Source: Candidatus Binataceae bacterium
GTDB taxonomy: Bacteria; Desulfobacterota; Binatia; Binatales; Binataceae
Reading direction: 5' to 3'
Assembly (NCBI GenBank): GCA_035650475.1
Contig: DASRHP010000009.1
Coordinates: forward strand, 238,545 to 302,544
DNA length: 64,000 nucleotides
Positions 1-64,000 of the stretch are shown piece after piece; the first letter of the stretch is position 1; every line of letters begins with the position of its first letter. A program made the translations under genes and the position numbers. Below the pieces are notes generated by a model. The model was not told the origin of the DNA. It saw only the letters and a program-made list of their open reading frames with translations, and made no database searches.

Positions 1-48
1 GGGCGGACACAATTGCACTGCCCACCGACAGGCGTATCGTAACCCGCG

Positions 49-498
49 ATGGCGCTGCGCAAACGCAAGGCTCCCGAGCCCATCGCCAGCACGCTCGGCG
101 CGCTAATCGACCGGCTAGACTCCGAGGGCCACTTCGCCATCGTACGCCTTATCTCGGCCTGGCCCGAGGTGGTCGGCGAGGCCGTCGCGCGCCGCACCGA
201 GATCGTCGGCCTCAAGTTCCACACCGCTGTGGTCAAGGTCTCCGGCGCGATGTGGATTCAGGAGCTCAACCTGCTCAAGCCGCAGATTCTCGATCGCTTA
301 CGCGCGCGGATCGGTGACGACGCTGTACGCGACCTGCGCTTCGTTCAAGGGCGGCTCAGCCGCCGCCAGCCGCGCACCCGTCTGCGTCCGGTGCCGCGCG
401 CGCCGCGCCGCGCGATCGAGCTGCCCGAGCTCAAGGACCCCGAGCTGCGCCGCGCCTTCGAGAGCCTCATCGAGGCCTGGGGCCGCGCCTCGCGCTAG
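49..498 (+). CDS. DciA-like DUF721 protein
   Basis: This 149-residue protein matches the DUF721 family, whose characterised members (DciA) help load the replicative DnaB helicase in bacteria lacking DnaC or DnaI. The family core is visible at about residues 10-95: a helical start with LGALIDRL, the WPEVVGEAVARRTE segment, and then strands ending in WIQELNLLKPQIL. The C-terminal third is Arg/Pro-rich with a final acidic helix, a usual variable tail. The ATG at 49 is the first in the frame and has no clear Shine-Dalgarno sequence, so the start could be imprecise. No operon partner is visible because the window begins 48 bases upstream. DUF721 membership is fairly sure; a DciA role in this organism is inferred. 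Confidence 0.8.
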   Translation: MALRKRKAPEPIASTLGALIDRLDSEGHFAIVRLISAWPEVVGEAVARRTEIVGLKFHTAVVKVSGAMWIQELNLLKPQILDRLRARIGDDAVRDLRFVQGRLSRRQPRTRLRPVPRAPRRAIELPELKDPELRRAFESLIEAWGRASR

Positions 499-698
499 CG
501 CAATTCTCTCCTGTCCGTGCGCTCTCGCACGGCCGAAATCGTGCGCAAGACAGGCGCGATGCGCTGGCCTCGGACGCGCGCCATGCGTAAGATGCGCCGA
601 AGCGGACGCACGCAGCGGCGCCGAGGGCGTTGCGGCGCGGCGCGGCGGCATGATACGTCGCTCCGAACGAACCAACTCACTATGGGAGGGGACGAGGA

Positions 699-1079
699 AT
701 GAAACGGATCACTTCGATGTTGGTTGGCGCACTGTTCCTTGGCGCCAGCTGGGGACTGGCGCAGGCCCAGGGCGAAGCGCCCGCGGCCCCGGCCGCAGCG
801 CCCGCGGCCTCGGCGGCGGCGCCCAGCGCGCCGGCCAAGAAGAAGCACAAGAGCGAGATGCAGGCCTTCAGAGAACTGCGCGTGCAGCATCACCGGATGA
901 CCCGCCGACTCAAGCAGAATCCCAACCTCGCGCAGGACTCCGGCTTTCTGGCGAAGTATCCCGACCTGCAGCAGTTCTTCAACGACTATCCGGGTTCGCA
1001 GAAGCGCTTCCTTGCCAACCCCGGCAAGTACCTCGGAATGTCCGAGGCCAAAGCCAAGCATCGCGAGGAAACCCGCTAG
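699..1079 (+). CDS. small secreted protein with proline-periodic helical repeat (copy 1)
   Basis: The 126-residue protein begins with a Sec signal peptide (residues 1-22, cleavage near AQA). An Ala/Pro-rich low-complexity linker (about 25-47) and a basic KKKHK patch follow. The folded part (about 55-112) holds NPNL, KYPDL, DYPGS and LANPGKYL units, in which the last three prolines recur every 10 residues. A paralogue with the same spacing lies directly downstream. GGGAGGGG before the ATG is a strong ribosome site, and a rho-independent terminator follows the stop. I know no named function. The layout recalls unnamed secreted proteins with repeated HP/NP helices in other soil bacteria, but that is only a pattern recollection. 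Confidence 0.75.
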   Translation: MKRITSMLVGALFLGASWGLAQAQGEAPAAPAAAPAASAAAPSAPAKKKHKSEMQAFRELRVQHHRMTRRLKQNPNLAQDSGFLAKYPDLQQFFNDYPGSQKRFLANPGKYLGMSEAKAKHREETR

Positions 1080-1111
1080 GCTGCGGATTCCACGCAGTCC
1101 GGATCGCCTCG

Positions 1112-1147
1112 GCGGGGCGGGGGAAACTCCCTCGCCCCGCTTTTGCC
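1112..1147 (+). terminator. rho-independent terminator after the first small secreted gene
   Basis: A GC-rich hairpin (GCGGGGCG arm pairing with CGCCCCGC, further G/C pairs toward an AAA-containing loop) is followed by TTTT. It sits 33 bases after the stop at 1079 and separates the two tandem paralogues into independent transcripts. Confidence 0.7.
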
Positions 1148-1267
1148 CCATCGCCGCTGCAACGCTAAGCTAAAGCTGCGCAAAGTAGTGCGCCACAATC
1201 CAGGCCCGGTTATGCGCGGGCCTGCCAACCGCCTAATGTTTTCACCGGGCGCAGGGAGGACATCTAC

Positions 1268-1723
1268 ATGAGACGGACCTTATCGCTGGCTGTTGCGCTG
1301 CTGATGGCGGGCGGAATTGCGGCGCCTGCATTTGCCCAAGCCCAGCAACAGGTCACCATCGTCGGCGAGATGGACACGAAGGGCATCGCGATGGAGGAGC
1401 TGCACGACTTCGGCCAGCTCGCGATCGCCCATCGCAAGATGGCGCGCCGGCTGGCCACCAATCCGAGCCTCGCCGACGACAATGACTTCCTCAAGAAGTA
1501 TCCAGAGCTGAACCGCTTCTTCAGCAAGTACCCGGGCTCCAAGGAGCGCTTCCTGGCCAACCCGGGCAACTACCTCGAAGGCGTCCACGGCCATCCGCGC
1601 AAGGTGGCGATGCATCATCGGGCCAAGGCCAAGCAGATGGAGAAGAAGTCCGACGGCAACGCCGCCGAGGCCAAGCCGTCCGAATCGGCCGCGCCGCCCG
1701 CGGCGGGCTCTTCCAATCCGTAG
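1268..1723 (+). CDS. small secreted protein with proline-periodic helical repeat (copy 2)
   Basis: This 151-residue protein is a paralogue of the gene at 699-1079. A signal peptide (residues 1-23, cleavage after AFA) is followed by a helical region (about 45-105) with NPSL, KYPEL, KYPGS and LANPGNYL. The spacing of the key prolines (13, 10, 10) is identical to copy 1. The N-terminal linker lacks the Ala/Pro tract of copy 1; instead the low-complexity Lys/Glu/Ala/Pro part is at the C-terminus. AGGGAGGA stands 8-9 bases before the ATG, and a hairpin terminator follows. Export to the periplasm or beyond is likely; function is unknown. Confidence 0.75.
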   Translation: MRRTLSLAVALLMAGGIAAPAFAQAQQQVTIVGEMDTKGIAMEELHDFGQLAIAHRKMARRLATNPSLADDNDFLKKYPELNRFFSKYPGSKERFLANPGNYLEGVHGHPRKVAMHHRAKAKQMEKKSDGNAAEAKPSESAAPPAAGSSNP

Positions 1724-1753
1724 CGCGCTCCGCGTCTGACGCACGATTCGAAG

Positions 1754-1790
1754 GCGGGACGGGGTTCATCTCCCGTCCCGCTTTGCTTTG
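1754..1790 (+). terminator. rho-independent terminator after the second small secreted gene
   Basis: GCGGGAC pairs with GTCCCGC around a TTCATC-type loop and is followed by TTTGCTTTG. It is placed 30 bases after the stop at 1723. Confidence 0.7.
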
Positions 1791-1880
1791 CGCGCGCCGC
1801 GCGCTGGTGGGGCGGCGAAACCGTGCACACCGCCCTTCGTATTGTGGAACGGCCGGGCCGGACGCCCGGCGAGGCGCTCG

Positions 1881-3503
1881 ATGCTCCAGGTCGGCAACAT
1901 GCCGCAGCACAAGCGCGCGCTCCACGCGCTCAACCGGCTCGCCTACGGGCCGCGACCCGGCGACGTCGAGCGAGTCAATCAGATCGGCGTCGAGCGCTAT
2001 ATCCGCGAGCAGCTCAATCCCGAATCGATTCCCGAGCCGCCCGCGCTGGTGCAGCGGATCGCCGCGATGCGCACGCTGCACATGACGCCGGTCGAGCTGT
2101 TTGAGGCCTTCCAGCTCCCGGTGCGCCAGGCCAAGGGCGACAAGGACGCGCAAAAGGCGGCGCGCCAGCGCGCGCGCGTGATCTTGCAGGAGGCGGTCGA
2201 GGCGCGGTTGATGCGCGCGATCTACGGCCCGCGGCAGTTGCAGGAGGTGATGGCGGCCTTCTGGTTCAACCACTTCAACGTCTTCGCCGGCAAGGGCCTG
2301 TGCCATCTGTGGGTCGGCGCCTACGAACAGGAGGCGGTCCGGCCGCATACGATGGGCCGCTTCCGTATGCTGCTCGGCGCGACCGCGAAGCATCCCGCGA
2401 TGCTCTTCTACCTCGACAACTGGCAGAACACCGGGCCCGACAGCCCCGGCCGGCGCGGCAAATTCGAGGGCATCAACGAGAACTACGCGCGCGAGGTGAT
2501 GGAACTGCACACGCTGGGCGTAAACGGCGGTTACACGCAGGCCGACGTCACCGCGCTCGCCCATATTCTGACCGGATGGGGCCTGCGCAAGCCCGGCGGC
2601 GCGGCGATGCGGATGGGCGCGATGCGTCCGGGGGCGATGGGCATGGAGCGGAGGCGATGGCGGACGTGGCGTGCGCACCGCCGCCTGCCGCCGGCGGGCG
2701 CCGTAGGCGACCAGTACGGCTTTTATTTCGATCCGCGCCGCCACGATTTCAGCGATCAGATCTTGCTTGGCGCGACCTACCGCGGCGCGGCCGGACTCGC
2801 TGAGGGCGAGCAGGCGCTTGACCTGCTCGCGCGCGCGCCCGCCACCGCGCGCCATCTGAGCTTCCAGCTCGCGCAGCACTTCGTCGCCGACGATCCGCCG
2901 CCCGCGCTGGTCGCGCGGATGGCCGAGCGCTTTGTGCAGAGCCAAGGCGACATCCGGGCCACACTCCAGACACTCTTCTTGAGCCCCGAGTTCTGGGACG
3001 AGCGCTACTACGGTGCGAAATTCAAGACCCCGTACGACTACGTCATCTCGGCCGCGCGCCTGGCCGGCGTGGACCACATCACCAACTACCGCCCGTTGTT
3101 CGGCGCGATGGCGATGATGGGGATGGCGCCGTATGGGCATGAGACGCCCGACGGCTACCCCGACGTGCGCGAGGCGTGGCTCAACCCGGACGCGATGATG
3201 ATGCGACTGAGCTTCGCCGCCGCGCTCGGCCAGGGGCATCTGCCGCTGCTCGCCCCGCCGTTCGAAACCGCCGCCGGCGCGAAAGCCTTCCACGTCAGGT
3301 TTAAGCGGCCCGCCGCGAGCGCGGGCGGCGCGATGATGCGCGCGGGCGGAGTCGCGAGGATGCAGCCGCTCGATGCCGGCGCGCTCCAAGCGACGCTCGG
3401 CGCGGGCGCGCTCTCGGCCAATACGCGCGAGGCGATCCAGGCTGCGCCCGCGGAGCTGCGCGCCGCGCTCGTCCTCGGATGCCCGGAGTTTATGGTCTGC
3501 TGA
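1881..3503 (+). CDS. DUF1800 family protein
   Basis: About 540 residues. The N-terminal HALNRLAYGPRPGD segment, the FWFNHFNVF block, the NENYAREVMELHTLGV block and the C-terminal LSPEFW and LVLGCPEF segments are hallmarks of DUF1800 proteins. These are almost always encoded beside a DUF1501 protein, as here. No enzymatic activity is established for the family. The ATG at 1881 is chosen because family homology begins shortly after it; the frame stays open upstream to 1788 in Arg-rich, non-family sequence. A Met/Gly/Arg-rich insert (about residues 238-270) is unusual. No signal peptide is obvious. The pair may act in the cell envelope, with the Tat signal of the partner pointing outward. Confidence 0.85.
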   Translation: MLQVGNMPQHKRALHALNRLAYGPRPGDVERVNQIGVERYIREQLNPESIPEPPALVQRIAAMRTLHMTPVELFEAFQLPVRQAKGDKDAQKAARQRARVILQEAVEARLMRAIYGPRQLQEVMAAFWFNHFNVFAGKGLCHLWVGAYEQEAVRPHTMGRFRMLLGATAKHPAMLFYLDNWQNTGPDSPGRRGKFEGINENYAREVMELHTLGVNGGYTQADVTALAHILTGWGLRKPGGAAMRMGAMRPGAMGMERRRWRTWRAHRRLPPAGAVGDQYGFYFDPRRHDFSDQILLGATYRGAAGLAEGEQALDLLARAPATARHLSFQLAQHFVADDPPPALVARMAERFVQSQGDIRATLQTLFLSPEFWDERYYGAKFKTPYDYVISAARLAGVDHITNYRPLFGAMAMMGMAPYGHETPDGYPDVREAWLNPDAMMMRLSFAAALGQGHLPLLAPPFETAAGAKAFHVRFKRPAASAGGAMMRAGGVARMQPLDAGALQATLGAGALSANTREAIQAAPAELRAALVLGCPEFMVC

Positions 3504-3534
3504 AAAATCGCGGCGTGGATATGGAGCCAGTGGC

Positions 3535-4836
3535 GTGAGCAGATGCGAAGGCGAGCGATGGGGCGGCGCGGCGGAAGCCTGCGCCGGCGCGCATAGCCGG
3601 CGCGAATTTCTCAAACGTGCGGCGATGCTCGGCGCGGCGGGCGGCGTCCTAATGCTGAGCCCGTACGCATGGGCGGCGCGCGCCGCCGCCGGCGATACCA
3701 GCCGCAAGCGGCTGGTCGTGATCTTCCTGCGCGGCGCGGTGGACGGCCTCAATGTCGTCGTGCCGCACGGCGAGCCCGACTACTACGACGCGCGCCCGAC
3801 GATCGCGCTCCCGCGCGCCGGCGGCGAGGGCGGCGTAGTCAACCTCGACGGCTTCTTCGGACTCCATCCCGCGCTCGCCGCCCTCGAGCCGCGCTGGCGC
3901 GAAGGCACACTCGCCTTCGTTCACGCCTGCGGCTCGCCCGATCCCACGCGCTCGCACTTCGACGCCCAAGACTACATGGAAAGCGGCACGCCCGGCATGA
4001 AGAGCACTGCCGACGGATGGATGAATCGCGTGCTAGGCGCGCTGCCCGGCCAGCACGGACCGACCGAGGCGCTCAGCCTCGGTCCCGCAGTGCCGCGTAT
4101 TCTGTCGGGCCGTATGGCGGTCGCCAACCTCCCGCTCGGCCGCGCGGCGGCGCGTCCGATGCCGCTGGATCGGCCAATTATCGAAGCCGCCTTCGACCGC
4201 ATGTACCAGGGCGGCGACGCGCTCAGCCGCGCGTATCGCGAAGGGCGCATGGCGCGCAAGCGCCTGCTCGCCGAGCTCGAGGCGGACATGCGCGAGGCCG
4301 ACAACGGCGCGCCATCCCCGGCCGGCTTCCCCGACGACACCGCGCGGCTGGCGCGGCTTATCGCGCACGACCCGACGATCCGACTCGCCTTCCTAGCGCT
4401 CGGCGGATGGGACACCCACGTAAATGAGGGCTCGTCGCGCGGCCAACTCGCCAATCATCTCAAACCCTTGGGCGAGGGGCTGGCGAGCTTAGCCGCCGCG
4501 CTCGGCCCGCACTATCAGGACACCGTCGTGGTGGTGATCTCCGAGTTCGGACGCACCGTGCGCCAGAACGGCAACGGCGGCACCGATCACGGGCATGGCA
4601 ACGTGATGTGGGTGATGGGCGGGCCGGTGCGCGGCGGCAAGGTTTACGCCGCGTGGCCCGGGCTCTCAACGCAGCATCTCTACCAGGAGCGCGACCTCGC
4701 GGTGACGACGGATTTCCGCGAGCCGATCGCGGCCGTGCTCAATACCCATCTGGGGCTCGGCGACGCCCAGATCGATCGGGTTTTCCCCAGACGCCCGCGT
4801 CCTACCGGCCACACCGCGACGCTCATCCGCGTCTGA
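3535..4836 (+). CDS. DUF1501 family protein with Tat signal
   Basis: About 433 residues from a GTG start at 3535. The frame continues upstream, but only as the shadow of the preceding gene. Residues 21-27 read SRREFLK, an exact twin-arginine motif, followed by a hydrophobic AAMLGAAGG stretch, so the folded protein is probably exported by Tat. The family segments RLVVIFLRGAVDGLN, HACGSPDPTRSHFDAQ, LGGWDTH and VISEFGRTVRQNGNGGTDHGHG are all present. The last resembles the metal-binding end of alkaline-phosphatase-superfamily (sulfatase-like) enzymes, to which DUF1501 is distantly related. It lies 31 bases after the DUF1800 gene and is surely co-transcribed. Substrate unknown. Confidence 0.85.
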   Translation: MSRCEGERWGGAAEACAGAHSRREFLKRAAMLGAAGGVLMLSPYAWAARAAAGDTSRKRLVVIFLRGAVDGLNVVVPHGEPDYYDARPTIALPRAGGEGGVVNLDGFFGLHPALAALEPRWREGTLAFVHACGSPDPTRSHFDAQDYMESGTPGMKSTADGWMNRVLGALPGQHGPTEALSLGPAVPRILSGRMAVANLPLGRAAARPMPLDRPIIEAAFDRMYQGGDALSRAYREGRMARKRLLAELEADMREADNGAPSPAGFPDDTARLARLIAHDPTIRLAFLALGGWDTHVNEGSSRGQLANHLKPLGEGLASLAAALGPHYQDTVVVVISEFGRTVRQNGNGGTDHGHGNVMWVMGGPVRGGKVYAAWPGLSTQHLYQERDLAVTTDFREPIAAVLNTHLGLGDAQIDRVFPRRPRPTGHTATLIRV

Positions 4837-4957
4837 AGAGACCGAGGATTCCCCGCGCACGTCGGGCACGGGCGCCGCAACGACGGCACGATGAGAACGG
4901 CACCCTATACCCAGCGGCGCGTCTCAGCGGACGGGCGTCTCTGCGCGCGCGGACAAC

Positions 4958-5923
4958 TCAGTGTGAAACGCCCGCCCCGGCCGGGCGGTACGAAACCAGC
5001 TCCTGGCTTTTGAAGTCGGGATCGGTGGTGTCGCATTTGGCGAGCGCGGCTACCTCCGGCGCGTACCAGCAGCTCATCTTCACGTCGGAGAGCCCGGTCC
5101 GGTATTCGATCTCGACCTTGAGCGCGTCGAGCGTGCCCGCCGGCACGGTTACCTTCTCCCAGCCCAGCGCCTGTCCGTGCGTGGTGCCCGCGATCCGCCC
5201 CTGGTCCGTCTTCAGCATCCAGTCCTTCGACCATTTCTTGCCCGGCCACAGCGGAAAATCGAAGGTGCCGAGATCGGGATCGAACGAGCCCTCGATCAGC
5301 CCGACGTGGCCGGCGATCAGGTTGCCGTCGGCCGTGTAGAGGTTGCGGTGGCCAAACCAGTTTATCGTCACGCGCTTGCCCGAGACGCCGGTCACCTTGA
5401 TCGCGCCGTCGGTGGACGCGCCATCGGCGCCTTCGAGCCTCACGACCCAGGTGTCGCCGATCGCGAGCATCGGCGCCGCAACTTCGCGCTGGGCGGGATT
5501 GGGCTCGTCGACGCGGAGCACTTCCTTGTGGCGGCAGAAGGCGCACGGCCCGATGACCTCGACCGCCTGCGCGGAGACCTCGAAGATGCTGCCGTCGCCG
5601 CTCGGGCCGCTCGTCAAATGTGTGATGGCGTCGACGCGGTCCTGGTAGCGCTCGATCGCGATGCTGCGCAGCCTGCGATCGATGTGCGAGGTATCGATCG
5701 CCTCGGCCGAGAGCGGCTCGCTGTACCTGATTTCACCCAGCAGCCTGTGCGGCAGCGAGAGGTCGCCGGTCATCACCATGATCTGCGACTCGTTGAGCAC
5801 GGTGACGGTCTGGTGCAGCATCTCCTGGCGATGCTGCGCCGCCGCGACGCATCCGCCGAGCAGCGCCGGCCCCGCCAACAGCGCGGCGGTGATGGTCCTA
5901 TGCGCCGGCCAACCCACAGGCAC
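4958..5923 (-). CDS. predicted lipoprotein of unknown function
   Basis: This 321-residue protein has a lipoprotein signal (hydrophobic segment, LLGGC with the lipidated Cys at residue 25). The mature part is mostly predicted beta. The C-terminal half, with alternating strands and a WYAPEVAALAKC segment, recalls DUF3108-like or LolA/LolB-like barrel proteins, though not strongly enough to assign. A GPCAFC (CxxC) motif occurs near residue 128 and two more Cys near the C-terminus, so disulfides are possible. It converges with the DUF1501 gene, with 121 bases between the stops. Function unknown; probably anchored to the outer or inner membrane on the periplasmic side. Confidence 0.65.
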   Translation of the reverse strand: MPVGWPAHRTITAALLAGPALLGGCVAAAQHRQEMLHQTVTVLNESQIMVMTGDLSLPHRLLGEIRYSEPLSAEAIDTSHIDRRLRSIAIERYQDRVDAITHLTSGPSGDGSIFEVSAQAVEVIGPCAFCRHKEVLRVDEPNPAQREVAAPMLAIGDTWVVRLEGADGASTDGAIKVTGVSGKRVTINWFGHRNLYTADGNLIAGHVGLIEGSFDPDLGTFDFPLWPGKKWSKDWMLKTDQGRIAGTTHGQALGWEKVTVPAGTLDALKVEIEYRTGLSDVKMSCWYAPEVAALAKCDTTDPDFKSQELVSYRPAGAGVSH

Positions 5924-6181
5924 AGCCTACCATGCCTCTTGCTGGCGCGAGTCTCGTCGCCCGCGCCCGATTTCTGGCGCGCGTGATGTCGCTCGCGCGG
6001 CGCTGCCGAACACGGGCCGCGGTAGAAAGCCGCCGCCAAGCGGCGACGGCCATTCGCTCAGCGCGCAGCAGGCGGGCCCCGTCTGGCGCTTCTCAAGGCG
6101 CGTAACCGTGCGGTCGGCATTTCGTACTCGTCGATCGAGCGGATGCGCTCGATACGACTCGACCGGGAGGTACCACAACAG

Positions 6182-6631
6182 ATGCGCAAGGCGATAGTCG
6201 CGATGGCGGCCGCAGGGATGCTCGTGCTGGCGGGCGTCGGGATGGCCCGGGCGGACGACGGGATTGGCTTCGGCAACGTCAATTTCCACGGCGTCTATCC
6301 GTTCGCGCTGCACGGCACGACGATCGATACGCCCGACGTGCCGATGGCGGGCGGCGGAATTCTGCGGCCCGACGGCAAGGGCAACTTCAGCGGCTCGCTC
6401 AACGTCAACGTCGGCGGCATTGTGTGCTCCAGCGATATCGCCGGCACCTATTCGATCGCCGCCAACGGCACCGGCACGCTAGCGATCACTTCCACGTCGA
6501 ACACCTGCACCGGCGTGCCTGCTGATTACGACCTGGTGATGTTCAACGGCCGGCACGTTGACCTGTTCAGCACCGACAGCGGCTCGGTGGTGAGCATCAA
6601 CGCCGCTCGCCGCCGCGCTGACTTGCGCTAG
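6182..6631 (+). CDS. small secreted beta-rich protein
   Basis: The 149-residue protein starts at the ATG at 6182, preceded by GGGAGG. An upstream ATG at 6143 in the same frame would put a non-hydrophobic 13-residue tail before the signal peptide. The signal peptide is residues 1-24 (cleavage after ARA). The mature part is rich in Gly, Asn, Thr and Ser, with repeated GGG-DGKGNFSGS, NGTGTLAIT and NTCTG blocks typical of extracellular beta-sandwich or barrel proteins. Two Cys (VCSS and NTCTG) could form a disulfide. Similar secreted proteins are common in soil bacteria without assigned function. A terminator follows. Confidence 0.65.
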   Translation: MRKAIVAMAAAGMLVLAGVGMARADDGIGFGNVNFHGVYPFALHGTTIDTPDVPMAGGGILRPDGKGNFSGSLNVNVGGIVCSSDIAGTYSIAANGTGTLAITSTSNTCTGVPADYDLVMFNGRHVDLFSTDSGSVVSINAARRRADLR

Positions 6632-6638
6632 TTCTGTC

Positions 6639-6686
6639 GGGCGGGGCTGGAGTTTCTCCCCCTTACGGTCCCGCCCTTTTCTTCTG
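6639..6686 (+). terminator. rho-independent terminator
   Basis: GGGCGGG and CCCGCCC arms enclose a long loop, followed by TTTTCTTCT. It lies just after the stop at 6631. Confidence 0.6.
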
Positions 6687-6771
6687 GGCAAAGCGGTGAG
6701 CGCGCGCCGCCGCGGGCCCCGCAGTTGAAACGAAACCGGAGTGGAATTTGGTTGTGCCGCGCGGCGAGGCG

Positions 6772-7545
6772 CTACTGGCCGAGCTTGTGCAGCTCCTGAT
6801 CCATCTGGCGCATCTTGGACAGCCGCTGATCGGTCGGGATCATCTGCTTGAGGCGCTCGGCGGCGATCTGCTGGCTGTGCGCGGTGGGCAGCTCGCCGTC
6901 GATCTTCTCGAGCGACTCCTGGGCCAGCTTGCGCACCATCGCGCTCTTATCGTTGGTGACGGTCTGGATCAGGATGTCGTTGGCGCGCGGGTCGCCGATC
7001 TCGCCCAACGCGAAGACCGCGGTCCCGCGGCTGCGCGCGTCGTCAGCCTCCTTGAGAAAGCTGATGATCGGCAAGGTCCCGCGCGAGTCGCCGATCCGGC
7101 CCAGCGCCGCGACGATATGCACCTTGACCACCGCCGGAGTATCGCGCAGGAACAGCTGCTGGGTCATCAGCGGCACGGCGGCGGTGTTCTGCTGCGCGCC
7201 CAGGATGTCGATCGCGCGGATCCTGACCCGGATGTCTTGGTCCACCAGACCCTGCATCAGCAGCCCGCGCGCCTTAGGGTCGCTCACGTCGCGCAGCTTG
7301 TCGAGCGCTTCGGCGCGCACCCGCGGATCGACGTCGGCCATCCCCTTCTTGGCCTCGGTAATGAGCTCGTCGGCGGATTTGCTGTCCGGACGCTGCATGC
7401 CGGTGGGGCCGTTCATCAGCGTGCTCAGCATGTTCTGCTGTTGCATCGCCGCCGGGCCTCCGTACTGTGCGCGCGCCAGTCCGGGAGCGGCTGCGAGCCC
7501 AACCGCCAGGGCTGCACCAAAAATGAGCCGCTTTGACAATTCCAT
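6772..7545 (-). CDS. secreted HEAT-repeat protein
   Basis: About 257 residues from the ATG at 7545. The signal peptide is residues 1-26 (cleavage after ARA). Residues about 55-215 form roughly five HEAT-like helical repeats, recognisable by DPRVRAEALDKL, DIRVRIRAIDIL, PAVVKVHIVAALGRIGD, RSRGTAVFALGEIGDPRA and SAMVRKLAQESL. Such periplasmic HEAT scaffolds bind proteins; no catalytic residues are visible. The C-terminal 40 residues are a Gln/Met-rich helix. It is divergent from the DUF3108 gene, and the two start codons are only 28 bases apart. The open frame extends upstream to 7731 but there it only mirrors the divergent gene. Confidence 0.75.
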   Translation of the reverse strand: MELSKRLIFGAALAVGLAAAPGLARAQYGGPAAMQQQNMLSTLMNGPTGMQRPDSKSADELITEAKKGMADVDPRVRAEALDKLRDVSDPKARGLLMQGLVDQDIRVRIRAIDILGAQQNTAAVPLMTQQLFLRDTPAVVKVHIVAALGRIGDSRGTLPIISFLKEADDARSRGTAVFALGEIGDPRANDILIQTVTNDKSAMVRKLAQESLEKIDGELPTAHSQQIAAERLKQMIPTDQRLSKMRQMDQELHKLGQ

Positions 7546-7573
7546 GCTCCCGCGAGTTTGGGCAGAATCATCG

Positions 7574-8482
7574 ATGAAAGTGGCTTTCATTGCAAGTACG
7601 TGGAAGCGCGGGGGGCGCGCGGCCGCGGCGCTGGCGTTCGCCGCCCTGATGATCGCCGGCGCGGCCACGGGCGCGCCGCCAGCGCGTCGTGGCGCAAAAC
7701 GCGCTGCGCCCGACCCGGCCGCGCAGCCCAAGCCGCTGCCCGACGGCGTCCTGGTGCCCGATTACTCGCCCGGCCCGCTTCCATTTCATCCTGGCGAGCA
7801 GCTTATCTACCAGGCCTCCTGGATCGGGATTCCGGCCGCTGGCGGCAAGGTCGTGCTCCATCCGGACTACGCGAACCCGGCGATGCTGACCGCCGAGATC
7901 TGGATCAACACCAACCGGCTCACCGACAAGCTCTACCGGATGCGCGATTATCTGCGCGAGAACTTCGCCGCCGACTCGCTCGAACCCGCCGAACTGTACA
8001 TCCGCCAGAACGAGGGGCGCCGCCACGATACCTTCGATGTAACCTTCAACCATCGCAGGGGCGTCGTCACCCTAATCAAGCATGGACCGCGCGGCGTGCA
8101 GCGGCGCGCCTTTCTCTCCGACAATCCTTCCGGGCCGGTGTCGGCGGCGCTGATGGCGCTGAGCCAACCGCTCGCGGCCGGCGAGACGTTCACCTTTGAC
8201 GCCTTCAGCGGGACGACCCGCTACGTCTTCAACCTGCGCGTCGTGCGCCGCGAGCGCATCGGCACGCCGCTCGGCGAGTTCGACGCCTGGCGGATCGTGC
8301 CGTCGGTCAGCTACCTGAGCGACGGCGAGGTCAACGACAAGGCGCACGATACAGTGCTGTGGGTATCGGCCGACGCGCGCCGCCTCCCGCTGCGCGTGGA
8401 GTCGGCCGTATTCATCGGCAGCGTGCGCATCGACCTGGTCAAAATCATCGACGGCGCGCGCCCGGAGTCGGCGCAGGACTGA
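7574..8482 (+). CDS. DUF3108 domain protein, periplasmic
   Basis: About 302 residues. The N-terminus is a Sec signal (about residues 12-33, after an Arg-rich start). DUF3108 fills residues about 70-290, starting at the FHPGEQLIYQASWIGIPAAGG segment that typifies the family and ending with LVESAVFIGS-type strands. DUF3108 proteins are single beta-barrel-like periplasmic proteins of unknown function. The ATG at 7574 is the only plausible start before the signal peptide. It stands 28 bases from the divergent HEAT gene, so the pair probably shares regulation. Confidence 0.8.
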   Translation: MKVAFIASTWKRGGRAAAALAFAALMIAGAATGAPPARRGAKRAAPDPAAQPKPLPDGVLVPDYSPGPLPFHPGEQLIYQASWIGIPAAGGKVVLHPDYANPAMLTAEIWINTNRLTDKLYRMRDYLRENFAADSLEPAELYIRQNEGRRHDTFDVTFNHRRGVVTLIKHGPRGVQRRAFLSDNPSGPVSAALMALSQPLAAGETFTFDAFSGTTRYVFNLRVVRRERIGTPLGEFDAWRIVPSVSYLSDGEVNDKAHDTVLWVSADARRLPLRVESAVFIGSVRIDLVKIIDGARPESAQD

Positions 8483-8521
8483 AGTTTTAGCGCGCGCGGC
8501 GGCTGTGCTATGGCTCAGGGT

Positions 8522-9124
8522 ATGGCCAAGCAACTCGAGTTTTTTTACGACTGCTCCAGCCCGTGGACCTACCTCGCCTTCAGCCGCATCGAGGAGGTCG
8601 CCCGCCGCCACGGCGCCGCGCTCGTCTGGCGGCCGATCCTGGTCGGCGGCGTGTTCAACGCGGTCAACCCGTCGGTCTACGAGAGCCGCGAGCGGCCGGT
8701 CAAAGCCAAGGCGCGCTACTCCCAGAAAGACCTTCAGGACTGGGCACGGTTGTACGGGCTGAAGATCGGCCAGCCGACTGTGTTTCCGGTCAACTCAGTC
8801 AAGGCGATGCGCGGCGCGTTCGTTGCCCACGAGCACGGCAAGATCTCGTCCTACTCGCGTCGGGTGTTCGAGGCCTACTGGGGCGAGGACCGCGACATCA
8901 GCCGCGACGACGTCCTGCGCGACGTCGTGCGCGCGGTGGGGCTGGACGAAGACGAGTTCTTTGGCAAGATCGCCGCTTCCGAATACAAGGAGAAGCTGCG
9001 CGCGAACACCGACGAGCTGGTCGCGCGCGGCGGCTTCGGCTCGCCCACGATGTTCGTCGACGGCGACATGTTTTTCGGCAACGACCGCCTGGTGCTGGTT
9101 GAGCATCGGCTCTCCGCCGGCTGA
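8522..9124 (+). CDS. DsbA-fold 2-hydroxychromene-2-carboxylate isomerase-like protein
   Basis: About 200 residues. LEFFYDCSSPWTYLAF at the N-terminus, the PVNSVKAMRGAF segment and the C-terminal GFGSPTMFVDGDMFFGNDRL segment identify the HCCA isomerase (NahD) branch of the thioredoxin-like DsbA/GST-kappa superfamily. These enzymes use glutathione to isomerise 2-hydroxychromene-2-carboxylate in naphthalene-type degradation, but most genomic members have unknown substrates. The active position has SSP rather than CxxC, as expected for isomerases. The ATG at 8522 directly precedes the family start; an earlier ATG at 8510 adds four residues. The stop overlaps the thpR start (TGATG), so the two are translationally coupled. 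Confidence 0.8.
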   Translation: MAKQLEFFYDCSSPWTYLAFSRIEEVARRHGAALVWRPILVGGVFNAVNPSVYESRERPVKAKARYSQKDLQDWARLYGLKIGQPTVFPVNSVKAMRGAFVAHEHGKISSYSRRVFEAYWGEDRDISRDDVLRDVVRAVGLDEDEFFGKIAASEYKEKLRANTDELVARGGFGSPTMFVDGDMFFGNDRLVLVEHRLSAG

Positions 9125-9741
9125 TGATCGACACAGCGGCGCTGCCCGAGACGGTACGCGCGTTCATCGCGCTCAAACTCGATCCCGCGGTGGAGGCGGC
9201 GATCACGGCGCTGATCGACCGGCTCAAGGCGCCCGACGACGGCATCCGATGGGTGCGGCCGTCGAACTTCCATCTCACCCTGTTCTTCCTGGGCCCGGCG
9301 GTGATTCGCGAGCGGCTGGTGCCGGTCGCCTATGCGCTGGAGGAGATAGCGGCCGAGACCGCGCCATTCGACCTCGAGGTGCGCGGGGCCGGCGTGCTGC
9401 CCGACGCGGCGCGCCCGCGTGTGCTGTGGGTTGGCCTGCACGCCCCGGAGCTGATTGCGCTGGCCGGACGGGTCGCCGAAGCGGCCGAGCGGTGCGGCTT
9501 TCAACGCGAGCGGCGCGGCTACCTGCCTCATCTGACGATCGCGCGCGTGCGCACGCCGCGCGCGTGGCGCGCGCTGCGCCCGAAGTTCGAAGCCGTGGCC
9601 GCGCTGCGCTTTGGCGTCTCGCGGGTCGAGCGGTTAGTGCTCTATCGCAGCGAGCCGGGCCCGCAGGCCTCGACCTACACCGAGCTTGCCGTCTTCCCTT
9701 TTGGCGGCGGCCGGCCGGCGGGCGTGGCGGGTGAAAACTAG
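9124..9741 (+). CDS. thpR: RNA 2',3'-cyclic phosphodiesterase
   Basis: 205 residues, the usual length of the ThpR/LigT 2H phosphoesterase family, which hydrolyses 2',3'-cyclic phosphate ends of RNA to 2'-phosphates. The two catalytic HxT motifs are NFHLTLFFLG (His50) and YLPHLTIARV (His136). The ATG overlaps the stop of the preceding isomerase gene by one base. recA follows 106 bases later. In many bacteria thpR lies near cinA and recA, which supports the call. Confidence 0.9.
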   Translation: MIDTAALPETVRAFIALKLDPAVEAAITALIDRLKAPDDGIRWVRPSNFHLTLFFLGPAVIRERLVPVAYALEEIAAETAPFDLEVRGAGVLPDAARPRVLWVGLHAPELIALAGRVAEAAERCGFQRERRGYLPHLTIARVRTPRAWRALRPKFEAVAALRFGVSRVERLVLYRSEPGPQASTYTELAVFPFGGGRPAGVAGEN

Positions 9742-9847
9742 CGGCCGGCGCTGTGGACCGATTTGCGGACACCTAGCGCTATCCGCCGCCGTTTGTGGCA
9801 AGATTCGCTTACAGAAAAAGTCAAAGGCCCGCCCGGCGGGGTAAGTC

Positions 9848-10933
9848 ATGGCGCAGGACATCAAGAGTAAAGCGCTTGACCTGGCGCTCAGCCAGATCGA
9901 GAAGCAATTCGGCAAGGGTTCGATCATGAAGCTCGGCGAGCAGGCAGTCGAGGCCGACCTCTCGGTCGTCTCGACCGGTTCGCTGGGGCTGGACCTCGCG
10001 CTCGGCGTCGGCGGACTGCCGCGCGGGCGGGTGGTCGAGATCTACGGCCCGGAATCCTCGGGCAAGACCACGCTCGCCCTGGAGTGTATCGCCGAGGCGC
10101 AGAAGCAGGGCGGCATCGGCGCCTTCATCGACGCCGAGCACGCGCTCGACGCCGCCTACGCGCGCAAGCTCGGCGTCAACGTCGAGGACCTGCTCATTTC
10201 GCAGCCCGACAACGGTGAGCAGGCGCTCGAGATCGCCGAGACCCTGGTGCAGTCGGGCGCGGTGGACGTGCTGGTGATCGACTCGGTGGCCGCGCTGGTG
10301 CCGCGCGCCGAGATCGAGGGCGAGATGGGTGAGCCGCAGATGGGTCTGCAGGCGCGGCTGATGTCGCAGGCGCTGCGCAAGCTGACCTCGATCATCGCGC
10401 GCTCGCGCACGATCGTGATCTTCATCAACCAGATCCGGATGAAGATCGGGGTGATGTTTGGCAATCCGGAGACCACCACCGGCGGCAACGCGCTGAAGTT
10501 CTACAGCTCCATCCGCATCGACATCCGCCGCATCGGCACGCTCAAGAACGCCAACGAGGTCATCGGCTCGCGCACCAAGGTCAAGGTGGTCAAGAACAAG
10601 GTCGCGCCGCCTTTCCGCGAGGCCGAGTTCGATATCCTCTACGGCTCGGGAATTTCCAAGGAGGGCGAACTGGTGGACCTCGCGGTCGAGCACGGGATCA
10701 TCGAGAAGCTCGGCGCGTGGTACTCCTACAACGGCGAGCGCATTGGCCAGGGGCGCGAGAACGCGCGCGACCTGCTCAAGGCCAATCCCGCCTTGGCCGA
10801 CGAGATCGAGTCCAAGGTACGCCACAAGCTGGCGGTCAAGGGCGGCCCTGCGCCCGTGCTGCCGTCATCCGAGGACGGCCACGGCGAGGCGGCCGAGGCG
10901 CCTGCGCCCGCCGCCCCGCGCCGGCGCGGCTAG
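9848..10933 (+). CDS. recA: recombinase RecA
   Basis: 361 residues, full length. Walker [10 protein letters not shown] is at residues 67-75, the [14 protein letters not shown] block contains Walker B, and loop L2 ([17 protein letters not shown]) is intact. RecA forms the ATP-dependent nucleoprotein filament for strand exchange and triggers LexA self-cleavage. The C-terminal tail is Ala/Pro/Glu-rich and ends in RRRG. The start is the ATG at 9848 after GGCGGGG. I searched the 106-base upstream gap for E. coli, Bacillus and alphaproteobacterial LexA box patterns and saw no convincing site. recX does not follow. Confidence 0.97.
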
Positions 10934-11150
10934 CGCGCGGGCGCCTCAAGGGTATGGAGGGCGGTTGCACGCTGTCCGCGGCGTATGCGCCGACCGCCGT
11001 TGAATTGGCCGGGCGGGCTCTGTAAGCTAATAAGACAAGATGCCTGCTGAGGCCGACCCAGGGCGCTGGTTTAGACCGCGCCGCACCACCAGCTTCAAAT
11101 CAACGGAAAGGCCGCGCCGCGATTCGCGCGCGACGGCCGAAGTGTAAGCT

Positions 11151-12356
11151 TTGCCCTTCAATTCGTTTCACCTCGCGCCCGAACTCAAACGTGCCATCGG
11201 CGACTGCGGCTATCATCAGCCCACGCCGGTCCAGAGCGAGACCATTCCGATCGCCCTTGAGGGGCGCGACCTGGTGGTCAGCGCCGAGACCGGCAGCGGC
11301 AAGACCGCGGCCTTCCTCATCCCGCTCATCGAACGGCTCCATCGCAAACCGCGCCGGCCGCAAAGCGCGCTGGTAATAACGCCGACGCGCGAGCTGGCCG
11401 CCCAGGTCGCCAACGAGTTCAAGCTGCTCGCGCGCCACACCGGACTGCGCGCGGCGGTGATCGTCGGCGGCGAGTCGATGCGCCGGCAGATCGACGAGCT
11501 GCGCGCCGGCGCGCAGGTGCTGATCGCGTGCCCTGGCCGGCTGATCGACCTGATGGAGCAGGGACACGTCAAGCTCGCCCACGCCGAAGTGGTGGTAATC
11601 GACGAGGCCGACCGCCTGCTTGACATGGGCTTCCTGCCGCAGTTGCGGCGCGTGATGCGGGCGGTGCCGGGCGAGCGACAGACGATGATGTTCTCGGCGA
11701 CGATGGGTGCGGGGCCGGAAGCGATCGCGCGCGAGTTCCTGCGCCATCCGGAGCGCATCACCATCGGCAAAAAGGCCGCGCCGCCGCCGACCATCCGCCA
11801 GACCATCTATCCGGTCCAGTGGGCCGACAAGGAGGCGATGTTGCTGGAGATCCTGGCCAAGCCCGAGGTCCACAGCGCCATCGTCTTCACCCGCACCCGC
11901 GTGCGCGCCGATCATATCGGCAAGGTGCTCAAGCGCAACGCCGTGCGCGCCGCCGTGATCCACGGCGAGCGCTCGCAGGCCGAGCGCAACGCTGCGCTCA
12001 AGTCGTTCAAGCAGGGGGCTTGCCGCGTGATGGTGGCGACCGACGTCGCCGCGCGCGGGCTCGACATCCCGGGCGTCTCGCACGTCATCAACTTCGACCT
12101 CCCCGAGGATGCCGAAAGCTACATCCACCGCATCGGGCGCACGGCGCGGATGGGGCGCGAGGGCGAGGCGATAAGCCTGGTCACTCCGCAGGAGCGCGTC
12201 GCGCTGGGCCAGATCGAGCGCTCGCTGGGCGAGGAGATCAAGCGCCAGAGCCTCGAGGGCTTCGAGGCGCCCGAGGTCAAGGCGCCGCGGCCGGTGACGT
12301 TGTTCAGCTCCTCGGGCATCCGCTCGCGCGCCCGCGTCCGCTCGCGCTGGGGCTAG
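11151..12356 (+). CDS. DEAD-box RNA helicase (RhlE-like)
   Basis: 401 residues with all core motifs: Q motif (PTPVQSETIP), I (AETGSGKT), Ia (PTRELAAQV), II (DEAD), III (SAT), and VI (HRIGRTAR) in the second RecA-like domain. The short C-terminal extension is basic. The family is ATP-dependent RNA unwinding, in ribosome assembly or RNA decay. A TAA lies two codons before the TTG at 11151 in the same frame. Since homology (PFNSFHLAPELKRAI) begins at once, the TTG is almost certainly the start. The 217 bases after recA hold no other gene. Confidence 0.93.
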   Translation: MPFNSFHLAPELKRAIGDCGYHQPTPVQSETIPIALEGRDLVVSAETGSGKTAAFLIPLIERLHRKPRRPQSALVITPTRELAAQVANEFKLLARHTGLRAAVIVGGESMRRQIDELRAGAQVLIACPGRLIDLMEQGHVKLAHAEVVVIDEADRLLDMGFLPQLRRVMRAVPGERQTMMFSATMGAGPEAIAREFLRHPERITIGKKAAPPPTIRQTIYPVQWADKEAMLLEILAKPEVHSAIVFTRTRVRADHIGKVLKRNAVRAAVIHGERSQAERNAALKSFKQGACRVMVATDVAARGLDIPGVSHVINFDLPEDAESYIHRIGRTARMGREGEAISLVTPQERVALGQIERSLGEEIKRQSLEGFEAPEVKAPRPVTLFSSSGIRSRARVRSRWG

Positions 12357-12730
12357 CGGGCCCACTGCCGCGCTGCTATCCGCGCCAGGTAATCCGCGCG
12401 CCGAAGAGGTTCTCGGCGTCGAGCACCTATCGAGATGGTCGGCCATGCAGGCCTGACCGCTTGCGCGTTTGCACCCAACGACGACCGCGGTTACGGCTTC
12501 GAACTTCGCGCAGGCGGAAAGCTGAGCCAGAGTGTGTGCGCGCCTGGAAGTCAGGCGCAATTCTGAACGATGATTGTCTAATTGCCAGGTTGTGCGCCGC
12601 GCGTCGCCTTCATGCATCCGGGAAAGCACGAGCGCAAGACGACCGTTGTCATGCCGGCGATGCGCGCCTGAGTTGCGGCCGCGCTTATTCATCGCTTCAA
12701 GCGGGGCGGCGGCTTCGCTACGATCCGTCC
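12357..12730 (+). other. 374-base gap without a recognisable gene
   Basis: Short frames here (for example a 68-codon one near 12574) have no signal peptide, no family motif and biased Arg/Ser composition. Base composition is less extreme than in the genes. No terminator hairpin with a T run and no tRNA-like cloverleaf was seen. Confidence 0.5.
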
Positions 12731-13315
12731 ATGACGATCCGGCGGGTATGCGTTTATTGTGCCTCGAGCCGCCAGTGTGATCCGACCTACCATCAGGCCG
12801 CCGCGCGGCTCGGACACGAGCTGGCGCGCGCGGGAATCACCGTGGTGTATGGCGGTGGCAGCGTGGGCTCGATGGGCCATCTGGCGAGCGCGGCGCTGGC
12901 CGCCGGCGGACGCGTGGTCGGAGTGATTCCGCAATTCATGTACGACCTCGAATGGGCGCACCCCGGGCTGAGCGAGCTGGTCGTGGTCAATGACATGCAC
13001 GAGCGCAAGCGCCTGATGATCGACGCCGTGGACGCGGTGGTCGCACTGCCCGGTGGATGCGGCACGTTCGAGGAACTGTTCGAGGCAATTACATGGAAGC
13101 GGCTCGGACTGTTCGGCGGCGCGATCGTGATCGTCAACACCGCCGGCTTCTACCGCCCGCTGGTCGAGCTGCTCGAGGCTGCGGTCGCAAAGCGCTTCAT
13201 GGACCGCCGCCATCTCCAGATGTGGTCGGTGGTCGAGGAACCCGAGCAGGTGCTGGAGGCGATCCGGAGCGCGCCGGCGTGGCCACACGACAATCGGCGT
13301 TTCGCTGCGCTATGA
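12731..13315 (+). CDS. LOG family protein (cytokinin riboside 5'-monophosphate phosphoribohydrolase-like)
   Basis: 194 residues, the standard length of the TIGR00730/LOG Rossmann-fold family. The nucleotide-binding YGGGSVGSMG motif (about residues 40-49) and the diagnostic PGGCGTFEE motif (about 101-109) are intact. Characterised members remove ribose 5-phosphate from nucleoside monophosphates (AMP or cytokinin riboside monophosphate); in bacteria the role is usually nucleotide turnover. The ATG at 12731 begins the conserved RRVCVYCASS strand. It stands alone, with a large gap upstream and a new promoter-like region downstream. Confidence 0.88.
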   Translation: MTIRRVCVYCASSRQCDPTYHQAAARLGHELARAGITVVYGGGSVGSMGHLASAALAAGGRVVGVIPQFMYDLEWAHPGLSELVVVNDMHERKRLMIDAVDAVVALPGGCGTFEELFEAITWKRLGLFGGAIVIVNTAGFYRPLVELLEAAVAKRFMDRRHLQMWSVVEEPEQVLEAIRSAPAWPHDNRRFAAL

Positions 13316-13373
13316 GACTGGTAGAGCAAATACAGCCGCTTAAAAGCTCTATCTTTTAGTCCGGATGGCATAT

Positions 13374-13379
13374 TATAAT
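13374..13379 (+). promoter_or_regulatory. possible -10 element for the gene at 13411
   Basis: A perfect TATAAT occurs in an AT-rich patch (13330-13380) that contrasts with the GC-rich surroundings, 31 bases before the ATG at 13411. No good -35 sequence is found 16-18 bases upstream, so this is tentative. Confidence 0.35.
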
Positions 13380-13410
13380 CGCGTGCGAGGGGGCTTGGGG
13401 GTGAGCTTCG

Positions 13411-13962
13411 ATGGCTTCATCGGCACGCAACGAGCGTGCGCGGCTGGCCGCCGCGCTTAAGCAGCTGAGCGCGATCAGGACCGCCGACCTCGCGCGCGAC
13501 GACTTGCGCGAGCGCGATCTGAGCTTCCGCGGCGGGCTCGCCTATTTCGAGAAGACCCTGGAGCTGTTCCGTCAGCTTGAGCGCAGCAACCTGCGCCAGA
13601 TTCCTTCGCAGTATCTCAAGATCGTGGCCGACCATGCCGAGCGCGTGCTGGCGCAGTTTCACGAGATCCTGCGCTTTAGCGGCGAGGGCGTCGAAGACCC
13701 CGCCGCCGTGCGCAGCCATCTGATCGGCGAGGTGCGCGATTCCTACCGCAATATCCACGACGACGTCGCGCTGGTCGTCCAGCGCCCGCTCTCCGAGCTG
13801 GAGCGCTCGATCACCGCGCCGTGGTACGCCGGGATGCCGCTGGCGGCGCTGCTGCTGGCGGTATTCGCCGGATGCGTGTGGGTCGCTTATCGCTTCACGC
13901 CAGCCGCGCAGATGGCACAGGACTTCATGCACATGCTGCGCAGCCTCGCGCCTCAGCAGTAG
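13411..13962 (+). CDS. unknown protein with long helical domain and C-terminal membrane anchor
   Basis: 183 residues. Residues 1-135 are charged and predicted helical (LAAALKQLSAI, FEKTLELFRQLERSNL, YRNIHDDVALVV), without Cys or recognisable motifs. Residues 140-161 form one clear transmembrane helix, followed by a short periplasmic or membrane-proximal tail. This would place the bulk in the cytoplasm as a tail-anchored protein. The AT-rich promoter-like segment just upstream and a G-rich ribosome site support expression. I recognise no family. Confidence 0.65.
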   Translation: MASSARNERARLAAALKQLSAIRTADLARDDLRERDLSFRGGLAYFEKTLELFRQLERSNLRQIPSQYLKIVADHAERVLAQFHEILRFSGEGVEDPAAVRSHLIGEVRDSYRNIHDDVALVVQRPLSELERSITAPWYAGMPLAALLLAVFAGCVWVAYRFTPAAQMAQDFMHMLRSLAPQQ

Positions 13963-14424
13963 TCGAATTGCCGCGCGTCGCGTGGCTTCTGCCGGCGCGG
14001 CGCCAAGGCCGCGCGGGCGCATCTCCGCGCGCCGCTCAGCTTGCCGCGCCCGCCGCCGGCGCCGCGCCGCTGCCGTCCGTCGCCACCTGGCGCGCCGCGA
14101 TCATCGCGTTGCGCGGAATGTCGGGTGGTCACCGAAGAGACGCAGCGCGGATGGATGCCGGCGCTGGCGCGCTGGTGTCTGGCGCCGGATGCTGGTGCGC
14201 GGGCATCAGGGCTGGCTCGAAGAGCTGCGCCGCGTCGCCGAGCAGGGCGAGCCGCAGTAGCGGCGCACCTCGGAGGACTCCACAAAGGCAGCCTTGCCTA
14301 GGTGGCTTCCTACAGTGGTCTAAAAAGCAGGAACCTCTTTCTCGCTTTTTCGATCCAATCAGGCGGGGTGGCCGCCGCAGGATGTTGAGCCATTCTGGCT
14401 AAGCCGGGGTAGGCCGTCACCGCG
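13963..14424 (+). other. 462-base gap, possible eroded coding remnant
   Basis: No complete gene is supported. Two adjacent plus-strand frames look protein-like only when joined: one carries RGWMPALARWCLAP (about 14146-14190) and the next carries GHQGWLEELRRVAEQG (about 14205-14255), ending at a stop near 14260. This could be a frameshifted remnant or chance in GC-rich DNA. The end (14300-14400) is less GC-rich. No hairpin terminator or RNA gene was recognised. Confidence 0.3.
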
Positions 14425-16866
14425 CTAGCGGGAGCGGGCGCCGGCTAACACGGCGGACGGCGCGGCGGCGGACAAACTCGCGGATTCGTACCGCACGATA
14501 AACCGCGGGCGGCGCCAGGCGACGAATGCGGGCAGGATGAACAGTCCGACGATCAGGTTGGCCGTCATCAGCAGGATGAGCATCGAGCTCATCTCGTTGT
14601 GAAACAGCAGCGGCGAGAACACCCACGGCGCCATCCCGCCCGCCATCACCACGTAGGTCGCGAACACCCACACGCCGGTTGTGCGCAGAGCGGCCACGGT
14701 CGCGTCGTCCAACGCGCGCCCTTGGCGCACTTCGTCGCGGATGCGCGCGACCGTGTAGATCGCGTAGTCGATACCCAGTCCGACACCCAGTGAGATAACC
14801 GGGATAGTATCGACGGTCAGGCCGATCCCGCGCGCGTTCATGTAAAGGAAGGCGCCGAAGTTCGCCATCACGCACGCCAGCGCGAAAACAATCCCCGCGG
14901 CGAGCGAGCGGAAAATCAGTGCGCAGCACAGCAGGATCGCCGCTAGCACCAGTTCGAGGTTGGTCCGGTTGATCCGCGCCATCACGTCGTCGGTGGCCAG
15001 ATACAGCCCGGCCTCGCCGCCGAGATAGCGCACCTTTACCTGGTCGAGCGCAGGGTCGTTGGCGACGCGCTCGCGGGCGAAAGCGTCGAGGTCGCGGCGC
15101 AGGCGGATCAGGCGGGCATTGGTATGGTCGGGCAGGAGCAGGCGGATACAGGTGTTGTTCATCGCCGGCGCGTAGGCGAAGTAGGCCTGCGGCTCGTCGG
15201 GGGCGGCCGCCGCGAAGAAGAATCCCCACAAATTGGCGCTGAGCTGATTGGTGTTGGGCAGTGCAAAGTACTTGGGATAGCCGTTGTGCAGCAGCATGTT
15301 CATCGGCTTGCTCGCCAGCGTGCCGAAGCCGAGCACCGCGACCGCGTCGCCGCGCGCCATCAGGTAGCTGGCGAGGTCGTCGGCCATCCGCAGGGTCTCG
15401 ATCCCTACCGCCGATTGCGAGCTCGGGTAGCCGGGTCCGTCCACGATTACCCATCCCGAGTTGGTCGGCAGAAGCTTGCCGATCTCGGCGGTGTCGCGGT
15501 TAATCTTCGCCTCGGGCCGATAGATCGGAGTGCCCGCGGTCTGGTAGCCGACGCGCACCTCGCGCGCGGCCGCGATTGCGGCGATCATCACCCCGACGCC
15601 GGCGGCGATGAGCACGCCGCGTCCAAAGCCCGGACGAGTCGGGAAGGCGGCCAGCCGTCCGACCGGCGCGCGCCATCGAGCGGCCGCGCCGTCCAAGCGG
15701 TCGAGCAGCGGCGATCTGCGCCGCTGTGGCGTCGGCAGGTAGCTCATCAGGAGCGGCTGGAAAACGAACACCATCGCCAGGCTTGCGCCCAGCCACACCG
15801 CGCCGCCAAGTCCGATCTGGCGCAGGGCCGGAACGTCGCTGAGCGCGACGAACACGATGCCGGCGACGTTGGCAAGCACCGCGAGCAGCCCCGGCGCCGC
15901 CATCGCGTCGAACGTCGCCGCGCAGGCGCGCAGATTGTCGCCGTGGCGGTCGAGTTCCTCGTAGTATTGGCCGTGCCACTGGATGCCGTGGCCGAGGTCG
16001 CGCGCGGTAAGGATAAACGGCACCACCAGCATCACCGGGTCGAAGTTGAAGCCGCGCATCCCGACGAAGCCGAGCCCCCAGATCGTCGAGCACGCCCCGG
16101 TCGCGAGCGGCGCCCACCATCCGGTGCGCCGTCCCAGCGCGACGAACGCGAGCAGCGCCATCAGCGCGGCCGAGAGCAGGAAGATTAGTCCGATGCGGGC
16201 GAGGTAATGGTAGCCCCACGCCGCGAACATCGCGGCGCCGCTCGCGTAGATCCGCGTGTTAGCGTCCTCATGCTCGGCGATTATCCGCTCGACGCCGTCG
16301 AACAGCGCCTTGTAGTCGAGCCCGCTCTCGTTGAAGCTCGCGATCACAACCGCGCCGCGCTCATCGCGCGTGACTAGGCCGGCGAGCTGCTGGAGATGGG
16401 AGCGTACGACGCCTTTGAGCGCGTCGAGCTGCTGCGGCGTGCGCGGCACGTGCGGATACATATAGGGCGAGGAGACCAGCGCGCCGGGCTCGGCGCGCGC
16501 GTAGAGTACGCGGTAGGAAGCGAGCGAGAAGACCTCGTTATGATTGACGCCGGGCAGCTTGTCCACCTCGCGCGTCATGTCCTGGATCGCCTGCAAGGTG
16601 CGGAAGTTGAAGATGTCGCCGCGGCCGACGCGCAGCATCAGCACCAGCTGCTGCGCCCCGCCGTACTGGCGGCGGAACTTACGATAGAGCAGCACGTTGG
16701 GGTGGCCGGCGGGAAACAGATCCTCGAAGCGGGTAGCAATCGGGACGTGCGCCGCCCAGAACGCCATGAACAGCGTGATCGCGAGCAGCACGCCCCCGAC
16801 GGGCGCGCGATTGCGTACGATGAATGCGCCCATCCCCCGGTCTTGCTCGCCGCTGGCAGTCGCCAT
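14425..16866 (-). CDS. RND/MMPL family exporter permease
   Basis: About 813 residues. Two homologous halves each have one N-terminal transmembrane helix (about residues 17-36 and 415-440), a large periplasmic domain, and a five-helix bundle (about 220-390 and 620-800). The second bundle contains the GVGLGIDYAIYTVARIRDE segment typical of the HpnN/MMPL sterol-sensing-like branch of RND transporters. These export hydrophobic compounds or lipids (hopanoids, mycolates) using proton motive force. The ATG at 16866 is chosen because the upstream frame is Arg-rich. It lies 188 bases downstream of the zinc-ribbon/TPR gene on the same strand. No membrane-fusion or outer-membrane partner is nearby, as usual for MMPL/HpnN. 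Confidence 0.88.
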   Translation of the reverse strand: MATASGEQDRGMGAFIVRNRAPVGGVLLAITLFMAFWAAHVPIATRFEDLFPAGHPNVLLYRKFRRQYGGAQQLVLMLRVGRGDIFNFRTLQAIQDMTREVDKLPGVNHNEVFSLASYRVLYARAEPGALVSSPYMYPHVPRTPQQLDALKGVVRSHLQQLAGLVTRDERGAVVIASFNESGLDYKALFDGVERIIAEHEDANTRIYASGAAMFAAWGYHYLARIGLIFLLSAALMALLAFVALGRRTGWWAPLATGACSTIWGLGFVGMRGFNFDPVMLVVPFILTARDLGHGIQWHGQYYEELDRHGDNLRACAATFDAMAAPGLLAVLANVAGIVFVALSDVPALRQIGLGGAVWLGASLAMVFVFQPLLMSYLPTPQRRRSPLLDRLDGAAARWRAPVGRLAAFPTRPGFGRGVLIAAGVGVMIAAIAAAREVRVGYQTAGTPIYRPEAKINRDTAEIGKLLPTNSGWVIVDGPGYPSSQSAVGIETLRMADDLASYLMARGDAVAVLGFGTLASKPMNMLLHNGYPKYFALPNTNQLSANLWGFFFAAAAPDEPQAYFAYAPAMNNTCIRLLLPDHTNARLIRLRRDLDAFARERVANDPALDQVKVRYLGGEAGLYLATDDVMARINRTNLELVLAAILLCCALIFRSLAAGIVFALACVMANFGAFLYMNARGIGLTVDTIPVISLGVGLGIDYAIYTVARIRDEVRQGRALDDATVAALRTTGVWVFATYVVMAGGMAPWVFSPLLFHNEMSSMLILLMTANLIVGLFILPAFVAWRRPRFIVRYESASLSAAAPSAVLAGARSR

Positions 16867-17017
16867 CGCTAGCGCCCCGGCGGACGGTCGAATGGTTCCC
16901 CCCTCATAGCACGTTTTTCGGGGGCGCGTATGGCGCCTACCCCCTTCCCCCTTCAGGGAGCGGGAAAGGAGAAGCGGGCGATGCGCGAGCGCGGCGCCGC
17001 GCGGTATGCGTGTCAGT

Positions 17018-17046
17018 TTCCCTCCTCTGAAGAGCGAGGGGACAAG
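17018..17046 (-). other. intergenic hairpin between TPR gene and RND gene
   Basis: A CCCTC-type arm and GAGGGG arm enclose CTCTGAAGAG just after the stop of the TPR gene. No T run follows, so it may be a weak terminator or an RNA-stability element that lowers RND expression. Confidence 0.35.
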
Positions 17047-17054
17047 CGGAGAGG

Positions 17055-18614
17055 CTACTCGCTGACGGATTCCATCACGCGGCCGCTTTGGGCGTCGGCG
17101 AGATCGACGGTCACCGTGCCGGTGACGTTGTGCGCGGCCTTGGCGGTTTGCAGGCCGGCCTTGATGTCGGCGATGAACTTGTCGCGCGCAAACGGCGGCA
17201 TCGCGCCCATCGGAAAGTTGTCCATCATTACCCGCGCCCGCGTTTTCGACGCCCACTGGACCGCGGCGACTTTGCGGCCCGCCACCGGCAGATTGCGCAT
17301 CATCGCGGCAACCGCGTCCTGGAATGTCGCCGAGGATGACGGCGCGGAGGCGGCCGAGGCGACATTCGAGGGAGCGGCGGCGTCCGCATCGACGGTCAGC
17401 GAGCGCATCACGCGGTTGCTCGCCGCATCGGCGATCTCGACCGTCACCGGGCCGGCGACGTGATGGTCGCTCATCAGGTCGCGTGTGCCCGAGCGCAAGT
17501 CGTCAAGAAAGCGCTTCGCGGCGAACGGCGGCATCTGGTCCATCGGAAAATTGTCCATCAGCATCCGCGCTTGGTCGTCGCCGGTCCATTGCACGGCATG
17601 CACCTTGGCGCCCGCGATCGGCAGCGCCCGCACCATCCGCTCGAAGGCGCCCTTGAACGTCGCCGCGCTCTCGCCGCTCGCACTGCCGGCCGCGCCCGCT
17701 TGTGCGGCGACGGCGGTCTCGCCGCCCTCGACGCCACCGACGGTTGCGAGCATCTGGTCGATCTCGCTGCGCGTGCGATCGTCGGGCGCAAGCTCGCGCG
17801 CCTTCAGGAAGTAGCTGCGCGCGGTCGGCTTGTCCTCCTGTTCGGCGTAAGCCACGCCGAGGTTGAAGTAGGCTTCGAAGAACTTCGGATGCTTCGCGAT
17901 GACCTTCTTGTATTCGACCATCGCGAGATCGGCGTTGCCGCTGGAGAGGTACATTGTGCCGAGGTCGGTGCGCACGCGCGGGTCGTCGGGCTTGCGGTCG
18001 AGGTAGTGCTCGTACGCCGCAATCGCCTCATCGTAGCGATGGCGGTCGTAGTCGAGGTTGCCCGTCCCGCGCAGGGCGTCGAGGTTGTCGGGATCGAGCT
18101 TGAGCGCATGGGCGAAGGCGCGCTCGGCGGTCGCGTAGTAGGCCTGGTCGAACATCGCGGCGCGCTCAGCGACCTGGCCGAGGCGGTTCCATGCGGCGAC
18201 GTCGTTGGGGGCGGCCTCGGCCTTGGCCTGGATGTCGGCGATGAGCTTGCGGGCTTCGTCGGGGAGCTTGAGCTGCGGATGGCCGGGCGGCAGGTTGCTG
18301 GCGGTAGTGGCGCGGCTGGCGGCGCTGGCTAGTTCCTGCTGATGCTGGGGTAGCTTGCGCAGAATGAAAACGGAGGCGGCGAGTCCCACGACCAGGATGC
18401 CGCCGAAGACGGCGGCGAAGGCCGGGCTGACGCGCGATGCGGAGAGGGTAGAAGCCATGTCGGACGCCGCCGAGGACATGATGTCAGCGGCGGCAGGGGC
18501 ATCGGTCCTGCCGCCGGCGCCGACCGACGCCGACGCATCCAGCGCGGTTCCGCACCCGACGCAGAACTTTCCGCCGGCCACCACCGGCGTACCGCATTGC
18601 GGACAGAATCGCAT
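17055..18614 (-). CDS. zinc-ribbon, single-TM, TPR protein with duplicated C-terminal domain
   Basis: 519 residues. An N-terminal zinc ribbon (CPQC and CVGC, residues 4-22) is followed by a low-complexity linker and one transmembrane helix (about 66-86). About four TPR repeats span 125-280 (LGQVAERAAMFDQAYYATAERAF, GNLDYDRHRYDEAIAAYEHYL, LGTMYLSSGNADLAMVEYKKVI, LGVAYAEQEDKPTARSYFLKA). Two tandem copies of an unnamed module of about 85 residues follow (about 310-400 and 420-519), each with LP.AG.KV.AVQW, MDNFPM and MPPFA. The zinc ribbon should be cytoplasmic and the TPRs plus modules periplasmic. Same strand as the RND permease, so co-expression is possible. Overall function unknown. Confidence 0.8.
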   Translation of the reverse strand: MRFCPQCGTPVVAGGKFCVGCGTALDASASVGAGGRTDAPAAADIMSSAASDMASTLSASRVSPAFAAVFGGILVVGLAASVFILRKLPQHQQELASAASRATTASNLPPGHPQLKLPDEARKLIADIQAKAEAAPNDVAAWNRLGQVAERAAMFDQAYYATAERAFAHALKLDPDNLDALRGTGNLDYDRHRYDEAIAAYEHYLDRKPDDPRVRTDLGTMYLSSGNADLAMVEYKKVIAKHPKFFEAYFNLGVAYAEQEDKPTARSYFLKARELAPDDRTRSEIDQMLATVGGVEGGETAVAAQAGAAGSASGESAATFKGAFERMVRALPIAGAKVHAVQWTGDDQARMLMDNFPMDQMPPFAAKRFLDDLRSGTRDLMSDHHVAGPVTVEIADAASNRVMRSLTVDADAAAPSNVASAASAPSSSATFQDAVAAMMRNLPVAGRKVAAVQWASKTRARVMMDNFPMGAMPPFARDKFIADIKAGLQTAKAAHNVTGTVTVDLADAQSGRVMESVSE

Positions 18615-18669
18615 CTTGTCGACGTGTACGATGCCTGGGCCTTGCGCGGGCGGGTACTCGCTCCGTGCG

Positions 18670-18712
18670 GTGGGGCAGGCGCCGGGCCGCCACGGCCGGG
18701 CACCTGCCCCAC
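18670..18712. repeat. large near-perfect intergenic palindrome
   Basis: GTGGGGCAGG and its exact complement CCTGCCCCAC flank a further GC-rich, mostly self-complementary core (GCCGGGCCG facing CGGCCGGGC). The 43-base palindrome lies between two divergent genes (starts at 18614 and 18915), so it cannot terminate either. It may be a REP-like element or a regulatory cruciform. No second copy was seen in this window. Confidence 0.6.
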
Positions 18713-18914
18713 TGACAACCCCTCACAGAATCACAGCGATACGGTGGTGCGCAACCGTCGCCGGCGCGCGTGCCGCGCCCGCCGCGTGCGCTTCGTCGAT
18801 CCCCGCGCAACCGTGTACACGGATCCGGCGATGACGTAGCTTATGGAACGCCGCTGACGGGCGCGGACGCCGCGGCGGCGGAAAAAACCGAGTCGACCCA
18901 AGGAGAACGCCATC

Positions 18915-19565
18915 ATGCTGCTCTATGATTCTTTCGGACCCAACCCGCGCGCAATGCGGATGTTCATGGCCGAAAAGGGGATCACCCTGCCCAAGCGCGA
19001 GCTCGACATCATGGGCGCGGAGAACCGCCGCGCGCCCTATACCACCGCCAATCCGGGGGGCCAGATTCCGGCGCTCGAGCTCGACAACGGCAAGACCATC
19101 GGCGAAACTGTGGCGATTTTCGAGTACCTTGAAGAGAAGCATCCCAGCCCAGCGCTGATCGGTTCGACGCCCGAGGAGCGCGCCGAGACTCGCCAATGGC
19201 AACGGCGGGTCGAGCTCAACATCACCGAGCACGTCTACAACGGCTTCCGCTACGCCGAGGGGCTGGAGCTGTTCAAGAGCCGGATGCCAGTCTATCCCGA
19301 GGCGGCGGCCTCGCTTAAGTCGTTGGCGCAGAAACGGATGGAATGGCTGAACGGGCTGATCGCAGGGCGCGACTGGATCGTGCCCAACCGTTTTACAATC
19401 GCCGACATCATCCTGTACTGCTGCCTGGATTTCGCTGCCGGCGTCGGCCAGAAGATTCCCCCCTCCTGCACCAACCTTCAGGGATGGTTCAAGCGGGTCG
19501 AGGCGCGGCCGAGCGCGACGGCCAGTCTCCATCCGAACTGGGCCAAGGTGAAGATGCGCGGATAG
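18915..19565 (+). CDS. glutathione S-transferase family protein
   Basis: 216 residues with the two-domain GST layout: a thioredoxin-like N-terminal domain (LYDSFGPNPRAMRMFMAEK, NPGGQIPALELDNG, and the glutathione-contacting GETVAIFEYLEE) and an all-helical C-terminal domain with the N-capping FTIADIIL segment. The catalytic residue is uncertain: a Ser/Asn region (SFGPNPR) is in the usual place. AGGAGA stands 10 bases before the ATG. A strong hairpin follows the stop. Substrate unknown; detoxification or ring-compound metabolism is possible given the isomerase-like gene at 8522. Confidence 0.87.
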   Translation: MLLYDSFGPNPRAMRMFMAEKGITLPKRELDIMGAENRRAPYTTANPGGQIPALELDNGKTIGETVAIFEYLEEKHPSPALIGSTPEERAETRQWQRRVELNITEHVYNGFRYAEGLELFKSRMPVYPEAAASLKSLAQKRMEWLNGLIAGRDWIVPNRFTIADIILYCCLDFAAGVGQKIPPSCTNLQGWFKRVEARPSATASLHPNWAKVKMRG

Positions 19566-19598
19566 CAATTGGCGCATAATGGATTCGCGCCGTGCGGC

Positions 19599-19625
19599 TC
19601 GCGGCCCCGTCGCGCGGGGCCGCGA
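19599..19625 (+). terminator. hairpin after the GST gene
   Basis: TCGCGGCCCCG and CGGGGCCGCGA form an 11-base perfect stem with a 5-base loop, 33 bases after the GST stop. There is no T run, so termination is plausible but not certain. Confidence 0.45.
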
Positions 19626-19695
19626 ACCTGCGCGGTGCGGACGAGCTGCCGCGAGCGCGAACGGCAACTGAATAGGTACGGCAGTCCCCTACACG

Positions 19696-20718
19696 ATGGA
19701 TCAGGAAGTCCAGCGGATTACGCGGCAGTTGACCGAGCTGGTGCGCGAGAAGACGTCCGACCCGCGCGCCACAGTCAGCGCTCTGAGCGCGCTGCCCGGC
19801 CATGCCGGCGTCAGTTATTCCTTCGAACTGACGACTAGCGCCGCCGGGGCGCCCAAGAGTGAGCGCTTGGTGATCCGGCTCGCGCCAGCGGGGGTGCCGG
19901 TTGCCGGCCCCACCGACGTCGTGCGCCAGGCGAGGATAATGGAGTCGCTGGCGGGTACCGCAGTGCCCGTGCCGCCGATCAAGTGGTACGACAACGACCC
20001 GCGATGGTTCGGGCGGCCGTTCTTCGTCGCCGGCTTTGTGGCCGGCGACAAGCTCGCGCTGGGCGAACACACCTACGCAGAGGCGGAGACCCGCGCGATG
20101 GTGGAGCACGCGGTCGGCGCGCTCGCCGCCCTGCACGCCCTGCCATGGGAGCCACGCCGGGCGGTTTGGGGCGAGCCGTCTTCACTCGCCGACGAGATGA
20201 AGCGGCTGGACAACCTGCTCGACCGCCCGACGCTCGATCCGAAAGTCGTCGGGCGCGCGCCGCTTCTGCGCGAGCGGCTGCGTCAGAGCCTGCCCGCGCC
20301 CGCGACGGTCCACTTGGGATGCGTCCATGGCGACTTCCAATGGTCCAATTGCCTGTTCGAGCGCGGCAAACTCAACGCGGTCATCGACTGGGAGTTGGCT
20401 CAAATTGGCGCGACACTCATCGATCTCGGGTGGTTGTGCCTGTTTTCCGACCCACAGAGCTGGGAAACTCTCGACCTCGTGCCCCAGCACGTCCCGCCGC
20501 CCGAGGAGATAGCCGAGCGCTACGCCGCAAGTGCAGCAGCCAAGGTTTCAGCGGGACAGGTGCGCTGGTTCCGGGCGTTTGCGGGGTATCGTTTCGGAGT
20601 TATAACGGCGTTCAATTTGATGCTGCACAGACGCGGAAAGCGACTCGACCCGACATGGGAGGATATCGCGTTGTCCGGTCCACGCTTGTTTGAACGCGGT
20701 TTGGAGTTGCTAGACTAG
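19696..20718 (+). CDS. APH-fold phosphotransferase family protein
   Basis: 340 residues of the aminoglycoside phosphotransferase/choline kinase superfamily. The catalytic loop HGDFQWSNCLF and the metal-binding IDWELAQIG are intact, and an ATP-binding N-lobe with LVIRLAP is present. In soil bacteria this subgroup often accompanies acyl-CoA dehydrogenases or PHA genes rather than antibiotic resistance, like the ACAD10/11 N-terminal kinase domain that phosphorylates hydroxyacyl-CoAs. Here it lies 61 bases before the PHA synthase on the same strand, suggesting a hydroxyacyl-CoA-related substrate (inference). Confidence 0.8.
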   Translation: MDQEVQRITRQLTELVREKTSDPRATVSALSALPGHAGVSYSFELTTSAAGAPKSERLVIRLAPAGVPVAGPTDVVRQARIMESLAGTAVPVPPIKWYDNDPRWFGRPFFVAGFVAGDKLALGEHTYAEAETRAMVEHAVGALAALHALPWEPRRAVWGEPSSLADEMKRLDNLLDRPTLDPKVVGRAPLLRERLRQSLPAPATVHLGCVHGDFQWSNCLFERGKLNAVIDWELAQIGATLIDLGWLCLFSDPQSWETLDLVPQHVPPPEEIAERYAASAAAKVSAGQVRWFRAFAGYRFGVITAFNLMLHRRGKRLDPTWEDIALSGPRLFERGLELLD

Positions 20719-20779
20719 CTGAGCTTTGCTAAGCCTGATAGCCTTGGGGCTGTTCCTCGCGTCCATGGAGGGCGACGGG

Positions 20780-22486
20780 ATGGAAGCCAAAGTTCGCCAT
20801 CAGGAGGACATCCCGGAGGAGGTCGCGGCCGCCGCCAATGCCATCCTGGGGGCGAATCCCTTCGTAGGCATCGATGCCCGCCAGTTGCTCGGCACCTATG
20901 GGACATTCCTTCGCGAGCTCTTCAGGCATCCAGAGGCTCTCGGCGACCGGCTAGCTTCGTTGGTCAGCGAGCTCGTCCGGATAGCGGTCGGAGTCTCCGA
21001 GGTTGCCCCCGACTCGGGCGACAAACGCTTCGCCGATCCGGCGTGGTCCGACAACCCGGCCTACCATCGCCTGATGCAGACCTACCTGGCGTGGCGTTCG
21101 GCGATGCAGGAGCTGATTCCGCCGGCTGACGCGCGCGACGGCAATTGGAAAGAGGCCGACCAGCAGCGCTTCGCAATCCGGCTGCTGACCGAAGCGCTCG
21201 CACCGACCAACACGCTTGCGGGGAATCCGGCCGCGCTGAAGCGGGCGTTCGAGACCGGCGGAATGAGCCTGCTGCGCGGGGCGCGCAACTTCCTCTACGA
21301 TTTGTGGAACAACGGCGGGATGCCGCAGCAGGTGGACAAGCGGCCCTTTACGGTCGGCCGTACCATTGCGGTCACCCCCGGCGCAGTTGTCTACCGCTCG
21401 GAGCTGATCGAGCTGCTTCAGTACAGCCCAACGACCCGGCAGGTCTATGAACGGCCCGTCCTGCTGGTGCCGCCTCAGATCAACAAGTTCTACATCATGG
21501 ACCTCGCGCCCAAGCGCAGCTTCACTGAGTATGCGGTTGCTCACGGAGTGCCATTCTTCACGGTGAGCTGGCGCAACCCCAAGCCCGAGCATCACGACTG
21601 GGGAATCGATCAGTACGTCGGCGCCTGCAAGGACGCCCTCTCGGTGGTGTGCGAGATCAGCGGCAGCCGCGACGCCAACCTGGTCGCCGTATGCGCGGGC
21701 GGGATCACTTCGACCCTGATGCTGGCGCATCTGGCGGCGCTCGGCGAACCGCGGGTGCATGCGGCGACGCTGATCGTGACGATGCTGGATTCGACGGAGC
21801 CGTCGATGACGGCAATGTTCGCGACCGAGGAGGCGGTGGAGGCCGCGCTCGCGCGTTCGCGACGCAAGGGCGTGCTCGACGCGGGCGAGCTGGCGCGCAC
21901 TTTCGCATGGCTTCGGCCGAACGACCTGGTCTGGAACTACTGGGTCAACAACTACCTGATGGGCAGCGACCCGGCACCGTACGACGTCCTGTTCTGGAAC
22001 GCCGACTCGACCAATCTGCCGGCCGCCCTCCACGCCGGGTTCCTCGACCTTCTGTTGCACAACCACCTGATGCATCCGGGGGCGATGACGGTGCTTGGCA
22101 CGCCCGTTGATCTGCGCAAGATCGGCTGCGACATGTTCGCAGTCGGAGGGATGACCGACCACATCTGCAGTTGGCGCGCGGTTCACCATGGCGCGCGGCA
22201 GTTCGGCGGCCGCGTCGAGTTTGTGCTCAACTCCAGCGGCCACGTGCAGACCCTGGTCTGTCCGCCGGACAACTTCAAGGCGCGCTACTATCTCAATCCG
22301 CAGCTCGAAACCGACGCCGAGAAGTGGCTCAAGGGAGCGCGTGAGCACAAGGGCACGTGGTGGGATCACTGGCTCGAGTGGATAGATCTCCGCTCGGGCG
22401 ACAAGCGCGAGGCGCCGGCGACGCTGGGCAGCGCGCGCTTCCAGCCACTGGGCCCGGCGCCCGGACGCTACGTTACGGAGGCCTGA
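20780..22486 (+). CDS. phaC: polyhydroxyalkanoate synthase, class I-like
   Basis: About 568 residues, close to class I PhaC length. The alpha/beta hydrolase core carries the expected triad: nucleophile Cys305 in AVCAGG, Asp460 in GGMTDHIC and His488 in SSGHVQT. Spacing is very similar to the Cupriavidus enzyme (319/480/508). PhaC polymerises (R)-3-hydroxyacyl-CoA into storage granules. The first residue of the lipase-like box is Ala instead of the usual Gly. The PhaC N-terminal domain (DKRFADPAWSDNPAYHRLMQTYL) is present. Three starts are possible: TTG 20726, ATG 20765 and ATG 20780; the last has GGAGGG at proper spacing. Some paralogues make no polymer, so polymer synthesis is inferred. Confidence 0.88.
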   Translation: MEAKVRHQEDIPEEVAAAANAILGANPFVGIDARQLLGTYGTFLRELFRHPEALGDRLASLVSELVRIAVGVSEVAPDSGDKRFADPAWSDNPAYHRLMQTYLAWRSAMQELIPPADARDGNWKEADQQRFAIRLLTEALAPTNTLAGNPAALKRAFETGGMSLLRGARNFLYDLWNNGGMPQQVDKRPFTVGRTIAVTPGAVVYRSELIELLQYSPTTRQVYERPVLLVPPQINKFYIMDLAPKRSFTEYAVAHGVPFFTVSWRNPKPEHHDWGIDQYVGACKDALSVVCEISGSRDANLVAVCAGGITSTLMLAHLAALGEPRVHAATLIVTMLDSTEPSMTAMFATEEAVEAALARSRRKGVLDAGELARTFAWLRPNDLVWNYWVNNYLMGSDPAPYDVLFWNADSTNLPAALHAGFLDLLLHNHLMHPGAMTVLGTPVDLRKIGCDMFAVGGMTDHICSWRAVHHGARQFGGRVEFVLNSSGHVQTLVCPPDNFKARYYLNPQLETDAEKWLKGAREHKGTWWDHWLEWIDLRSGDKREAPATLGSARFQPLGPAPGRYVTEA

Positions 22487-22541
22487 CGGCGGCGGTGACG
22501 CCGGCGGACTCGATGAGCGAATACGCCAGAGGGGAAATGCG

Positions 22542-22910
22542 ATGGCCGATATGCAGGAGTTGCTCGAAAGCCAAGTAGTGCAGGAGGAGCCGCCGCAAGG
22601 CGGCGATGCGCCCGCCGACGCGCAGGTGGCCGAAGCGCCGAAAAGGCCGCGGGTCAAGCGGTCGTCGGTCAAGGCGGTCGAAAACCGCGCCGCCGAGCTC
22701 GAACAGCGCATCGAGGCGCTGGCCGAGCAGGTCGCCCAGTTCAGCCGCCGGGTCGTCGCGCTCGAAGAGAGCCGCCATCAGTCGCAGACCCACGGTGGCG
22801 CGAGCCACAACGGCGGCGATCTGGCCGAGCGCGTGCGCCAGCTCGACGAGCGCGTCCAGAAGCTGGCCAACTACCTGACCCAGCAGAACTGGGGAGTGAA
22901 CCGGGTTTAA
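22542..22910 (+). CDS. small coiled-coil protein next to phaC, possible granule-associated protein
   Basis: 122 residues, no signal peptide, no Cys. An acidic N-terminus leads to a basic KRPRVKRSS patch and heptad-like helices (about 47-75 and 90-112: ELEQRIEALAEQVAQFSRRV and VRQLDERVQKLANYL), separated by a polar Gly/His loop. Size, coiled coils and position 55 bases after phaC resemble phasin or PhaR/PhaE-type granule proteins, but no family signature is visible, so a PHA role is inference from context. A strong terminator follows the stop. Confidence 0.7.
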   Translation: MADMQELLESQVVQEEPPQGGDAPADAQVAEAPKRPRVKRSSVKAVENRAAELEQRIEALAEQVAQFSRRVVALEESRHQSQTHGGASHNGGDLAERVRQLDERVQKLANYLTQQNWGVNRV

Positions 22911-22913
22911 CCC

Positions 22914-22947
22914 GCCCGGCGCCAAGCGCCTGGCCGGGTCGTTTTAC
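22914..22947 (+). terminator. rho-independent terminator after the phaC region
   Basis: GCCCGGCGCC-type and GCGCCTGGCCGGG arms form a GC hairpin followed by TCGTTTTA, immediately after the stop at 22910. Confidence 0.65.
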
Positions 22948-23175
22948 CCGGCGGCGCCGCGGATATTGTCCTGTGCCCGGATTCCGGATAGCGCCGGGGC
23001 ACGGCACCCTTCGGGTTTCCCTTCGCTCGAATGTTACCGATAAGGCGGCTCGGGCGTAGTGGCCTAACAGAGCTCGATCCCGAGCGCGGAGACAGCCAGC
23101 TTACCAAAAGCTCGTCCCTTGCCCGGGCAAACGGTACCGCTATCGGCGCGCGCGCCGCGGAGCTGCACGCGCTCG

Positions 23176-23898
23176 CTAACGCGCGGCGAGGACTTCGGCG
23201 AGGTGGCGGGTTTCGATCCTGAGCCCCGCCCGGCTCAGCCCGCCGCCGATCTGCATCAGGCATCCGGCGTCGTTGGCGACTACGGTGTCGGCGCCGCTGT
23301 CGCGAATCGCCGCCAGCTTGTCGGCCATCATCGCGGCCGAGATGTGCGGAAATTTGACCGAAAACGTCCCGCCGAAGCCGCAGCACTCCTCGACGTTGCG
23401 CAGTTCGCACAGCCGGATACCGCCGACCGCGCTCAGCAGCAGGCGCGGCTCGTCGCGCACGCCCATCTCGCGCAGCAGATGGCACGAAGGGTGGTAGGCG
23501 ACGGCGTGCTCGAAGCGCGCGCCGAGATAGCGCACCTTCATCACGCCGACCAGGAACTGCGAGAACTCATAGACCCACGGCCGCAGCGCCGCCGCGCGCG
23601 CGGTCAGCGCCGGATCGCCCGCGAAGAGATCGGCGTAATACACGCGCACCATCGCCGCGCACGAGCCCGACGGCACCACCACCGGCACGCCCGGCTCGCA
23701 GGCGGCCAGCAAGCGCCGTCCGAGCTCGGCCGCTTCCGCGCGCATCCCTTCGTTGAACGCGGCCTGCCCGCAACAGAACGCGCGGCGCACCCGGCGCACC
23801 TTCAGCCTGAGTCCGGCGAGCACCCGCGCCGCGGCGTCCAGCGCGGAGGGATAGAATTCCTCGGCGAGGCAGGTGCCGAACAGTCGCACTTCAGTCAT
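23176..23898 (-). CDS. lutA: LutA-like (Fe-S)-binding CCG-domain protein
   Basis: About 240 residues with two cysteine-rich CCG domains: FCCGQAAFNEG (about residue 41) and CHLLREMG / EECCGFGGTFSVKFP in the second half. This is the layout of LutA (YkgE), the subunit that with LutB and LutC oxidises L-lactate to pyruvate. Related LUD operons also act on glycolate or other hydroxy acids. The ATG at 23898 overlaps the lutC stop (ATGACTGA), so the genes are translationally coupled. Last gene of the minus-strand run from queG. Confidence 0.87.
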   Translation of the reverse strand: MTEVRLFGTCLAEEFYPSALDAAARVLAGLRLKVRRVRRAFCCGQAAFNEGMRAEAAELGRRLLAACEPGVPVVVPSGSCAAMVRVYYADLFAGDPALTARAAALRPWVYEFSQFLVGVMKVRYLGARFEHAVAYHPSCHLLREMGVRDEPRLLLSAVGGIRLCELRNVEECCGFGGTFSVKFPHISAAMMADKLAAIRDSGADTVVANDAGCLMQIGGGLSRAGLRIETRHLAEVLAAR

Positions 23899-24595
23899 TG
23901 CTGTGCCAGACGACCGCGACGAAAAGCTCGCGCGGGCCATGGACGCCGCGCACGATGCGCTTTTCGATGTCGGCGGTCCGCGAAGGGCCGGTGACCAACG
24001 CCACGCGATGGCTCGCGATGGCGTCGGCGCCGAGCGCCGCAAGCGCCGCGGCGAGGTCGGGCTTCATCCGCGCCGCATCGACGATGATCACGTTGGCGGG
24101 CGGCAGCAGCGTGAGCGAACTGGGCCGCGCCGGCGTCGCGACCATCACCAGCGTCCCAGTCGAGGCGATCGCGTAGTGGGCCTCGACGACCGCGAGGTCG
24201 CATTGCGCAAACCGCGCGCGCAGCGCGGCGCGCGCCTGGTCGTCGTTGACCGCCGCAGTGCGCATAACCTCGATCCCGGCGCGCTCGAGGGCCGCCGCGA
24301 TCGGCGCCGGATCGTTAACGACGCCCTCGCCGACGGCCGCAGTCTTCGTCTTGAGCGAGCCCGCGACCTCGGCGATTCGCGCCGCCGTCTCGGCCGGCGT
24401 GAGCGTGCCGAGGAAGCGGCCGCCGAGCGCTTCGAGCTCGCGCGCGAAAGCCGAGAAAAGCTCGGCGCGGCGCGCGGTCTCGGCGACCGGCACCACGACG
24501 TGCGGGGCGTCAGCGGCGCCGTCGTGATGGGCGGGAGCGCGGCGGCGTTCGAGCGCGTCGCGCAGGCTGGCGATCAGTTTGTGGAACTCCGCCAC
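23891..24595 (-). CDS. lutC: LutC-like LUD domain protein
   Basis: About 234 residues. The LUD domain covers the C-terminal two thirds: LAVVEAHYAIASTGTLVM, LPPANVIIVDAARM and the terminal HGPRELFVAVV. LutC is a small subunit of the lactate utilisation complex, without Fe-S cysteines. The start is taken as the GTG at 24595, 17 bases after the lutB stop; longer frames only mirror lutB. Stop overlaps lutA by 8 bases. Confidence 0.85.
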   Translation of the reverse strand: MAEFHKLIASLRDALERRRAPAHHDGAADAPHVVVPVAETARRAELFSAFARELEALGGRFLGTLTPAETAARIAEVAGSLKTKTAAVGEGVVNDPAPIAAALERAGIEVMRTAAVNDDQARAALRARFAQCDLAVVEAHYAIASTGTLVMVATPARPSSLTLLPPANVIIVDAARMKPDLAAALAALGADAIASHRVALVTGPSRTADIEKRIVRGVHGPRELFVAVVWHSND

Positions 24596-24612
24596 GGCTC
24601 GGATGCGCCCGC

Positions 24613-26052
24613 CTACGGTTTGGCCGCGCGCCGGCGGTGCAGGCGCGGGACCGGAAAATCGCGGTTGCCGCGGGTCCAGTTGCCGAACGGCGGCGGCATG
24701 CGGCGCACGTATCCGCGCCGCGCAAACGGACGCATGACGACCGCCGCGATCCGTCCCAGGACGCGCACGGTCGTCGGATGGTTGGCAAGCCGGGCGAACC
24801 GGCGTATGCCCGCGCGCGCGCGGTTGGCGGCACGCGGCCACTTCGGCGCCGGCAGCGCGCCGTCGGCGGCGCGCCCGCGCTCGGTCGCTTTCCATCGCAG
24901 ATGGAGCAGGATGCGCGGGATGTCGATCTTGACCGGGCAGATCTCACGGCACGCGCCGCACAGCGTCGAGGCGAAGGGCAACGCGGCCGCCGCCGCGCCG
25001 AACAGGCTCGGACTGACGATCGATCCGATCGGCCCCGGGTAGGTCGAGCCGTAGGCGTGGCCGCCGATGCGCCGGTAAATCGGGCAAACGTTGAGGCAGG
25101 CGCCGCAGCGCAGGCAATAGAGCGCCTCGCGCAATACCGGGTCGGCAAGCATCCGGCTGCGCCCGTTGTCGAGCATCACCACGTGGACCTCGCGCGGGCC
25201 GTCGGCTTCGCCCGCGCGCCGCGGGCCGCTGATGAAGTTGGTATAGGTGGTCAGCTTCTGTCCGGTCGCGGTGCGCGCGAGCACTTCGAGGAAGTGGCTG
25301 AGGTCGGCCATCGCGGGGATCACCTTCTCGATCCCCATCACGGCGACGAAAATTTCGGGCAGCGTGCTCGACATCCGGCCGTTGCCTTCGTTCTCGACCA
25401 GCACCAGCGTGCCGCTCTCGGCGATCGCGAAGTTCACGCCGGTTACCCCCATCTCGGCGGCGAGGAACGTCTCGCGCAGCCGCGCGCGGGCGGCGGCAGT
25501 CAGCACCTCGGGCTCGGCGGTGTACGGGATGTGCAGCTTGTCGTGAAAGAGCGCGCCGATGTCTTCCTTGGATAGATGGATCGCGGGGGTGATGATGTGC
25601 GAGGGGCGCTCGCCGCGCAGTTGCACGATATACTCACCGAGGTCGGTCTCAACCACGTCGCATCCGGCCTCGGCCAGCGCGGCGTTGAGCTCGATCTCCT
25701 CGGTCGCCATCGACTTGCCCTTGACCACCCGGCGCACGTTGCGCTCGCCGGCGAGGCCGACGATGTACTTGCGCGCCTCAGCGGCGTCGGCGGCGACGAA
25801 CACCCGGCATCCGTTCGCCTCCAGGCGCTCCTTAAGCCGAGCGAGCAGCTCGTCGAGGCGCGCGATCGCGTCCTCCTTGATGAGCCGCGCGGCGGCGCGC
25901 TCAGCGTCGTAGGCCGGGAACTCAGCGCGGGTCTCGGCGACGTGTTCGAGATGGCGTCCGCTGGCGTTCTCCAGCTTGCGCCGCAGTTCGGCGTCGCGCA
26001 CGGCCGCCTGGGTGGCGGCGAAGAAGTCGTGCGCTGTGGGTCCGCTCGCCAA
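24613..26052 (-). CDS. lutB: LutB-like Fe-S LUD protein
   Basis: About 479 residues. A LUD domain (about residues 60-290, with VVKGKSMATEEIELN and GVTGVNFAIAESGTLVL) precedes two ferredoxin-type clusters (CLRCGACLNVCP at about 302 and CGACREICP at about 355) and a basic C-terminal helical tail. It is the large iron-sulfur subunit of the lactate oxidation complex. The start is the TTG at 26052, preceded by GGAAAGG and 20 bases after the SirB1-family stop; no ATG or GTG fits the N-terminus better. Confidence 0.88.
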   Translation of the reverse strand: MASGPTAHDFFAATQAAVRDAELRRKLENASGRHLEHVAETRAEFPAYDAERAAARLIKEDAIARLDELLARLKERLEANGCRVFVAADAAEARKYIVGLAGERNVRRVVKGKSMATEEIELNAALAEAGCDVVETDLGEYIVQLRGERPSHIITPAIHLSKEDIGALFHDKLHIPYTAEPEVLTAAARARLRETFLAAEMGVTGVNFAIAESGTLVLVENEGNGRMSSTLPEIFVAVMGIEKVIPAMADLSHFLEVLARTATGQKLTTYTNFISGPRRAGEADGPREVHVVMLDNGRSRMLADPVLREALYCLRCGACLNVCPIYRRIGGHAYGSTYPGPIGSIVSPSLFGAAAAALPFASTLCGACREICPVKIDIPRILLHLRWKATERGRAADGALPAPKWPRAANRARAGIRRFARLANHPTTVRVLGRIAAVVMRPFARRGYVRRMPPPFGNWTRGNRDFPVPRLHRRRAAKP

Positions 26053-26072
26053 GGCCGCGCCTTTCCGCCGTC

Positions 26073-26897
26073 TCAGTTGATGCGCGCGACCTGGCGCGCC
26101 AGGCGCACCGCCGCCTCGCGCGCGGCGTCGGCCGCGGGATGCTCGGGGGCCTGAGTAAGGAAGCTCTGGAAATCCTCGAGCGCGGCGGCGAAGCATTCCA
26201 GCCGTTCGTAGAGCGTCGCGCGCTCGAGGATCTCCTCGACCGCGCGCGGTTCGAGGAGCAGGATTCGGTCGAGCGCGCCGAGCGCGCGCGGCCAGTCGGC
26301 CCCGCTGAGGTGGATCGCCTTGAGGTTGCGCAGCATCCGCGCCAGGATCTGCCGCGCGCTCGCCGCCTTGAGCATCGCCGGATGCAGCTCGACCGGGCGC
26401 CCGTAGATCCGGTTGAGCCGCTCGCGCAACTCGTCGAGGCCAAGGATCGCGCCGCCGTTGAACGGGTCGATGATCAGCTCGCCGCGCCGGTCCACCGCCT
26501 TGACCAGGAAGTGCGAGGGAAACGAAACCCCGTGGAGATTGAGCCCGGCGCGCCGTCCGACCTCGAGATAGACCACGGAAAGCGTGATCGGGATGCCGAG
26601 CCGGCGTTCGAGGACTTCGTTGAGGAACGAGTTGCGCGGGTCGCCGTAGTTCTCGCGGTTGCCCGCGAAGCCGGTTTGCGCAAACAGGAAGTCGGAGAGC
26701 AGCTGCACGCGTTCGACCGTGTCGGCGCCTTCGCTGACCGCGCGCGCTGCCGCGCGCCCGAGCGAAGCCAGATGGTCGAGGTAGCGCTCGACGTCGAGCT
26801 CAGGATACTCCTCCTTTGCGATCAGGAGCGCGGCGCGGGCGAGCGGAATCGGCTCGCGCTCGATCAGCCGCACAAATTCGGTCCGCGCGGGGTTCAT
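26073..26897 (-). CDS. SirB1-family transglutaminase-like/TPR protein
   Basis: 274 residues. The transglutaminase-like N-terminal domain (about 30-180) has the SirB1/YchA features NYGDPRNSFLNEVLERRLGIPITLSVVY and GVSFPSHFLVKA. C-terminal TPR-like helices follow (about 195-274). E. coli YchA lies beside prmC, prfA and kdsA and its function is unresolved. Catalytic Cys is not conserved here (SFLNEV), as in other SirB1 proteins, so proteolytic or transglutaminase activity is doubtful. Start ATG at 26897; 20 bases before lutB. Confidence 0.85.
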   Translation of the reverse strand: MNPARTEFVRLIEREPIPLARAALLIAKEEYPELDVERYLDHLASLGRAAARAVSEGADTVERVQLLSDFLFAQTGFAGNRENYGDPRNSFLNEVLERRLGIPITLSVVYLEVGRRAGLNLHGVSFPSHFLVKAVDRRGELIIDPFNGGAILGLDELRERLNRIYGRPVELHPAMLKAASARQILARMLRNLKAIHLSGADWPRALGALDRILLLEPRAVEEILERATLYERLECFAAALEDFQSFLTQAPEHPAADAAREAAVRLARQVARIN

Positions 26898-26977
26898 CAA
26901 CGATATATAACGCCTCGCCTGATTTTCATCCAGTGCGCCTCGCCGGCGCGCGTCCCAGCTGCCGGCCGCAAGGCGCG

Positions 26978-27565
26978 TCAATGGCGCATCTGCCAGGCTG
27001 CGATCGCATGCATCGGCCGAATCAGCATCACGATGTTCAGCACCAGGCTGTCGTGGATCCAGAGCGCCAGCGTGACCTCGAGCGCGAGCGCGACCGCCAC
27101 GGTGGCGCGCGGCGGAAGGACGGCGGCGAGCGCGATCCCGACGAGACTCGCGGCGATGTCGCACATCGAGTTCATCACGCTGTCGCCGTAGTAGTTCAGC
27201 GAGATGGTCGCCGCGCGGTATCTGCGGATAACCATGTCGGTGTTCTCGACCACCTCCCACGCCGACTCCATTCCCACCGCCATCGCCGCCCGCGCGCCGC
27301 GTGCAAGGCCGGGCGCGATCAACCATGCCAGGCCGTAGAGCAGGATGCCGTGGGTGATGTGGCTGAAGCTGTAGGGGTCGAACATGTACTGCGAGTTGTG
27401 CGCGCTCCAGATGTCGCCCGACCATAGGCCGGGCTGTCCGCCGATTCCCCAAAGCCGGCGGCCTATCACGAGTTCCCCAAGCGCGGCCAGTGCCACGAAG
27501 CCGGCGCCGACGCCGACACATGCCCATCGCGGCGGCTCCCTCCCAATTGCGCTTCGGAGGTCCAT
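26978..27565 (-). CDS. DUF2585 (UPF0314) membrane protein
   Basis: 195 residues with about five hydrophobic helices. The diagnostic segment around WSGDIWSAHNSQ, followed by DPYSFSHITHGIL, and the ESAWEVVENTDMVI block (about residue 100) identify DUF2585, an inner membrane family of unknown function. Conserved Asp, His and Glu in the membrane suggest a polar or metal site. Its start overlaps the queG stop by one base (27565), so the two are translationally coupled. Confidence 0.87.
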   Translation of the reverse strand: MDLRSAIGREPPRWACVGVGAGFVALAALGELVIGRRLWGIGGQPGLWSGDIWSAHNSQYMFDPYSFSHITHGILLYGLAWLIAPGLARGARAAMAVGMESAWEVVENTDMVIRRYRAATISLNYYGDSVMNSMCDIAASLVGIALAAVLPPRATVAVALALEVTLALWIHDSLVLNIVMLIRPMHAIAAWQMRH

Positions 27566-28689
27566 CAGATTTCCCCGTCGCGCGGCGCCGCCAGCGCCGT
27601 CTCGATCTCCGCCGCCACCGACGGGTCGTTCTCACCGCGACGGCGGCGCTCGAGCGCGTCATGTGCGGCGCGGCCGCCGAGCTGGCCGAGCGCCCACGCC
27701 GCATGTGCCCGCACCAGCGGCTCGGGCTCGCAGGCCAGCGTGCGCGCGAGCACCGCGACAGCGTCGCGATTGCCGGTATTGCCAAGTACGACTGCGGCGT
27801 TGCGCAAGAGCCCGCGCCGCCGGGTGCGCATCACCGCGCTGCCTTTGAAGCGGCGGCGAAAGCCGTCCTCGTCGAGCGCCATCACTTCCGGCAGCGCAGG
27901 CATCAACGCCTCCGCTCCGGGCCCGCGCGAGGGGACGTTCCACGGACAGACTTCCTGGCAGACGTCGCATCCGAAGATCCAGTTGCCCAATCCGGCTCTC
28001 AGTTCCGGCGCAATCGCCCCTCGATGCTCGATCGTCAGGTACGAGATGCATCGCCGCGGCTCAATAACGTAGCCCTCGGCGAGCGCGCCGGTCGGGCACA
28101 AGTCGAGGCAGTGGCGGCAGCTGCCGCAATGCTCGCGATAGGGCCCGGCGTTGGACGCAAGCTCAACGTCGGTCAGGACTTCGGCGAGGAAAAAGTAAGA
28201 GCCATGGTAGCGGTTGAGCAGATTGGTGTTGCGCCCGAACCATCCGAGCCCCGCGCTCGCCGCCCAGTCGCGCTCGAACACCGCGCCCGTGTCGACGTAG
28301 ACGCGCGTGATGGCGCCCGCTCGGGCCTCGGCGAGCCGCGCCGCCACCGCGCGGGCGCGCGCGAGCACGGTGTCATGGTAATCCGGCCCCAGAGCGTAGG
28401 CGGCGATCCGCCCGCGCATCTCGGCGCGCCAGTCAACCTCGGGAAGCGCGGGCGCGGCGTAGGGATACCCGAGGCTGATGACCGTGCGCAGGCGCGAATC
28501 GATCCGGCGTGGGTCCAGCCGCCGCTCGCAGTCGCGCCCCAGCCATCCCATCTCGCCCGCGCGTCCTTCGCCGAGCCATCGCGCGAAGAACTCCGCCCGC
28601 TCATCGAGTCGGCGCGTGCGGGCGAAGCCGACCAGGATAAAACCCTGCTCGTAAGCGGTCCGGATCAGCGTTTCCTCGAGGCTCGCCAT
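27565..28689 (-). CDS. queG: epoxyqueuosine reductase
   Basis: 374 residues. QueG reduces epoxyqueuosine in tRNA to queuosine with cobalamin and two 4Fe-4S clusters. The clusters are visible as CGSCRHCLDLCP (about residue 183) and CDVCQEVCPWN (about 235), with the family segment ISYLTIEHRG between them. A C-terminal HEAT-like region (about 285-365, AVLARTLACEPEPLVRAHAAWALGQLGG) is the tRNA-binding part. ATG at 28689; divergent from the Fe-S carrier gene at 28848, so both may share a control region of 158 bases. Confidence 0.93.
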   Translation of the reverse strand: MASLEETLIRTAYEQGFILVGFARTRRLDERAEFFARWLGEGRAGEMGWLGRDCERRLDPRRIDSRLRTVISLGYPYAAPALPEVDWRAEMRGRIAAYALGPDYHDTVLARARAVAARLAEARAGAITRVYVDTGAVFERDWAASAGLGWFGRNTNLLNRYHGSYFFLAEVLTDVELASNAGPYREHCGSCRHCLDLCPTGALAEGYVIEPRRCISYLTIEHRGAIAPELRAGLGNWIFGCDVCQEVCPWNVPSRGPGAEALMPALPEVMALDEDGFRRRFKGSAVMRTRRRGLLRNAAVVLGNTGNRDAVAVLARTLACEPEPLVRAHAAWALGQLGGRAAHDALERRRRGENDPSVAAEIETALAAPRDGEI

Positions 28690-28847
28690 CCCGAGCCCTA
28701 TTATTTCGCAAGTGCGCCGCGATTGCGCGGGTCGCGCAGCAGCGTGCAGAGCAATTGTGGGATTTGCCGACCGGCTAATCCATGATTAGAATAGATCGCG
28801 AACCGGGCGGTCAGTACGATTCTGGCCGTCCGTTGGAGGATTGGAGA

Positions 28848-29234
28848 ATGTCCGAGGAACCGCGGCACGAGCATCAGGAGACTCACGGCGAAGCAGCAGT
28901 CGGCGTACCCGGCGTGATCCTGACGCCCAAGGCGCTCGAAATGGTCAAGGCGATGCACGCCAAGGAGGGGCTCGGAGCCGAGCAGGGGCTGCGCGTGGCC
29001 GTGGTCGGCGGCGGATGTTCGGGGTTTCAGTATTCGCTGAGCTTCGACGCCCGTAAGGAGGGCGATACGGTGGAGGAGTTCGACGGCCTCAAGGTCTTTA
29101 TCGACGAGGTGTCGCTCCCCTACATCGCCGGCACCACGCTCGACTATGTCGAAGGGCTGCACGCGGCGGGCTTTCGCTTCGACAACCCGCGCGCGAGCCG
29201 CACCTGTGGCTGCGGCTCGTCCTTCAGCGCCTGA
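28848..29234 (+). CDS. A-type iron-sulfur carrier (ErpA/IscA family)
   Basis: 128 residues. The three ligand cysteines are in place: GGGCSGFQYSLSFD and the C-terminal TCGCGSSF. A His/Glu-rich tail of about 20 residues precedes the fold. A-type carriers deliver 4Fe-4S clusters to client enzymes; neighbouring queG and lutB are Fe-S proteins, though divergently transcribed. Start ATG 28848 with GGAGGATTGGAG upstream; an ATG at 28782 in frame lacks a ribosome site. ErpA cannot be separated from IscA by sequence alone here. Confidence 0.88.
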   Translation: MSEEPRHEHQETHGEAAVGVPGVILTPKALEMVKAMHAKEGLGAEQGLRVAVVGGGCSGFQYSLSFDARKEGDTVEEFDGLKVFIDEVSLPYIAGTTLDYVEGLHAAGFRFDNPRASRTCGCGSSFSA

Positions 29235-29259
29235 GCGCGGCGCAAATCCGATTCGAACC

Positions 29260-29296
29260 GGCCGTCCGCGAAATCTGCGGGCGGCCCTTTTTTTTG
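29260..29296 (+). terminator. rho-independent terminator
   Basis: GGCCGTCCGC and GCGGGCGGCC form a 10-base stem (one G-T pair) with a short loop, followed by nine T. A strong terminator for the Fe-S carrier gene. Confidence 0.85.
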
Positions 29297-29353
29297 GCCA
29301 GCCGCGCCCCATTTGCTATTAGGAGCGAGCGGGCAACCGCGAAGGAGAGCAGG

Positions 29354-30100
29354 GTGCGAGAGCTCGAGGGCAGGGGAATAATCATCACCGGCGCCACGCG
29401 TGGCATCGGACGCGCGATCGCGCTGGAGGCCGCGCGCCGCGGCGCCAACGTCGCCTTCAACTACGTCAGGAGCGAGCAGCAGGCGAGCGAGTTGTGCCGC
29501 GAGATCGACGCGCTGGGGGTTAAGTCGATGGCGTTTCAGGCCGACGTCGGCGACCTCAAGGCGGTGCGCCAGATGGTCAACGCGGCCAAGGCCGAGTTCG
29601 GCCGCCTCGACGCGGTGGTCAACAACGCCGGGCTCACCCGCGACAAGCTGCTGGTGATGATGAGCGAGGAGGACTGGGCAGCCGTGATCCAGACCAATCT
29701 CACCGGCGCGTTCAACGTCGCTCGCGCCAGCGCGTTCATCATGATGAAAGCCAAGCGCGGCGTGATCCTCAATGTCACCTCAATCTCGGGGCTGGTCGGG
29801 ATGGCGGGGCAGGTCAACTACTCGGCGTCCAAGGCGGGGTTGGTCGGGATGACCAAGGCGATGGCCAAGGAGTTGGGGCCGCTCGGCGTGCGCGTCAACG
29901 CGCTTGCCCTCGGCTTCATCGAGACCGATATGACTGCGGCGCTGCCCGAGCAGAACCGTGCCAAGGCGCTCGAGATGATCCCGCTGGGGCGCTTCGGTAA
30001 GGTCGAGGATGTGGCGCCGGTCGCCGCGTTTCTGCTCTCTGACGCGGCCGCCTACATCACGGGCGCGGTGATCCAGGTCGACGGTGGCCTCGCGATGTGA
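29354..30100 (+). CDS. FabG-like 3-oxoacyl-[ACP] reductase (SDR)
   Basis: 248 residues, typical FabG length. TGATRGIGRA is the NADP-binding glycine motif, NNAG follows, and the Ser-Tyr-Lys triad lies in SISGLVGMAGQVNYSASKAG. The C-terminal ITGAVIQVDGGLAM is the family ending. It probably reduces 3-oxoacyl thioesters to (R)-3-hydroxyacyl thioesters for fatty acid synthesis or, with phaC nearby, PHA precursors (inference). GTG start at 29354 with AAGGAGAG upstream; the longer frame from 29294 overlaps the terminator. Confidence 0.87.
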   Translation: MRELEGRGIIITGATRGIGRAIALEAARRGANVAFNYVRSEQQASELCREIDALGVKSMAFQADVGDLKAVRQMVNAAKAEFGRLDAVVNNAGLTRDKLLVMMSEEDWAAVIQTNLTGAFNVARASAFIMMKAKRGVILNVTSISGLVGMAGQVNYSASKAGLVGMTKAMAKELGPLGVRVNALALGFIETDMTAALPEQNRAKALEMIPLGRFGKVEDVAPVAAFLLSDAAAYITGAVIQVDGGLAM

Positions 30101-30210
30101 CCGGCGCCGGCGCCGCCGTCAGGCCGCCTGCTCATTGAAGCTTGCCGCGGAACTTGCGGACTCGCTTTCGCTGCGTGAACCTGAGCAACCGGCGCACATT
30201 CGATTTTCAA

Positions 30211-32217
30211 TCAATGGCCGGGCGATTTGCCCCAATCGGCGGCGCAGCGCAGGATGTCGATCGAGCCGCCCGCGCTGAGCGCGCGGTACTTCTGCCAGAA
30301 CGCCTCGTCGATCAACCGCCGCTGGGCCGGCTCGTCGCCCCGCCGCCATCGATCGAGCTCGTCGGGGCCGCCGTTGTAGCCGGCGTAGGCCGAGCGCGCG
30401 AGCGCCGCCGGATCGGTCTCGCCCGGCTTCGCGGCGGCGCGCGCCGCCAGACGCGCCAGGATCTGACTGCCCGCGCCGGCGTTGTAGGCGATATCCCATT
30501 CCAGGTGCGCGACGCTGTAGAAGCCGCGCCAGACGTGCTTGTTGACCTGCATCAGACCGACGTCGCCGCTGGATGAGAGCAGATAGCGCAGGCGTCCGTT
30601 GCTAACCACGAACTGCCGCCAACAGCTTTCCTGCCATGCGGTTGCGCGCACCATCGTGCGCCAGTTCGGCGGCAGCGGCGCGTCGGCCGCCTCGGCCACG
30701 TTCTGGGCGGCGGTGTCGAGAAGCGCGCCGAGCAGACGCCGGTAGGGATCGACATTGCGCTCGGTCACCACCGCGCGCCGCAGCTTGTGCCCGAGCTCGC
30801 GCAAACGATCGCCCATCGGCGGCGCGTCGGCCATCGCCTCGGCCGGGCCGATAAGCCGCAGCGCCACCCGTATGAACGATGCGGCCGACGACGGCCCGGG
30901 ACTCGGCGATGCCCCGGTTGCTGGAGTGGGCGCCGTTGACGGGGCCGCCGAGGGAGCGAGCGTCGGGCTGGGCTCCTCGGTCGGCGCGGGCTCGGAGCCG
31001 GCGGCGTCGGACGGCACGACGGTGTCGGGCGTTTCTGGCGGGGGCGTGAAACCGAAGATCCGTTGCAGCTCGGGATCCGGCTTGTAGTTGAACTGGAGCG
31101 GATCGGCGGTGTTCGTCGGCGCCATGATCCGCGCGAGCCGGCGCAGATCGGCGGCCGAGATGCGCACGCCGAGCGCGGGTGCCGCCTCGTCGAACGCCAT
31201 CAGCGCGTCGCCGGCAGAAACGAACGACAGGAACTCCAGCGCGTGATCGCCGAGCTGGCCGCGCGCGGCCGCCGCGCGCACGATATCACGCAGCGTTCGC
31301 CATTGATCGAGGAAGAGCGCACGCACCGGATCGGGGCCGCCTGCCGCCGGCGGTTGGTTCATCGCGGCCACCAGCTTGTAACGCCCGTCGAGCAGCACGT
31401 CGAGCAGCCGCGCGCGCGCCTCCTTGTCGGCGATCGCCGAGCCCAACTGCTTGACAGCGAAGACAACGAACGCGTCCCATTCGTCGAGCCGCTGGTTCCA
31501 CGCCGCCAGCTCGGATGGGCTGAGCGGCCCCGAGGGCGCCGGCGGCGGTGGGGGCGCCGCGGCGGGCGCTTGGAACGCGAGGCTCAACCGGACGCCCTCG
31601 TCGGTCGCGACTACCGGCGCGACGCCGCGGATCGTGGCCAGCGCCTGGCGCAGGCGCGCGGCGTCGGCAGGGGGCGCGGCCTCCGCGGCCAGCGCGCGGA
31701 ACTCGTCCACCGCCGGCGCGAGGTCGAAGTGAAAGGTTTGCAAGCGCGCGATGAAGTTCTGCTTGATCAGGTCGAAGCCGCGCCCGACGATGAGCGTCTT
31801 GTGATGCTGCGCGTCGTAGAGGTTGATGTCGGTGACGCGAAACATCAGGCGCAGGTTGGGCGCGAGATAGGGCTGAGCCGAGACCTCGATTATCCCTTGC
31901 CAGGCGATCGGGCTTACGCAGCTCTCGCCCATCGGCACGCCCAGGCTGAGCGTGCCCGCGCTCGCCAGCCTGACCGCGAGGCCGTCGCGCCCGAACGATG
32001 GGTTCTGCGCGTAGAGATATTCGCAGCGGTTGGCGCCGCTCCACAGCTCAGCGCGGTCGCCGGGCCCGTCGTAAATCTGGCGCTTGAGGGCCTCGCGCAG
32101 AGTGACGTAGTCGATCGTGAGCGGGACCGTAATCTGGGCCGCGGCGGCGGCGAGCGTGCAGCCGAGCAGCCATGCCGCGGCGGCCGCGGCGGCAACGAGT
32201 TTCGCGCCGGACTTCAT
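30211..32217 (-). CDS. lytic transglycosylase (SLT domain) with long N-terminal region
   Basis: 668 residues. The C-terminal 150 residues carry a lysozyme-like SLT domain: catalytic Glu in ATAWQESCW, GDVGLMQVNKHVW, NAGAGSQIL and YAGYNGGP. This cleaves peptidoglycan glycan strands to anhydromuropeptides. The first 20 residues are a signal sequence; LLGC could be a weak lipobox, but AAAAAQ could also be a normal cleavage site. Residues 30-400 match no family I know, and a Pro/Ser/Ala linker (about 405-465) separates them from the SLT part. It stands alone between convergent and divergent neighbours. Periplasmic envelope remodelling is likely. Confidence 0.85.
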   Translation of the reverse strand: MKSGAKLVAAAAAAAWLLGCTLAAAAAQITVPLTIDYVTLREALKRQIYDGPGDRAELWSGANRCEYLYAQNPSFGRDGLAVRLASAGTLSLGVPMGESCVSPIAWQGIIEVSAQPYLAPNLRLMFRVTDINLYDAQHHKTLIVGRGFDLIKQNFIARLQTFHFDLAPAVDEFRALAAEAAPPADAARLRQALATIRGVAPVVATDEGVRLSLAFQAPAAAPPPPPAPSGPLSPSELAAWNQRLDEWDAFVVFAVKQLGSAIADKEARARLLDVLLDGRYKLVAAMNQPPAAGGPDPVRALFLDQWRTLRDIVRAAAARGQLGDHALEFLSFVSAGDALMAFDEAAPALGVRISAADLRRLARIMAPTNTADPLQFNYKPDPELQRIFGFTPPPETPDTVVPSDAAGSEPAPTEEPSPTLAPSAAPSTAPTPATGASPSPGPSSAASFIRVALRLIGPAEAMADAPPMGDRLRELGHKLRRAVVTERNVDPYRRLLGALLDTAAQNVAEAADAPLPPNWRTMVRATAWQESCWRQFVVSNGRLRYLLSSSGDVGLMQVNKHVWRGFYSVAHLEWDIAYNAGAGSQILARLAARAAAKPGETDPAALARSAYAGYNGGPDELDRWRRGDEPAQRRLIDEAFWQKYRALSAGGSIDILRCAADWGKSPGH

Positions 32218-32335
32218 CGTCTGCTTTCAAAATTAGCCGCGCACGCGCTCGAAAGCGACGCCGCCGGGCCGCGCTGCACCTTGAAAGGGCGGCTGGGGGA
32301 AAAGATAATTGACAGGATGATCGTTGAGTTGGGCG

Positions 32336-32848
32336 ATGAACGAACCGAAGTCGATTTTTTACGAGACCGAGATTCCCCAGGCTTCGCGCGAGCTTGACGA
32401 ACTGCGCCGCTCGGGCAGCTACGTGCCCCCCTTCATCGTCGAGCGCCGGCGCGTGATCGACGACTACTACGAAGGGAAGATGACGATCGACGCCACCGTG
32501 GTGATCCGCGTCGGCGCCTTCGAGGAAACCGAGGCCGCGCGCGGCGTCGGCGTGGTCCATGCGCTCGACCTCGCGCTGCGCAAGGCGCTCCTCAAGTACT
32601 TTCCGTTCCTCGAACCGGTGCGCGTGATCGAGACCTATATGCACGCCAGCGGCGAGTCCACCGAGGCCGAGGTGATGTCGATCAAGAAGTTTTCCGACGG
32701 CCAGAGCGTGTGGACCACGCTCGCCAAGTCGGCCAACACGGCGGAGGCCGGATGGCAGTCGCTGGTGGACGGCTACGAGTGGCGGATTAACGCCGAGAGC
32801 CACAAGGCGCAGCGGGTAACCCACAATCCGCGGCTGTCGAGGCGCTAG
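32336..32848 (+). CDS. stand-alone LeuA/CimA-type C-terminal regulatory domain
   Basis: 170 residues. Residues about 55-165 resemble the C-terminal allosteric domain of citramalate synthase: GVVHALDLALRKALLKYFP matches the family VNALD.ALRKAL..YP block, IETYMH matches the DYKVR strand, and W.TLAKSAN.AEAGWQSLVDGYEW matches the W.TVGVS.NIIEASW.ALVDS end. No TIM-barrel catalytic domain precedes it: the neighbour upstream is on the other strand. The first 50 residues (FYETEIPQASRELDEL) look like a recognition tail. Possibly an effector-sensing subunit for a separate CimA/LeuA. The DCC gene starts 5 bases after its stop. Confidence 0.75.
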   Translation: MNEPKSIFYETEIPQASRELDELRRSGSYVPPFIVERRRVIDDYYEGKMTIDATVVIRVGAFEETEAARGVGVVHALDLALRKALLKYFPFLEPVRVIETYMHASGESTEAEVMSIKKFSDGQSVWTTLAKSANTAEAGWQSLVDGYEWRINAESHKAQRVTHNPRLSRR

Positions 32849-32853
32849 ACGCG

Positions 32854-33300
32854 ATGGGACGGCTGTTCGGAGAGCCCGAGCGGATCGCGGCGCGCGCCCG
32901 CCCGGGCAAGGTCGCCGTGCTGTACGACGGCGGATGTGCGATGTGCCGCGCGGTTGCCGACGGCATCCTCGACTACGACAACTCGGGCGCGCTCGAATTG
33001 ATGGACCTCCACGCCGACGAGGCGCGGGTGCGCTTTCCGCAACTGCGGCTCGACGACCTGCTCTACGAGCTGCACGTGATCGACGACGCCGGCCGGGTCT
33101 ATCGTGGGGCGCGCGCAATCAACGAGATTCTGCGCCGGCAGTCCGGGATGCGCGGCCTGCTCGCCTATCTGTGGTATTTGCCCGGCTACGCCTGGCTCGC
33201 GGATCGCCAGTACAAGGCGATCGCCGCCTCGCGCCATCGCTTCGGCGACGGCCGCGGGCGCACGCGCGCTGCGAGCACCGCGCCGGTCGAGGAGCCGTGA
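32854..33300 (+). CDS. DCC-family (DUF393) thiol-disulfide oxidoreductase-like protein
   Basis: 148 residues. The N-terminal YDGGCAMC motif is the CxxC signature that names the DCC family. RGARAINEILRR and the hydrophobic LLAYLWYLPGYAWLADRQYKAIA helix at the C-terminus also fit. Redox activity is assumed from the thioredoxin-like fold; substrates are unknown. It is five bases after the regulatory-domain gene and 67 before cysS, so probably one transcript. Confidence 0.85.
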   Translation: MGRLFGEPERIAARARPGKVAVLYDGGCAMCRAVADGILDYDNSGALELMDLHADEARVRFPQLRLDDLLYELHVIDDAGRVYRGARAINEILRRQSGMRGLLAYLWYLPGYAWLADRQYKAIAASRHRFGDGRGRTRAASTAPVEEP

Positions 33301-33367
33301 GCGCGGCGGCGCGGGGCGGCGCGCTGCGGCCGTTCCGTATCGCGCGGACGCGCCGGGCACGAACAAG

Positions 33368-34801
33368 GTGAAGCCCTTTTACATCTTCAATACGCTGAGC
33401 CGCCGGGTCGAGGAGTTCCATCCGCAAAGCCCGCCGACGGTGACTTACTACTCGTGCGGGCCGACGGTGTATTTGCCGCAGCACTTGGGTAACATGCGCG
33501 CCTACGTCTTCGTCGATACGCTCAGGCGCGCGCTCGAATTCAACGGCTACACCGTCCGCCACGTGATGAACATCACCGACGTCGGCCACATGACCTCCGA
33601 CGCCGACACCGGCGAGGACAAGGTCGAGAAGACCGCGCGCAGCCAGGGCAGGACGCCGCGCGAGGTCGCCGATTTCTACATCGCGCAGTTCAAGCGCGAT
33701 TGCGAGCGGCTCAATATCATGCTGCCGGCGCCGCCGATGCTCTGCCGGGCGACCGACCATATCCCCGACATGATCGCGCTCATCGAGCGCATCGTCGGGC
33801 ACGGCTACGGCTACGTCACGCCGTCGGGGGTGTACTTCGACGTCGAGAAGTGGCGCGGGCCGGGCCGTGTCGGCAGGCTCTCGCGCCAGAGCCTCGACGA
33901 GCAGCACGCGGGCCAGCGCCTGGAGCACTCGCCCGACAAGAAGAGCCCGCACGACTTCGCGCTGTGGGTGCTCAATCAGCCGCAGCATCTGATGCAATGG
34001 GACAGCCCCTGGGGACGCGGCTATCCCGGATGGCATATTGAGTGCTCGGCGATGTCGATGCGCTATCTGGGCGAGACGCTCGACATCCATTCGGGCGGCC
34101 TCGACCATATTCCGGTCCATCACGAGAACGAGATTGCGCAGTCTGAGAGCGCAACCGGCAAGCCGTTCGTGCGCTACTTCATCCACAACGCCTTCCTGGT
34201 CGGGATGGAAGGGGCGAAGATCAGCAAGAGCGCCGGCCGCTTCCCGGTGCTCGACGATCTCATCGCCGAGGGGATAAACCCGCTCGCCTTCCGCCTGTTC
34301 TGCTTCGGCGCCAAATATCGCTCGGAGCTCGCGTTCTCGCTCGACGCGGTGCGCGCCGCCGAGCGCAACCTCGAATACTTCGTCGAGTTCGCGCGCAACC
34401 TATCGGATGAGGACGCGCGGGCCGACGATTCGCCATGGGCTCGGGAATTCGACGAGCGCTTCGTGGAGGGGCTCAACAACGACCTCAACACCGCGCAGGC
34501 GCTGGCCGCAGCGCTTGAGATGGTCGCGGAAGCTTATAGGAGAAACGATCGCAGAATTTGGCAAACTCTGAAGAGCTTCGACAGGGTGCTTGGCCTTGAA
34601 CTGGAGGCTAAGCGAAGAGAGACAGCCCTTGCGCAGTTTCCCCAAGAGATACTAGAGATGCAGCGGCTGCGTGACGAGGCGCGGGCCGCCAAAGACTTCA
34701 GGCGTGCGGACGAGCTGCGCCGCGAGCTTGAGGGTCGTGGCTACGAGGTTAGAGACTCCCGCGGCGGCTCCACTATAATGCCGCGCAGAAGTGCAGGTTG
34801 A
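33368..34801 (+). CDS. cysS: cysteinyl-tRNA synthetase
   Basis: About 477 residues. The class I signatures are HLGN (HIGH variant) near residue 38 and KISKS (KMSKS variant) near 280. Zinc-ligand Cys is in YYSCGPTVY, and the WHIECSAMS and DIHSGGLDHIPVHHENEIAQSE blocks are characteristic of CysS. It charges tRNA-Cys. GTG start at 33368; the open frame before it is a shadow of the DCC gene. The C-terminal helical anticodon-binding domain is complete, ending with a RRADELRRELE-type segment. Confidence 0.95.
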   Translation: MKPFYIFNTLSRRVEEFHPQSPPTVTYYSCGPTVYLPQHLGNMRAYVFVDTLRRALEFNGYTVRHVMNITDVGHMTSDADTGEDKVEKTARSQGRTPREVADFYIAQFKRDCERLNIMLPAPPMLCRATDHIPDMIALIERIVGHGYGYVTPSGVYFDVEKWRGPGRVGRLSRQSLDEQHAGQRLEHSPDKKSPHDFALWVLNQPQHLMQWDSPWGRGYPGWHIECSAMSMRYLGETLDIHSGGLDHIPVHHENEIAQSESATGKPFVRYFIHNAFLVGMEGAKISKSAGRFPVLDDLIAEGINPLAFRLFCFGAKYRSELAFSLDAVRAAERNLEYFVEFARNLSDEDARADDSPWAREFDERFVEGLNNDLNTAQALAAALEMVAEAYRRNDRRIWQTLKSFDRVLGLELEAKRRETALAQFPQEILEMQRLRDEARAAKDFRRADELRRELEGRGYEVRDSRGGSTIMPRRSAG

Positions 34802-34864
34802 AGAAGGGACGGTGCTTGAAAATTTGCGCCACCCGCGTGGCCGCTCACGCCCAGAAGGTAAACG

Positions 34865-35734
34865 ATGTCGATTGAACTGAGACGGTTCGACAGCCGGACG
34901 CAGGCCGAGGGGCCCGAGGTCCGCCACCTCGACCCGCACAACGCTCCCTATTACCTGCCGATCGGCGACGAGGTCGAGATCTTCGAGGCCGCCTACAAGG
35001 CCCGCCTGCCGGTGCTGCTCAAGGGGCCGACCGGCTGCGGCAAGACGCGCTTCGTCGAGCACATGGCGCATCGCCTGGCCAGCCTGCCCGACGGCCCCAA
35101 CGAGCTGATCACGGTTGCCTGCCACGAGGACCTCACCGGCTCCGACCTCGTCGGCCGCTACCTCATCCAGGCCGACGAGACGGTGTGGGTGGACGGGCCG
35201 CTGACCCAGGCGGTGCGGCGCGGAGCGATCTGCTACCTCGACGAAATCGTCGAAGCGCGCAAGGACACCACCGTGCTCATCCATCCGCTCTCCGACCATC
35301 GGCGTATCCTGCCGGTCGAAAAGCGCGGCGAGACGCTCGAGGCGCACGTCGGCTTCCTGCTCGTGATCTCCTACAACCCCGGCTACCAGAGCATCCAGAA
35401 GAACCTCAAGCATTCCACGCGCCAGCGCTTTGTCACCATCGAGTTCAACTATCCGCCGGCCGACAAGGAGGTCGAGATCATCGCGCACGAGTCGGGCGTC
35501 GACCGCGACATGGCGATGCAGCTCGCGATGCTCGGCGAGAAGGTGCGCAACCTCAAAGCCTCGGGGCTGGAGGAAGGCGTCTCGACGCGCCTGCTGATCT
35601 ACGCCGGCGAGCTTATCCGCCAGAGGATTCCGCCGCGCCGCGCGGCCACCGTCGCTGTCACCTGGTCGCTGACCGACGAGGCCGACAGCAAGCGCGCGAT
35701 CGACGAAGTGGTCAAGGCGATCTTCCCCGAGTAG
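34865..35734 (+). CDS. CbbQ/NirQ/NorQ-type MoxR AAA+ ATPase
   Basis: 289 residues. Walker A GPTGCGKT (about 54-61), Walker B CYLDEI (about 125), ISYNPGYQ sensor region and the C-terminal [14 protein letters not shown] identify the CbbQ/NirQ/GvpN branch of AAA+ ATPases. These work with a VWA protein (CbbO/NorD) to activate Rubisco, NO reductase or other metalloenzymes. No CbbO/NorD-like gene or client enzyme is next to it; the only VWA gene in the window (40414-41628) is a different, membrane-anchored type. ATG at 34865, 63 bases after cysS. Confidence 0.9.
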
Positions 35735-35745
35735 AGCGCCAGCGC

Positions 35746-36804
35746 GTGATTGATCTGCGCAGCGACACGGTCACTCTGCCGACGCCCGCGATGCGCGAGG
35801 CGATCGCGCGTGCCGAGGTGGGCGACGACGTTTACGGCGAGGATCCCACCGTCAACCGGCTCGAAGCGATGGCGGCCGACGCGATGGGCAAGGAGGCCGC
35901 GCTGCTGGTGGCCAGCGGCACGATGGGCAACCTGGTCGCGATGCTGACGCATTGCGCGCGCGGCACCAAGGCGGTGCTCGGCGCGCGCGCCCATACCTAT
36001 CTCTACGAGGCGGGCGGCGCCGCCGCGCTCGGCGGCGTCGTGATGACGCCGGTGCGCAACACCGACGACGGCGAGCTCGACCCCGACGAGCTGGAAGCCG
36101 AGCTCGCCACGCCGGCGGACGTGCATTTCGCGCCGCACGCGCTGGTCGCGACCGAGAACACGCACAACCGATGCGGGGGCGCGGCGGTGGGGCTCGCGCA
36201 CATGGCGGTGGTCGCCGACGCGGCGCATCGCCGCGGCCTGCCGGTCCATCTCGACGGGGCGCGCATCTTCAACGCGGCGCTCGCGCTGGAGACCACCGCG
36301 CGCGAGATCGCCGGCTACGCCGATACGATCTCGTTCTGCCTTTCCAAGGGGCTGGCCTGTCCGGTGGGGTCGCTGCTATGCGGGCCGCGCGCGTTTATCG
36401 AGCGCGCGCGCCGCGTGCGCAAGCTGGTGGGTGGCGGGATGCGGCAAGCGGGGATAATTGCGGCAGCCGGTGTCGTCGCGCTGGAGACGATGGTCGAGCG
36501 GCTGGCCGAGGATCACGCGAACGCGCGCATGCTGGCCGAGGGCCTGGCGCGCGTCGCGGGAGTCCGGGTGCTTCCGGTGCGCCGGCGCACCAACATGGTG
36601 TTCTTCGAGGTCGCCGGCGGAGCCGAGCGCGCGCGCCGCTTTGCCGCCGCGCTCAAGGAGCGCGGCGTGCTGGTCGGCGCGCGCGGCGCAACCGAGTTCC
36701 GCGCGGTCACCCACTACGGTGTGAGCGCGGCGGACGTTGCGGCGGCGGTGGCGGCGGCGGCCATGGCCGCCGCCGCCACCGCCGCCCCGGCTTCGCGGGA
36801 ATAG
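35746..36804 (+). CDS. ltaE: low-specificity threonine aldolase
   Basis: About 352 residues. DLRSDTVTLPTPAM at the start, GDDVYGEDPTVN, ENTHNRCGG and the PLP-lysine segment FCLSKGLACPVGS are textbook threonine aldolase motifs (fold type I). It cleaves threonine or allo-threonine to glycine and acetaldehyde. GTG start at 35746, 11 bases after the ATPase stop. The last 25 residues are an Ala-rich tail. Confidence 0.92.
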   Translation: MIDLRSDTVTLPTPAMREAIARAEVGDDVYGEDPTVNRLEAMAADAMGKEAALLVASGTMGNLVAMLTHCARGTKAVLGARAHTYLYEAGGAAALGGVVMTPVRNTDDGELDPDELEAELATPADVHFAPHALVATENTHNRCGGAAVGLAHMAVVADAAHRRGLPVHLDGARIFNAALALETTAREIAGYADTISFCLSKGLACPVGSLLCGPRAFIERARRVRKLVGGGMRQAGIIAAAGVVALETMVERLAEDHANARMLAEGLARVAGVRVLPVRRRTNMVFFEVAGGAERARRFAAALKERGVLVGARGATEFRAVTHYGVSAADVAAAVAAAAMAAAATAAPASRE

Positions 36805-36805
36805 A

Positions 36806-37585
36806 ATGGACTCGCTCACCTCGCTCTTCTCGCTGCGCGGCCATGTCGGCTTCGTCACCGGCGCCTCCTCGGGACTCGGCGTCGAGTGCGCAACCGCGCT
36901 CGCGCTCGCCGGCGCCGACGTCGCGCTCGCCGCGCGCCGCGGCGAGCGGCTGGAGAAGTTCGCCGCCGAGCTGGCGTGCGCGTACGGCGTGCGCACCGCC
37001 GCGATCCCGCTCGACGTGACCGACGACGCCCAGCTCGACGCCGCCCTGGGGCGCGCGCGGCACGAGCTCGGCTTGGTCGACATTCTGGTCAACAACGCCG
37101 GCATCTCGCCCACCGGGCGCGCGGAGAATTTGCCGCGCGCGACCTGGGACGCCACTATCGCCACCAACCTGACCGCGCCGATGATGCTCGCGCAGCGCGT
37201 AGCGCGCGCGCTCATCGCGGCCAAACGCCCCGGCCGCATCATCAACATGGTCTCGATCTACGCAAATGTCGCCAGCTCGATCTATCGGCTCTCCGCCTAC
37301 GCCGCGGCGAAGGCCGGGCTCGCCAATCTCACCCGCCAGCTGGCGGTCGAATGGGCCGGCTACGGAATTCTGGTCAACGCGCTCGCCCCCGGATGGATTC
37401 CGACCGAGGCGACCGAGGCCGGCATGGCCAAGGGCAATCGCGAACGGATGGAGCGGGCGACGCCACTGGGCCGGGTGGGACGGCCGGAGGAGATTCGCGG
37501 CGCGGTGATTTTCCTCGCCAGCGAGGCGTCGAGCTACGTGACCGGCTCGGTGCTCGCGGTGGACGGCGGCTACGTGGCCTGGTGA
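36806..37585 (+). CDS. short-chain dehydrogenase/reductase
   Basis: 259 residues. TGASSGLGVE is the dinucleotide-binding motif, NNAGISP follows, and the Ser-Tyr-Lys triad is in VSIYANVASSIYRLSAYAAAKAG. TGSVLAVDGGYVAW closes the fold. The NADP- or NAD-dependent substrate is unknown; SDRs of this subtype often act on hydroxy acids, sugars or acyl chains. ATG at 36806 one base after the threonine aldolase stop, so they are likely co-translated. Confidence 0.87.
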   Translation: MDSLTSLFSLRGHVGFVTGASSGLGVECATALALAGADVALAARRGERLEKFAAELACAYGVRTAAIPLDVTDDAQLDAALGRARHELGLVDILVNNAGISPTGRAENLPRATWDATIATNLTAPMMLAQRVARALIAAKRPGRIINMVSIYANVASSIYRLSAYAAAKAGLANLTRQLAVEWAGYGILVNALAPGWIPTEATEAGMAKGNRERMERATPLGRVGRPEEIRGAVIFLASEASSYVTGSVLAVDGGYVAW

Positions 37586-37615
37586 CGCGCCGCGTCGGCG
37601 CGGGAAGGCGGAGCG

Positions 37616-39064
37616 GTGAGCGCCAAGCGCAACAACGATCTGCGTGCGCAGTTAATGCGGCGCAAGCCGGTAGCCGTGCTGATGGCCGAGGCCGGGCCGC
37701 ATCAGGGCGGCCTGCGCCGCGCGCTCGGCGCGCTCGACCTCACCGCGCTCGGCATCGGCGCGATCATCGGCGCCGGCATCTTCGTGATGACCGGTGTGGG
37801 TGCGCGCGAGGCCGGGCCAGGGTTGATCGTTTCCTTTATCCTGGCCGGCGTGGCGTGCACGATGGCGGCGCTGTGCTACGCCGAGTTCGCCGCGATGATT
37901 CCGGTCGCCGGCAGCGCGTACTCCTACTCGTACGCTACGATGGGCGAGCTGGTGGGATGGATCATCGGCTGGGACCTGGTGCTGGAGTACGCCGTCGGCG
38001 CGGCGGCCGTCGCGGTCGGGTGGTCGGGGTACTTTCGCGTAATCCTCGACGGCGTCGGGCTCCATCTGCCGCGCGCGCTCGCCTCGGCGCCCGGCGCCGA
38101 GGCCGGCGCGCTAATCAACCTGCCCGCGCTACTCATCGTGCTGCTCATCTCGGCGGTACTTTACATCGGCATCCGCGAGAGCGCCTCGCTCAACTCGACC
38201 ATCGTCGCAATCAAGCTCGGCGCGGTGGCGATCGTGATCCTAGTCGGGATGTTCTTCGTGCGCCCCGCCAACTGGACGCCTTTCGCGCCTTTCGGATGGT
38301 CGGGGATCTCCAAGGGCGCGGCCTACATCTTCTTCGCCTACATCGGCTTCGACGCGGTCTCGACCGCGGCCGAGGAGGTGGTGGTGCCCGAGCGCGACCT
38401 ACCGCGCGGCATCCTGTGGTCGCTCTTCATCTGCACGTTTCTGTATATCGCGGTCTCCGCGGTGCTGACCGGGATGGTGCCGTTCGGCGAGATCGACAAG
38501 AACGCGCCGCTCGCCTCGGCGTTCGTCAGCCGCGGGCTCGACTTCGTCGGCGGCATCGTCTCGCTGGGCGCGGTGATGGGACTGACGTCGGTGCTGCTGG
38601 TGCTGCTGCTGGGGCAGTCGCGGATCTTCTTTGCGATCTCGCGCGACGGCCTCCTGCCCGAAGCCTTCGGCCGGGTGCATCCACGCTTTCAGACGCCCTA
38701 CATCCCGACCGTCATCACCGGGGTCGCGGTGGGAATCGCCGCGGCTTTTCTGCCGATCCAGGACATCGCCGAGCTGACCAATATCGGCACACTCTTTGCG
38801 TTCACGTTGGTATGCTTGGGCGTATGGATCCTGCGCTACGTCGATCCGGATCAGCATCGACCGTTCCGCACGCCGTTCATGCCGGCGGTGCCAATTCTGG
38901 GCGTGCTCTCCTGCCTGTACCTGATGGCGAGTCTGCCGATGGTGACGTGGATCAGGTTCTTCGTCTGGATGGGGGTCGGATTGCTGATCTACTTCAACTA
39001 CGGCCGCTACCACAGCCGCATTGCCGTCAGCGCCGCATCATCGTCGCCCGCCGCCGCCGGCTAA
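37616..39064 (+). CDS. APC superfamily amino acid permease (CAT type)
   Basis: 482 residues with about 12 membrane helices. TALGIGAIIGAGIFVMTG at about residue 40 is the APC substrate-binding loop of TM1. SAYSYSYATMGELVGWIIGWDLVLEY and the FFAYIGFDAVSTAAEEVV segment point to the cationic amino acid transporter (YfnA/CAT) branch. It probably imports amino acids by proton symport. GTG start at 37616 with GGAAGGCGGAG upstream. Placed after threonine aldolase, an amino acid role fits. Last gene of the plus-strand run 32336-39064. Confidence 0.88.
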   Translation: MSAKRNNDLRAQLMRRKPVAVLMAEAGPHQGGLRRALGALDLTALGIGAIIGAGIFVMTGVGAREAGPGLIVSFILAGVACTMAALCYAEFAAMIPVAGSAYSYSYATMGELVGWIIGWDLVLEYAVGAAAVAVGWSGYFRVILDGVGLHLPRALASAPGAEAGALINLPALLIVLLISAVLYIGIRESASLNSTIVAIKLGAVAIVILVGMFFVRPANWTPFAPFGWSGISKGAAYIFFAYIGFDAVSTAAEEVVVPERDLPRGILWSLFICTFLYIAVSAVLTGMVPFGEIDKNAPLASAFVSRGLDFVGGIVSLGAVMGLTSVLLVLLLGQSRIFFAISRDGLLPEAFGRVHPRFQTPYIPTVITGVAVGIAAAFLPIQDIAELTNIGTLFAFTLVCLGVWILRYVDPDQHRPFRTPFMPAVPILGVLSCLYLMASLPMVTWIRFFVWMGVGLLIYFNYGRYHSRIAVSAASSSPAAAG

Positions 39065-39154
39065 GCAGCCGTTGTAGATGGCACAGGCGCACCGCGGCAC
39101 ATGGGTGGGCGTGGCGGCGCGGCCCACCAGGAGCGAGAGAGGCGTAGGAACAGA

Positions 39155-39451
39155 CTACGACGAAATTGGAGGCCGCGGTTGGAGGCCGGGCGGCAGCTTG
39201 GGCGGAACGACGCAGATGTAGCCTTCGCCCGGGCGCAGCGACGGGCACCACACCGAGCCGTCGTTACCGAGCCGGCAGTCGGTGGGCGAAGGGATATTTG
39301 CCTTTGCCAACTGTCGCGCGCTCCCGGGATGCATCGTGGCGAGCCGGTTGCGGACCAGCGGGCGGCTGACATAGCCGGCGAAGAAGCCGACGGCCAAGGT
39401 TATGAATAACAGAGCCGAAATTGTTGCAATCGATGCGCGCGGAGCGTCCAA
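39155..39451 (-). CDS. small single-TM protein, hypothetical
   Basis: 98 residues from a TTG start. One hydrophobic helix (about residues 8-27) is followed by a basic region and a short Cys-containing tail (TDCRLG, VWCPS, YICVV) ending Pro-rich. The three spaced Cys and the TM suggest an exported, disulfide- or metal-bound domain. The weak start and no family match leave real doubt that it is a gene. Confidence 0.45.
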   Translation of the reverse strand: MDAPRASIATISALLFITLAVGFFAGYVSRPLVRNRLATMHPGSARQLAKANIPSPTDCRLGNDGSVWCPSLRPGEGYICVVPPKLPPGLQPRPPISS

Positions 39452-39582
39452 GGGCGCTTTTTCAACCTCAAGCTGCCTAAGCTGACGTGGCGACCCGAAC
39501 CTAATAGCACTCCGCGGTTCTTTTGCACAAGCCCACTTGCAAAAAAGGTTAAAAAATTCGGACGCTTAGCGCGCCCGACGCC

Positions 39583-39613
39583 AAAAAGCCGGGGAGGTCG
39601 AAACCGCCCCGGC
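39583..39613 (-). terminator. rho-independent terminator after the DUF992 gene
   Basis: On the minus strand GCCGGGG pairs with CCCCGGC around a short GGTTTCGACC loop and is followed by TTTTTGG. It sits 33 bases past the DUF992 stop. Confidence 0.75.
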
Positions 39614-39645
39614 CTTTCTGCCGCCGCTACATCTGGATGAGGGGC

Positions 39646-40158
39646 CTACTTCTTCACCTCTCCCGCATACTCCAGGTTCATCATTGCCACGCCCGCCGCC
39701 ACGTTGAGGCCGGTGTTGCCCTCGATGCTCACCGGCTGCAGCGCGATCGAGCTGTCCATCCCGCCGACCAGCGCGTTGGCGCCCGCACCGAGCCCAACCG
39801 TAGCGCTGGCGGTGCCGCCGCCATAGTGACCGGCGAGCAGACCGGTCTTGTGGCTGACTTCGTGAGCCGGCGCAAACACGGTCCATAGGATCACGCCCGA
39901 AGCCAGGTAGCCGATGTCAGCGCCAAACTTGGTAATCGAGCCCTTGTAGTGCTCGACTTCCGGATGGCCAGCCACCGCCGAGGTGAACGTGCAATCCAGA
40001 TCACGCGACGAGCCGAAGATGATGCCCCAGCCGCTGGCGACGTTGCAGCTCAGATAGCCGACCTTCGTCGTCGCCTCGTCCGCGCGCGCGCTGGGCACGG
40101 CGGACAGCGTCACGGCGAGCGCCGCGAACGCAACCAATGCAAGTGTGAACTTACGCAT
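39646..40158 (-). CDS. secreted DUF992 protein
   Basis: 170 residues. The signal peptide is residues 1-26 (cleavage after ARA). The mature part begins VGYLSCNVASGWGIIFGSSRDLDCTFT, which is the DUF992 signature with its two Cys, and is Gly-rich with predicted transmembrane-like beta or hydrophobic strands. DUF992 is best known from Alphaproteobacteria and has no function assigned. AGGAGG is six bases before the ATG at 40158. Confidence 0.85.
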   Translation of the reverse strand: MRKFTLALVAFAALAVTLSAVPSARADEATTKVGYLSCNVASGWGIIFGSSRDLDCTFTSAVAGHPEVEHYKGSITKFGADIGYLASGVILWTVFAPAHEVSHKTGLLAGHYGGGTASATVGLGAGANALVGGMDSSIALQPVSIEGNTGLNVAAGVAMMNLEYAGEVKK

Positions 40159-40413
40159 AGACAGTTCCTCCTGCACGGGCCAAAACGCAACTCCTGTGCC
40201 ACGGTGAAGCTGACCAAGGGCAGGATCAAATTGTCGAATTGACGCTCCGCGCACGTTCCGCCGGCCCCCGCGGAGGCAGCCATGTCTCCCCCGGAGCCAA
40301 GGAATTAGCAAGCGACACAATCCTGACGCTGAAGCGGCGAAACGCGCCCTTGTGCGAGAGGCGCATTGCCGCACTCCCGCTAATCCCACGCTACGTTGGA
40401 CAAGCTTGCAGAC

Positions 40414-41628
40414 TTAGGGGTCGCTGCTGCGCGAGGTGATACCACGGCCGAACGCCGCCACCTCCGAGCGCCACTTCTCGCCGAAGGCCAAGATCAGCAC
40501 CTGCTGGTTGATGTGTTGATCCTTGGTCAGGCTGCGCCATACGCCGCCGCCCGCCCGCGCCATCGCCTGATACGCCGCCTGCGTCTCGAGGTAGAACTCA
40601 GGCAGGGTGTTGACCGACATCGGCGCGCCGCCGTTGGTCTCTTCCCATTCCTTGACGAAGGCCTCGTGTTCCTCGACCGTCAGGTCCACCGTATTGAAAG
40701 TGCCGTTCTCGTTGTGGAACTGGCGGATGAGTTGGAGGCAGGGATCGAAGTCCTCCTTGAACGGCGGGGTGTCGCCGACCAGCACGATCACCTTGCGTGC
40801 GTACGACCGCCAGCCCATCGTATCGACCGCGGTCCGAATCGCGCCGAGTGTATTCTCCTGCCATTCACCGCCGTTGTGTGCGCGGATGTTATTGAGAAAG
40901 TTGATCAGCGGAGCGGTCTGCGTAGTGAGCGCCTGGACCTCCATCGGCTCGCCGCGTCCGCCGAAGACCACCACTCCGATACGCGCAGTCGGCACCAGCC
41001 GATGGATCGCGAGCATCAGCGATCGCATCTTCACCTTGACCTGGTCGATCACCAGGCGCATCGAGCCCGTGCCATCTATCACGATCACGACGTCGAGGCC
41101 GGTGCGGCGCAGTCCGCTGATAAACCCGCCGAAGCTGTTGCCGATACCCTGGCCGTAGCCCGAACCGATGCCGCCGCCACGGCCGATGCCGATGCCGCCG
41201 GTGGTTGCGCGAACGTAGTTGTTGGCCGTGGTCACGATTTCGCGCGCCGCGGTGTTGAGCTCCGTGGGACGCTCGATCGGCAGCGCCGCCATCTCGGGCA
41301 ACTGCGTTTCGGGCAGGTTGGTGTCCTCGCCGGGCTTGGACTGGCCACCTCCCCCGCCCGCCTGGAGGCTAACCGGGATGAAATTCGGAGCGCTCTCGAT
41401 GTGCACGGCGAAGAGCAGAAAAAGCAGCACGACGACGTGCAGGCCAATCGAGAGCGGGAAGGGGCCGAGCAGAAAGCGCAGGCTCTGGCGCAAGGCGTGC
41501 CGCAGCCCGGGCTTCTCCTGGTCGGGATCCTCTTCGCCCAGATGCGCCCGGCTGCTGATCCAGAACAGACCCAGCGCGACGACCACCACCGAGACCGCGA
41601 GGAGGCCGATTTCTTGCGCGACGCTCAC
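40414..41628 (-). CDS. VWA-domain protein with TonB-like transmembrane anchor
   Basis: 404 residues. TM1 is residues 6-26; a charged cytoplasmic loop follows; TM2 (about 58-76) contains SIGLH, an SxxxH like the one in the TonB anchor that contacts ExbB/ExbD. A Gly-rich, Pro-containing periplasmic linker (about 90-170) leads to a von Willebrand A domain (about 177-395). Its metal-dependent adhesion site is D185-x-T187-x-S189 in VVIVIDGTGSM. It is last in the ExbB-ExbD-ExbD operon, in the place where tonB would be expected. The C-terminal TonB domain is absent. GTG start. Probably a proton-driven periplasmic binding protein; partner unknown. Confidence 0.85.
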   Translation of the reverse strand: MSVAQEIGLLAVSVVVVALGLFWISSRAHLGEEDPDQEKPGLRHALRQSLRFLLGPFPLSIGLHVVVLLFLLFAVHIESAPNFIPVSLQAGGGGGQSKPGEDTNLPETQLPEMAALPIERPTELNTAAREIVTTANNYVRATTGGIGIGRGGGIGSGYGQGIGNSFGGFISGLRRTGLDVVIVIDGTGSMRLVIDQVKVKMRSLMLAIHRLVPTARIGVVVFGGRGEPMEVQALTTQTAPLINFLNNIRAHNGGEWQENTLGAIRTAVDTMGWRSYARKVIVLVGDTPPFKEDFDPCLQLIRQFHNENGTFNTVDLTVEEHEAFVKEWEETNGGAPMSVNTLPEFYLETQAAYQAMARAGGGVWRSLTKDQHINQQVLILAFGEKWRSEVAAFGRGITSRSSDP

Positions 41629-41754
41629 AAATTCCTTTTTTTGTCGGCGGCGCTCGCCCGGCTCCCCCGAGAGGTCCGCGCCTGAGCTCTTATTATGCGC
41701 CCGCAGGCGCGTTTGCGGCCAGCGTAACTATTCTTACCTCGTCGCCCCGGCAAG

Positions 41755-42240
41755 CTACGTCCCCGGGCCTTCTGCCGCCGGCTCCGGCGGAGCAATCGGC
41801 CCGCTCGGAACCGGCGCCCCCGCGGCCGGCCCCGGCAGCTTGGCCACCGCAAGTGCGATCTGCTGCGCGCCGGCGGTCTTGGCCACGTCGAGAATGTGCA
41901 CGGCGTCGGCGAGGATCACCGCCGGGTCGCCCTGGAAGACCACCAGCTTGTCCGGATCCTTGGTAATCGCGTCCTTCAGCGCCGTCGGCAGCATCGCCTC
42001 GGGAATCTCGGTCTGGTTGACGAAGATGCGATGGTCCGAGGTGTACATCACGAGCACGCCCTTGGGCTTCTCGCTGCTCGATTGCGCCTGGACCTTGGGC
42101 AAATCGACGTGCGCCGCCGACTCGATGGTGATTGCTGTCGCCACCATGAAGATGATGAGCAGGACGAGGAAGATGTCCGTAAGCGGCGTGATATTGATGT
42201 CGGCGAAGAGGCCTCCGCCCTGATTGCTGCTGATTGCCAT
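41755..42240 (-). CDS. ExbD/TolR family protein (copy 2)
   Basis: 161 residues. INITPLTDIFLVLLIIFMV is the single transmembrane helix with the proton-relay Asp22. A periplasmic domain with FVNQTEIPE and VVFQGDPAVILADAVHILDVAKTAGAQQIAL follows, ending in a Pro/Ala/Gly tail. ExbD subunits with an ExbB pentamer convert proton motive force into movement. 80 bases after the first exbD; a second ExbD in one operon is a known but less usual layout. Confidence 0.92.
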   Translation of the reverse strand: MAISSNQGGGLFADINITPLTDIFLVLLIIFMVATAITIESAAHVDLPKVQAQSSSEKPKGVLVMYTSDHRIFVNQTEIPEAMLPTALKDAITKDPDKLVVFQGDPAVILADAVHILDVAKTAGAQQIALAVAKLPGPAAGAPVPSGPIAPPEPAAEGPGT

Positions 42241-42320
42241 CGTCTGGAGCTATCCGCTTACAACCGCTACTGGCCGTGCGCCGCTGTTCTCCGGCTGCAA
42301 TGTGTTGACGCTGCCGCGGG

Positions 42321-42788
42321 CTAACCGCTGCGGGCGCCGGCGCCGCTCACTCCGCTCGTCTGCATCCGTTGCACCTGGCCCGGCGCAACCCGCTTGGCCG
42401 CGATCGCGATCTGCTGCGCGCCGGCCTCCTTGGCGATCTGAAGGATGCGGATCATGTCGCCCAGCAGCACCTTCTGGTCGCCCTGGAAGATGACGACTTT
42501 GGAGTCGACCCGGTTGAGCGCCTCGCTCAGCGCCGATTCCAGGTCGCGCTCGGTCACGTCCTTGGAATTGACGAACAGCTCGTGCTGTGCGGTGTAGGTC
42601 ACGATCACGCCCTTGTTCTCGGGCGAGGTGTTCTGCGCCAGCGGCAGATCGACGTGGGAGGCGGCCTCGATGGTCACCGAGGTGGTGACCATGAAGATGA
42701 TCAGAAGGACGAGGAAGATGTCGGTCAGCGGCGTGATGTTGATTTGCCAGAACATCTCGCCGCCGGTTTTGGGCCCGCTAACCGCCAA
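42321..42788 (-). CDS. ExbD/TolR family protein (copy 1)
   Basis: 155 residues, clear paralogue of the next ExbD. TM with INITPLTDIFLVLLIIFMV and Asp23, then the periplasmic domain (LFVNSKDVTERDLESAL, VVIFQGDQKVLLGDMIRILQIAKEAGAQQIAIA). The two copies differ in loop and tail, so a hetero-oligomer is possible. Its start overlaps the ExbB-type stop by 11 bases. Confidence 0.92.
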   Translation of the reverse strand: MAVSGPKTGGEMFWQINITPLTDIFLVLLIIFMVTTSVTIEAASHVDLPLAQNTSPENKGVIVTYTAQHELFVNSKDVTERDLESALSEALNRVDSKVVIFQGDQKVLLGDMIRILQIAKEAGAQQIAIAAKRVAPGQVQRMQTSGVSGAGARSG

Positions 42789-43419
42789 CGGCTTGTCTCC
42801 CCTGGAGCGCGGCGTCGATCAGGCGCGCGGCGTTGATGTGGATGGCGGCGTTGATGTTTTCGATCTTGACCGAGAAGTAGTTGTAGAAGATGACCGCGAT
42901 GATCGCGACCGCCAGACCCAGCGCGGTCGAAATCAGCGCCTCCGAGATGCCCGCTGCGACCACCGAAAAGCCGCCGGTCCCCATGATCGCCATCGATTGG
43001 AAGGCGACCAGGATACCAACCACGGTGCCGAACAGGCCGATGAACGGGGCCGAGGCACCCGAGGTTGCGAGCACCCAGATGTAGCGGCGCAGCTCGACCA
43101 GCTCTTGGAAGCGGCGCTCTTCGTCGAGTTCCTCCAGCCGATCGCGGTCGAGGTTGCGCGCCCCGCTGATGAGCGTATGGAAGACGCGGTCCGCGGCCGT
43201 GCGCCCGGCCTCGGTCTCTTGCAGGGCGGCATCGAACTTGCCCGCGCGCAGCGGGCCGACCAGGGCGTCGGCGGTCTTGGTCGCACGTGTACCGATGCCG
43301 CGCAAAGCCCACAGGCGCTCGAAAATCACCGCCAGGCAAACGATCGAGATGATGATCAGCGGGTAGGTGGCGTAATAACCCTGCTGGATCATCTGGATGA
43401 TGCCGAACTGATTCTGCAT
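42778..43419 (-). CDS. MotA/TolQ/ExbB proton channel family protein
   Basis: 213 residues with three membrane helices (about 17-37, 120-145, 160-185). GLFGTVVGI and ALISTALGLAVAIIAVIFYN carry the polar Thr residues lining the ExbB/TolQ channel. The usual AIPA near the last helix is AIIA here, lacking the Pro. First gene of the ExbB-ExbD-ExbD-VWA operon; AAGGA lies before the ATG, and a good promoter is found about 130 bases upstream. Confidence 0.92.
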   Translation of the reverse strand: MQNQFGIIQMIQQGYYATYPLIIISIVCLAVIFERLWALRGIGTRATKTADALVGPLRAGKFDAALQETEAGRTAADRVFHTLISGARNLDRDRLEELDEERRFQELVELRRYIWVLATSGASAPFIGLFGTVVGILVAFQSMAIMGTGGFSVVAAGISEALISTALGLAVAIIAVIFYNYFSVKIENINAAIHINAARLIDAALQGRQAVGG

Positions 43420-43827
43420 TGCTTGTCCTTCCGCGTGAGAAACTTATCTGGAGACGCGCCGGCCCGCTCCCCCAGCGGCTCATCGGCTTCCCCGAGGCCC
43501 CTCATCATTACCCGCCCCTGGGCGGGTCCGCAATTGGGGCGCTAGCCTAATCGCAATATCCACGTTGCCTGTCAAGCCTTGGCTGGCGCTGCATCATAAT
43601 TGGACGGCGCCCCGAAAAGGTTCCATTCGACCGCGCGCCCCGCCGGCCGGGCCATGCGCGGCGCTTGCGGGAGGACGGAGATACGGGATAAATCTGCCTA
43701 GGGCCGGGCCGGACCGCGCGCATCCCAGCCTGATTCGCGCCGGCCGGAACCCCGGGTCGCGCCGCGCGGCGCAATGCAGCCAGCCCCGCGCGCGCCCAAC
43801 TACGACAAGGAGAGGACTCGGACGACA
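43420..43827. other. 408-base divergent intergenic region
   Basis: It holds the promoter of the ExbB operon (43547-43575, minus) and the palindrome ACCCGCCC-CT-GGGCGGGT (43510-43527) in that transcript's leader. The half toward the SDR gene shows short GC-rich frames without signal peptide or motif. AAGGAGAGG at about 43807 serves the SDR. Confidence 0.55.
43547..43575 (-). promoter_or_regulatory. predicted sigma-70-type promoter of the ExbB operon
   Basis: On the minus strand a perfect -35 TTGACA (43575-43570) is separated by 17 bases from a -10-like GATTAG (43552-43547, 3 of 6). The leader to the ATG at 43419 is about 120 bases and contains an 8-base-arm palindrome. Confidence 0.45.
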
Positions 43828-44769
43828 ATGGCATTACTTGACGGAAAGGTCGCGATTATCACTGGCGCCGGCCGTGGCATCGGTCGCGAAGAGGCGCTGC
43901 TGCTGGCCAAGCAGGGGGCTAAGGTCGTGGTCAACGATCTCGGCGGCCACTTCGACGGCACCGGACAGTCGCGCTCGCCCGCCGAGGAAGTGGTCAAAGA
44001 AATCCGCGGCTTCGGCGGCGAGGCGGTGGCCAACTTCGAGAGCGTCAGCGACTTCAAGTCCGCCAAGCGCATCGTCGAATGTGCGCTGGACAACTTCGGC
44101 AAGCTCAACATCGTGGTCAACAACGCCGGTATCCTGCGCGACCGCATGATCTTCAACATGAGCGAGGAGGACTTCGACGCCGTCGTCAACGTCCATCTTA
44201 AGGGTACCTTCAACATGGCGCGCCATGCCTGCGCTTACTGGCGCGAGCAGCATAAGAACGGCAACCTGCTCAACGGCCGGCTGATCAACACCAGCTCCGA
44301 CTCCGGGCTGCTCGGCAACGCCGGCCAGAGCAACTACGGCACCGCCAAGGCCGCGGTGGCTGCCTTCGCCATCATCGTGGACCGCGAGATGGCGCGTTAC
44401 GGATGCACCGCAAACGCGATCGCGCCGGTCGCGCGCACCCGGCTTACCATCGACGCCACGCCGCAGACAGCGGCGACGATGCCTGCGGTCAAAGCCGGCG
44501 AGTTCGACCTTTTCAGCCCCGCGCACGTCGCTCCGCTGGTCGCCTGGCTGGGCAGCGACGACGCCAAGGACGTCCACGGCGAGGTCTTCCGCGTCGGGAT
44601 GGGCCGCGTATGGATGATGCGCGGATGGCACTCAGTGGCCGTGCTCGCGGCACCGCCGCGCACGTTCTGGGAGCCGGCCGCGCTCGGCACCCGGGTCAAG
44701 GAAGAGCTGGCCAAGGGCGTCACCAAGAAGGAGAGCATGGCCGAGGTGATGTCCGCCGGGCGGGGTTAG
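43828..44769 (+). CDS. short-chain dehydrogenase, multifunctional-enzyme-type
   Basis: 313 residues. TGAGRGIGREEALLLAKQGAKVVVNDLGG plus the long SPAEEVVKEI insert is the pattern of the dehydrogenase domain of peroxisomal-type multifunctional beta-oxidation enzymes (HSD17B4-like). The triad is in TSSDSGLLGNAGQSNYGTAKAA. The C-terminal 50 residues (after VAWLGSDDAKDVHGEVFRV) extend beyond a plain SDR. Hydroxyacyl-CoA dehydrogenation is a reasonable guess. Start ATG 43828. Confidence 0.83.
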   Translation: MALLDGKVAIITGAGRGIGREEALLLAKQGAKVVVNDLGGHFDGTGQSRSPAEEVVKEIRGFGGEAVANFESVSDFKSAKRIVECALDNFGKLNIVVNNAGILRDRMIFNMSEEDFDAVVNVHLKGTFNMARHACAYWREQHKNGNLLNGRLINTSSDSGLLGNAGQSNYGTAKAAVAAFAIIVDREMARYGCTANAIAPVARTRLTIDATPQTAATMPAVKAGEFDLFSPAHVAPLVAWLGSDDAKDVHGEVFRVGMGRVWMMRGWHSVAVLAAPPRTFWEPAALGTRVKEELAKGVTKKESMAEVMSAGRG

Positions 44770-44778
44770 CGTTCGCCA

Positions 44779-45339
44779 ATGTCGAGCCGTTCGGCTAAGG
44801 GCGAGGCGAGCGCGGCGCGCCGGGCGCCGCGCTCGCGCTCCGTGCTGCTCGTCTGCGCCGCCAATACCGCGCGCAGCGTGATCGCCGAGCATCTGCTGCG
44901 CCGCGAACTGGGCGCACGCGGCGTCGACGGCGCGCTTGTGGTGCGCTCGGCGGGAATTGCGCCCTACGCGCGCGACGGCGCGCTGGTCTCGCTCGACACT
45001 CGAATGACGCTACGCACGGTGGGCATCGATCTTGGCGACGAGGCGACCTCCACCGACCTCAAGCGCCATCCCGAGCTGCTCGCCGAGGCCGATCTCGTGA
45101 TCGCGATGACCGCCCAGCAGGCGCGCGAACTCGTCGAGCGCTTCGAGGGCGCGGCAAACCGCCCGGTCTTTACCCTGCGCGAGTTCGCGGGCGAGGCCGG
45201 CGATATCGAAGACCCCTTTGAGCAAGGCCACGAGGTGTTCGACGCCTGCCGCGAGGAAATCATGCGGCTTATCCCGAGAGTCGTCGACCGGCTGCTCGCC
45301 GACGAGCAGCGGCCGAAGGAGGCGCTCGCGGAGGACTGA
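44779..45339 (+). CDS. low-molecular-weight protein-tyrosine phosphatase family protein
   Basis: 186 residues. The active-site loop is VCAANTARS, fitting Cx5R(S/T), near residue 26. VRSAGIAPYARDG and the general-acid segment DIEDPF complete the LMW-PTP fold; arsenate reductases share it. An Arg/Ser-rich N-terminal tail of 20 residues is unusual. Which activity cannot be told from sequence. Nine bases after the SDR; start of a tight run of three small genes. Confidence 0.83.
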   Translation: MSSRSAKGEASAARRAPRSRSVLLVCAANTARSVIAEHLLRRELGARGVDGALVVRSAGIAPYARDGALVSLDTRMTLRTVGIDLGDEATSTDLKRHPELLAEADLVIAMTAQQARELVERFEGAANRPVFTLREFAGEAGDIEDPFEQGHEVFDACREEIMRLIPRVVDRLLADEQRPKEALAED

Positions 45340-45370
45340 GCGCAGGGGACGCGCGCCGAACGAGCCGGCG

Positions 45371-45799
45371 ATGGAATTGACCAACCCCTCGGACGCTGAG
45401 ATTCGCGCAATCCTATCGCGCCCGACGACGGTCGCGGTGGTCGGATGCTCGGAGAATCCGGCGCGCGACAGCCTGCGTATCGCGCTGTTGCTCAGGCGCA
45501 AGGGCTTTCGCGTGATCCCGGTCAATCCGCAGCTCGCCGCCGACGCGCTCCTCGGCGTACTGGGCGAACGATGCTATCCGGAGCTCGCCGCCATTCCCGA
45601 CCCGGTGGAAATCGTCGACGTCTTCCGGCGCCCGGAATTCCTGCCCGCGATCGCCGAGGCCGCGATCGCCAAGGGCGCGCGCGTACTGTGGTGCCAGCTC
45701 GGCGTGGTCAATCTGGAAGCTGCCGCGCGCGCCCGCGCCGCCGGGATGACGGTCGTGATGGACCGCTGCCCGGCGATTGAGTACGCGCGCTTGTTCTGA
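45371..45799 (+). CDS. CoA-binding domain protein (YccU-like)
   Basis: 142 residues. TVAVVGCSENPARDSLRIALLLRRKGFRVIPVNP is the Rossmann CoA-binding domain of the succinyl-CoA synthetase type. EIVDVFRRPEFLPAIAEAAIAKGARVLWCQLGVVN and MDRCPAIEYARLF are typical of the YccU family, whose function is unknown. The Nudix gene follows at once (TGA then GTG). Confidence 0.9.
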   Translation: MELTNPSDAEIRAILSRPTTVAVVGCSENPARDSLRIALLLRRKGFRVIPVNPQLAADALLGVLGERCYPELAAIPDPVEIVDVFRRPEFLPAIAEAAIAKGARVLWCQLGVVNLEAAARARAAGMTVVMDRCPAIEYARLF

Positions 45800-46384
45800 G
45801 TGAGTGGCGTTCGACCGTCGATGGCGCGCAGGAAAGCCCGCCGCTGGGACACGCTGAGGAGCGAGCGCGTTTACTCGACGCCGATCTTCGACCTCCATCG
45901 CCATCAACGCGCCCATCCGCATCGCGGCGAGCATGCGTTCTTCGTCCTCGAGGCGCCGCCCTGGGTGAACATCATCCCGCTCACCGCAGCGGGCGAGGTC
46001 GTGATGGTGCGCCAGTTCCGCCACGGCGTGGGCGACTTCACGCTGGAGATTCCGGGCGGGATGGTTGACCCGCAGGATCCGAGCCCGCTGTCCGCGGCGC
46101 GGCGCGAGATGCGCGAGGAGACCGGCTACGACTCGGAGGAGATCGTCGAGCTCGGCCGCGTCCATCCCAACCCCGCCATCCAACCCAACTTCTGCTACTC
46201 GTTCATGGCGCGCAACGTGCGCCGCGTCGTCCGCCCGCAACTCGACAGCTCCGAGGAAACCGAAGTCGTGACCGTCGCGCTCGCCGACGTCAAGCGGCTC
46301 ATCGCCTCGGGCGCGATCACCCATGCGCTGGTGATCGCGGCCTTCTCGTTCTTCCACGTTTACAACCCGCCGCGCCGCCGCTAG
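45800..46384 (+). CDS. Nudix hydrolase (ADP-ribose pyrophosphatase-like)
   Basis: 194 residues from GTG 45800; ATG 45821 is an alternative. The Nudix box is GGMVDPQDPSPLSAARREMR then EETGY: the catalytic REMREETG end is intact, the loop is one residue longer, and Asp replaces the first Glu. The N-terminal RSERVYSTPIFDLHR and VVMVRQFRHGVGDFTLEIPGG parts suggest an ADP-sugar or ADP-ribose pyrophosphatase. It directly abuts the CoA-binding protein gene. Confidence 0.87.
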   Translation: MSGVRPSMARRKARRWDTLRSERVYSTPIFDLHRHQRAHPHRGEHAFFVLEAPPWVNIIPLTAAGEVVMVRQFRHGVGDFTLEIPGGMVDPQDPSPLSAARREMREETGYDSEEIVELGRVHPNPAIQPNFCYSFMARNVRRVVRPQLDSSEETEVVTVALADVKRLIASGAITHALVIAAFSFFHVYNPPRRR

Positions 46385-46631
46385 CCGGCGCGCGAATTAC
46401 CGCCGCCCCGCAGCGTGCGCGATCCTCGCCGTGAGCGAGGCCAACTTTTGCTGATCGCAGGTAATTTTTGGATACAAAAGGTCCACACTCGGAGCCTAAA
46501 AGACCCCATCCACAACCTTACTTGCTTTGCATCAAGGCCATTTGAACTTTGGTTTTGCAGCATTTTGAGCCTTGGATTGCTCCGAAACGCGGCATGGCAC
46601 GCCGGTTGCTGCTGACAATGCAACGGCCACT
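46385..46631. other. AT-rich intergenic segment at the left border of the glycan cluster
   Basis: 46440-46600 is clearly richer in A/T than the surroundings (for example GGTAATTTTTGGATACAAAA) and has no plausible gene. It matches in style the AT-rich spacer at 54720-54900 at the other end of the cluster. Confidence 0.5.
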
Positions 46632-47309
46632 ATGCTGGGCTCGTCTTTAGAGCGCGCCGGGGAAGAGACTGCCGAACCGCCACCAGGCGGTCGCGCGACG
46701 CCGAGCGCACGCTACTGTTTCTATTGCCGCAGCAGACGTTTCGCCAACTGCGAAATCGCGCCGCTATCGCCTCGCTATTCATGGTCGCTGTGGGAGCCGC
46801 CGATGCTGCCTGCGCCGCCTGCTGGATTGCCTGGACTGAGGCCTAAGCTAAGGTTCCTTTTCCGATGGCTGCTGCGTCGTGCCCGACTGTTCGCCGGCGC
46901 TGAGTGCGGCGCACTACTCATTCGTGATCGTGGCGCGGTAGTCCACTATTCGGGGTTCACCCCTCGCTATTGGCGCTTCCCCTTCATGGGCGACGACGAC
47001 CTCCAGATTGGCGATACCTGGACCGCGCCCGCCCATCGCGGCCGCGGGCTCGCGCTCTTTGCGCTCGAAACCATCGTTGCGGCCGCCGCCCGGCCGGGCC
47101 GATGCTTCTGGTATGTCGTTGCGAATACCAACCGGCCGTCGATCCGCGTTGTGGAAAAGGCGGGCTTCACGTTGGCCAGCGACGGAGTGTGGATCAAACC
47201 GTGGGGGCTCAAGCTGCTCGGATACTACGTGCCGACCGCGCCGCGGCCGTCGATGGCTTTCAGCGACCCGGAACCGGATGGCACACGTGGCCCGGGCAGC
47301 GGTCGGTGA
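46632..47309 (+). CDS. GNAT-family N-acetyltransferase
   Basis: About 225 residues. The acetyl-CoA-binding segment TAPAHRGRGLALFALETI (about residue 132) and the C-terminal NTNRPSIRVVEKAGF are GNAT motifs. The N-terminal half is basic and Pro-rich. The start is uncertain: ATG 46632 is the most credible of several. Four bases before the FemAB-like gene. By context a sugar-amine or amino-sugar acceptor is plausible (inference). Confidence 0.7.
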   Translation: MLGSSLERAGEETAEPPPGGRATPSARYCFYCRSRRFANCEIAPLSPRYSWSLWEPPMLPAPPAGLPGLRPKLRFLFRWLLRRARLFAGAECGALLIRDRGAVVHYSGFTPRYWRFPFMGDDDLQIGDTWTAPAHRGRGLALFALETIVAAAARPGRCFWYVVANTNRPSIRVVEKAGFTLASDGVWIKPWGLKLLGYYVPTAPRPSMAFSDPEPDGTRGPGSGR

Positions 47310-47313
47310 CGCT

Positions 47314-48447
47314 ATGAATCCGAACAGGCATTTCATCGAACAAGCTTCAGCGGGCATGAACGGAGGGCAGATCGGCCTGTCCGGGCCGCATGCCGCCTTG
47401 CACGATACCGCGCCGGAGGCCGAGCGGGTGACGATAGTGCCGCTGGAGCTGGCGGGGGCGCGATGGCGCGAGTTTGCCGACGCCCATCCCGCGGCGACCC
47501 TTTATCACGGCGCTCCGTGGGCCGAGGTTCTGGGCCGCGCCTACGGCTTCCGGATACTGGTCGCGATGGCCGAGCGGGGCCGAGAGGTCAGCGCCGGATG
47601 TCTCCTGAGCTCGAGCAAGATTCCCTTCGCCGGTCGCTTCATCGGGCTGCCATTTTCCGACTCGGCCGCGCCGCTCAGCGTCAACGCGCAGGCGGCCGCC
47701 GCGCTGTTGCGTGGACTGGCGGTAGCGGCGCCCCGCCGGCGCGCGAGCTTCGAGATCCGCGGGACGGCGGCACCGGCGCCATGGCAAACCAGCGAATGTT
47801 TCCGCCAATGGTCGATCGATGTCGCGCGGCCGTTCGCCGAGCTCGAGCGCGACGCGGACCGCAACTTTCGCCGCCAGGTCCGGCACGCGCTGGCGCAGGG
47901 GGTGGCGGTCGAGACAGGCGACAGCGAGGCGATGATGCAACGCTTTTATCGGCTCCAGCTCGAGACCCGCCGGCGCCTGGGCGTGCCGCCGCAGCCCTGG
48001 CGATTCTTCGCCGCGGTGCACGAGGTGTTCGCCGCCCGCGGCGCGCTGGAGGTCTGGATCGCCGCGCGCGACGGGCGCGATCTGGCGGCGGTCGTGGTCC
48101 TGCGCGAGCGCGACGCGCTGTACGCCAAGTGGTCGGCGCGCGCCTCGCACGGCGCCGACGGCGCCTCGCACCTGCTGTTCTTCTCGATGCTGAAGCGCTA
48201 CGCGGGGCACGCCGCGCGGCTCGACCTCGGGCGCACCGACGCGCGCAACGCCGGGCTGGCCCGGTTCAAGGAGGAGATGGGGGCCGCCGCGTCGGTGCTG
48301 CCTTACAGCTACTTTCCGCGTATCCCGCAGCGCGCCAACGCCGAGGATCCCGAGCGCGCGACGGGCATGCTGGCGCGGGTCTGGCGCCGCCTGCCGCTAC
48401 CGTTCACGCGCGCAATTGGCGCCACGGCTTACGGCTTTTTCGCCTGA
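47314..48447 (+). CDS. FemAB-like GNAT-fold protein
   Basis: About 377 residues. The protein resembles the FemAB/PEP-CTERM-associated polysaccharide group: LYHGAPWAEVLGRAYG, NFRRQVRHALAQGV, YRLQLETRRRLGVPPQPWRFF and DLGRTDARNAGLARFKEEMGA are the family blocks. FemAB proteins transfer aminoacyl groups to peptidoglycan bridges; the bacterial relatives in polysaccharide loci have unknown acceptors. Start ATG 47314, four bases after the GNAT stop; ends 20 bases from the convergent PNPOx gene. Confidence 0.82.
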   Translation: MNPNRHFIEQASAGMNGGQIGLSGPHAALHDTAPEAERVTIVPLELAGARWREFADAHPAATLYHGAPWAEVLGRAYGFRILVAMAERGREVSAGCLLSSSKIPFAGRFIGLPFSDSAAPLSVNAQAAAALLRGLAVAAPRRRASFEIRGTAAPAPWQTSECFRQWSIDVARPFAELERDADRNFRRQVRHALAQGVAVETGDSEAMMQRFYRLQLETRRRLGVPPQPWRFFAAVHEVFAARGALEVWIAARDGRDLAAVVVLRERDALYAKWSARASHGADGASHLLFFSMLKRYAGHAARLDLGRTDARNAGLARFKEEMGAAASVLPYSYFPRIPQRANAEDPERATGMLARVWRRLPLPFTRAIGATAYGFFA

Positions 48448-48467
48448 CGCGCGTGCAATCAGAGCTA

Positions 48468-49094
48468 TCAGAGATTGCTCTTGTAATCGCGCTCGACGGC
48501 CTGGTCGATCTTGTGCGCGGTCTCCGCGCTGGCGCCGGCCTTTGCGGCGAGGTACCTGCCCCACGAGAAGTTGATTCGCTCGCCCCAGCTCTGGGGTTCC
48601 CACAGGCGCGCGCGCAGAAACGCCTTGGCGCAGTGGAAGAAGCACTCGCCCACGGCGACCCGGATCACGAGCTGCGCCGGCACGCCGCGCGCCGCGAGCC
48701 GCTCGAGCAGCGCGGGCTCGGCGCTGAGCTCGGCGGTGCCATTGACGCGCAACGTCTCCTCGGTGCCAGGGACCATGAAGATCATCGCGACATGCGGATT
48801 GGCCAGGATGTTCTGGAAGGTGAAAAGCAGCTTGTTGCCGCGGCGGTCGGGAATCAGAAGGGTGTGGCGGTCCTCGACCGCGACGAAGCCCGGCGCGTCG
48901 CCCTTGGGCGAGACGTCCTGGTTGCCGGCGGCGTCGGCCGTGCCAAGCACCAGGAACGGCGAACGCGCGATGAAGTCAATCGCGGTATCGTCGAGCGCGG
49001 TCAACAGCTTGCGTGGGGTCATCGGATTGGGCTCGCCGTAAAGCGCGCGCAGCCGGGCAATGCTGGTGATCCGGTAGTCGGCGCCGTTTTCCAT
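48468..49094 (-). CDS. pyridoxamine 5'-phosphate oxidase-family flavoprotein (MSMEG_1061-like)
   Basis: About 208 residues. The split-barrel FMN-binding fold is shown by FLVLGTADAAGNQDVSPKGD, LLIPDRRGNKLLFTFQNIL and NPHVAMIFMVPGTEETLRVNGTAEL. Real PNP oxidase residues are missing, so it belongs to the MSMEG_1061 subgroup with unknown substrate. ATG 49094 or the adjacent ATG 49097; GGAGG suits the former. 71 bases past the sulfotransferase stop, so perhaps the end of that operon. Confidence 0.83.
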   Translation of the reverse strand: MENGADYRITSIARLRALYGEPNPMTPRKLLTALDDTAIDFIARSPFLVLGTADAAGNQDVSPKGDAPGFVAVEDRHTLLIPDRRGNKLLFTFQNILANPHVAMIFMVPGTEETLRVNGTAELSAEPALLERLAARGVPAQLVIRVAVGECFFHCAKAFLRARLWEPQSWGERINFSWGRYLAAKAGASAETAHKIDQAVERDYKSNL

Positions 49095-49165
49095 CATGGT
49101 CCTCCGCCAATTCTGGGACGCGCCCGCCGCGGGCGACACTTCCTGTGTATCACCTCGGTCGCCAA

Positions 49166-50035
49166 TCAATCGAGACTCGGCGCGAGATGGGCGAATTCGG
49201 ACCGCGTCACCGCGTCCACCAGCTCCGCGTAATTGGAGAGCAGGCGCGCGTAAGGGACGTTGATAGCCTTGCGCAGGCGCGTCGCGTAGCGGAAGCCGCG
49301 GGTCACGCCGAGCGCGCGCGCGATCGAGCGCAGGGGCTCCGCCACCTCGGGGATATGCCCTGCGGGGTCGCGTTGCGCGATGGCGTTGACCAAATCCTCG
49401 TAGCAGGAGGTGACCACAGGCAGACCTTCTGAGCACTTCAGGAATTGCTCGCGCTGGCGGACGATCGCGCGCGCGGATGCAAGGCATTGCTCGGTATCGA
49501 CCCGGTAGCTGCCGTCGATCACGCTGCCCGCGTAGTTGTGCCACACGCCGCGTTGCTCTGCGATCATGGCCGAGATTGCGCACTGGATCACGTTGCGGCG
49601 CACCGCGTGCACGATGATCGCGTTGCGCGCCCTCAGGTAGCCGAGCAGGTAAGGCGGCGCTTCGCTGCTCCACCCGGCCGGCGCGATCTCTCGCAACTGA
49701 CTGTACTTGATGTCCATCCCGATCGCGGTGCAGCCGCGCTTGTCGCCGTCCACCCAGTGATTACGGATACGGTATTCGATGAATTCGAGATAGCGCCCGA
49801 GAAGCGACTCGGTATCGGCCAGGGTCGGTGGAACCCACCCGAGGCCGCGACTGGCGATAAAATTGCCCCAGTACGACGGCGCCTCACTGGGTGATAACAC
49901 TTCGCCCAGCATCGCGATCCGTTCGTTGGTGTTGAGGATTTCGCGCAGGATATTGGTGCCGGTGCGTTGCGCGCCAACCACCACGAACAGGCAAGTCTTC
50001 GGCCTGCCGTTGTCCTCTGCGCGCTCTGATGGCAA
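49166..50035 (-). CDS. sulfotransferase family protein
   Basis: 289 residues. VVVGAQRTGTNIL at residues 18-30 is the PAPS 5'-phosphosulfate loop, and HAVRRNVIQCAIS is the 3'-phosphate-binding segment. The layout resembles Stf0-like sulfotransferases of trehalose and lipid-linked sugars. It should transfer sulfate to a hydroxyl in a surface glycan or lipid. Nine bases after the larger sulfotransferase. Acceptor unknown. Confidence 0.85.
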   Translation of the reverse strand: MPSERAEDNGRPKTCLFVVVGAQRTGTNILREILNTNERIAMLGEVLSPSEAPSYWGNFIASRGLGWVPPTLADTESLLGRYLEFIEYRIRNHWVDGDKRGCTAIGMDIKYSQLREIAPAGWSSEAPPYLLGYLRARNAIIVHAVRRNVIQCAISAMIAEQRGVWHNYAGSVIDGSYRVDTEQCLASARAIVRQREQFLKCSEGLPVVTSCYEDLVNAIAQRDPAGHIPEVAEPLRSIARALGVTRGFRYATRLRKAINVPYARLLSNYAELVDAVTRSEFAHLAPSLD

Positions 50036-50044
50036 GGGCTGCCT

Positions 50045-51385
50045 CTAGGGTTTGGCGATCTGGACCTGTGCGCGTCGCTTGCGTGCACGCCGGGCATGCC
50101 GACGCTCTCGCAGGTAGTTGTCGAGCGTGCGCCAGGGCCGGGTAAACCGCCAGTACCGCGATCTGTAGACCTTTGCCAGTTCCTCGCGTACACGCTCCGC
50201 CTCGGCGCGGTTGCGCACCAGTTCGTGGCGCACTTCGGTCAGCGCCACCTGCGTGTGGGCGCGCTCTGTGGTTGTGCGGCTCAACTCCTCGCGCAGCGTG
50301 CGCAATTCGCCGTGCGCTTGCGCCAGCTCGACGCGCGTGTTTGTCAGCTCGGCCTGTACGGCTGTCAGCTCGGCCCGCACGCCGGTAAGCGCGGCCTCCG
50401 CGCTCGCGAGTCCGGCGTCCCTTTGCTCGAGGCTGGCGCGGGCGGCCGTCAATTCGTCGCGCGCCCGCGTAAATTCATTTCGCGCCTGTTCCAGCGCGGC
50501 TCGCAGCCTTGCGTTTTCCAGCCCCACGTTTCTCACCCGTTCGAGCCAGCACGCGGACACGAAAGAATCGTATGGCGCGAGCTCGCGCCGCACACCGTCG
50601 AGAATTTCCTGCGCCCGATTGCCGGAGTCGTTCTCCTGTTCGAGCGCTCTGTAGGCGGCGACGATCCATTTGCGCAGCGGGGGCGCAAAATCGTTGAAGC
50701 GCGTGCTCTGGTGATGGCGTAGGTCGTCCTCGAGGAAGTCCGTGACGGCAGGGCCCGCTTCATCGTAGGATTTCGGCCAAGTGACGCCGAGGGCGCGGGC
50801 TACACGCAGCCACTCGGCCCGCCAGTCGCGCAGAAGATTGCCGTAGCGCAGCGTGACCCGCGGCAGGGCGCGCGAGTTGCGCTCGGCCTCCAGGAGGTAG
50901 CGCAGCCACAGCAGCCCGCTTTTGCCGGCGGCGAATCCGTTGCGCGCTTCCAGCGATTGCGCGACTTCCGCCGGGTGCCGCAGCACGCGTAGCGCCCGGA
51001 CAGACACCGCGAGCCGCTCAAGCATCGGCAGCCACAACGGCAGCAAGCGGCAAAGCCGCGGGTCTTTGACGCCCCACAGCGGCGCCGTGATCAGATCCCG
51101 CCTGACTATCTCCGTCAATTGTTCGCGGAAGGGCCTCACGCGCCGGTCATGTTCCCATTCGTCGGGAAGCGGGCGCGGATCGTCCCACGAGGAATCAAAG
51201 GCCGCCATCAGTTCGTCGTGGATTGCCACGATCTCGGCATGCTCGAAATACCCCTTGGGCTGGGTCGAATCCTCGGCCATCAGATAAGGCCCCAGGTTGA
51301 CCCCAAGCGCATGCAGGCATCCGGTGACCGCGGAGGTGCCGCTCCGATGCATCCCGAGGACCAGGATCGCCGTGCTTTCAGCCAT
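50045..51385 (-). CDS. sulfotransferase with long coiled-coil tail
   Basis: 446 residues. The N-terminal domain has a P-loop-like VLGMHRSGTSAVTGCLHALGV and RVLRHPAEVAQSL (3'-phosphate site). Residues about 285-405 are a long heptad-rich coiled coil (LENARLRAALEQARNEF and repeated ELTAxRAxLEQ units). The last 40 residues contain SRYWRFTRPWRTL, a tail also common on glycosyltransferases of surface glycans, then a very basic end. The coiled coil may join it to a membrane-bound assembly complex. Start ATG 51385, nine bases after the glycosyltransferase stop. Confidence 0.85.
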   Translation of the reverse strand: MAESTAILVLGMHRSGTSAVTGCLHALGVNLGPYLMAEDSTQPKGYFEHAEIVAIHDELMAAFDSSWDDPRPLPDEWEHDRRVRPFREQLTEIVRRDLITAPLWGVKDPRLCRLLPLWLPMLERLAVSVRALRVLRHPAEVAQSLEARNGFAAGKSGLLWLRYLLEAERNSRALPRVTLRYGNLLRDWRAEWLRVARALGVTWPKSYDEAGPAVTDFLEDDLRHHQSTRFNDFAPPLRKWIVAAYRALEQENDSGNRAQEILDGVRRELAPYDSFVSACWLERVRNVGLENARLRAALEQARNEFTRARDELTAARASLEQRDAGLASAEAALTGVRAELTAVQAELTNTRVELAQAHGELRTLREELSRTTTERAHTQVALTEVRHELVRNRAEAERVREELAKVYRSRYWRFTRPWRTLDNYLRERRHARRARKRRAQVQIAKP

Positions 51386-51394
51386 CCGGACTGT

Positions 51395-53728
51395 TCACCG
51401 ATCGCGCGACGGTTCCGACTGCCTCGGGGTGCGCCGCAGGTCGCGCAGCGCGCTTCCGAAGCCGTGGGCAAAGCGATGATAGTTGCCTTTGAACAGCTCG
51501 CGCGCGACGTGCGGGAGGCGCTCCAGGCGCCGTTCGGGCAAACCGAGGCGCACCCTGGTGTGATTCTGCCATTCGTCGAGGAAGGCGGCGATTCGGCGAT
51601 TTCCGCCATTGGACAGGCGCTCCCGCACCGTTTTCAGCAGTTCGTCGTCGGCCATCATCACGGGATCTCTCCCGTTCGAGTGAGCTCCCGGGTCGTGCTG
51701 GGCATGTTTACTGAGGACCAGCGACAGCTTGAGCAGATCTCCGAAAGCGGGAGGCAAAATTTGCAGATAAGAGCGCAGCCGGCGGACCGCCATTCCATTG
51801 CCGTTGCCCAAAGAGCTTTCGAGGCCGTTTAGCCGGTACCAGGCCAGCGCCTTTGGCACTACCTTGAGGCGCAAATTCGCGAGCACAGCCTTGGTCAAAA
51901 ATTCCCAGTCATCGCACTGTCGCCAGTCGTCGGCGGCGAAGCCGCCAACTCGTTGCAGAATCTCTTTGCGTAAAAAGATGACGCCCTGACCGTAGTAATT
52001 GCGGAAGATTCCAGGAATCGTCGCGGGTCCGAGAAACGGCTGCCAGCCGCAACCGGCGCCGTCAACAGGCGGGCTGTCACCGGTGTACAGGTCGAGGAAC
52101 GAGGTCAGGATATCCGCATGCGTGCGCTGGAAGACTCCGTACAGAGTTCTGACCAGGTCCGGCTTTGCGACCGTATGTTCGTCGAGGAAAATCAGGCAGT
52201 CCCCGCGGGCCGCCGCCGCAGCCGCATCGCGCACGTTTTCCGCAGATCCCAGCCGCCGGCAAATCGTACGCAGTCTCGGCCCCTCGCCCGCGCTCTCCCC
52301 GCGTGCCAGCTCGATCTCGCTGTCGGAACCTCCGCTGGGGACAGCGAGGATGATCTCGAGGTTTCGCCAGGACTGGGCCTCCAGGGCGCCTAACGCCACG
52401 CGCAGCGATTGCGGGCGCGACGGCTGGGTCAGACAAACGCTGATGAGGGGCTCGCGCGACTCGATCGCACATTGAGCGTCATCCGCCGCTTCCGGCCGCA
52501 ACTGATTGTGCCACGCGACCCATCGCTCACGGTTCTCCTCAGGGTCGACAGCCGGTCGCGCGGGTGCCACACCTTCGCGCAGCGCGATACGCAGACGCTG
52601 TGCAAGCGCAACTGGATCCAGAGGAAAAGTCACCCGCTCGACGTCCTCGGCGGCGATCGCTTCCGGGATTCCACCAGAGCGGGCAGCGATAAGCGGAATG
52701 CCGGCGCTGAGGCATTCGAGGACCGTGTTGGGAAGGTTGTCCACCAGCGAAGGGATCACGGCCAACCGTCCGCCTTCGCGCAGCAGCTCGAGCGCGCCCT
52801 GTTGATCACGGTCGGAGACAATCCGCCAGGCGAACGGCCAATGCCGGGCACGCTCCTCGATGTAGCTGATTGCGTCGCGGCCGGCGACTAGCGCGCATTT
52901 GCCCAGAAAGCTCACTGTGAAGCGCGGCGCGTTCATGCTGACCAGAAGGTCGAGGGCGTCACAAAACAGCGCGAGGCCCTTACGCTCTTCCAGTCGCCCG
53001 AAGAAGGTCAGCCCTGTGATTGGCTGCGGGGCCAACTCCGTGCCGCGCTCACGCCAGACGCTCCATAGCTCAGGCGAGAGGACGTATTGCTGGACGTAGG
53101 TGGCTTTCGGCAGACGCCATCCGTTGGCGCGCATCCAACCCAGCAGGTAGCGGCTGGGGCTGACGACCACGTCGGCCAGCGCGACCGACTCGCGCTCCAT
53201 GAAATCGATCTCGGGCTCGTCGACGGTGTGCGGCAGCTCGCGATTGACCTCGCGAATCCAGGATATCGGGCTATGCACGCCGACGCAGATCAGCGTGTTG
53301 GCAAAAGCCAGACCCTGATGCTTGGCGAGCACGCTGTAATAGCCGTGTCCCAGCAGTTCGGGGAAATGAACCACGTCAAAGTCGCGGACTTTCAGCCACT
53401 GGTAGGCATCGAGCGCGATGGCGATACTTTGCGGGCTCCTGGTCAGGCGCGAGGCGGTCGGCAGAGGGCAGAATTGGATGCCGCGCTCGCGGTAGTACGC
53501 CTGCCATTCGGCAACGGTGCCGCTCTCGCACCAGGTGCCGAACAGATAGAGCAGGGTGACTTGGTGGCCGGCTTCGGCCAGCGCGCTGGCCAGAGCAGAA
53601 TAGCCGGTCCCGATACCGCCATTGCGAGATGGGCCGCGCAATTCGTAGCTTGCGATGCAGATGCGCGCGCGGCCGGGGGGCCATGCCTGCCAGGACTCGT
53701 TGAGCGGGAGGTTGGGGAAGTCCGACAT
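51395..53728 (-). CDS. dual glycosyltransferase, GT4 followed by GT2
   Basis: 777 residues. Residues 1-400 are a GT-B fold (GT4 family: SRNGGIGTGYSALASALAEAGHQV, TFFGRLEERKGLALFCDAL, IPSLVDNLPNTVLECLSAGIPLIAARSGGIPE). Residues about 425-660 form a GT-A fold GT2 domain (ISVCLTQPSRPQSLRVALGALEAQSWRNLEII, a degenerate metal-binding DEH in FLDEHTVAKPDL, and FLRKEILQRVGGF). A helical C-terminal tail follows. Probably adds two sugars to a surface polysaccharide. The GT2 motif is atypical, so the second site may be altered. ATG 53728. Confidence 0.87.
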   Translation of the reverse strand: MSDFPNLPLNESWQAWPPGRARICIASYELRGPSRNGGIGTGYSALASALAEAGHQVTLLYLFGTWCESGTVAEWQAYYRERGIQFCPLPTASRLTRSPQSIAIALDAYQWLKVRDFDVVHFPELLGHGYYSVLAKHQGLAFANTLICVGVHSPISWIREVNRELPHTVDEPEIDFMERESVALADVVVSPSRYLLGWMRANGWRLPKATYVQQYVLSPELWSVWRERGTELAPQPITGLTFFGRLEERKGLALFCDALDLLVSMNAPRFTVSFLGKCALVAGRDAISYIEERARHWPFAWRIVSDRDQQGALELLREGGRLAVIPSLVDNLPNTVLECLSAGIPLIAARSGGIPEAIAAEDVERVTFPLDPVALAQRLRIALREGVAPARPAVDPEENRERWVAWHNQLRPEAADDAQCAIESREPLISVCLTQPSRPQSLRVALGALEAQSWRNLEIILAVPSGGSDSEIELARGESAGEGPRLRTICRRLGSAENVRDAAAAAARGDCLIFLDEHTVAKPDLVRTLYGVFQRTHADILTSFLDLYTGDSPPVDGAGCGWQPFLGPATIPGIFRNYYGQGVIFLRKEILQRVGGFAADDWRQCDDWEFLTKAVLANLRLKVVPKALAWYRLNGLESSLGNGNGMAVRRLRSYLQILPPAFGDLLKLSLVLSKHAQHDPGAHSNGRDPVMMADDELLKTVRERLSNGGNRRIAAFLDEWQNHTRVRLGLPERRLERLPHVARELFKGNYHRFAHGFGSALRDLRRTPRQSEPSRDR

Positions 53729-53757
53729 GAGCTTGTTGCGCCGCCGTTTCGCAGCAC

Positions 53758-54642
53758 TCAGGGTACTTTACGGTACACGGCCTGGAAGGTATTGACCGTC
53801 TTTGTCAGCGAAGCATCGCTCCGCCAGCAGTAGCGGGTAAAACACCAGAGCAGGGGAAACATGAGCGCTTTGCCAAGCCGGCTGCGTTTCTCTTCCAGGT
53901 ACTCCCACACGATCCAACCCAGCGTTTGTGCGATCGTATGAGTCGGATAGATCGCGAGCACCTCGAGACCGCTGTCTGTTCCGAGCTTGTACATCCCGGT
54001 GTGCGTGTAGCGGCGGAAATCGCCGGGGCACGGATGAAACGGCTGCAGGAACGGAACCGCCACCATCAGGTGGCCGCCGGGGCGCAACACCCTGACCATC
54101 TCACGCATCACCGGCTCGGGCGCTTCCACGTGCTCAAGCACCGCATTGCATAAGATCGAGTCGAACTCGGCCGTTCTGAACGGCATCCTCTCTAGCGGTC
54201 CGATAAGTGCGCCCGGTATTTCCGAAGCGATGTCGTAGTTGACGACTTCGGTTGCGCCGAACGCCTTCAGCGTCTCGGTGATGTCGCGGTTGCCACAGCC
54301 AGCGTTCAATGTTCGTCCGCTGAAATAGGAACTCATGGGTTCCAGCTCCTGTTCCAGCGGCTGAAAGTGAATCGGTCCGACGCGCGCAAAGCGTTGCTTT
54401 TTTGCCGCGGGCCGGCGGGACGCGAGCAGCGAGGTGAGCGGAGGCGAATCGTCGGCTACAGAGGTGCCGTTGGCGGCGAAGCCGGTCTCGATGATTGCCT
54501 CCGACAATGGTGATGACTGCTTTTCAGCAACGTTCTGGGCTTCCAAGATGAAACTCGCTGAGTCACTGTGTTGGACGGGCAGCCCCCTCCGGTTCGCCCC
54601 TTTAACACCGGCACCCACAAGGCGGTTCGGAAGCGAGACCAA
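53758..54642 (-). CDS. class I SAM-dependent methyltransferase
   Basis: 294 residues from TTG 54642, which has GGGGAGAG at good spacing. The SAM-binding GRTLNAGCGNRDI (about residue 112), an acidic EVVNYDIASE, and FDSILCNAVLEHVEAPEPVMREMVRVLRPGGHLMVAVP are typical class I methyltransferase motifs. The first 90 residues are poorly conserved and Ser/Ala-rich; an internal Met near residue 105 is an alternative start. First gene of the minus-strand glycan operon; probably methylates a sugar or lipid intermediate. Confidence 0.83.
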   Translation of the reverse strand: MVSLPNRLVGAGVKGANRRGLPVQHSDSASFILEAQNVAEKQSSPLSEAIIETGFAANGTSVADDSPPLTSLLASRRPAAKKQRFARVGPIHFQPLEQELEPMSSYFSGRTLNAGCGNRDITETLKAFGATEVVNYDIASEIPGALIGPLERMPFRTAEFDSILCNAVLEHVEAPEPVMREMVRVLRPGGHLMVAVPFLQPFHPCPGDFRRYTHTGMYKLGTDSGLEVLAIYPTHTIAQTLGWIVWEYLEEKRSRLGKALMFPLLWCFTRYCWRSDASLTKTVNTFQAVYRKVP

Positions 54643-54734
54643 CCCGCTCTCCCCATCGCCGCATACTTCTTGCCGCTAGCCCTACGAGCCAACGGGCGAT
54701 CAATTGCGGCGCAGGTGCGAGCTTAGGCTATCGG

Positions 54735-54767
54735 GTTTCAAGTTGTAAAGGGAGTTTGAAGTTGCAA
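54735..54767 (-). repeat. tandem imperfect 14-base repeat in an AT-rich spacer
   Basis: GTTTCAAGTTGTAA (54735-54748) is followed by GTTTGAAGTTGCAA (54754-54767), two mismatches, five bases apart. It lies upstream of the methyltransferase operon start (54642, minus) and could be an activator or repressor site. Confidence 0.5.
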
Positions 54768-54843
54768 GAAACAACTAACAGAAACTCAAAGTAGTTCGCG
54801 CTGCAAACATAGCCCGGTTTCCGGAAAATTTGCTCACAATAGC

Positions 54844-54893
54844 CCAACTTGGAGAACGATCGTCGTCTGGACCGCCAATTTTTTCCAAGTTGG
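54844..54893 (-). other. inverted repeat in AT-rich spacer after the aminotransferase gene
   Basis: CCAACTTGGA (54844-54853) and its exact complement TCCAAGTTGG (54884-54893) are separated by 30 bases containing TTTTTT. It lies just past the aminotransferase stop on the minus strand, so it may end that transcript or be an operator for the downstream operon. Confidence 0.5.
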
Positions 54894-54911
54894 AGACGTG
54901 GACGGAAGCCG

Positions 54912-56012
54912 TCAGACAGTATTCCGTGCAAGGTCTGACAGCGCGGCGGCGAGCAGGTCGATCTCGCGCGCGGTGGTCCGCGGCGAGAACGAGATGCGAA
55001 AACCGTTGGGCTCGCCCGGCGGGCGAAACGGCTTGATCGCCACGCCATGGCGCCGCTCCGCCGCTTCCGCCAGCGCCGCGGAGCTTTGCGAATCGCCGAG
55101 CGAGTAGGCGAGGATGCCGGGGGCGTGCGGTCCGTCCCATCGCACCCGCCGATAGAGCCGGTCGAGCCGGCGGTCTATCTCGTTGCGCATCCGCGCCATC
55201 GCGGCGACGCGCGCGCGGAACTCGGCCGTGTGGGTGCGGCACGCTTCGGCGAGCCCGGCGAAGAGCGCGCAGTTGATGCTCCCGCTTTCCAGCGCGGCGC
55301 CGCCCGGGCGCGGATGACCGCTCCAGGCGAGCGGGCTTCGACTGACGAACTCGTCGCTGGTCCACAGCCCGCCCGTGCCCATCGGGCCGAACAGCCATTT
55401 GTGCCCGGTGAACGCGTAGGCGCACGCCCGGGTCGCGCGCACGTCCACTGCGACCTGGCCCAGCGCCTGCGCGCCGTCCACCACGTACGGCACCTCGCGC
55501 GCGGCGAAGATCTCGCCCGCCTCCTCGACCGGCAGCACGCGGCCGTTTTTGTAGGAAACGTGGGAGAAGACGGCGAGCGCGGGGCGGCGTCTGGCCACCA
55601 GCGCGTCCACCAGTTCGAGAAACTCAAGCGGCGAGCCGGCGACGACGCGCTCGACTTCGATCCCGCGTGCGGCGAGGCGACCGAGCGGCAACTCGACCGC
55701 CGGATGCTCCTGGTCCGAGGTCAGCACCAGATCGCCGGGCTTGAGCGTTGCGCCGAGCGCACTGATCGCGAGGTTGAGCGCGGTCGACGAATTGGGCAGC
55801 AGCGAGACGCCGCCCGTTTGGCCGGCGCCGAGCGCCGCGAGCGCGGCGCGCCGGCAATCCTCGAGCACCGCCTCGTACATGCGCCAGCCGTCCTCGCTGA
55901 AGAGGAGCTCGGCGTACTCGCGCTCGATCGTTCGCATTCGGCGCGCGACGGCGGGCGTCGGGCGCGCGAGCCCGGCGTAATTGAAATAGGCCTCCACCTT
56001 GCGCGGACCCAT
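54912..56012 (-). CDS. class V aminotransferase (cysteine desulfurase/kynureninase-like fold)
   Basis: About 366 residues, PLP fold type I. The PLP-lysine is in FTGHKWLFGPMGTGGLW, the aspartate in VPYVVDGAQALGQVAVDV, and FFNYAGLARP is at the start. Class V enzymes include cysteine desulfurases, phosphoserine aminotransferase and isopenicillin epimerase-like proteins; no catalytic Cys region of desulfurases is obvious, so an epimerase, lyase or aminotransferase is possible. Start ATG 56012 two bases after the APC permease stop (TAGCGATG), so they are translationally coupled. Confidence 0.85.
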   Translation of the reverse strand: MGPRKVEAYFNYAGLARPTPAVARRMRTIEREYAELLFSEDGWRMYEAVLEDCRRAALAALGAGQTGGVSLLPNSSTALNLAISALGATLKPGDLVLTSDQEHPAVELPLGRLAARGIEVERVVAGSPLEFLELVDALVARRRPALAVFSHVSYKNGRVLPVEEAGEIFAAREVPYVVDGAQALGQVAVDVRATRACAYAFTGHKWLFGPMGTGGLWTSDEFVSRSPLAWSGHPRPGGAALESGSINCALFAGLAEACRTHTAEFRARVAAMARMRNEIDRRLDRLYRRVRWDGPHAPGILAYSLGDSQSSAALAEAAERRHGVAIKPFRPPGEPNGFRISFSPRTTAREIDLLAAALSDLARNTV

Positions 56013-56014
56013 CG

Positions 56015-57448
56015 CTACGACGTTGAATTCGCACTGAGCGCGCCGGCGACGTCCTCTCCCGCCGGCGGCCCGCCCCAAATTCCGCGGCACAGCGCGTAGG
56101 CGGGCCACACTGCGGCCGCGAGCACGATTGCGATGATGAAATCGACGCGGGCGCCGCCGTGCGCGAGCGCAAGGCTGAACGTCGCGAGCCAGGTCACGGT
56201 CGGCGCGAGCACGACCAGCCATAGCGCGGGCGTCCCGCCGCCGATCACGAACAGCCCCTCGCGCGCTGGATGCAGCCGGCGCAACCGCACCAATGCGCCC
56301 AGCTCAAGCATCAGCGCGCCCATATAAAAGAACACGTCGAGCACCACCAACGCGGTAAAGCCGAGCGGAACGAGCAGCGTGAACAGCACGCAGCAGGCGA
56401 AGATCGAGCGCCCCGGGGTTTCGGTAGCGCGCCACAGCTCGGCCAGCGACGGCGGCAGATAGCCTTCGCAGGCCAACACGTACGGCATCCGCGACACCCA
56501 CAGCATCGCGGCCTCGAAGATCGCGAACGACGAGACCGTGCCGCCGAGCGCGAGTGCCCCGCCCAACAGCATCCCGCCCATCCGGTAGCCCTCTTCGGAG
56601 AAAAATCCGGTCTCCCACTTCGCGCCGCCATGGGCGCCGGAGAGCGAAACGCCGAGCGGCAGCAGATATCCGAGCACCACCAGCGGCAGCGCGATCCCCA
56701 GCGCGCGCAGATAGGTGCGGCGGGCGTCGCGAATCTCGCCCGCGACCACGCTGGCGTTCTCCCATCCGCTGAAGTTCCAGATGACCACGCTCAGCCCGGC
56801 GCCAAGGGCAGTGGCGAAGTCAGGGCCGAAGAGCCGGCCGGCGGGCGGATGCCAATGGAGCAACCGGCCGAAGCCGACCGCGACCAGCGCCGCAAACGGC
56901 GCGCTCAGCAGCGCCATCAGCAGGATCGACACGTTGCCGGTCGGGCGCACGCCAAGAAAGTTGAGCAATCCGGCGATCCAGACCAGCGCTATTCCGACCG
57001 CGAGCTGGCCGCCGCCGCCAAGCGGGTAGAGGAAGGCGAGATAGGCGGTGAAAAGAACCGGGTAGATCGCCATATCAACCACAGTGTAGAGGAGCGTCAG
57101 GTAGGCCTCGGCGAAGCCGGCGAACGGCCCGAAGGCCTCCTTGACCCAGAAGTAGAAGCCGCCCTCGACGGGCATTAGCGCATTGAGCTCAGCCGCCATC
57201 AGCGCCGTCGGCAGGCTCAGCATCAGCGGCACCATCAGGCACAGCAGCAGGGTCAGCCGTGGCCCAGCCATCCGCACTGCGTCCTCCATCCCGTAGGCAC
57301 CGCCGCTAACGATCAAATAGATCACGCAGGTGAGCGCGAGCAGCCCGAGCTTGCGCGTCCCGGTCGCGCCGGACGCCGAGGATAGCCTGGGCGCGGAAGC
57401 ATCCCCTTTTGCGCTGGAGAATGCCGCGGAGCTGCTGGACGTTGCCAT
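56015..57448 (-). CDS. APC superfamily amino acid permease
   Basis: About 477 residues, 12 membrane helices. KLGLLALTCVIYLIVSGGAYGMEDAVRMAG is the TM1 region of the AGT/LAT-like branch; FYFWVKEAFGPFAGFAEAYLTLLY and SGWENASVVAGEIRDARRTYLRAL support it. Start chosen at ATG 57448; the upstream open frame (to 57589) has no membrane helix or motif. Substrate unknown. The coupled class V enzyme downstream suggests uptake plus catabolism of one amino acid-like compound. Confidence 0.87.
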   Translation of the reverse strand: MATSSSSAAFSSAKGDASAPRLSSASGATGTRKLGLLALTCVIYLIVSGGAYGMEDAVRMAGPRLTLLLCLMVPLMLSLPTALMAAELNALMPVEGGFYFWVKEAFGPFAGFAEAYLTLLYTVVDMAIYPVLFTAYLAFLYPLGGGGQLAVGIALVWIAGLLNFLGVRPTGNVSILLMALLSAPFAALVAVGFGRLLHWHPPAGRLFGPDFATALGAGLSVVIWNFSGWENASVVAGEIRDARRTYLRALGIALPLVVLGYLLPLGVSLSGAHGGAKWETGFFSEEGYRMGGMLLGGALALGGTVSSFAIFEAAMLWVSRMPYVLACEGYLPPSLAELWRATETPGRSIFACCVLFTLLVPLGFTALVVLDVFFYMGALMLELGALVRLRRLHPAREGLFVIGGGTPALWLVVLAPTVTWLATFSLALAHGGARVDFIIAIVLAAAVWPAYALCRGIWGGPPAGEDVAGALSANSTS

Positions 57449-57524
57449 AGAGGCTACGCTGTAGTCGAGCGGGTTAGCCGGCACAAGGCGCGGGGATTGC
57501 GCGTCGGCAGGCGTGCGGGCAACA

Positions 57525-57553
57525 TTTATAAGCTGAGCCGGTATCCGTATAGT
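57525..57553 (+). promoter_or_regulatory. predicted promoter for the TPR lipoprotein gene
   Basis: TTTATA (57525-57530, 4 of 6 matches to -35) and TATAGT (57548-57553, 5 of 6 matches to -10) are 17 bases apart in an AT-rich patch. The GTG start at 57601 lies 47 bases downstream. Confidence 0.4.
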
Positions 57554-57600
57554 AGTAGCATCCTGTCCGCTGAAGGCCGGCGCTGACAATCAAACCCACT

Positions 57601-59412
57601 GTGTTAACTGCGAAGCAATCGGTCCCCGCTGACAAATCAAAGTTGGCAAAATTTCCGCGGTTGCCGGCGCTTATCGCCGCGCTGGCGTTGGCCCTTGCGG
57701 GATGTGCCCGTGTGGGTGCGCGGCCCAAGGGGCCTCCGGCGGCGGTCGTCCTGATTCCGCGGTCGTCCTTCGGCGGCCGGCCCGCGGTCGAGATTCCGGA
57801 GCAGGCCAAGGCGATGGGCGCGTTTCTCCAAGCCGAGGTCGCCACCGAGAACGGTGACCGCGCCAAGGCGCTGGAGGCGCTGGAAGAGGCGGTGCAATAC
57901 GACCCGGGCAACGCCACGCTGCGCGCGACGCTGGCCACGATGTACATCCGCAACGGCCGCCTGCAGGACGCGCTCGCCCAGATCAACGAGGCGCTTAAGC
58001 TGGAGCCCGGCTTCGCCCGCGCCCATCTGCTGGCCGCCGGCATTGACACCGCGACCGGCGACGACGCCGGCGCCGAGCAGCAATACAAGGAAGTGCTGCG
58101 GCTGCGGCCCAAGAACCAGGAGGCCTACCTGTTCCTGGGCACGCTGTACGCCAATCGCGGCGACTACGAGCAGGCGCGCAAGACCTTCGAGAAGCTGATC
58201 GAACTCGATCCGCAATCGTTCCTGGGCTACTACTACGCTGGGCGCACGATGCTGGCGGCGAAGGACTATCCAGCCGCCGAGCGCTATTACAAGCGCGCGC
58301 TCGAGCTCAATCCGCAGTCTGAACTGGCGCTGCTCGACAAGGGGTCGCTGCGCGAGGCGCAGGGCAAGCGCGACGACGCCGTCGCGATCTACAAGAAGAT
58401 CCTCCAGCTCAATCCCGACAACGACCGCGCGCGCAAGCGCCTGGCCGAGCTGTACTTCGCCGCTCACGCTTCGGCCGAAGCGCCGGTTTCGCAGGCGCCG
58501 GCGCCGGCGAAGATCGAGATCAGCCCGAGCGATACGCGGACCAAGATCGGCCTGCTGTACTTCGAGCGCGGCGACTTCGAGCGCGCGGCCACCGAGTTCA
58601 ACCTGGTGCTCGGCGCGCAGCCCGACAACTACCGCGTCCACTACTACCTTGGCACCGCCTACAGCGAGATGAACGAGTTCGGCAAGGCGGCGGCCGAGTT
58701 CGACCAGGTTCCCGCCGACAACGTCCATTACGTCGAGTCGCGCCTTCAACTGGCCTACATCTACGATAAGCAGCAGGACTACGACCGCGCGCTCGGCGCA
58801 CTCCGCCAGGCGCTCGACAAGAAGCCCGACAACGCCGAGATCATGCGTTTCATGGTCGGGGTGTACGAGGAAAAGAAGGACTACCCGCCGGCGATCGAAC
58901 TGGCCAAGAAGATGGTCAGCCTCGAGCCCAACAACGACAAATACCACTTCACGCTCGGCGCGCTCTACGACGAGACCAAGCAGAAGCAGCTGAGCATCGC
59001 CGAGATGCGCAAGGCGATTTCGCTCAACCCCGATAACGCCCAGGCGCTCAACTACCTCGGCTACACTTACGCCGACGCCGGCGAACGCCTCGACGAGGCC
59101 GAGAAGCTCATCCGACGCGCGCTCAAAATCGAGCCCGAGGACGGCTTCTACATCGACAGCCTGGGCTGGGTGTATTACCGCAAGGGCGATTACAAGAAGG
59201 CGGTCGAGCAACTCGAGAAGGCGGTCAACCTGACTGGCGACGATCCCACGATCACCGAGCATCTGGGCGACGCCTACGCGCGCCTGGGGCGCTACACGCA
59301 GGCCGGCCAGCAGTACGAAGACGCGCTCAAACGGACCAAGGATCCTCAGCAAGCCGCGCAGCTCAAGCGCAAACTGCAAGCCCTGCGCAATGTCGGCAGC
59401 GCGAGCCATTGA
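57601..59412 (+). CDS. TPR-repeat lipoprotein
   Basis: 603 residues from a GTG at 57601. The signal ends in ALALAGC (lipobox, Cys near residue 35). From about residue 70 to 590 it is tetratricopeptide repeats, at least eleven, with a low-complexity gap (about 290-305) splitting them into two arrays. Such outer-membrane-anchored TPR proteins act as scaffolds. The stop region overlaps the next gene by 23 bases. In many deltaproteobacteria a TPR gene precedes lolB, which agrees with the neighbour. Confidence 0.88.
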   Translation: MLTAKQSVPADKSKLAKFPRLPALIAALALALAGCARVGARPKGPPAAVVLIPRSSFGGRPAVEIPEQAKAMGAFLQAEVATENGDRAKALEALEEAVQYDPGNATLRATLATMYIRNGRLQDALAQINEALKLEPGFARAHLLAAGIDTATGDDAGAEQQYKEVLRLRPKNQEAYLFLGTLYANRGDYEQARKTFEKLIELDPQSFLGYYYAGRTMLAAKDYPAAERYYKRALELNPQSELALLDKGSLREAQGKRDDAVAIYKKILQLNPDNDRARKRLAELYFAAHASAEAPVSQAPAPAKIEISPSDTRTKIGLLYFERGDFERAATEFNLVLGAQPDNYRVHYYLGTAYSEMNEFGKAAAEFDQVPADNVHYVESRLQLAYIYDKQQDYDRALGALRQALDKKPDNAEIMRFMVGVYEEKKDYPPAIELAKKMVSLEPNNDKYHFTLGALYDETKQKQLSIAEMRKAISLNPDNAQALNYLGYTYADAGERLDEAEKLIRRALKIEPEDGFYIDSLGWVYYRKGDYKKAVEQLEKAVNLTGDDPTITEHLGDAYARLGRYTQAGQQYEDALKRTKDPQQAAQLKRKLQALRNVGSASH

Positions 59413-60238
59413 GCGGGCACGCCGCGCGCTGCGCGCGGTTGTCGGCGTGGCCGCCCTCGGCGCGCTGGGCCTGCTGGCCGGATGCGCGCTGACGGCGCCC
59501 GCGCCGCCCGCGCTCGGCGCTCACGCCTCCGCCGCGCTCAAGGCGCTCGCCGCGCGCGAGGGCTCGTTGCGCTCGATGCAGACCGGGGCCGTAATGGAGT
59601 ACAGCGCCGCCGACGGCCATCATTTCAAGACTCACGAAGAGCTTGCTCTGATGCGCCCAGCGAGCCTGCGCGTCGAGGCGCTCTCGCCTTTCGGGGCAAC
59701 TATGGTGCTGGCGGCCAATGACGCGGGCCGCCTGATGATCTTCGACCCGGCGCACAACACGATGCTGGCGGGCGAGGCCAACGCGGCGACGCTCGCGCGC
59801 TACGTCCGGATCCCGATGGCGCCGGCGGAGGCGATCGATCTCCTGATGGGCCTGGCGCCGGATCCCGCCGAACTTGCCACGGCACCGGACTCGAGCGCCG
59901 AGGAAGACGGGATGACCGTGCTGGGCTGGCGGCTCAATGACGGCGGCACGCGCGAGTTGGGCTTCGCCGGCGGCGAGCTCGGAATGGTGCGCGAGCGCGA
60001 CGGCGCGGGCGCGCGCCGCTACGAAGTACGCTACGCCGACTGGCGCGCCGCGGGCAACGTCAGTTTCCCGCACAAGGTCGAGGCGCAGTTTCCCACCAGC
60101 CGCATCACGCTGCGCTACGAGGCGCCCGCGCTCAACACCACGCTGCCCCCCGCGCTCTTCGTCCTGACGCCGGGGCCGGCGACCAAGCAGATTTCGATCG
60201 ACGCCGGCGCCGGAGCGGGAGCGGGATCGGCGGGCTGA
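59390..60238 (+). CDS. LolB/DUF4292-like outer membrane lipoprotein
   Basis: 282 residues. Signal with LLAGC lipobox (Cys near 32). The mature part is beta-rich: SLRSMQTGAVMEY, LMRPASLRVEALSPFG, VRYADWRAAGNVSFPHKVEA, typical of the LolA/LolB/DUF4292 half-barrel that binds lipoprotein acyl chains. Family is inferred from pattern and position after a TPR gene; true LolB needs the insertion loop, which I cannot judge. ATG at 59390 overlaps the TPR gene by 23 bases. Confidence 0.72.
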   Translation: MSAARAIERARRALRAVVGVAALGALGLLAGCALTAPAPPALGAHASAALKALAAREGSLRSMQTGAVMEYSAADGHHFKTHEELALMRPASLRVEALSPFGATMVLAANDAGRLMIFDPAHNTMLAGEANAATLARYVRIPMAPAEAIDLLMGLAPDPAELATAPDSSAEEDGMTVLGWRLNDGGTRELGFAGGELGMVRERDGAGARRYEVRYADWRAAGNVSFPHKVEAQFPTSRITLRYEAPALNTTLPPALFVLTPGPATKQISIDAGAGAGAGSAG

Positions 60239-60247
60239 GTTGCAGCG

Positions 60248-61966
60248 GTGAATCCGCAGAAGAGCCGGCGCTTCGCGCTTGCGCTACTGCTTGGTGCGAC
60301 GCTCGCGCTGGGCGCGGTGGCCGGATGCCGGGTTGAGCGGCCGTCCAATCAGCACGAACGCGAGCAGATTCTCTACTCCGCGACCACCAGCGACCCGCGC
60401 ACGTTCAATCCCATCCTGGTCACCGACTCGGCCTCGGGCGACGCCGTCGGCAACCTGTTCGAGGGGTTGGTCAGGATTAATCCGTTGACCAATCTGCCCG
60501 AGCCAGGCCTGGCCGAGAGCTGGCAGGTCAGTGAGGGCGGCAAAGTGGTGACCTTCCATCTGCGTCACGGCCTAAAATGGTCGGACGGCCGGCCGCTGAC
60601 CGCGCACGACGTGGTCTTCACGATGCGCGTGATCTACGACCCGCACGTGCCCAACAGTGTCCGGCCGACGCTGCTGGTGGACGGCAAGCCGATCAAGGTC
60701 GAAGCGCTGGACGATTACACCGTGCGGATGGCGATGCCGCGGCCGTTTGCGCCGCTGCTCTACTCGATTGGCTTCGACATCATCCCGGCGCACGTGCTCG
60801 GGCCGGCCTTTGAGGCCGGCCGCTTCAACCAGGCCTGGAGTATCGACACGCCGCCGTCAAAGTTGGTCGGCCAGGGGCCGTACCGGATGACGCAGTACGT
60901 GCAGAGCCAGTACGTGCGCTTCGCGCGCAATCCGGATTACTGGATGCGCGACGAAAACGGGCGGCCGCTGCCGCGGCTGAACGGCCAGACCCTGCTCATC
61001 GTGCAGGATCAGAACGCCGCCTACCTGCGCTTTCTCTCCGGCCAGATCGATGTTTACACGCCGCGGCCCGAGGAGGTCGTCGATCTGCGCGAGCGCCAGA
61101 AGCGGCTCGGCATTACGCTCAAGCGGATCGGCATCGATACCGGTTCGCTGTTCTTCGCCTTCAATCGCAATCCGCGCCACTACATCCACAATGGCGTCGT
61201 CGATCCGCGCTACCGCTGGTTCACCGACATCCGCTTCATGCGTGCGCTCGCCCATGCGGTGGACAAGCAAGGGATGATCAACCTGTGCTTCCACGGGCTC
61301 GCGGTGCCGGCAGTCTCCGATGTCTCACCCGCCAACAAGGTCTTTCATAATCCCAATCTCAAGGATTACGACTACGACCTGAAGGAAGCGGCCGGGATTC
61401 TCGAGGCCGCGGGCTACCACCTGATCAGGCCCGGCGTGCGGGTCGATCCGCAGGGCCACCGGCTCGAGTTCAACCTTACCACCAACACCGGGGTCAACGT
61501 GCGCGACCAGATGTGTGCGATCTTCAAGCAGGACCTCGCCAGCCTCGGCATCAAGGTTAACTACCGCCCGCTGGAGTTCACCACCCTGGTCGAGAAGCTC
61601 GACTCGAACTACGACTGGGATGCGGTGCTGATCGGTTTCGGCGGCGGCGGCGTCGAGCCGAACAACGCGGCCAACTTCCTGCGCTCGTCCGGCAATCTGC
61701 ATCTGTGGTATCCGCACGAGCCCCAGCCGGCGACCCCATGGGAAGCCGAAATCGACCGCCTGCTGGATGAGGGCACGACGGTGATGGATCCGCTCAAGCG
61801 CGCGCCTTACTACTGGCGCATCCAGCAGATCCTGCACGACGAGCTGCCGATCATCGAAACCGTGCGCCAGGTGCATTACCAGGCGTGGAAGAATTCGCTG
61901 CGCAACTTCCAGCCCACCGTCTGGGGCTTCTACAAGCCCGAGTGGATCGAGTTCACGCCCGACTGA
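60248..61966 (+). CDS. peptide/nickel-type ABC transporter substrate-binding lipoprotein
   Basis: 572 residues. Lipobox AVAGC near residue 27. SBP family 5 features: DPRTFNPILVTDSASGDAVGNLFEGL, the LKWSDGRPLTAHDVVFTMRVIYDP domain and the C-terminal WRIQQILHDELPIIETV. Binds an oligopeptide or related solute at the periplasmic face. GTG start at 60248, ten bases after the LolB-like stop; two permease genes follow. Confidence 0.92.
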   Translation: MNPQKSRRFALALLLGATLALGAVAGCRVERPSNQHEREQILYSATTSDPRTFNPILVTDSASGDAVGNLFEGLVRINPLTNLPEPGLAESWQVSEGGKVVTFHLRHGLKWSDGRPLTAHDVVFTMRVIYDPHVPNSVRPTLLVDGKPIKVEALDDYTVRMAMPRPFAPLLYSIGFDIIPAHVLGPAFEAGRFNQAWSIDTPPSKLVGQGPYRMTQYVQSQYVRFARNPDYWMRDENGRPLPRLNGQTLLIVQDQNAAYLRFLSGQIDVYTPRPEEVVDLRERQKRLGITLKRIGIDTGSLFFAFNRNPRHYIHNGVVDPRYRWFTDIRFMRALAHAVDKQGMINLCFHGLAVPAVSDVSPANKVFHNPNLKDYDYDLKEAAGILEAAGYHLIRPGVRVDPQGHRLEFNLTTNTGVNVRDQMCAIFKQDLASLGIKVNYRPLEFTTLVEKLDSNYDWDAVLIGFGGGGVEPNNAANFLRSSGNLHLWYPHEPQPATPWEAEIDRLLDEGTTVMDPLKRAPYYWRIQQILHDELPIIETVRQVHYQAWKNSLRNFQPTVWGFYKPEWIEFTPD

Positions 61967-61980
61967 GCGCGCGCGGCCCG

Positions 61981-62961
61981 ATGGCTAATTTCCTGGTCAA
62001 GCGTCTGCTCAACATGATCCCGCTGATCATCGGGATCACCTTCCTGTCGTTCCTCGTGATGTCGCTGGTGCCGGGCAACTTTCTTTCCTCGCTCAAGCTC
62101 AACCCGTCGATCTCGCCCGAAGTGATTCGCCAGATGGAGGCGCAGTTTGGCCTGGACCAGCCCCTGATGGTGCGCTACGGCAAGTGGCTCTGGCAGGTGC
62201 TCCATCTCAACCTCGGAGTCTCGCTGACCTACCGCGTTAACGTGACCTCACTCATTGCCGCGCGCGCGCTCAATACGGTGATTCTCGCCGCCGCTAGCAT
62301 GCTGTTCGCCTGGCTGGTGGCGATTCCCATCGGGATCGTGGTCGCGGTCAGACAAAACTCGATCTGGGACCGGGTGCTGTCGTTCCTCGCGTTCTTCGGG
62401 ATGTCGGTGCCGAATTTCTTCCTTGCCTTCCTGATGATGTATCTGGCGCTGCGCACGGGATGGTTCCCGGTGGGCGGCACTTACTCGGTCTATTACTCGA
62501 GCCTCGGCGAATGGGGCCGTTTAGCCGACCGCCTCAACCATCTCATTCTGCCCGTGCTGGTGCTGGGCACGGCCGGGATGGCGTCGTTGATGCGGCTGAT
62601 GCGCTCGCAGATCCTGGAGATCAAGAACTCCGAGTTCGTCCGCACGGCGCGTGCCAAGGGGCTGTCCGAGCGGGTGGTAATCTACAAGCACGTGCTGCGC
62701 AACGCGCTCAACCCGTTTGTCACGCTGGCCGGCTACGGGCTCGCCGACCTGCTGGGCGGCGCGGCGCTGGTCGAGGCGGTGATGAATCTCCAGGGGCTGG
62801 GACTGCTGCTGCTCGACGCCGTGCGCTCGCTCGACATCTACCTGGTGATGGGCTCGGTGCTGATGGGCACGGTGCTGCTGCTGGTGGGCAACCTGCTGGC
62901 CGATATCGCGCTGGTCGCGGTCGATCCGCGCGTCGATTTTTCCTCGCTCAGTGCGGAGTGA
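61981..62961 (+). CDS. peptide ABC transporter permease, DppB type
   Basis: 326 residues, six TM helices. ANFLVKRLLNMIPLIIGITFLSFL at the start and the EAA-like cytoplasmic loop (EFVRTARAKGLSERVVIYKHVLRNALNP) are diagnostic for DppB. ATG 61981 is 15 bases after the binding-protein stop. Its TGA overlaps the next ATG by one base. Confidence 0.94.
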   Translation: MANFLVKRLLNMIPLIIGITFLSFLVMSLVPGNFLSSLKLNPSISPEVIRQMEAQFGLDQPLMVRYGKWLWQVLHLNLGVSLTYRVNVTSLIAARALNTVILAAASMLFAWLVAIPIGIVVAVRQNSIWDRVLSFLAFFGMSVPNFFLAFLMMYLALRTGWFPVGGTYSVYYSSLGEWGRLADRLNHLILPVLVLGTAGMASLMRLMRSQILEIKNSEFVRTARAKGLSERVVIYKHVLRNALNPFVTLAGYGLADLLGGAALVEAVMNLQGLGLLLLDAVRSLDIYLVMGSVLMGTVLLLVGNLLADIALVAVDPRVDFSSLSAE

Positions 62962-64000
62962 TGATGACGGCGGAACCGGCGACAATTGCCGCAACCCGCG
63001 GCGCCGACGGCGAGCCGGCCGCGCGCCCGTCGCGCGTGCGCGCCTTTGGCGCCGCGCTCGCGCGCGAGTGGCGGCTTGCGCCGTGGGTGGTGCGGCTGTC
63101 GGTAATCTGCCTGCTGCTGTTTTATTTCCTCGCCGCCGCCTCGCCGTTCGTCGCGCCCTACGACCCGACGCAGCAGTACCGCAACCTGCCCGATTGCCCG
63201 CCGATGCGGCTGCATCCAGCGCCGCCCGCCGAGTGGCGGCGCGGCTTCTTTTTTGCCTATCCGATGCGGATGGTGGATTCGGAGGCGCGGATTTTCGCAC
63301 CCGACCGCACGCGCAAGACCTACGTGCGCCTGTTCCATCGCGGCCACCTGTTCACCACCGATTCGGCGGCCGAGCCGGTTTTCCTGATGGGCAGCGACGG
63401 GCTCGGCCGCGATCTGTTCTCGCGCATCGTGTACGGCGCGCGCGTCAGCATGTGCGTGGGACTGATCGGCGTCGCCATCAGCTTCTCGCTCGGTATCGCG
63501 GTCGGCGCGTTCTCGGGCTATGTCGGCGGGCTGGCCGACAACCTGATCATGCGCTGGTCGGAGATCGAGATGTCGCTGCCGTCGTTCTACTTTCTGCTCG
63601 CGCTGGCGGCGGTGATCCCCTCGGGCGTAAGCACGGTGATGACGTTCTTCATGATCGTAGCGATCATGAGCTTCATCAGTTGGGCCGGCTTCGCGCGGAT
63701 TATCCGCGGGATGGCTGCCTCGGTGCGCTCGCGTCCCTACGTCGAGGCGGCGCGCGCGCTCGGCGCCTCGCGCCGGAGGGTGCTCCTCCACCACGTTATT
63801 CCGTCGGTGCTCGGCTACGCGATCGTCGCCGCGACGCTTTCGATCCCCGGTTTCATCCTGGGCGAGAGCGCGCTCTCGCTGCTCGGCCTGGGAATCCAGG
63901 AGCCAGCGGCGAGTTGGGGTAATCTGCTCGCCCAGGCGCAGGACGTGCAAAGTCTGGCGCGCTACCCGTGGATTCTCATCCCGGGCGTGTTCATCTTCCT
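62961..64000 (+). CDS. peptide ABC transporter permease, DppC type, cut by the window end
   Basis: Open from the ATG at 62961 to base 64000 without a stop, at least 346 codons. One TM helix near residue 45-70 precedes a periplasmic loop of about 75 residues (longer than in E. coli DppC, with FFFAYPMRM and VFLMGSDGLGRDLFSRIVYGARVS). The membrane bundle with the EAA loop (PYVEAARALGASRRRVLLHHVIPSV) and the family end SLLGLGIQEPAASWGN follow. Start overlaps the DppB stop (TGATG) with GGAG upstream. The ATP-binding subunits should follow beyond the window. Confidence 0.93.
   Translation, partial: MMTAEPATIAATRGADGEPAARPSRVRAFGAALAREWRLAPWVVRLSVICLLLFYFLAAASPFVAPYDPTQQYRNLPDCPPMRLHPAPPAEWRRGFFFAYPMRMVDSEARIFAPDRTRKTYVRLFHRGHLFTTDSAAEPVFLMGSDGLGRDLFSRIVYGARVSMCVGLIGVAISFSLGIAVGAFSGYVGGLADNLIMRWSEIEMSLPSFYFLLALAAVIPSGVSTVMTFFMIVAIMSFISWAGFARIIRGMAASVRSRPYVEAARALGASRRRVLLHHVIPSVLGYAIVAATLSIPGFILGESALSLLGLGIQEPAASWGNLLAQAQDVQSLARYPWILIPGVFIF

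Follow-up and report, generated by a model that had tools for sequence, protein, structure and literature searches.

A probable proton-driven vWA force-transducer operon and its co-inherited TPR protein in Candidatus Binataceae

Genes at the locus

The window, a stretch of 64,000 nucleotides (G000:C9:238545-302544) of a Candidatus Binataceae genome of 3.8 Mb in 18 contigs, carries at positions 40414-43419 of its minus strand a tandem of exbB, exbD, exbD and a VWA gene, listed here in the order of transcription:

42778..43419, minus strand: ExbB/TolQ-type motor protein P0004, 213 aa (Pfam PF01618, MotA_ExbB, 101 bits)
42321..42788, minus strand: ExbD-a, P0003, 155 aa, TTG start (Pfam PF02472, ExbD, 84 bits)
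41755..42240, minus strand: ExbD-b, P0002, 161 aa (Pfam PF02472, ExbD, 75.5 bits)
40414..41628, minus strand: VWA force-transducer-like protein P0001, 404 aa, GTG start (Pfam VWA_2, 41.9 bits, cut-off 27)

All four proteins exceed the curated Pfam cut-offs. The ExbD-a gene lies directly behind exbB with an overlap of 11 bases, gaps of 80 bases and 126 bases separate it from the ExbD-b gene and the latter from the VWA gene, and the GTG start of the VWA gene is preceded by aaagga; re-measurement of overlap and gaps agrees with the values given in the initial annotation of this DNA. The upstream block (SDR, low-molecular-weight phosphatase, CoA-binding and NUDIX genes) is syntenic and housekeeping-looking; the DUF992 gene that follows the VWA gene downstream shows no conservation among relatives.

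The TonB C-terminal domain (PF03544) finds no match in P0001 or in the window, nor does the window contain a match to a TonB-dependent receptor, which bears out the absence of both that had been claimed for it. In the remainder of the genome the TonB C-terminal domain is found above cut-off at C9:85.3k and C14:19.8k, with one further match below cut-off, and two TonB-dependent receptors are encoded on C6 and C14. A canonical set of exbB, exbD and a gene for a protein with this domain (TonB/tolA-type) is located at C9:85-87k; the latter protein has an SxxxH anchor (LSGLGHAIFF) followed by the strand-like segment SYTVKIV. As this canonical set is separate, the VWA operon constitutes an additional, dedicated system. 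A reading of the operon as a Zorya defence system (ZorA/ZorB) was rejected, as the motor domain matched ZorA at 13 bits only and the other proteins gave no match.

The anchored VWA protein

The VWA protein combines two hydrophobic segments, a linker and a C-terminal domain, with the following features in order from the N-terminus:

41554..41613, minus strand: first transmembrane helix (TM1), residues ~6-25, from hydropathy comparison of 95 homologues and alignments
41398..41460, minus strand: second transmembrane helix, the anchor (TM2), residues ~57-77, from homologue alignment, with Ser60 (41449-41451), His64 (41437-41439) and Leu71
41362..41379, minus strand: IPVSLQ, a short hydrophobic strand-like segment past the anchor, a candidate 'motor box' by sequence
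41110..41361, minus strand: Gly/Pro-rich linker, residues ~90-173, by sequence, with very low pLDDT at residues 74-173 of the full-length model
40444..41100, minus strand: periplasmic VWA domain, from vWA matches by Foldseek and VIA-align
41062-41076, minus strand: MIDAS-type DxTxS motif, D185-G-T187-G-S189, from sequence and homologue conservation

Hydropathy and alignments of the 95 homologues place TM1 throughout the window's family and show it to be absent from other families. It is predicted to be oriented N-out, and the basic loop behind it is presumably cytoplasmic. The second hydrophobic segment holds Ser60 and His64, as had been claimed from the sequence, and with Leu71 these residues have the TonB/TolA spacing S-x3-H-x6-L. 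In the 91 of 95 aligned homologues with an anchor, position 64 is His throughout (91/91) and position 60 is Ser in 90, with a single Ala; they are the sole near-invariant positions of the anchor, most of the neighbouring ones being variable. Conservation of this Ser and His had been set beforehand as a point on which the anchor reading could fail; as SxxxH is kept across the 91 homologues, a refutation of the TonB-like anchor on grounds of conservation fails. Leu71 is Leu in 60/91 homologues, and position 75, the place of the last Ser of the SHLS motif S-x3-H-x6-L-x3-S, is Val in P0001 and mostly Val, Ile or Thr in the others; the Leu and last Ser are less conserved in Ton systems too (PMC12215075). 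Position 86, within the candidate motor box, is Val, Ile or Leu in 90/91 homologues, and the layout of a strand-like segment after the anchor is the same in the genome's own TonB/TolA-type protein.

The Gly/Pro linker and the VWA domain with D185, T187 and S189 that follow are likewise present as described at the outset. Conservation of the MIDAS motif is high in the homologues (D in 93/93, T in 91 and S in 92), with the third-loop Asp286 kept in only 41. A sequence search of the PDB with P0001 gave weak matches only, in or around the linker, and the full-length AlphaFold model, built from 6 sequences, is poor (pLDDT 46). The model of the domain alone (residues 165-404; pLDDT 59, pTM 0.57) suffices only to confirm the fold: matches in the PDB reach a Foldseek E of 1.8e-5 and a VIA-align Z of 15.9 over 172 residues at 3.0 A, and they include Rpn10, TFIIH subunits, integrin I domains and BatB. 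The predicted structure thus confirms that the C-terminal fold of P0001 is vWA, the fold matches leaving the ligand unaddressed.

The motor proteins

The solved chains closest to P0004 are E. coli ExbB and TolQ. In NCBIfam the motor proteins score higher as TolQ/TolR than as ExbB/ExbD, all of these scores being below the curated cut-offs, which sets the motor apart from standard Ton motors and standard Tol motors alike. The transmembrane Asp of the proton path is present in all 53 ExbD rows examined, including 12/12 for ExbD-a and 12/12 for ExbD-b. On the ExbB side 84 homologues from VWA loci were surveyed, in which both pore Thr residues (equivalents of T148 and T181) are present in 84/84. 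Residues are numbered as in E. coli ExbB, by a sequence that agrees with the published structure at Ser34, Trp38, Thr148, Thr181, Pro190, Asn196 and Arg200 (PMC12215075).

According to cryo-EM of E. coli TonB-ExbBD, Ser16 and His20 of TonB touch Ser34 and Trp38 of ExbB, and Trp38 in turn contacts Pro190, for which a relay of the TonB signal has been proposed (PMC12215075). The equivalent of Ser34, the sole check of the docking contact available on the ExbB side, is found in 84/84 of the surveyed proteins, that of Trp38 in none of the 84, and that of Pro190 in 16/84 (0/23 in the window's family and 16/61 in the others). P0004 itself keeps the equivalents of T148, T181, E176 and S34 and carries Leu in place of W38 and Ile in place of P190, whereas the equivalents of Ser34, Trp38 and Pro190 all occur in the canonical ExbB encoded in this genome. 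As Ser34 is kept while Trp38 is lost throughout and Pro190 in most, the docking contact appears to be retained, but not the proposed relay. In this respect the system truly differs from TonB and TolA, which calls for caution on force coupling.

Retained docking residues combined with a lost relay would also be in line with a VWA protein that docks on ExbBD as a sensor or regulator, for example as a brake gated by a ligand or metal, without any transmission of force; VWA domains act as ligand-controlled adhesion switches. Such a sensor, however, would need another output arm in each genome, and the only genes conserved alongside across families are the TPR gene treated below and, in some lineages, one more exbD-like gene; the long Gly/Pro linker suits a transducer. 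This explanation is considered unlikely.

Distribution, linkage and the exbD duplication

A homologue of P0001 is present in 87 of the 148 genomes of the class (64 of the 95 good ones) and, in the phylum sample, also in other classes; on plasmids none was found. The surroundings of the hits were annotated with profiles of the module's proteins, and all linkage counts refer to loci with 3.5 kb or more of flanking sequence on either side. Among these, exbB adjoins the VWA gene at 17/22 loci of the window's family (3/3 in g152 and 14/19 in the remainder) and at 41/41 loci beyond it. Five loci with sufficient flank have an SxxxH-VWA gene without a neighbouring motor gene, and in the genus g156 the VWA gene is separated from exbB-exbD-exbD. 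The co-occurrence of the VWA gene with two exbD genes, suggested earlier as a check, was tallied in the window's family: the exbD pair is found in 31/31 VWA-positive and in 1/10 VWA-negative genomes.

These distributions bear on the question whether the four genes are simply unrelated neighbours, an ordinary TonB/Tol motor next to an unconnected VWA protein. With a separate canonical motor set in the genome a spare motor is conceivable, but the adjacency holds throughout the class and recurs in further classes of this phylum, presence and absence of VWA and exbD genes coincide, and SxxxH is conserved. The conservation data thus already contradict chance neighbourhood, which is highly improbable.

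In the exbD tree, ExbD-a and ExbD-b of the window's family form sister clades (SH-aLRT 99 for the two combined, 94 and 93 for the single clades), which indicates a single duplication at the base of this family with retention of both copies. Other lineages of the phylum (L045, L047, L090 and L097) possess a different, more divergent exbD pair. The tree suggests, tentatively in view of the long branches of these four lineages, that the exbD pair may have arisen more than once.

The TPR protein

If the additional exbD-like gene of some lineages is left aside, a single gene was found conserved beside the module across families. It codes for a secreted protein of ~800 aa with TPR-like repeats. Of the 41 loci beyond the window's family that have 3.5 kb or more on each flank, 40 carry it next to the module. 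In g152 (L074-L076), within the family, the gene order is TPR-exbB-exbD-exbD-VWA, and in the family outside g152 the TPR gene lies outside the operon. The unlinked partner was sought with a profile of the TPR partner, A2, which gave one strong match (553-654 bits) per genome in all 11 VWA-positive genomes of the family tested outside g152. In the window's genome this is:

G000:C9:443636-446050, ~141 kb beyond the window: TPR partner gene (A2, 633 bits; matched region 443657-446035, likely start codon at 443636, Sec signal peptide)

Among the 10 VWA-negative genomes of the family, 8 lack the partner as well. The other two are G246, where the exbD pair is likewise present, and the 91%-complete G224. 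A TPR lipoprotein encoded in the window at 57574-59409 was rejected as the partner, as it scores ~20 bits through generic TPR repeats, compared with 633 bits elsewhere.

Because co-inheritance persists after the genes have become separated, there is good evidence from genome comparison that the TPR protein is a working component of the system: its gene is gained and lost along with those of the motor and the VWA protein, also where it is unlinked, which points to a true component. The module, present in most genomes of the class, consists of exbB, exbD, VWA and the secreted TPR protein of ~800 aa. The initial annotation had the VWA domain perhaps moving or tensioning a ligand, which is an inference, and could not include the TPR partner, whose gene lies outside the window.

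Bat-type operons also pair VWA and TPR proteins, and BatB is among the structural matches of the VWA domain. Together with the co-occurrence of the two genes, this lends some substance to a VWA-TPR pair that forms a periplasmic assembly or chaperone unit of the Bat kind, merely localised by its link to ExbBD. Localisation alone would not, however, hold Ser at 90/91, His at 91/91 and the Asp and Thr residues of the motor at 100%, and we judge such a unit quite unlikely.

The neighbours of the unlinked TPR gene, a HAD-type gene and an epimerase-type gene, are housekeeping-like.

Relation to known systems

Proteins termed vWA 'force transducers', which carry an anchor of the TonB/TolA type and are encoded beside tolQ-like and paired tolR-like genes, were reported by Williams-Jones et al. 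in 2025 (PMC12204202, Fig. 4a-b). In PVC a TPR gene often, not always, accompanies these transducers, which are known from gene neighbourhoods without assigned function and for which the TPR partner was a guess; that work arrived at this architecture independently and modelled it, with the transmembrane helix predicted on the side of the TolQ-like pentamer (PMC12204202). Judged by description, the operon fits each defining feature of the published vWA transducers for which the comparison gave a clear result: P0001 shares with them the Ser and His of SHLS and the C-terminal vWA fold, a TPR gene accompanies the system, and the TPR-exbB-exbD-exbD-VWA order in g152 equals the published PVC order (PMC12204202). 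The window's family differs in its extra N-terminal transmembrane helix, its own exbD duplication and, except in g152, its unlinked TPR gene. A machine driven by the proton motive force with a VWA domain in the place of TonB, as initially suggested, is thus supported by conserved anchor and motor residues, adjacency and predicted fold; its novelty does not hold, as the design of a motor with an anchored VWA protein was published in 2025 (PMC12204202), and it is the lineage that is the new addition. A literature search for the exbB-exbD-exbD-VWA arrangement found no report besides this one.

With TonB-ExbB-ExbD the operon shares the motor families, the SxxxH anchor, a strand-like segment followed by a Pro/Gly linker and the equivalent of ExbB Ser34, but it has two exbD genes and lacks the TonB C-terminal domain, a nearby receptor and the Trp38/Pro190 relay. 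Its likeness to TolA-TolQ-TolR consists of the better TolQ/TolR scores, although below cut-offs, and a Gly-rich stretch past the anchor, whereas a TolA C-terminal domain is missing and neither tolB nor pal is among the conserved neighbours. The TPH-vWA proteins with TolQ only (PMC12204202, Fig. 4c-d) also place a vWA domain on a TolQ-type motor; in contrast to the operon with its SxxxH and two exbD genes, they lack SHLS, are not accompanied by tolR genes and, according to prediction, themselves insert into the pore (PMC12204202).

By description, a motor of one TolQ-like and two TolR-like subunits is shared with another machine. In the Agl/Glt gliding motor of Myxococcus, AglR is combined with the two TolR-like proteins AglQ and AglS, and the vWA adhesin CglB acts in the same pathway; this motor is not known to include a VWA subunit anchored in the manner of TonB.

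Proposed mechanism

The operon probably encodes a proton motor of the inner membrane that pulls on a periplasmic target through a VWA 'hand' in place of the receptor-binding end of TonB. The gene order, the domains, the conserved residues of motor and anchor and the co-inheritance of the TPR protein are the sequence basis of this reading. A pentamer of ExbB, its pore probably occupied by ExbD-a and ExbD-b in one copy each, would form a 5:2-type proton motor, on the outside of which TM2 would dock via Ser60 and His64, as TonB and TolA do. Proton-driven movement of the motor could then pass from the docked anchor along the Gly/Pro linker and reach the VWA domain in the periplasm; this domain, probably by its MIDAS loop, would hold a partner in the periplasm or the outer membrane. 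The first candidate for this partner is the co-inherited TPR protein, which, if bound by the VWA domain, might serve as a periplasmic arm or as an adaptor to the outer membrane or peptidoglycan. As a whole explanation, a transducer driven by the proton motive force that works through the VWA-TPR pair is the best reading, to which we assign a probability of about 70%.

With the partner gene in hand, VWA-TPR binding and a common phenotype become directly testable, and the system is extended to another lineage. Should the mechanism hold true, proton-driven pulling across the periplasm would have a third outlet, beside import by TonB and outer-membrane constriction by TolA.

Three features of the system run counter to a transducer: the missing relay, the two transmembrane helices instead of one and the five SxxxH-VWA loci without a motor.

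A bolder version, which we consider unlikely, is that one motor of ExbB, ExbD-a and ExbD-b serves several interchangeable VWA tools, namely that of the operon and orphan SxxxH-VWA paralogues such as the one at G000:C12:988062. An asymmetric ExbD heterodimer and the extra N-terminal transmembrane helix would then set one register of docking, and the force would be passed on by a dedicated TPR arm instead of acting directly on an outer-membrane receptor.

VWA genes with no adjoining motor genes

SxxxH-anchored VWA paralogues or homologues with neither exbB nor exbD adjoining occur at the loci L034, L035, L062, L070, L073 and L077, some of them in tandem arrangement, and these proteins may share the motor of the VWA operon in trans. 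The paralogue in the window's own genome (L034) has a homologue of the window's MMPL/RND-type transporter 3 kb downstream.

G000:C12:988062-989171, VWA paralogue with SxxxH anchor, no adjoining exbB or exbD (L034)
Window 14428-17502 (-), MMPL/RND-type transporter

Surroundings of the module and its TPR partner

In family f78, the VWA-TPR genes of L106 and L128 are flanked on each side by an exbB-exbD pair, the second of which is strongly divergent. Several f78 genomes carry a PadR-like regulator gene ahead of the module. The position of the DUF992 gene beside the VWA gene is not kept in relatives.

Window 39649-40152 (-), gene immediately following the VWA gene, for a DUF992 protein that has a signal peptide

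The TPR lipoprotein encoded in the window, the gene of which is syntenic in relatives at 4-5 kb from exbB, is not the TPR partner of the module.

Window 57574-59409 (+), TPR lipoprotein with LAGC lipobox and many canonical TPRs
Window 56018-57589, amino-acid permease gene, divergent from the TPR lipoprotein gene

The unlinked partner gene is flanked by a HAD-type and an epimerase-type gene, with what looks from its genes like a CpaF/Tad-type secretion cluster approximately 5 kb upstream.

G000:C9:443636-446050, secreted TPR partner of approximately 800 aa (L149)
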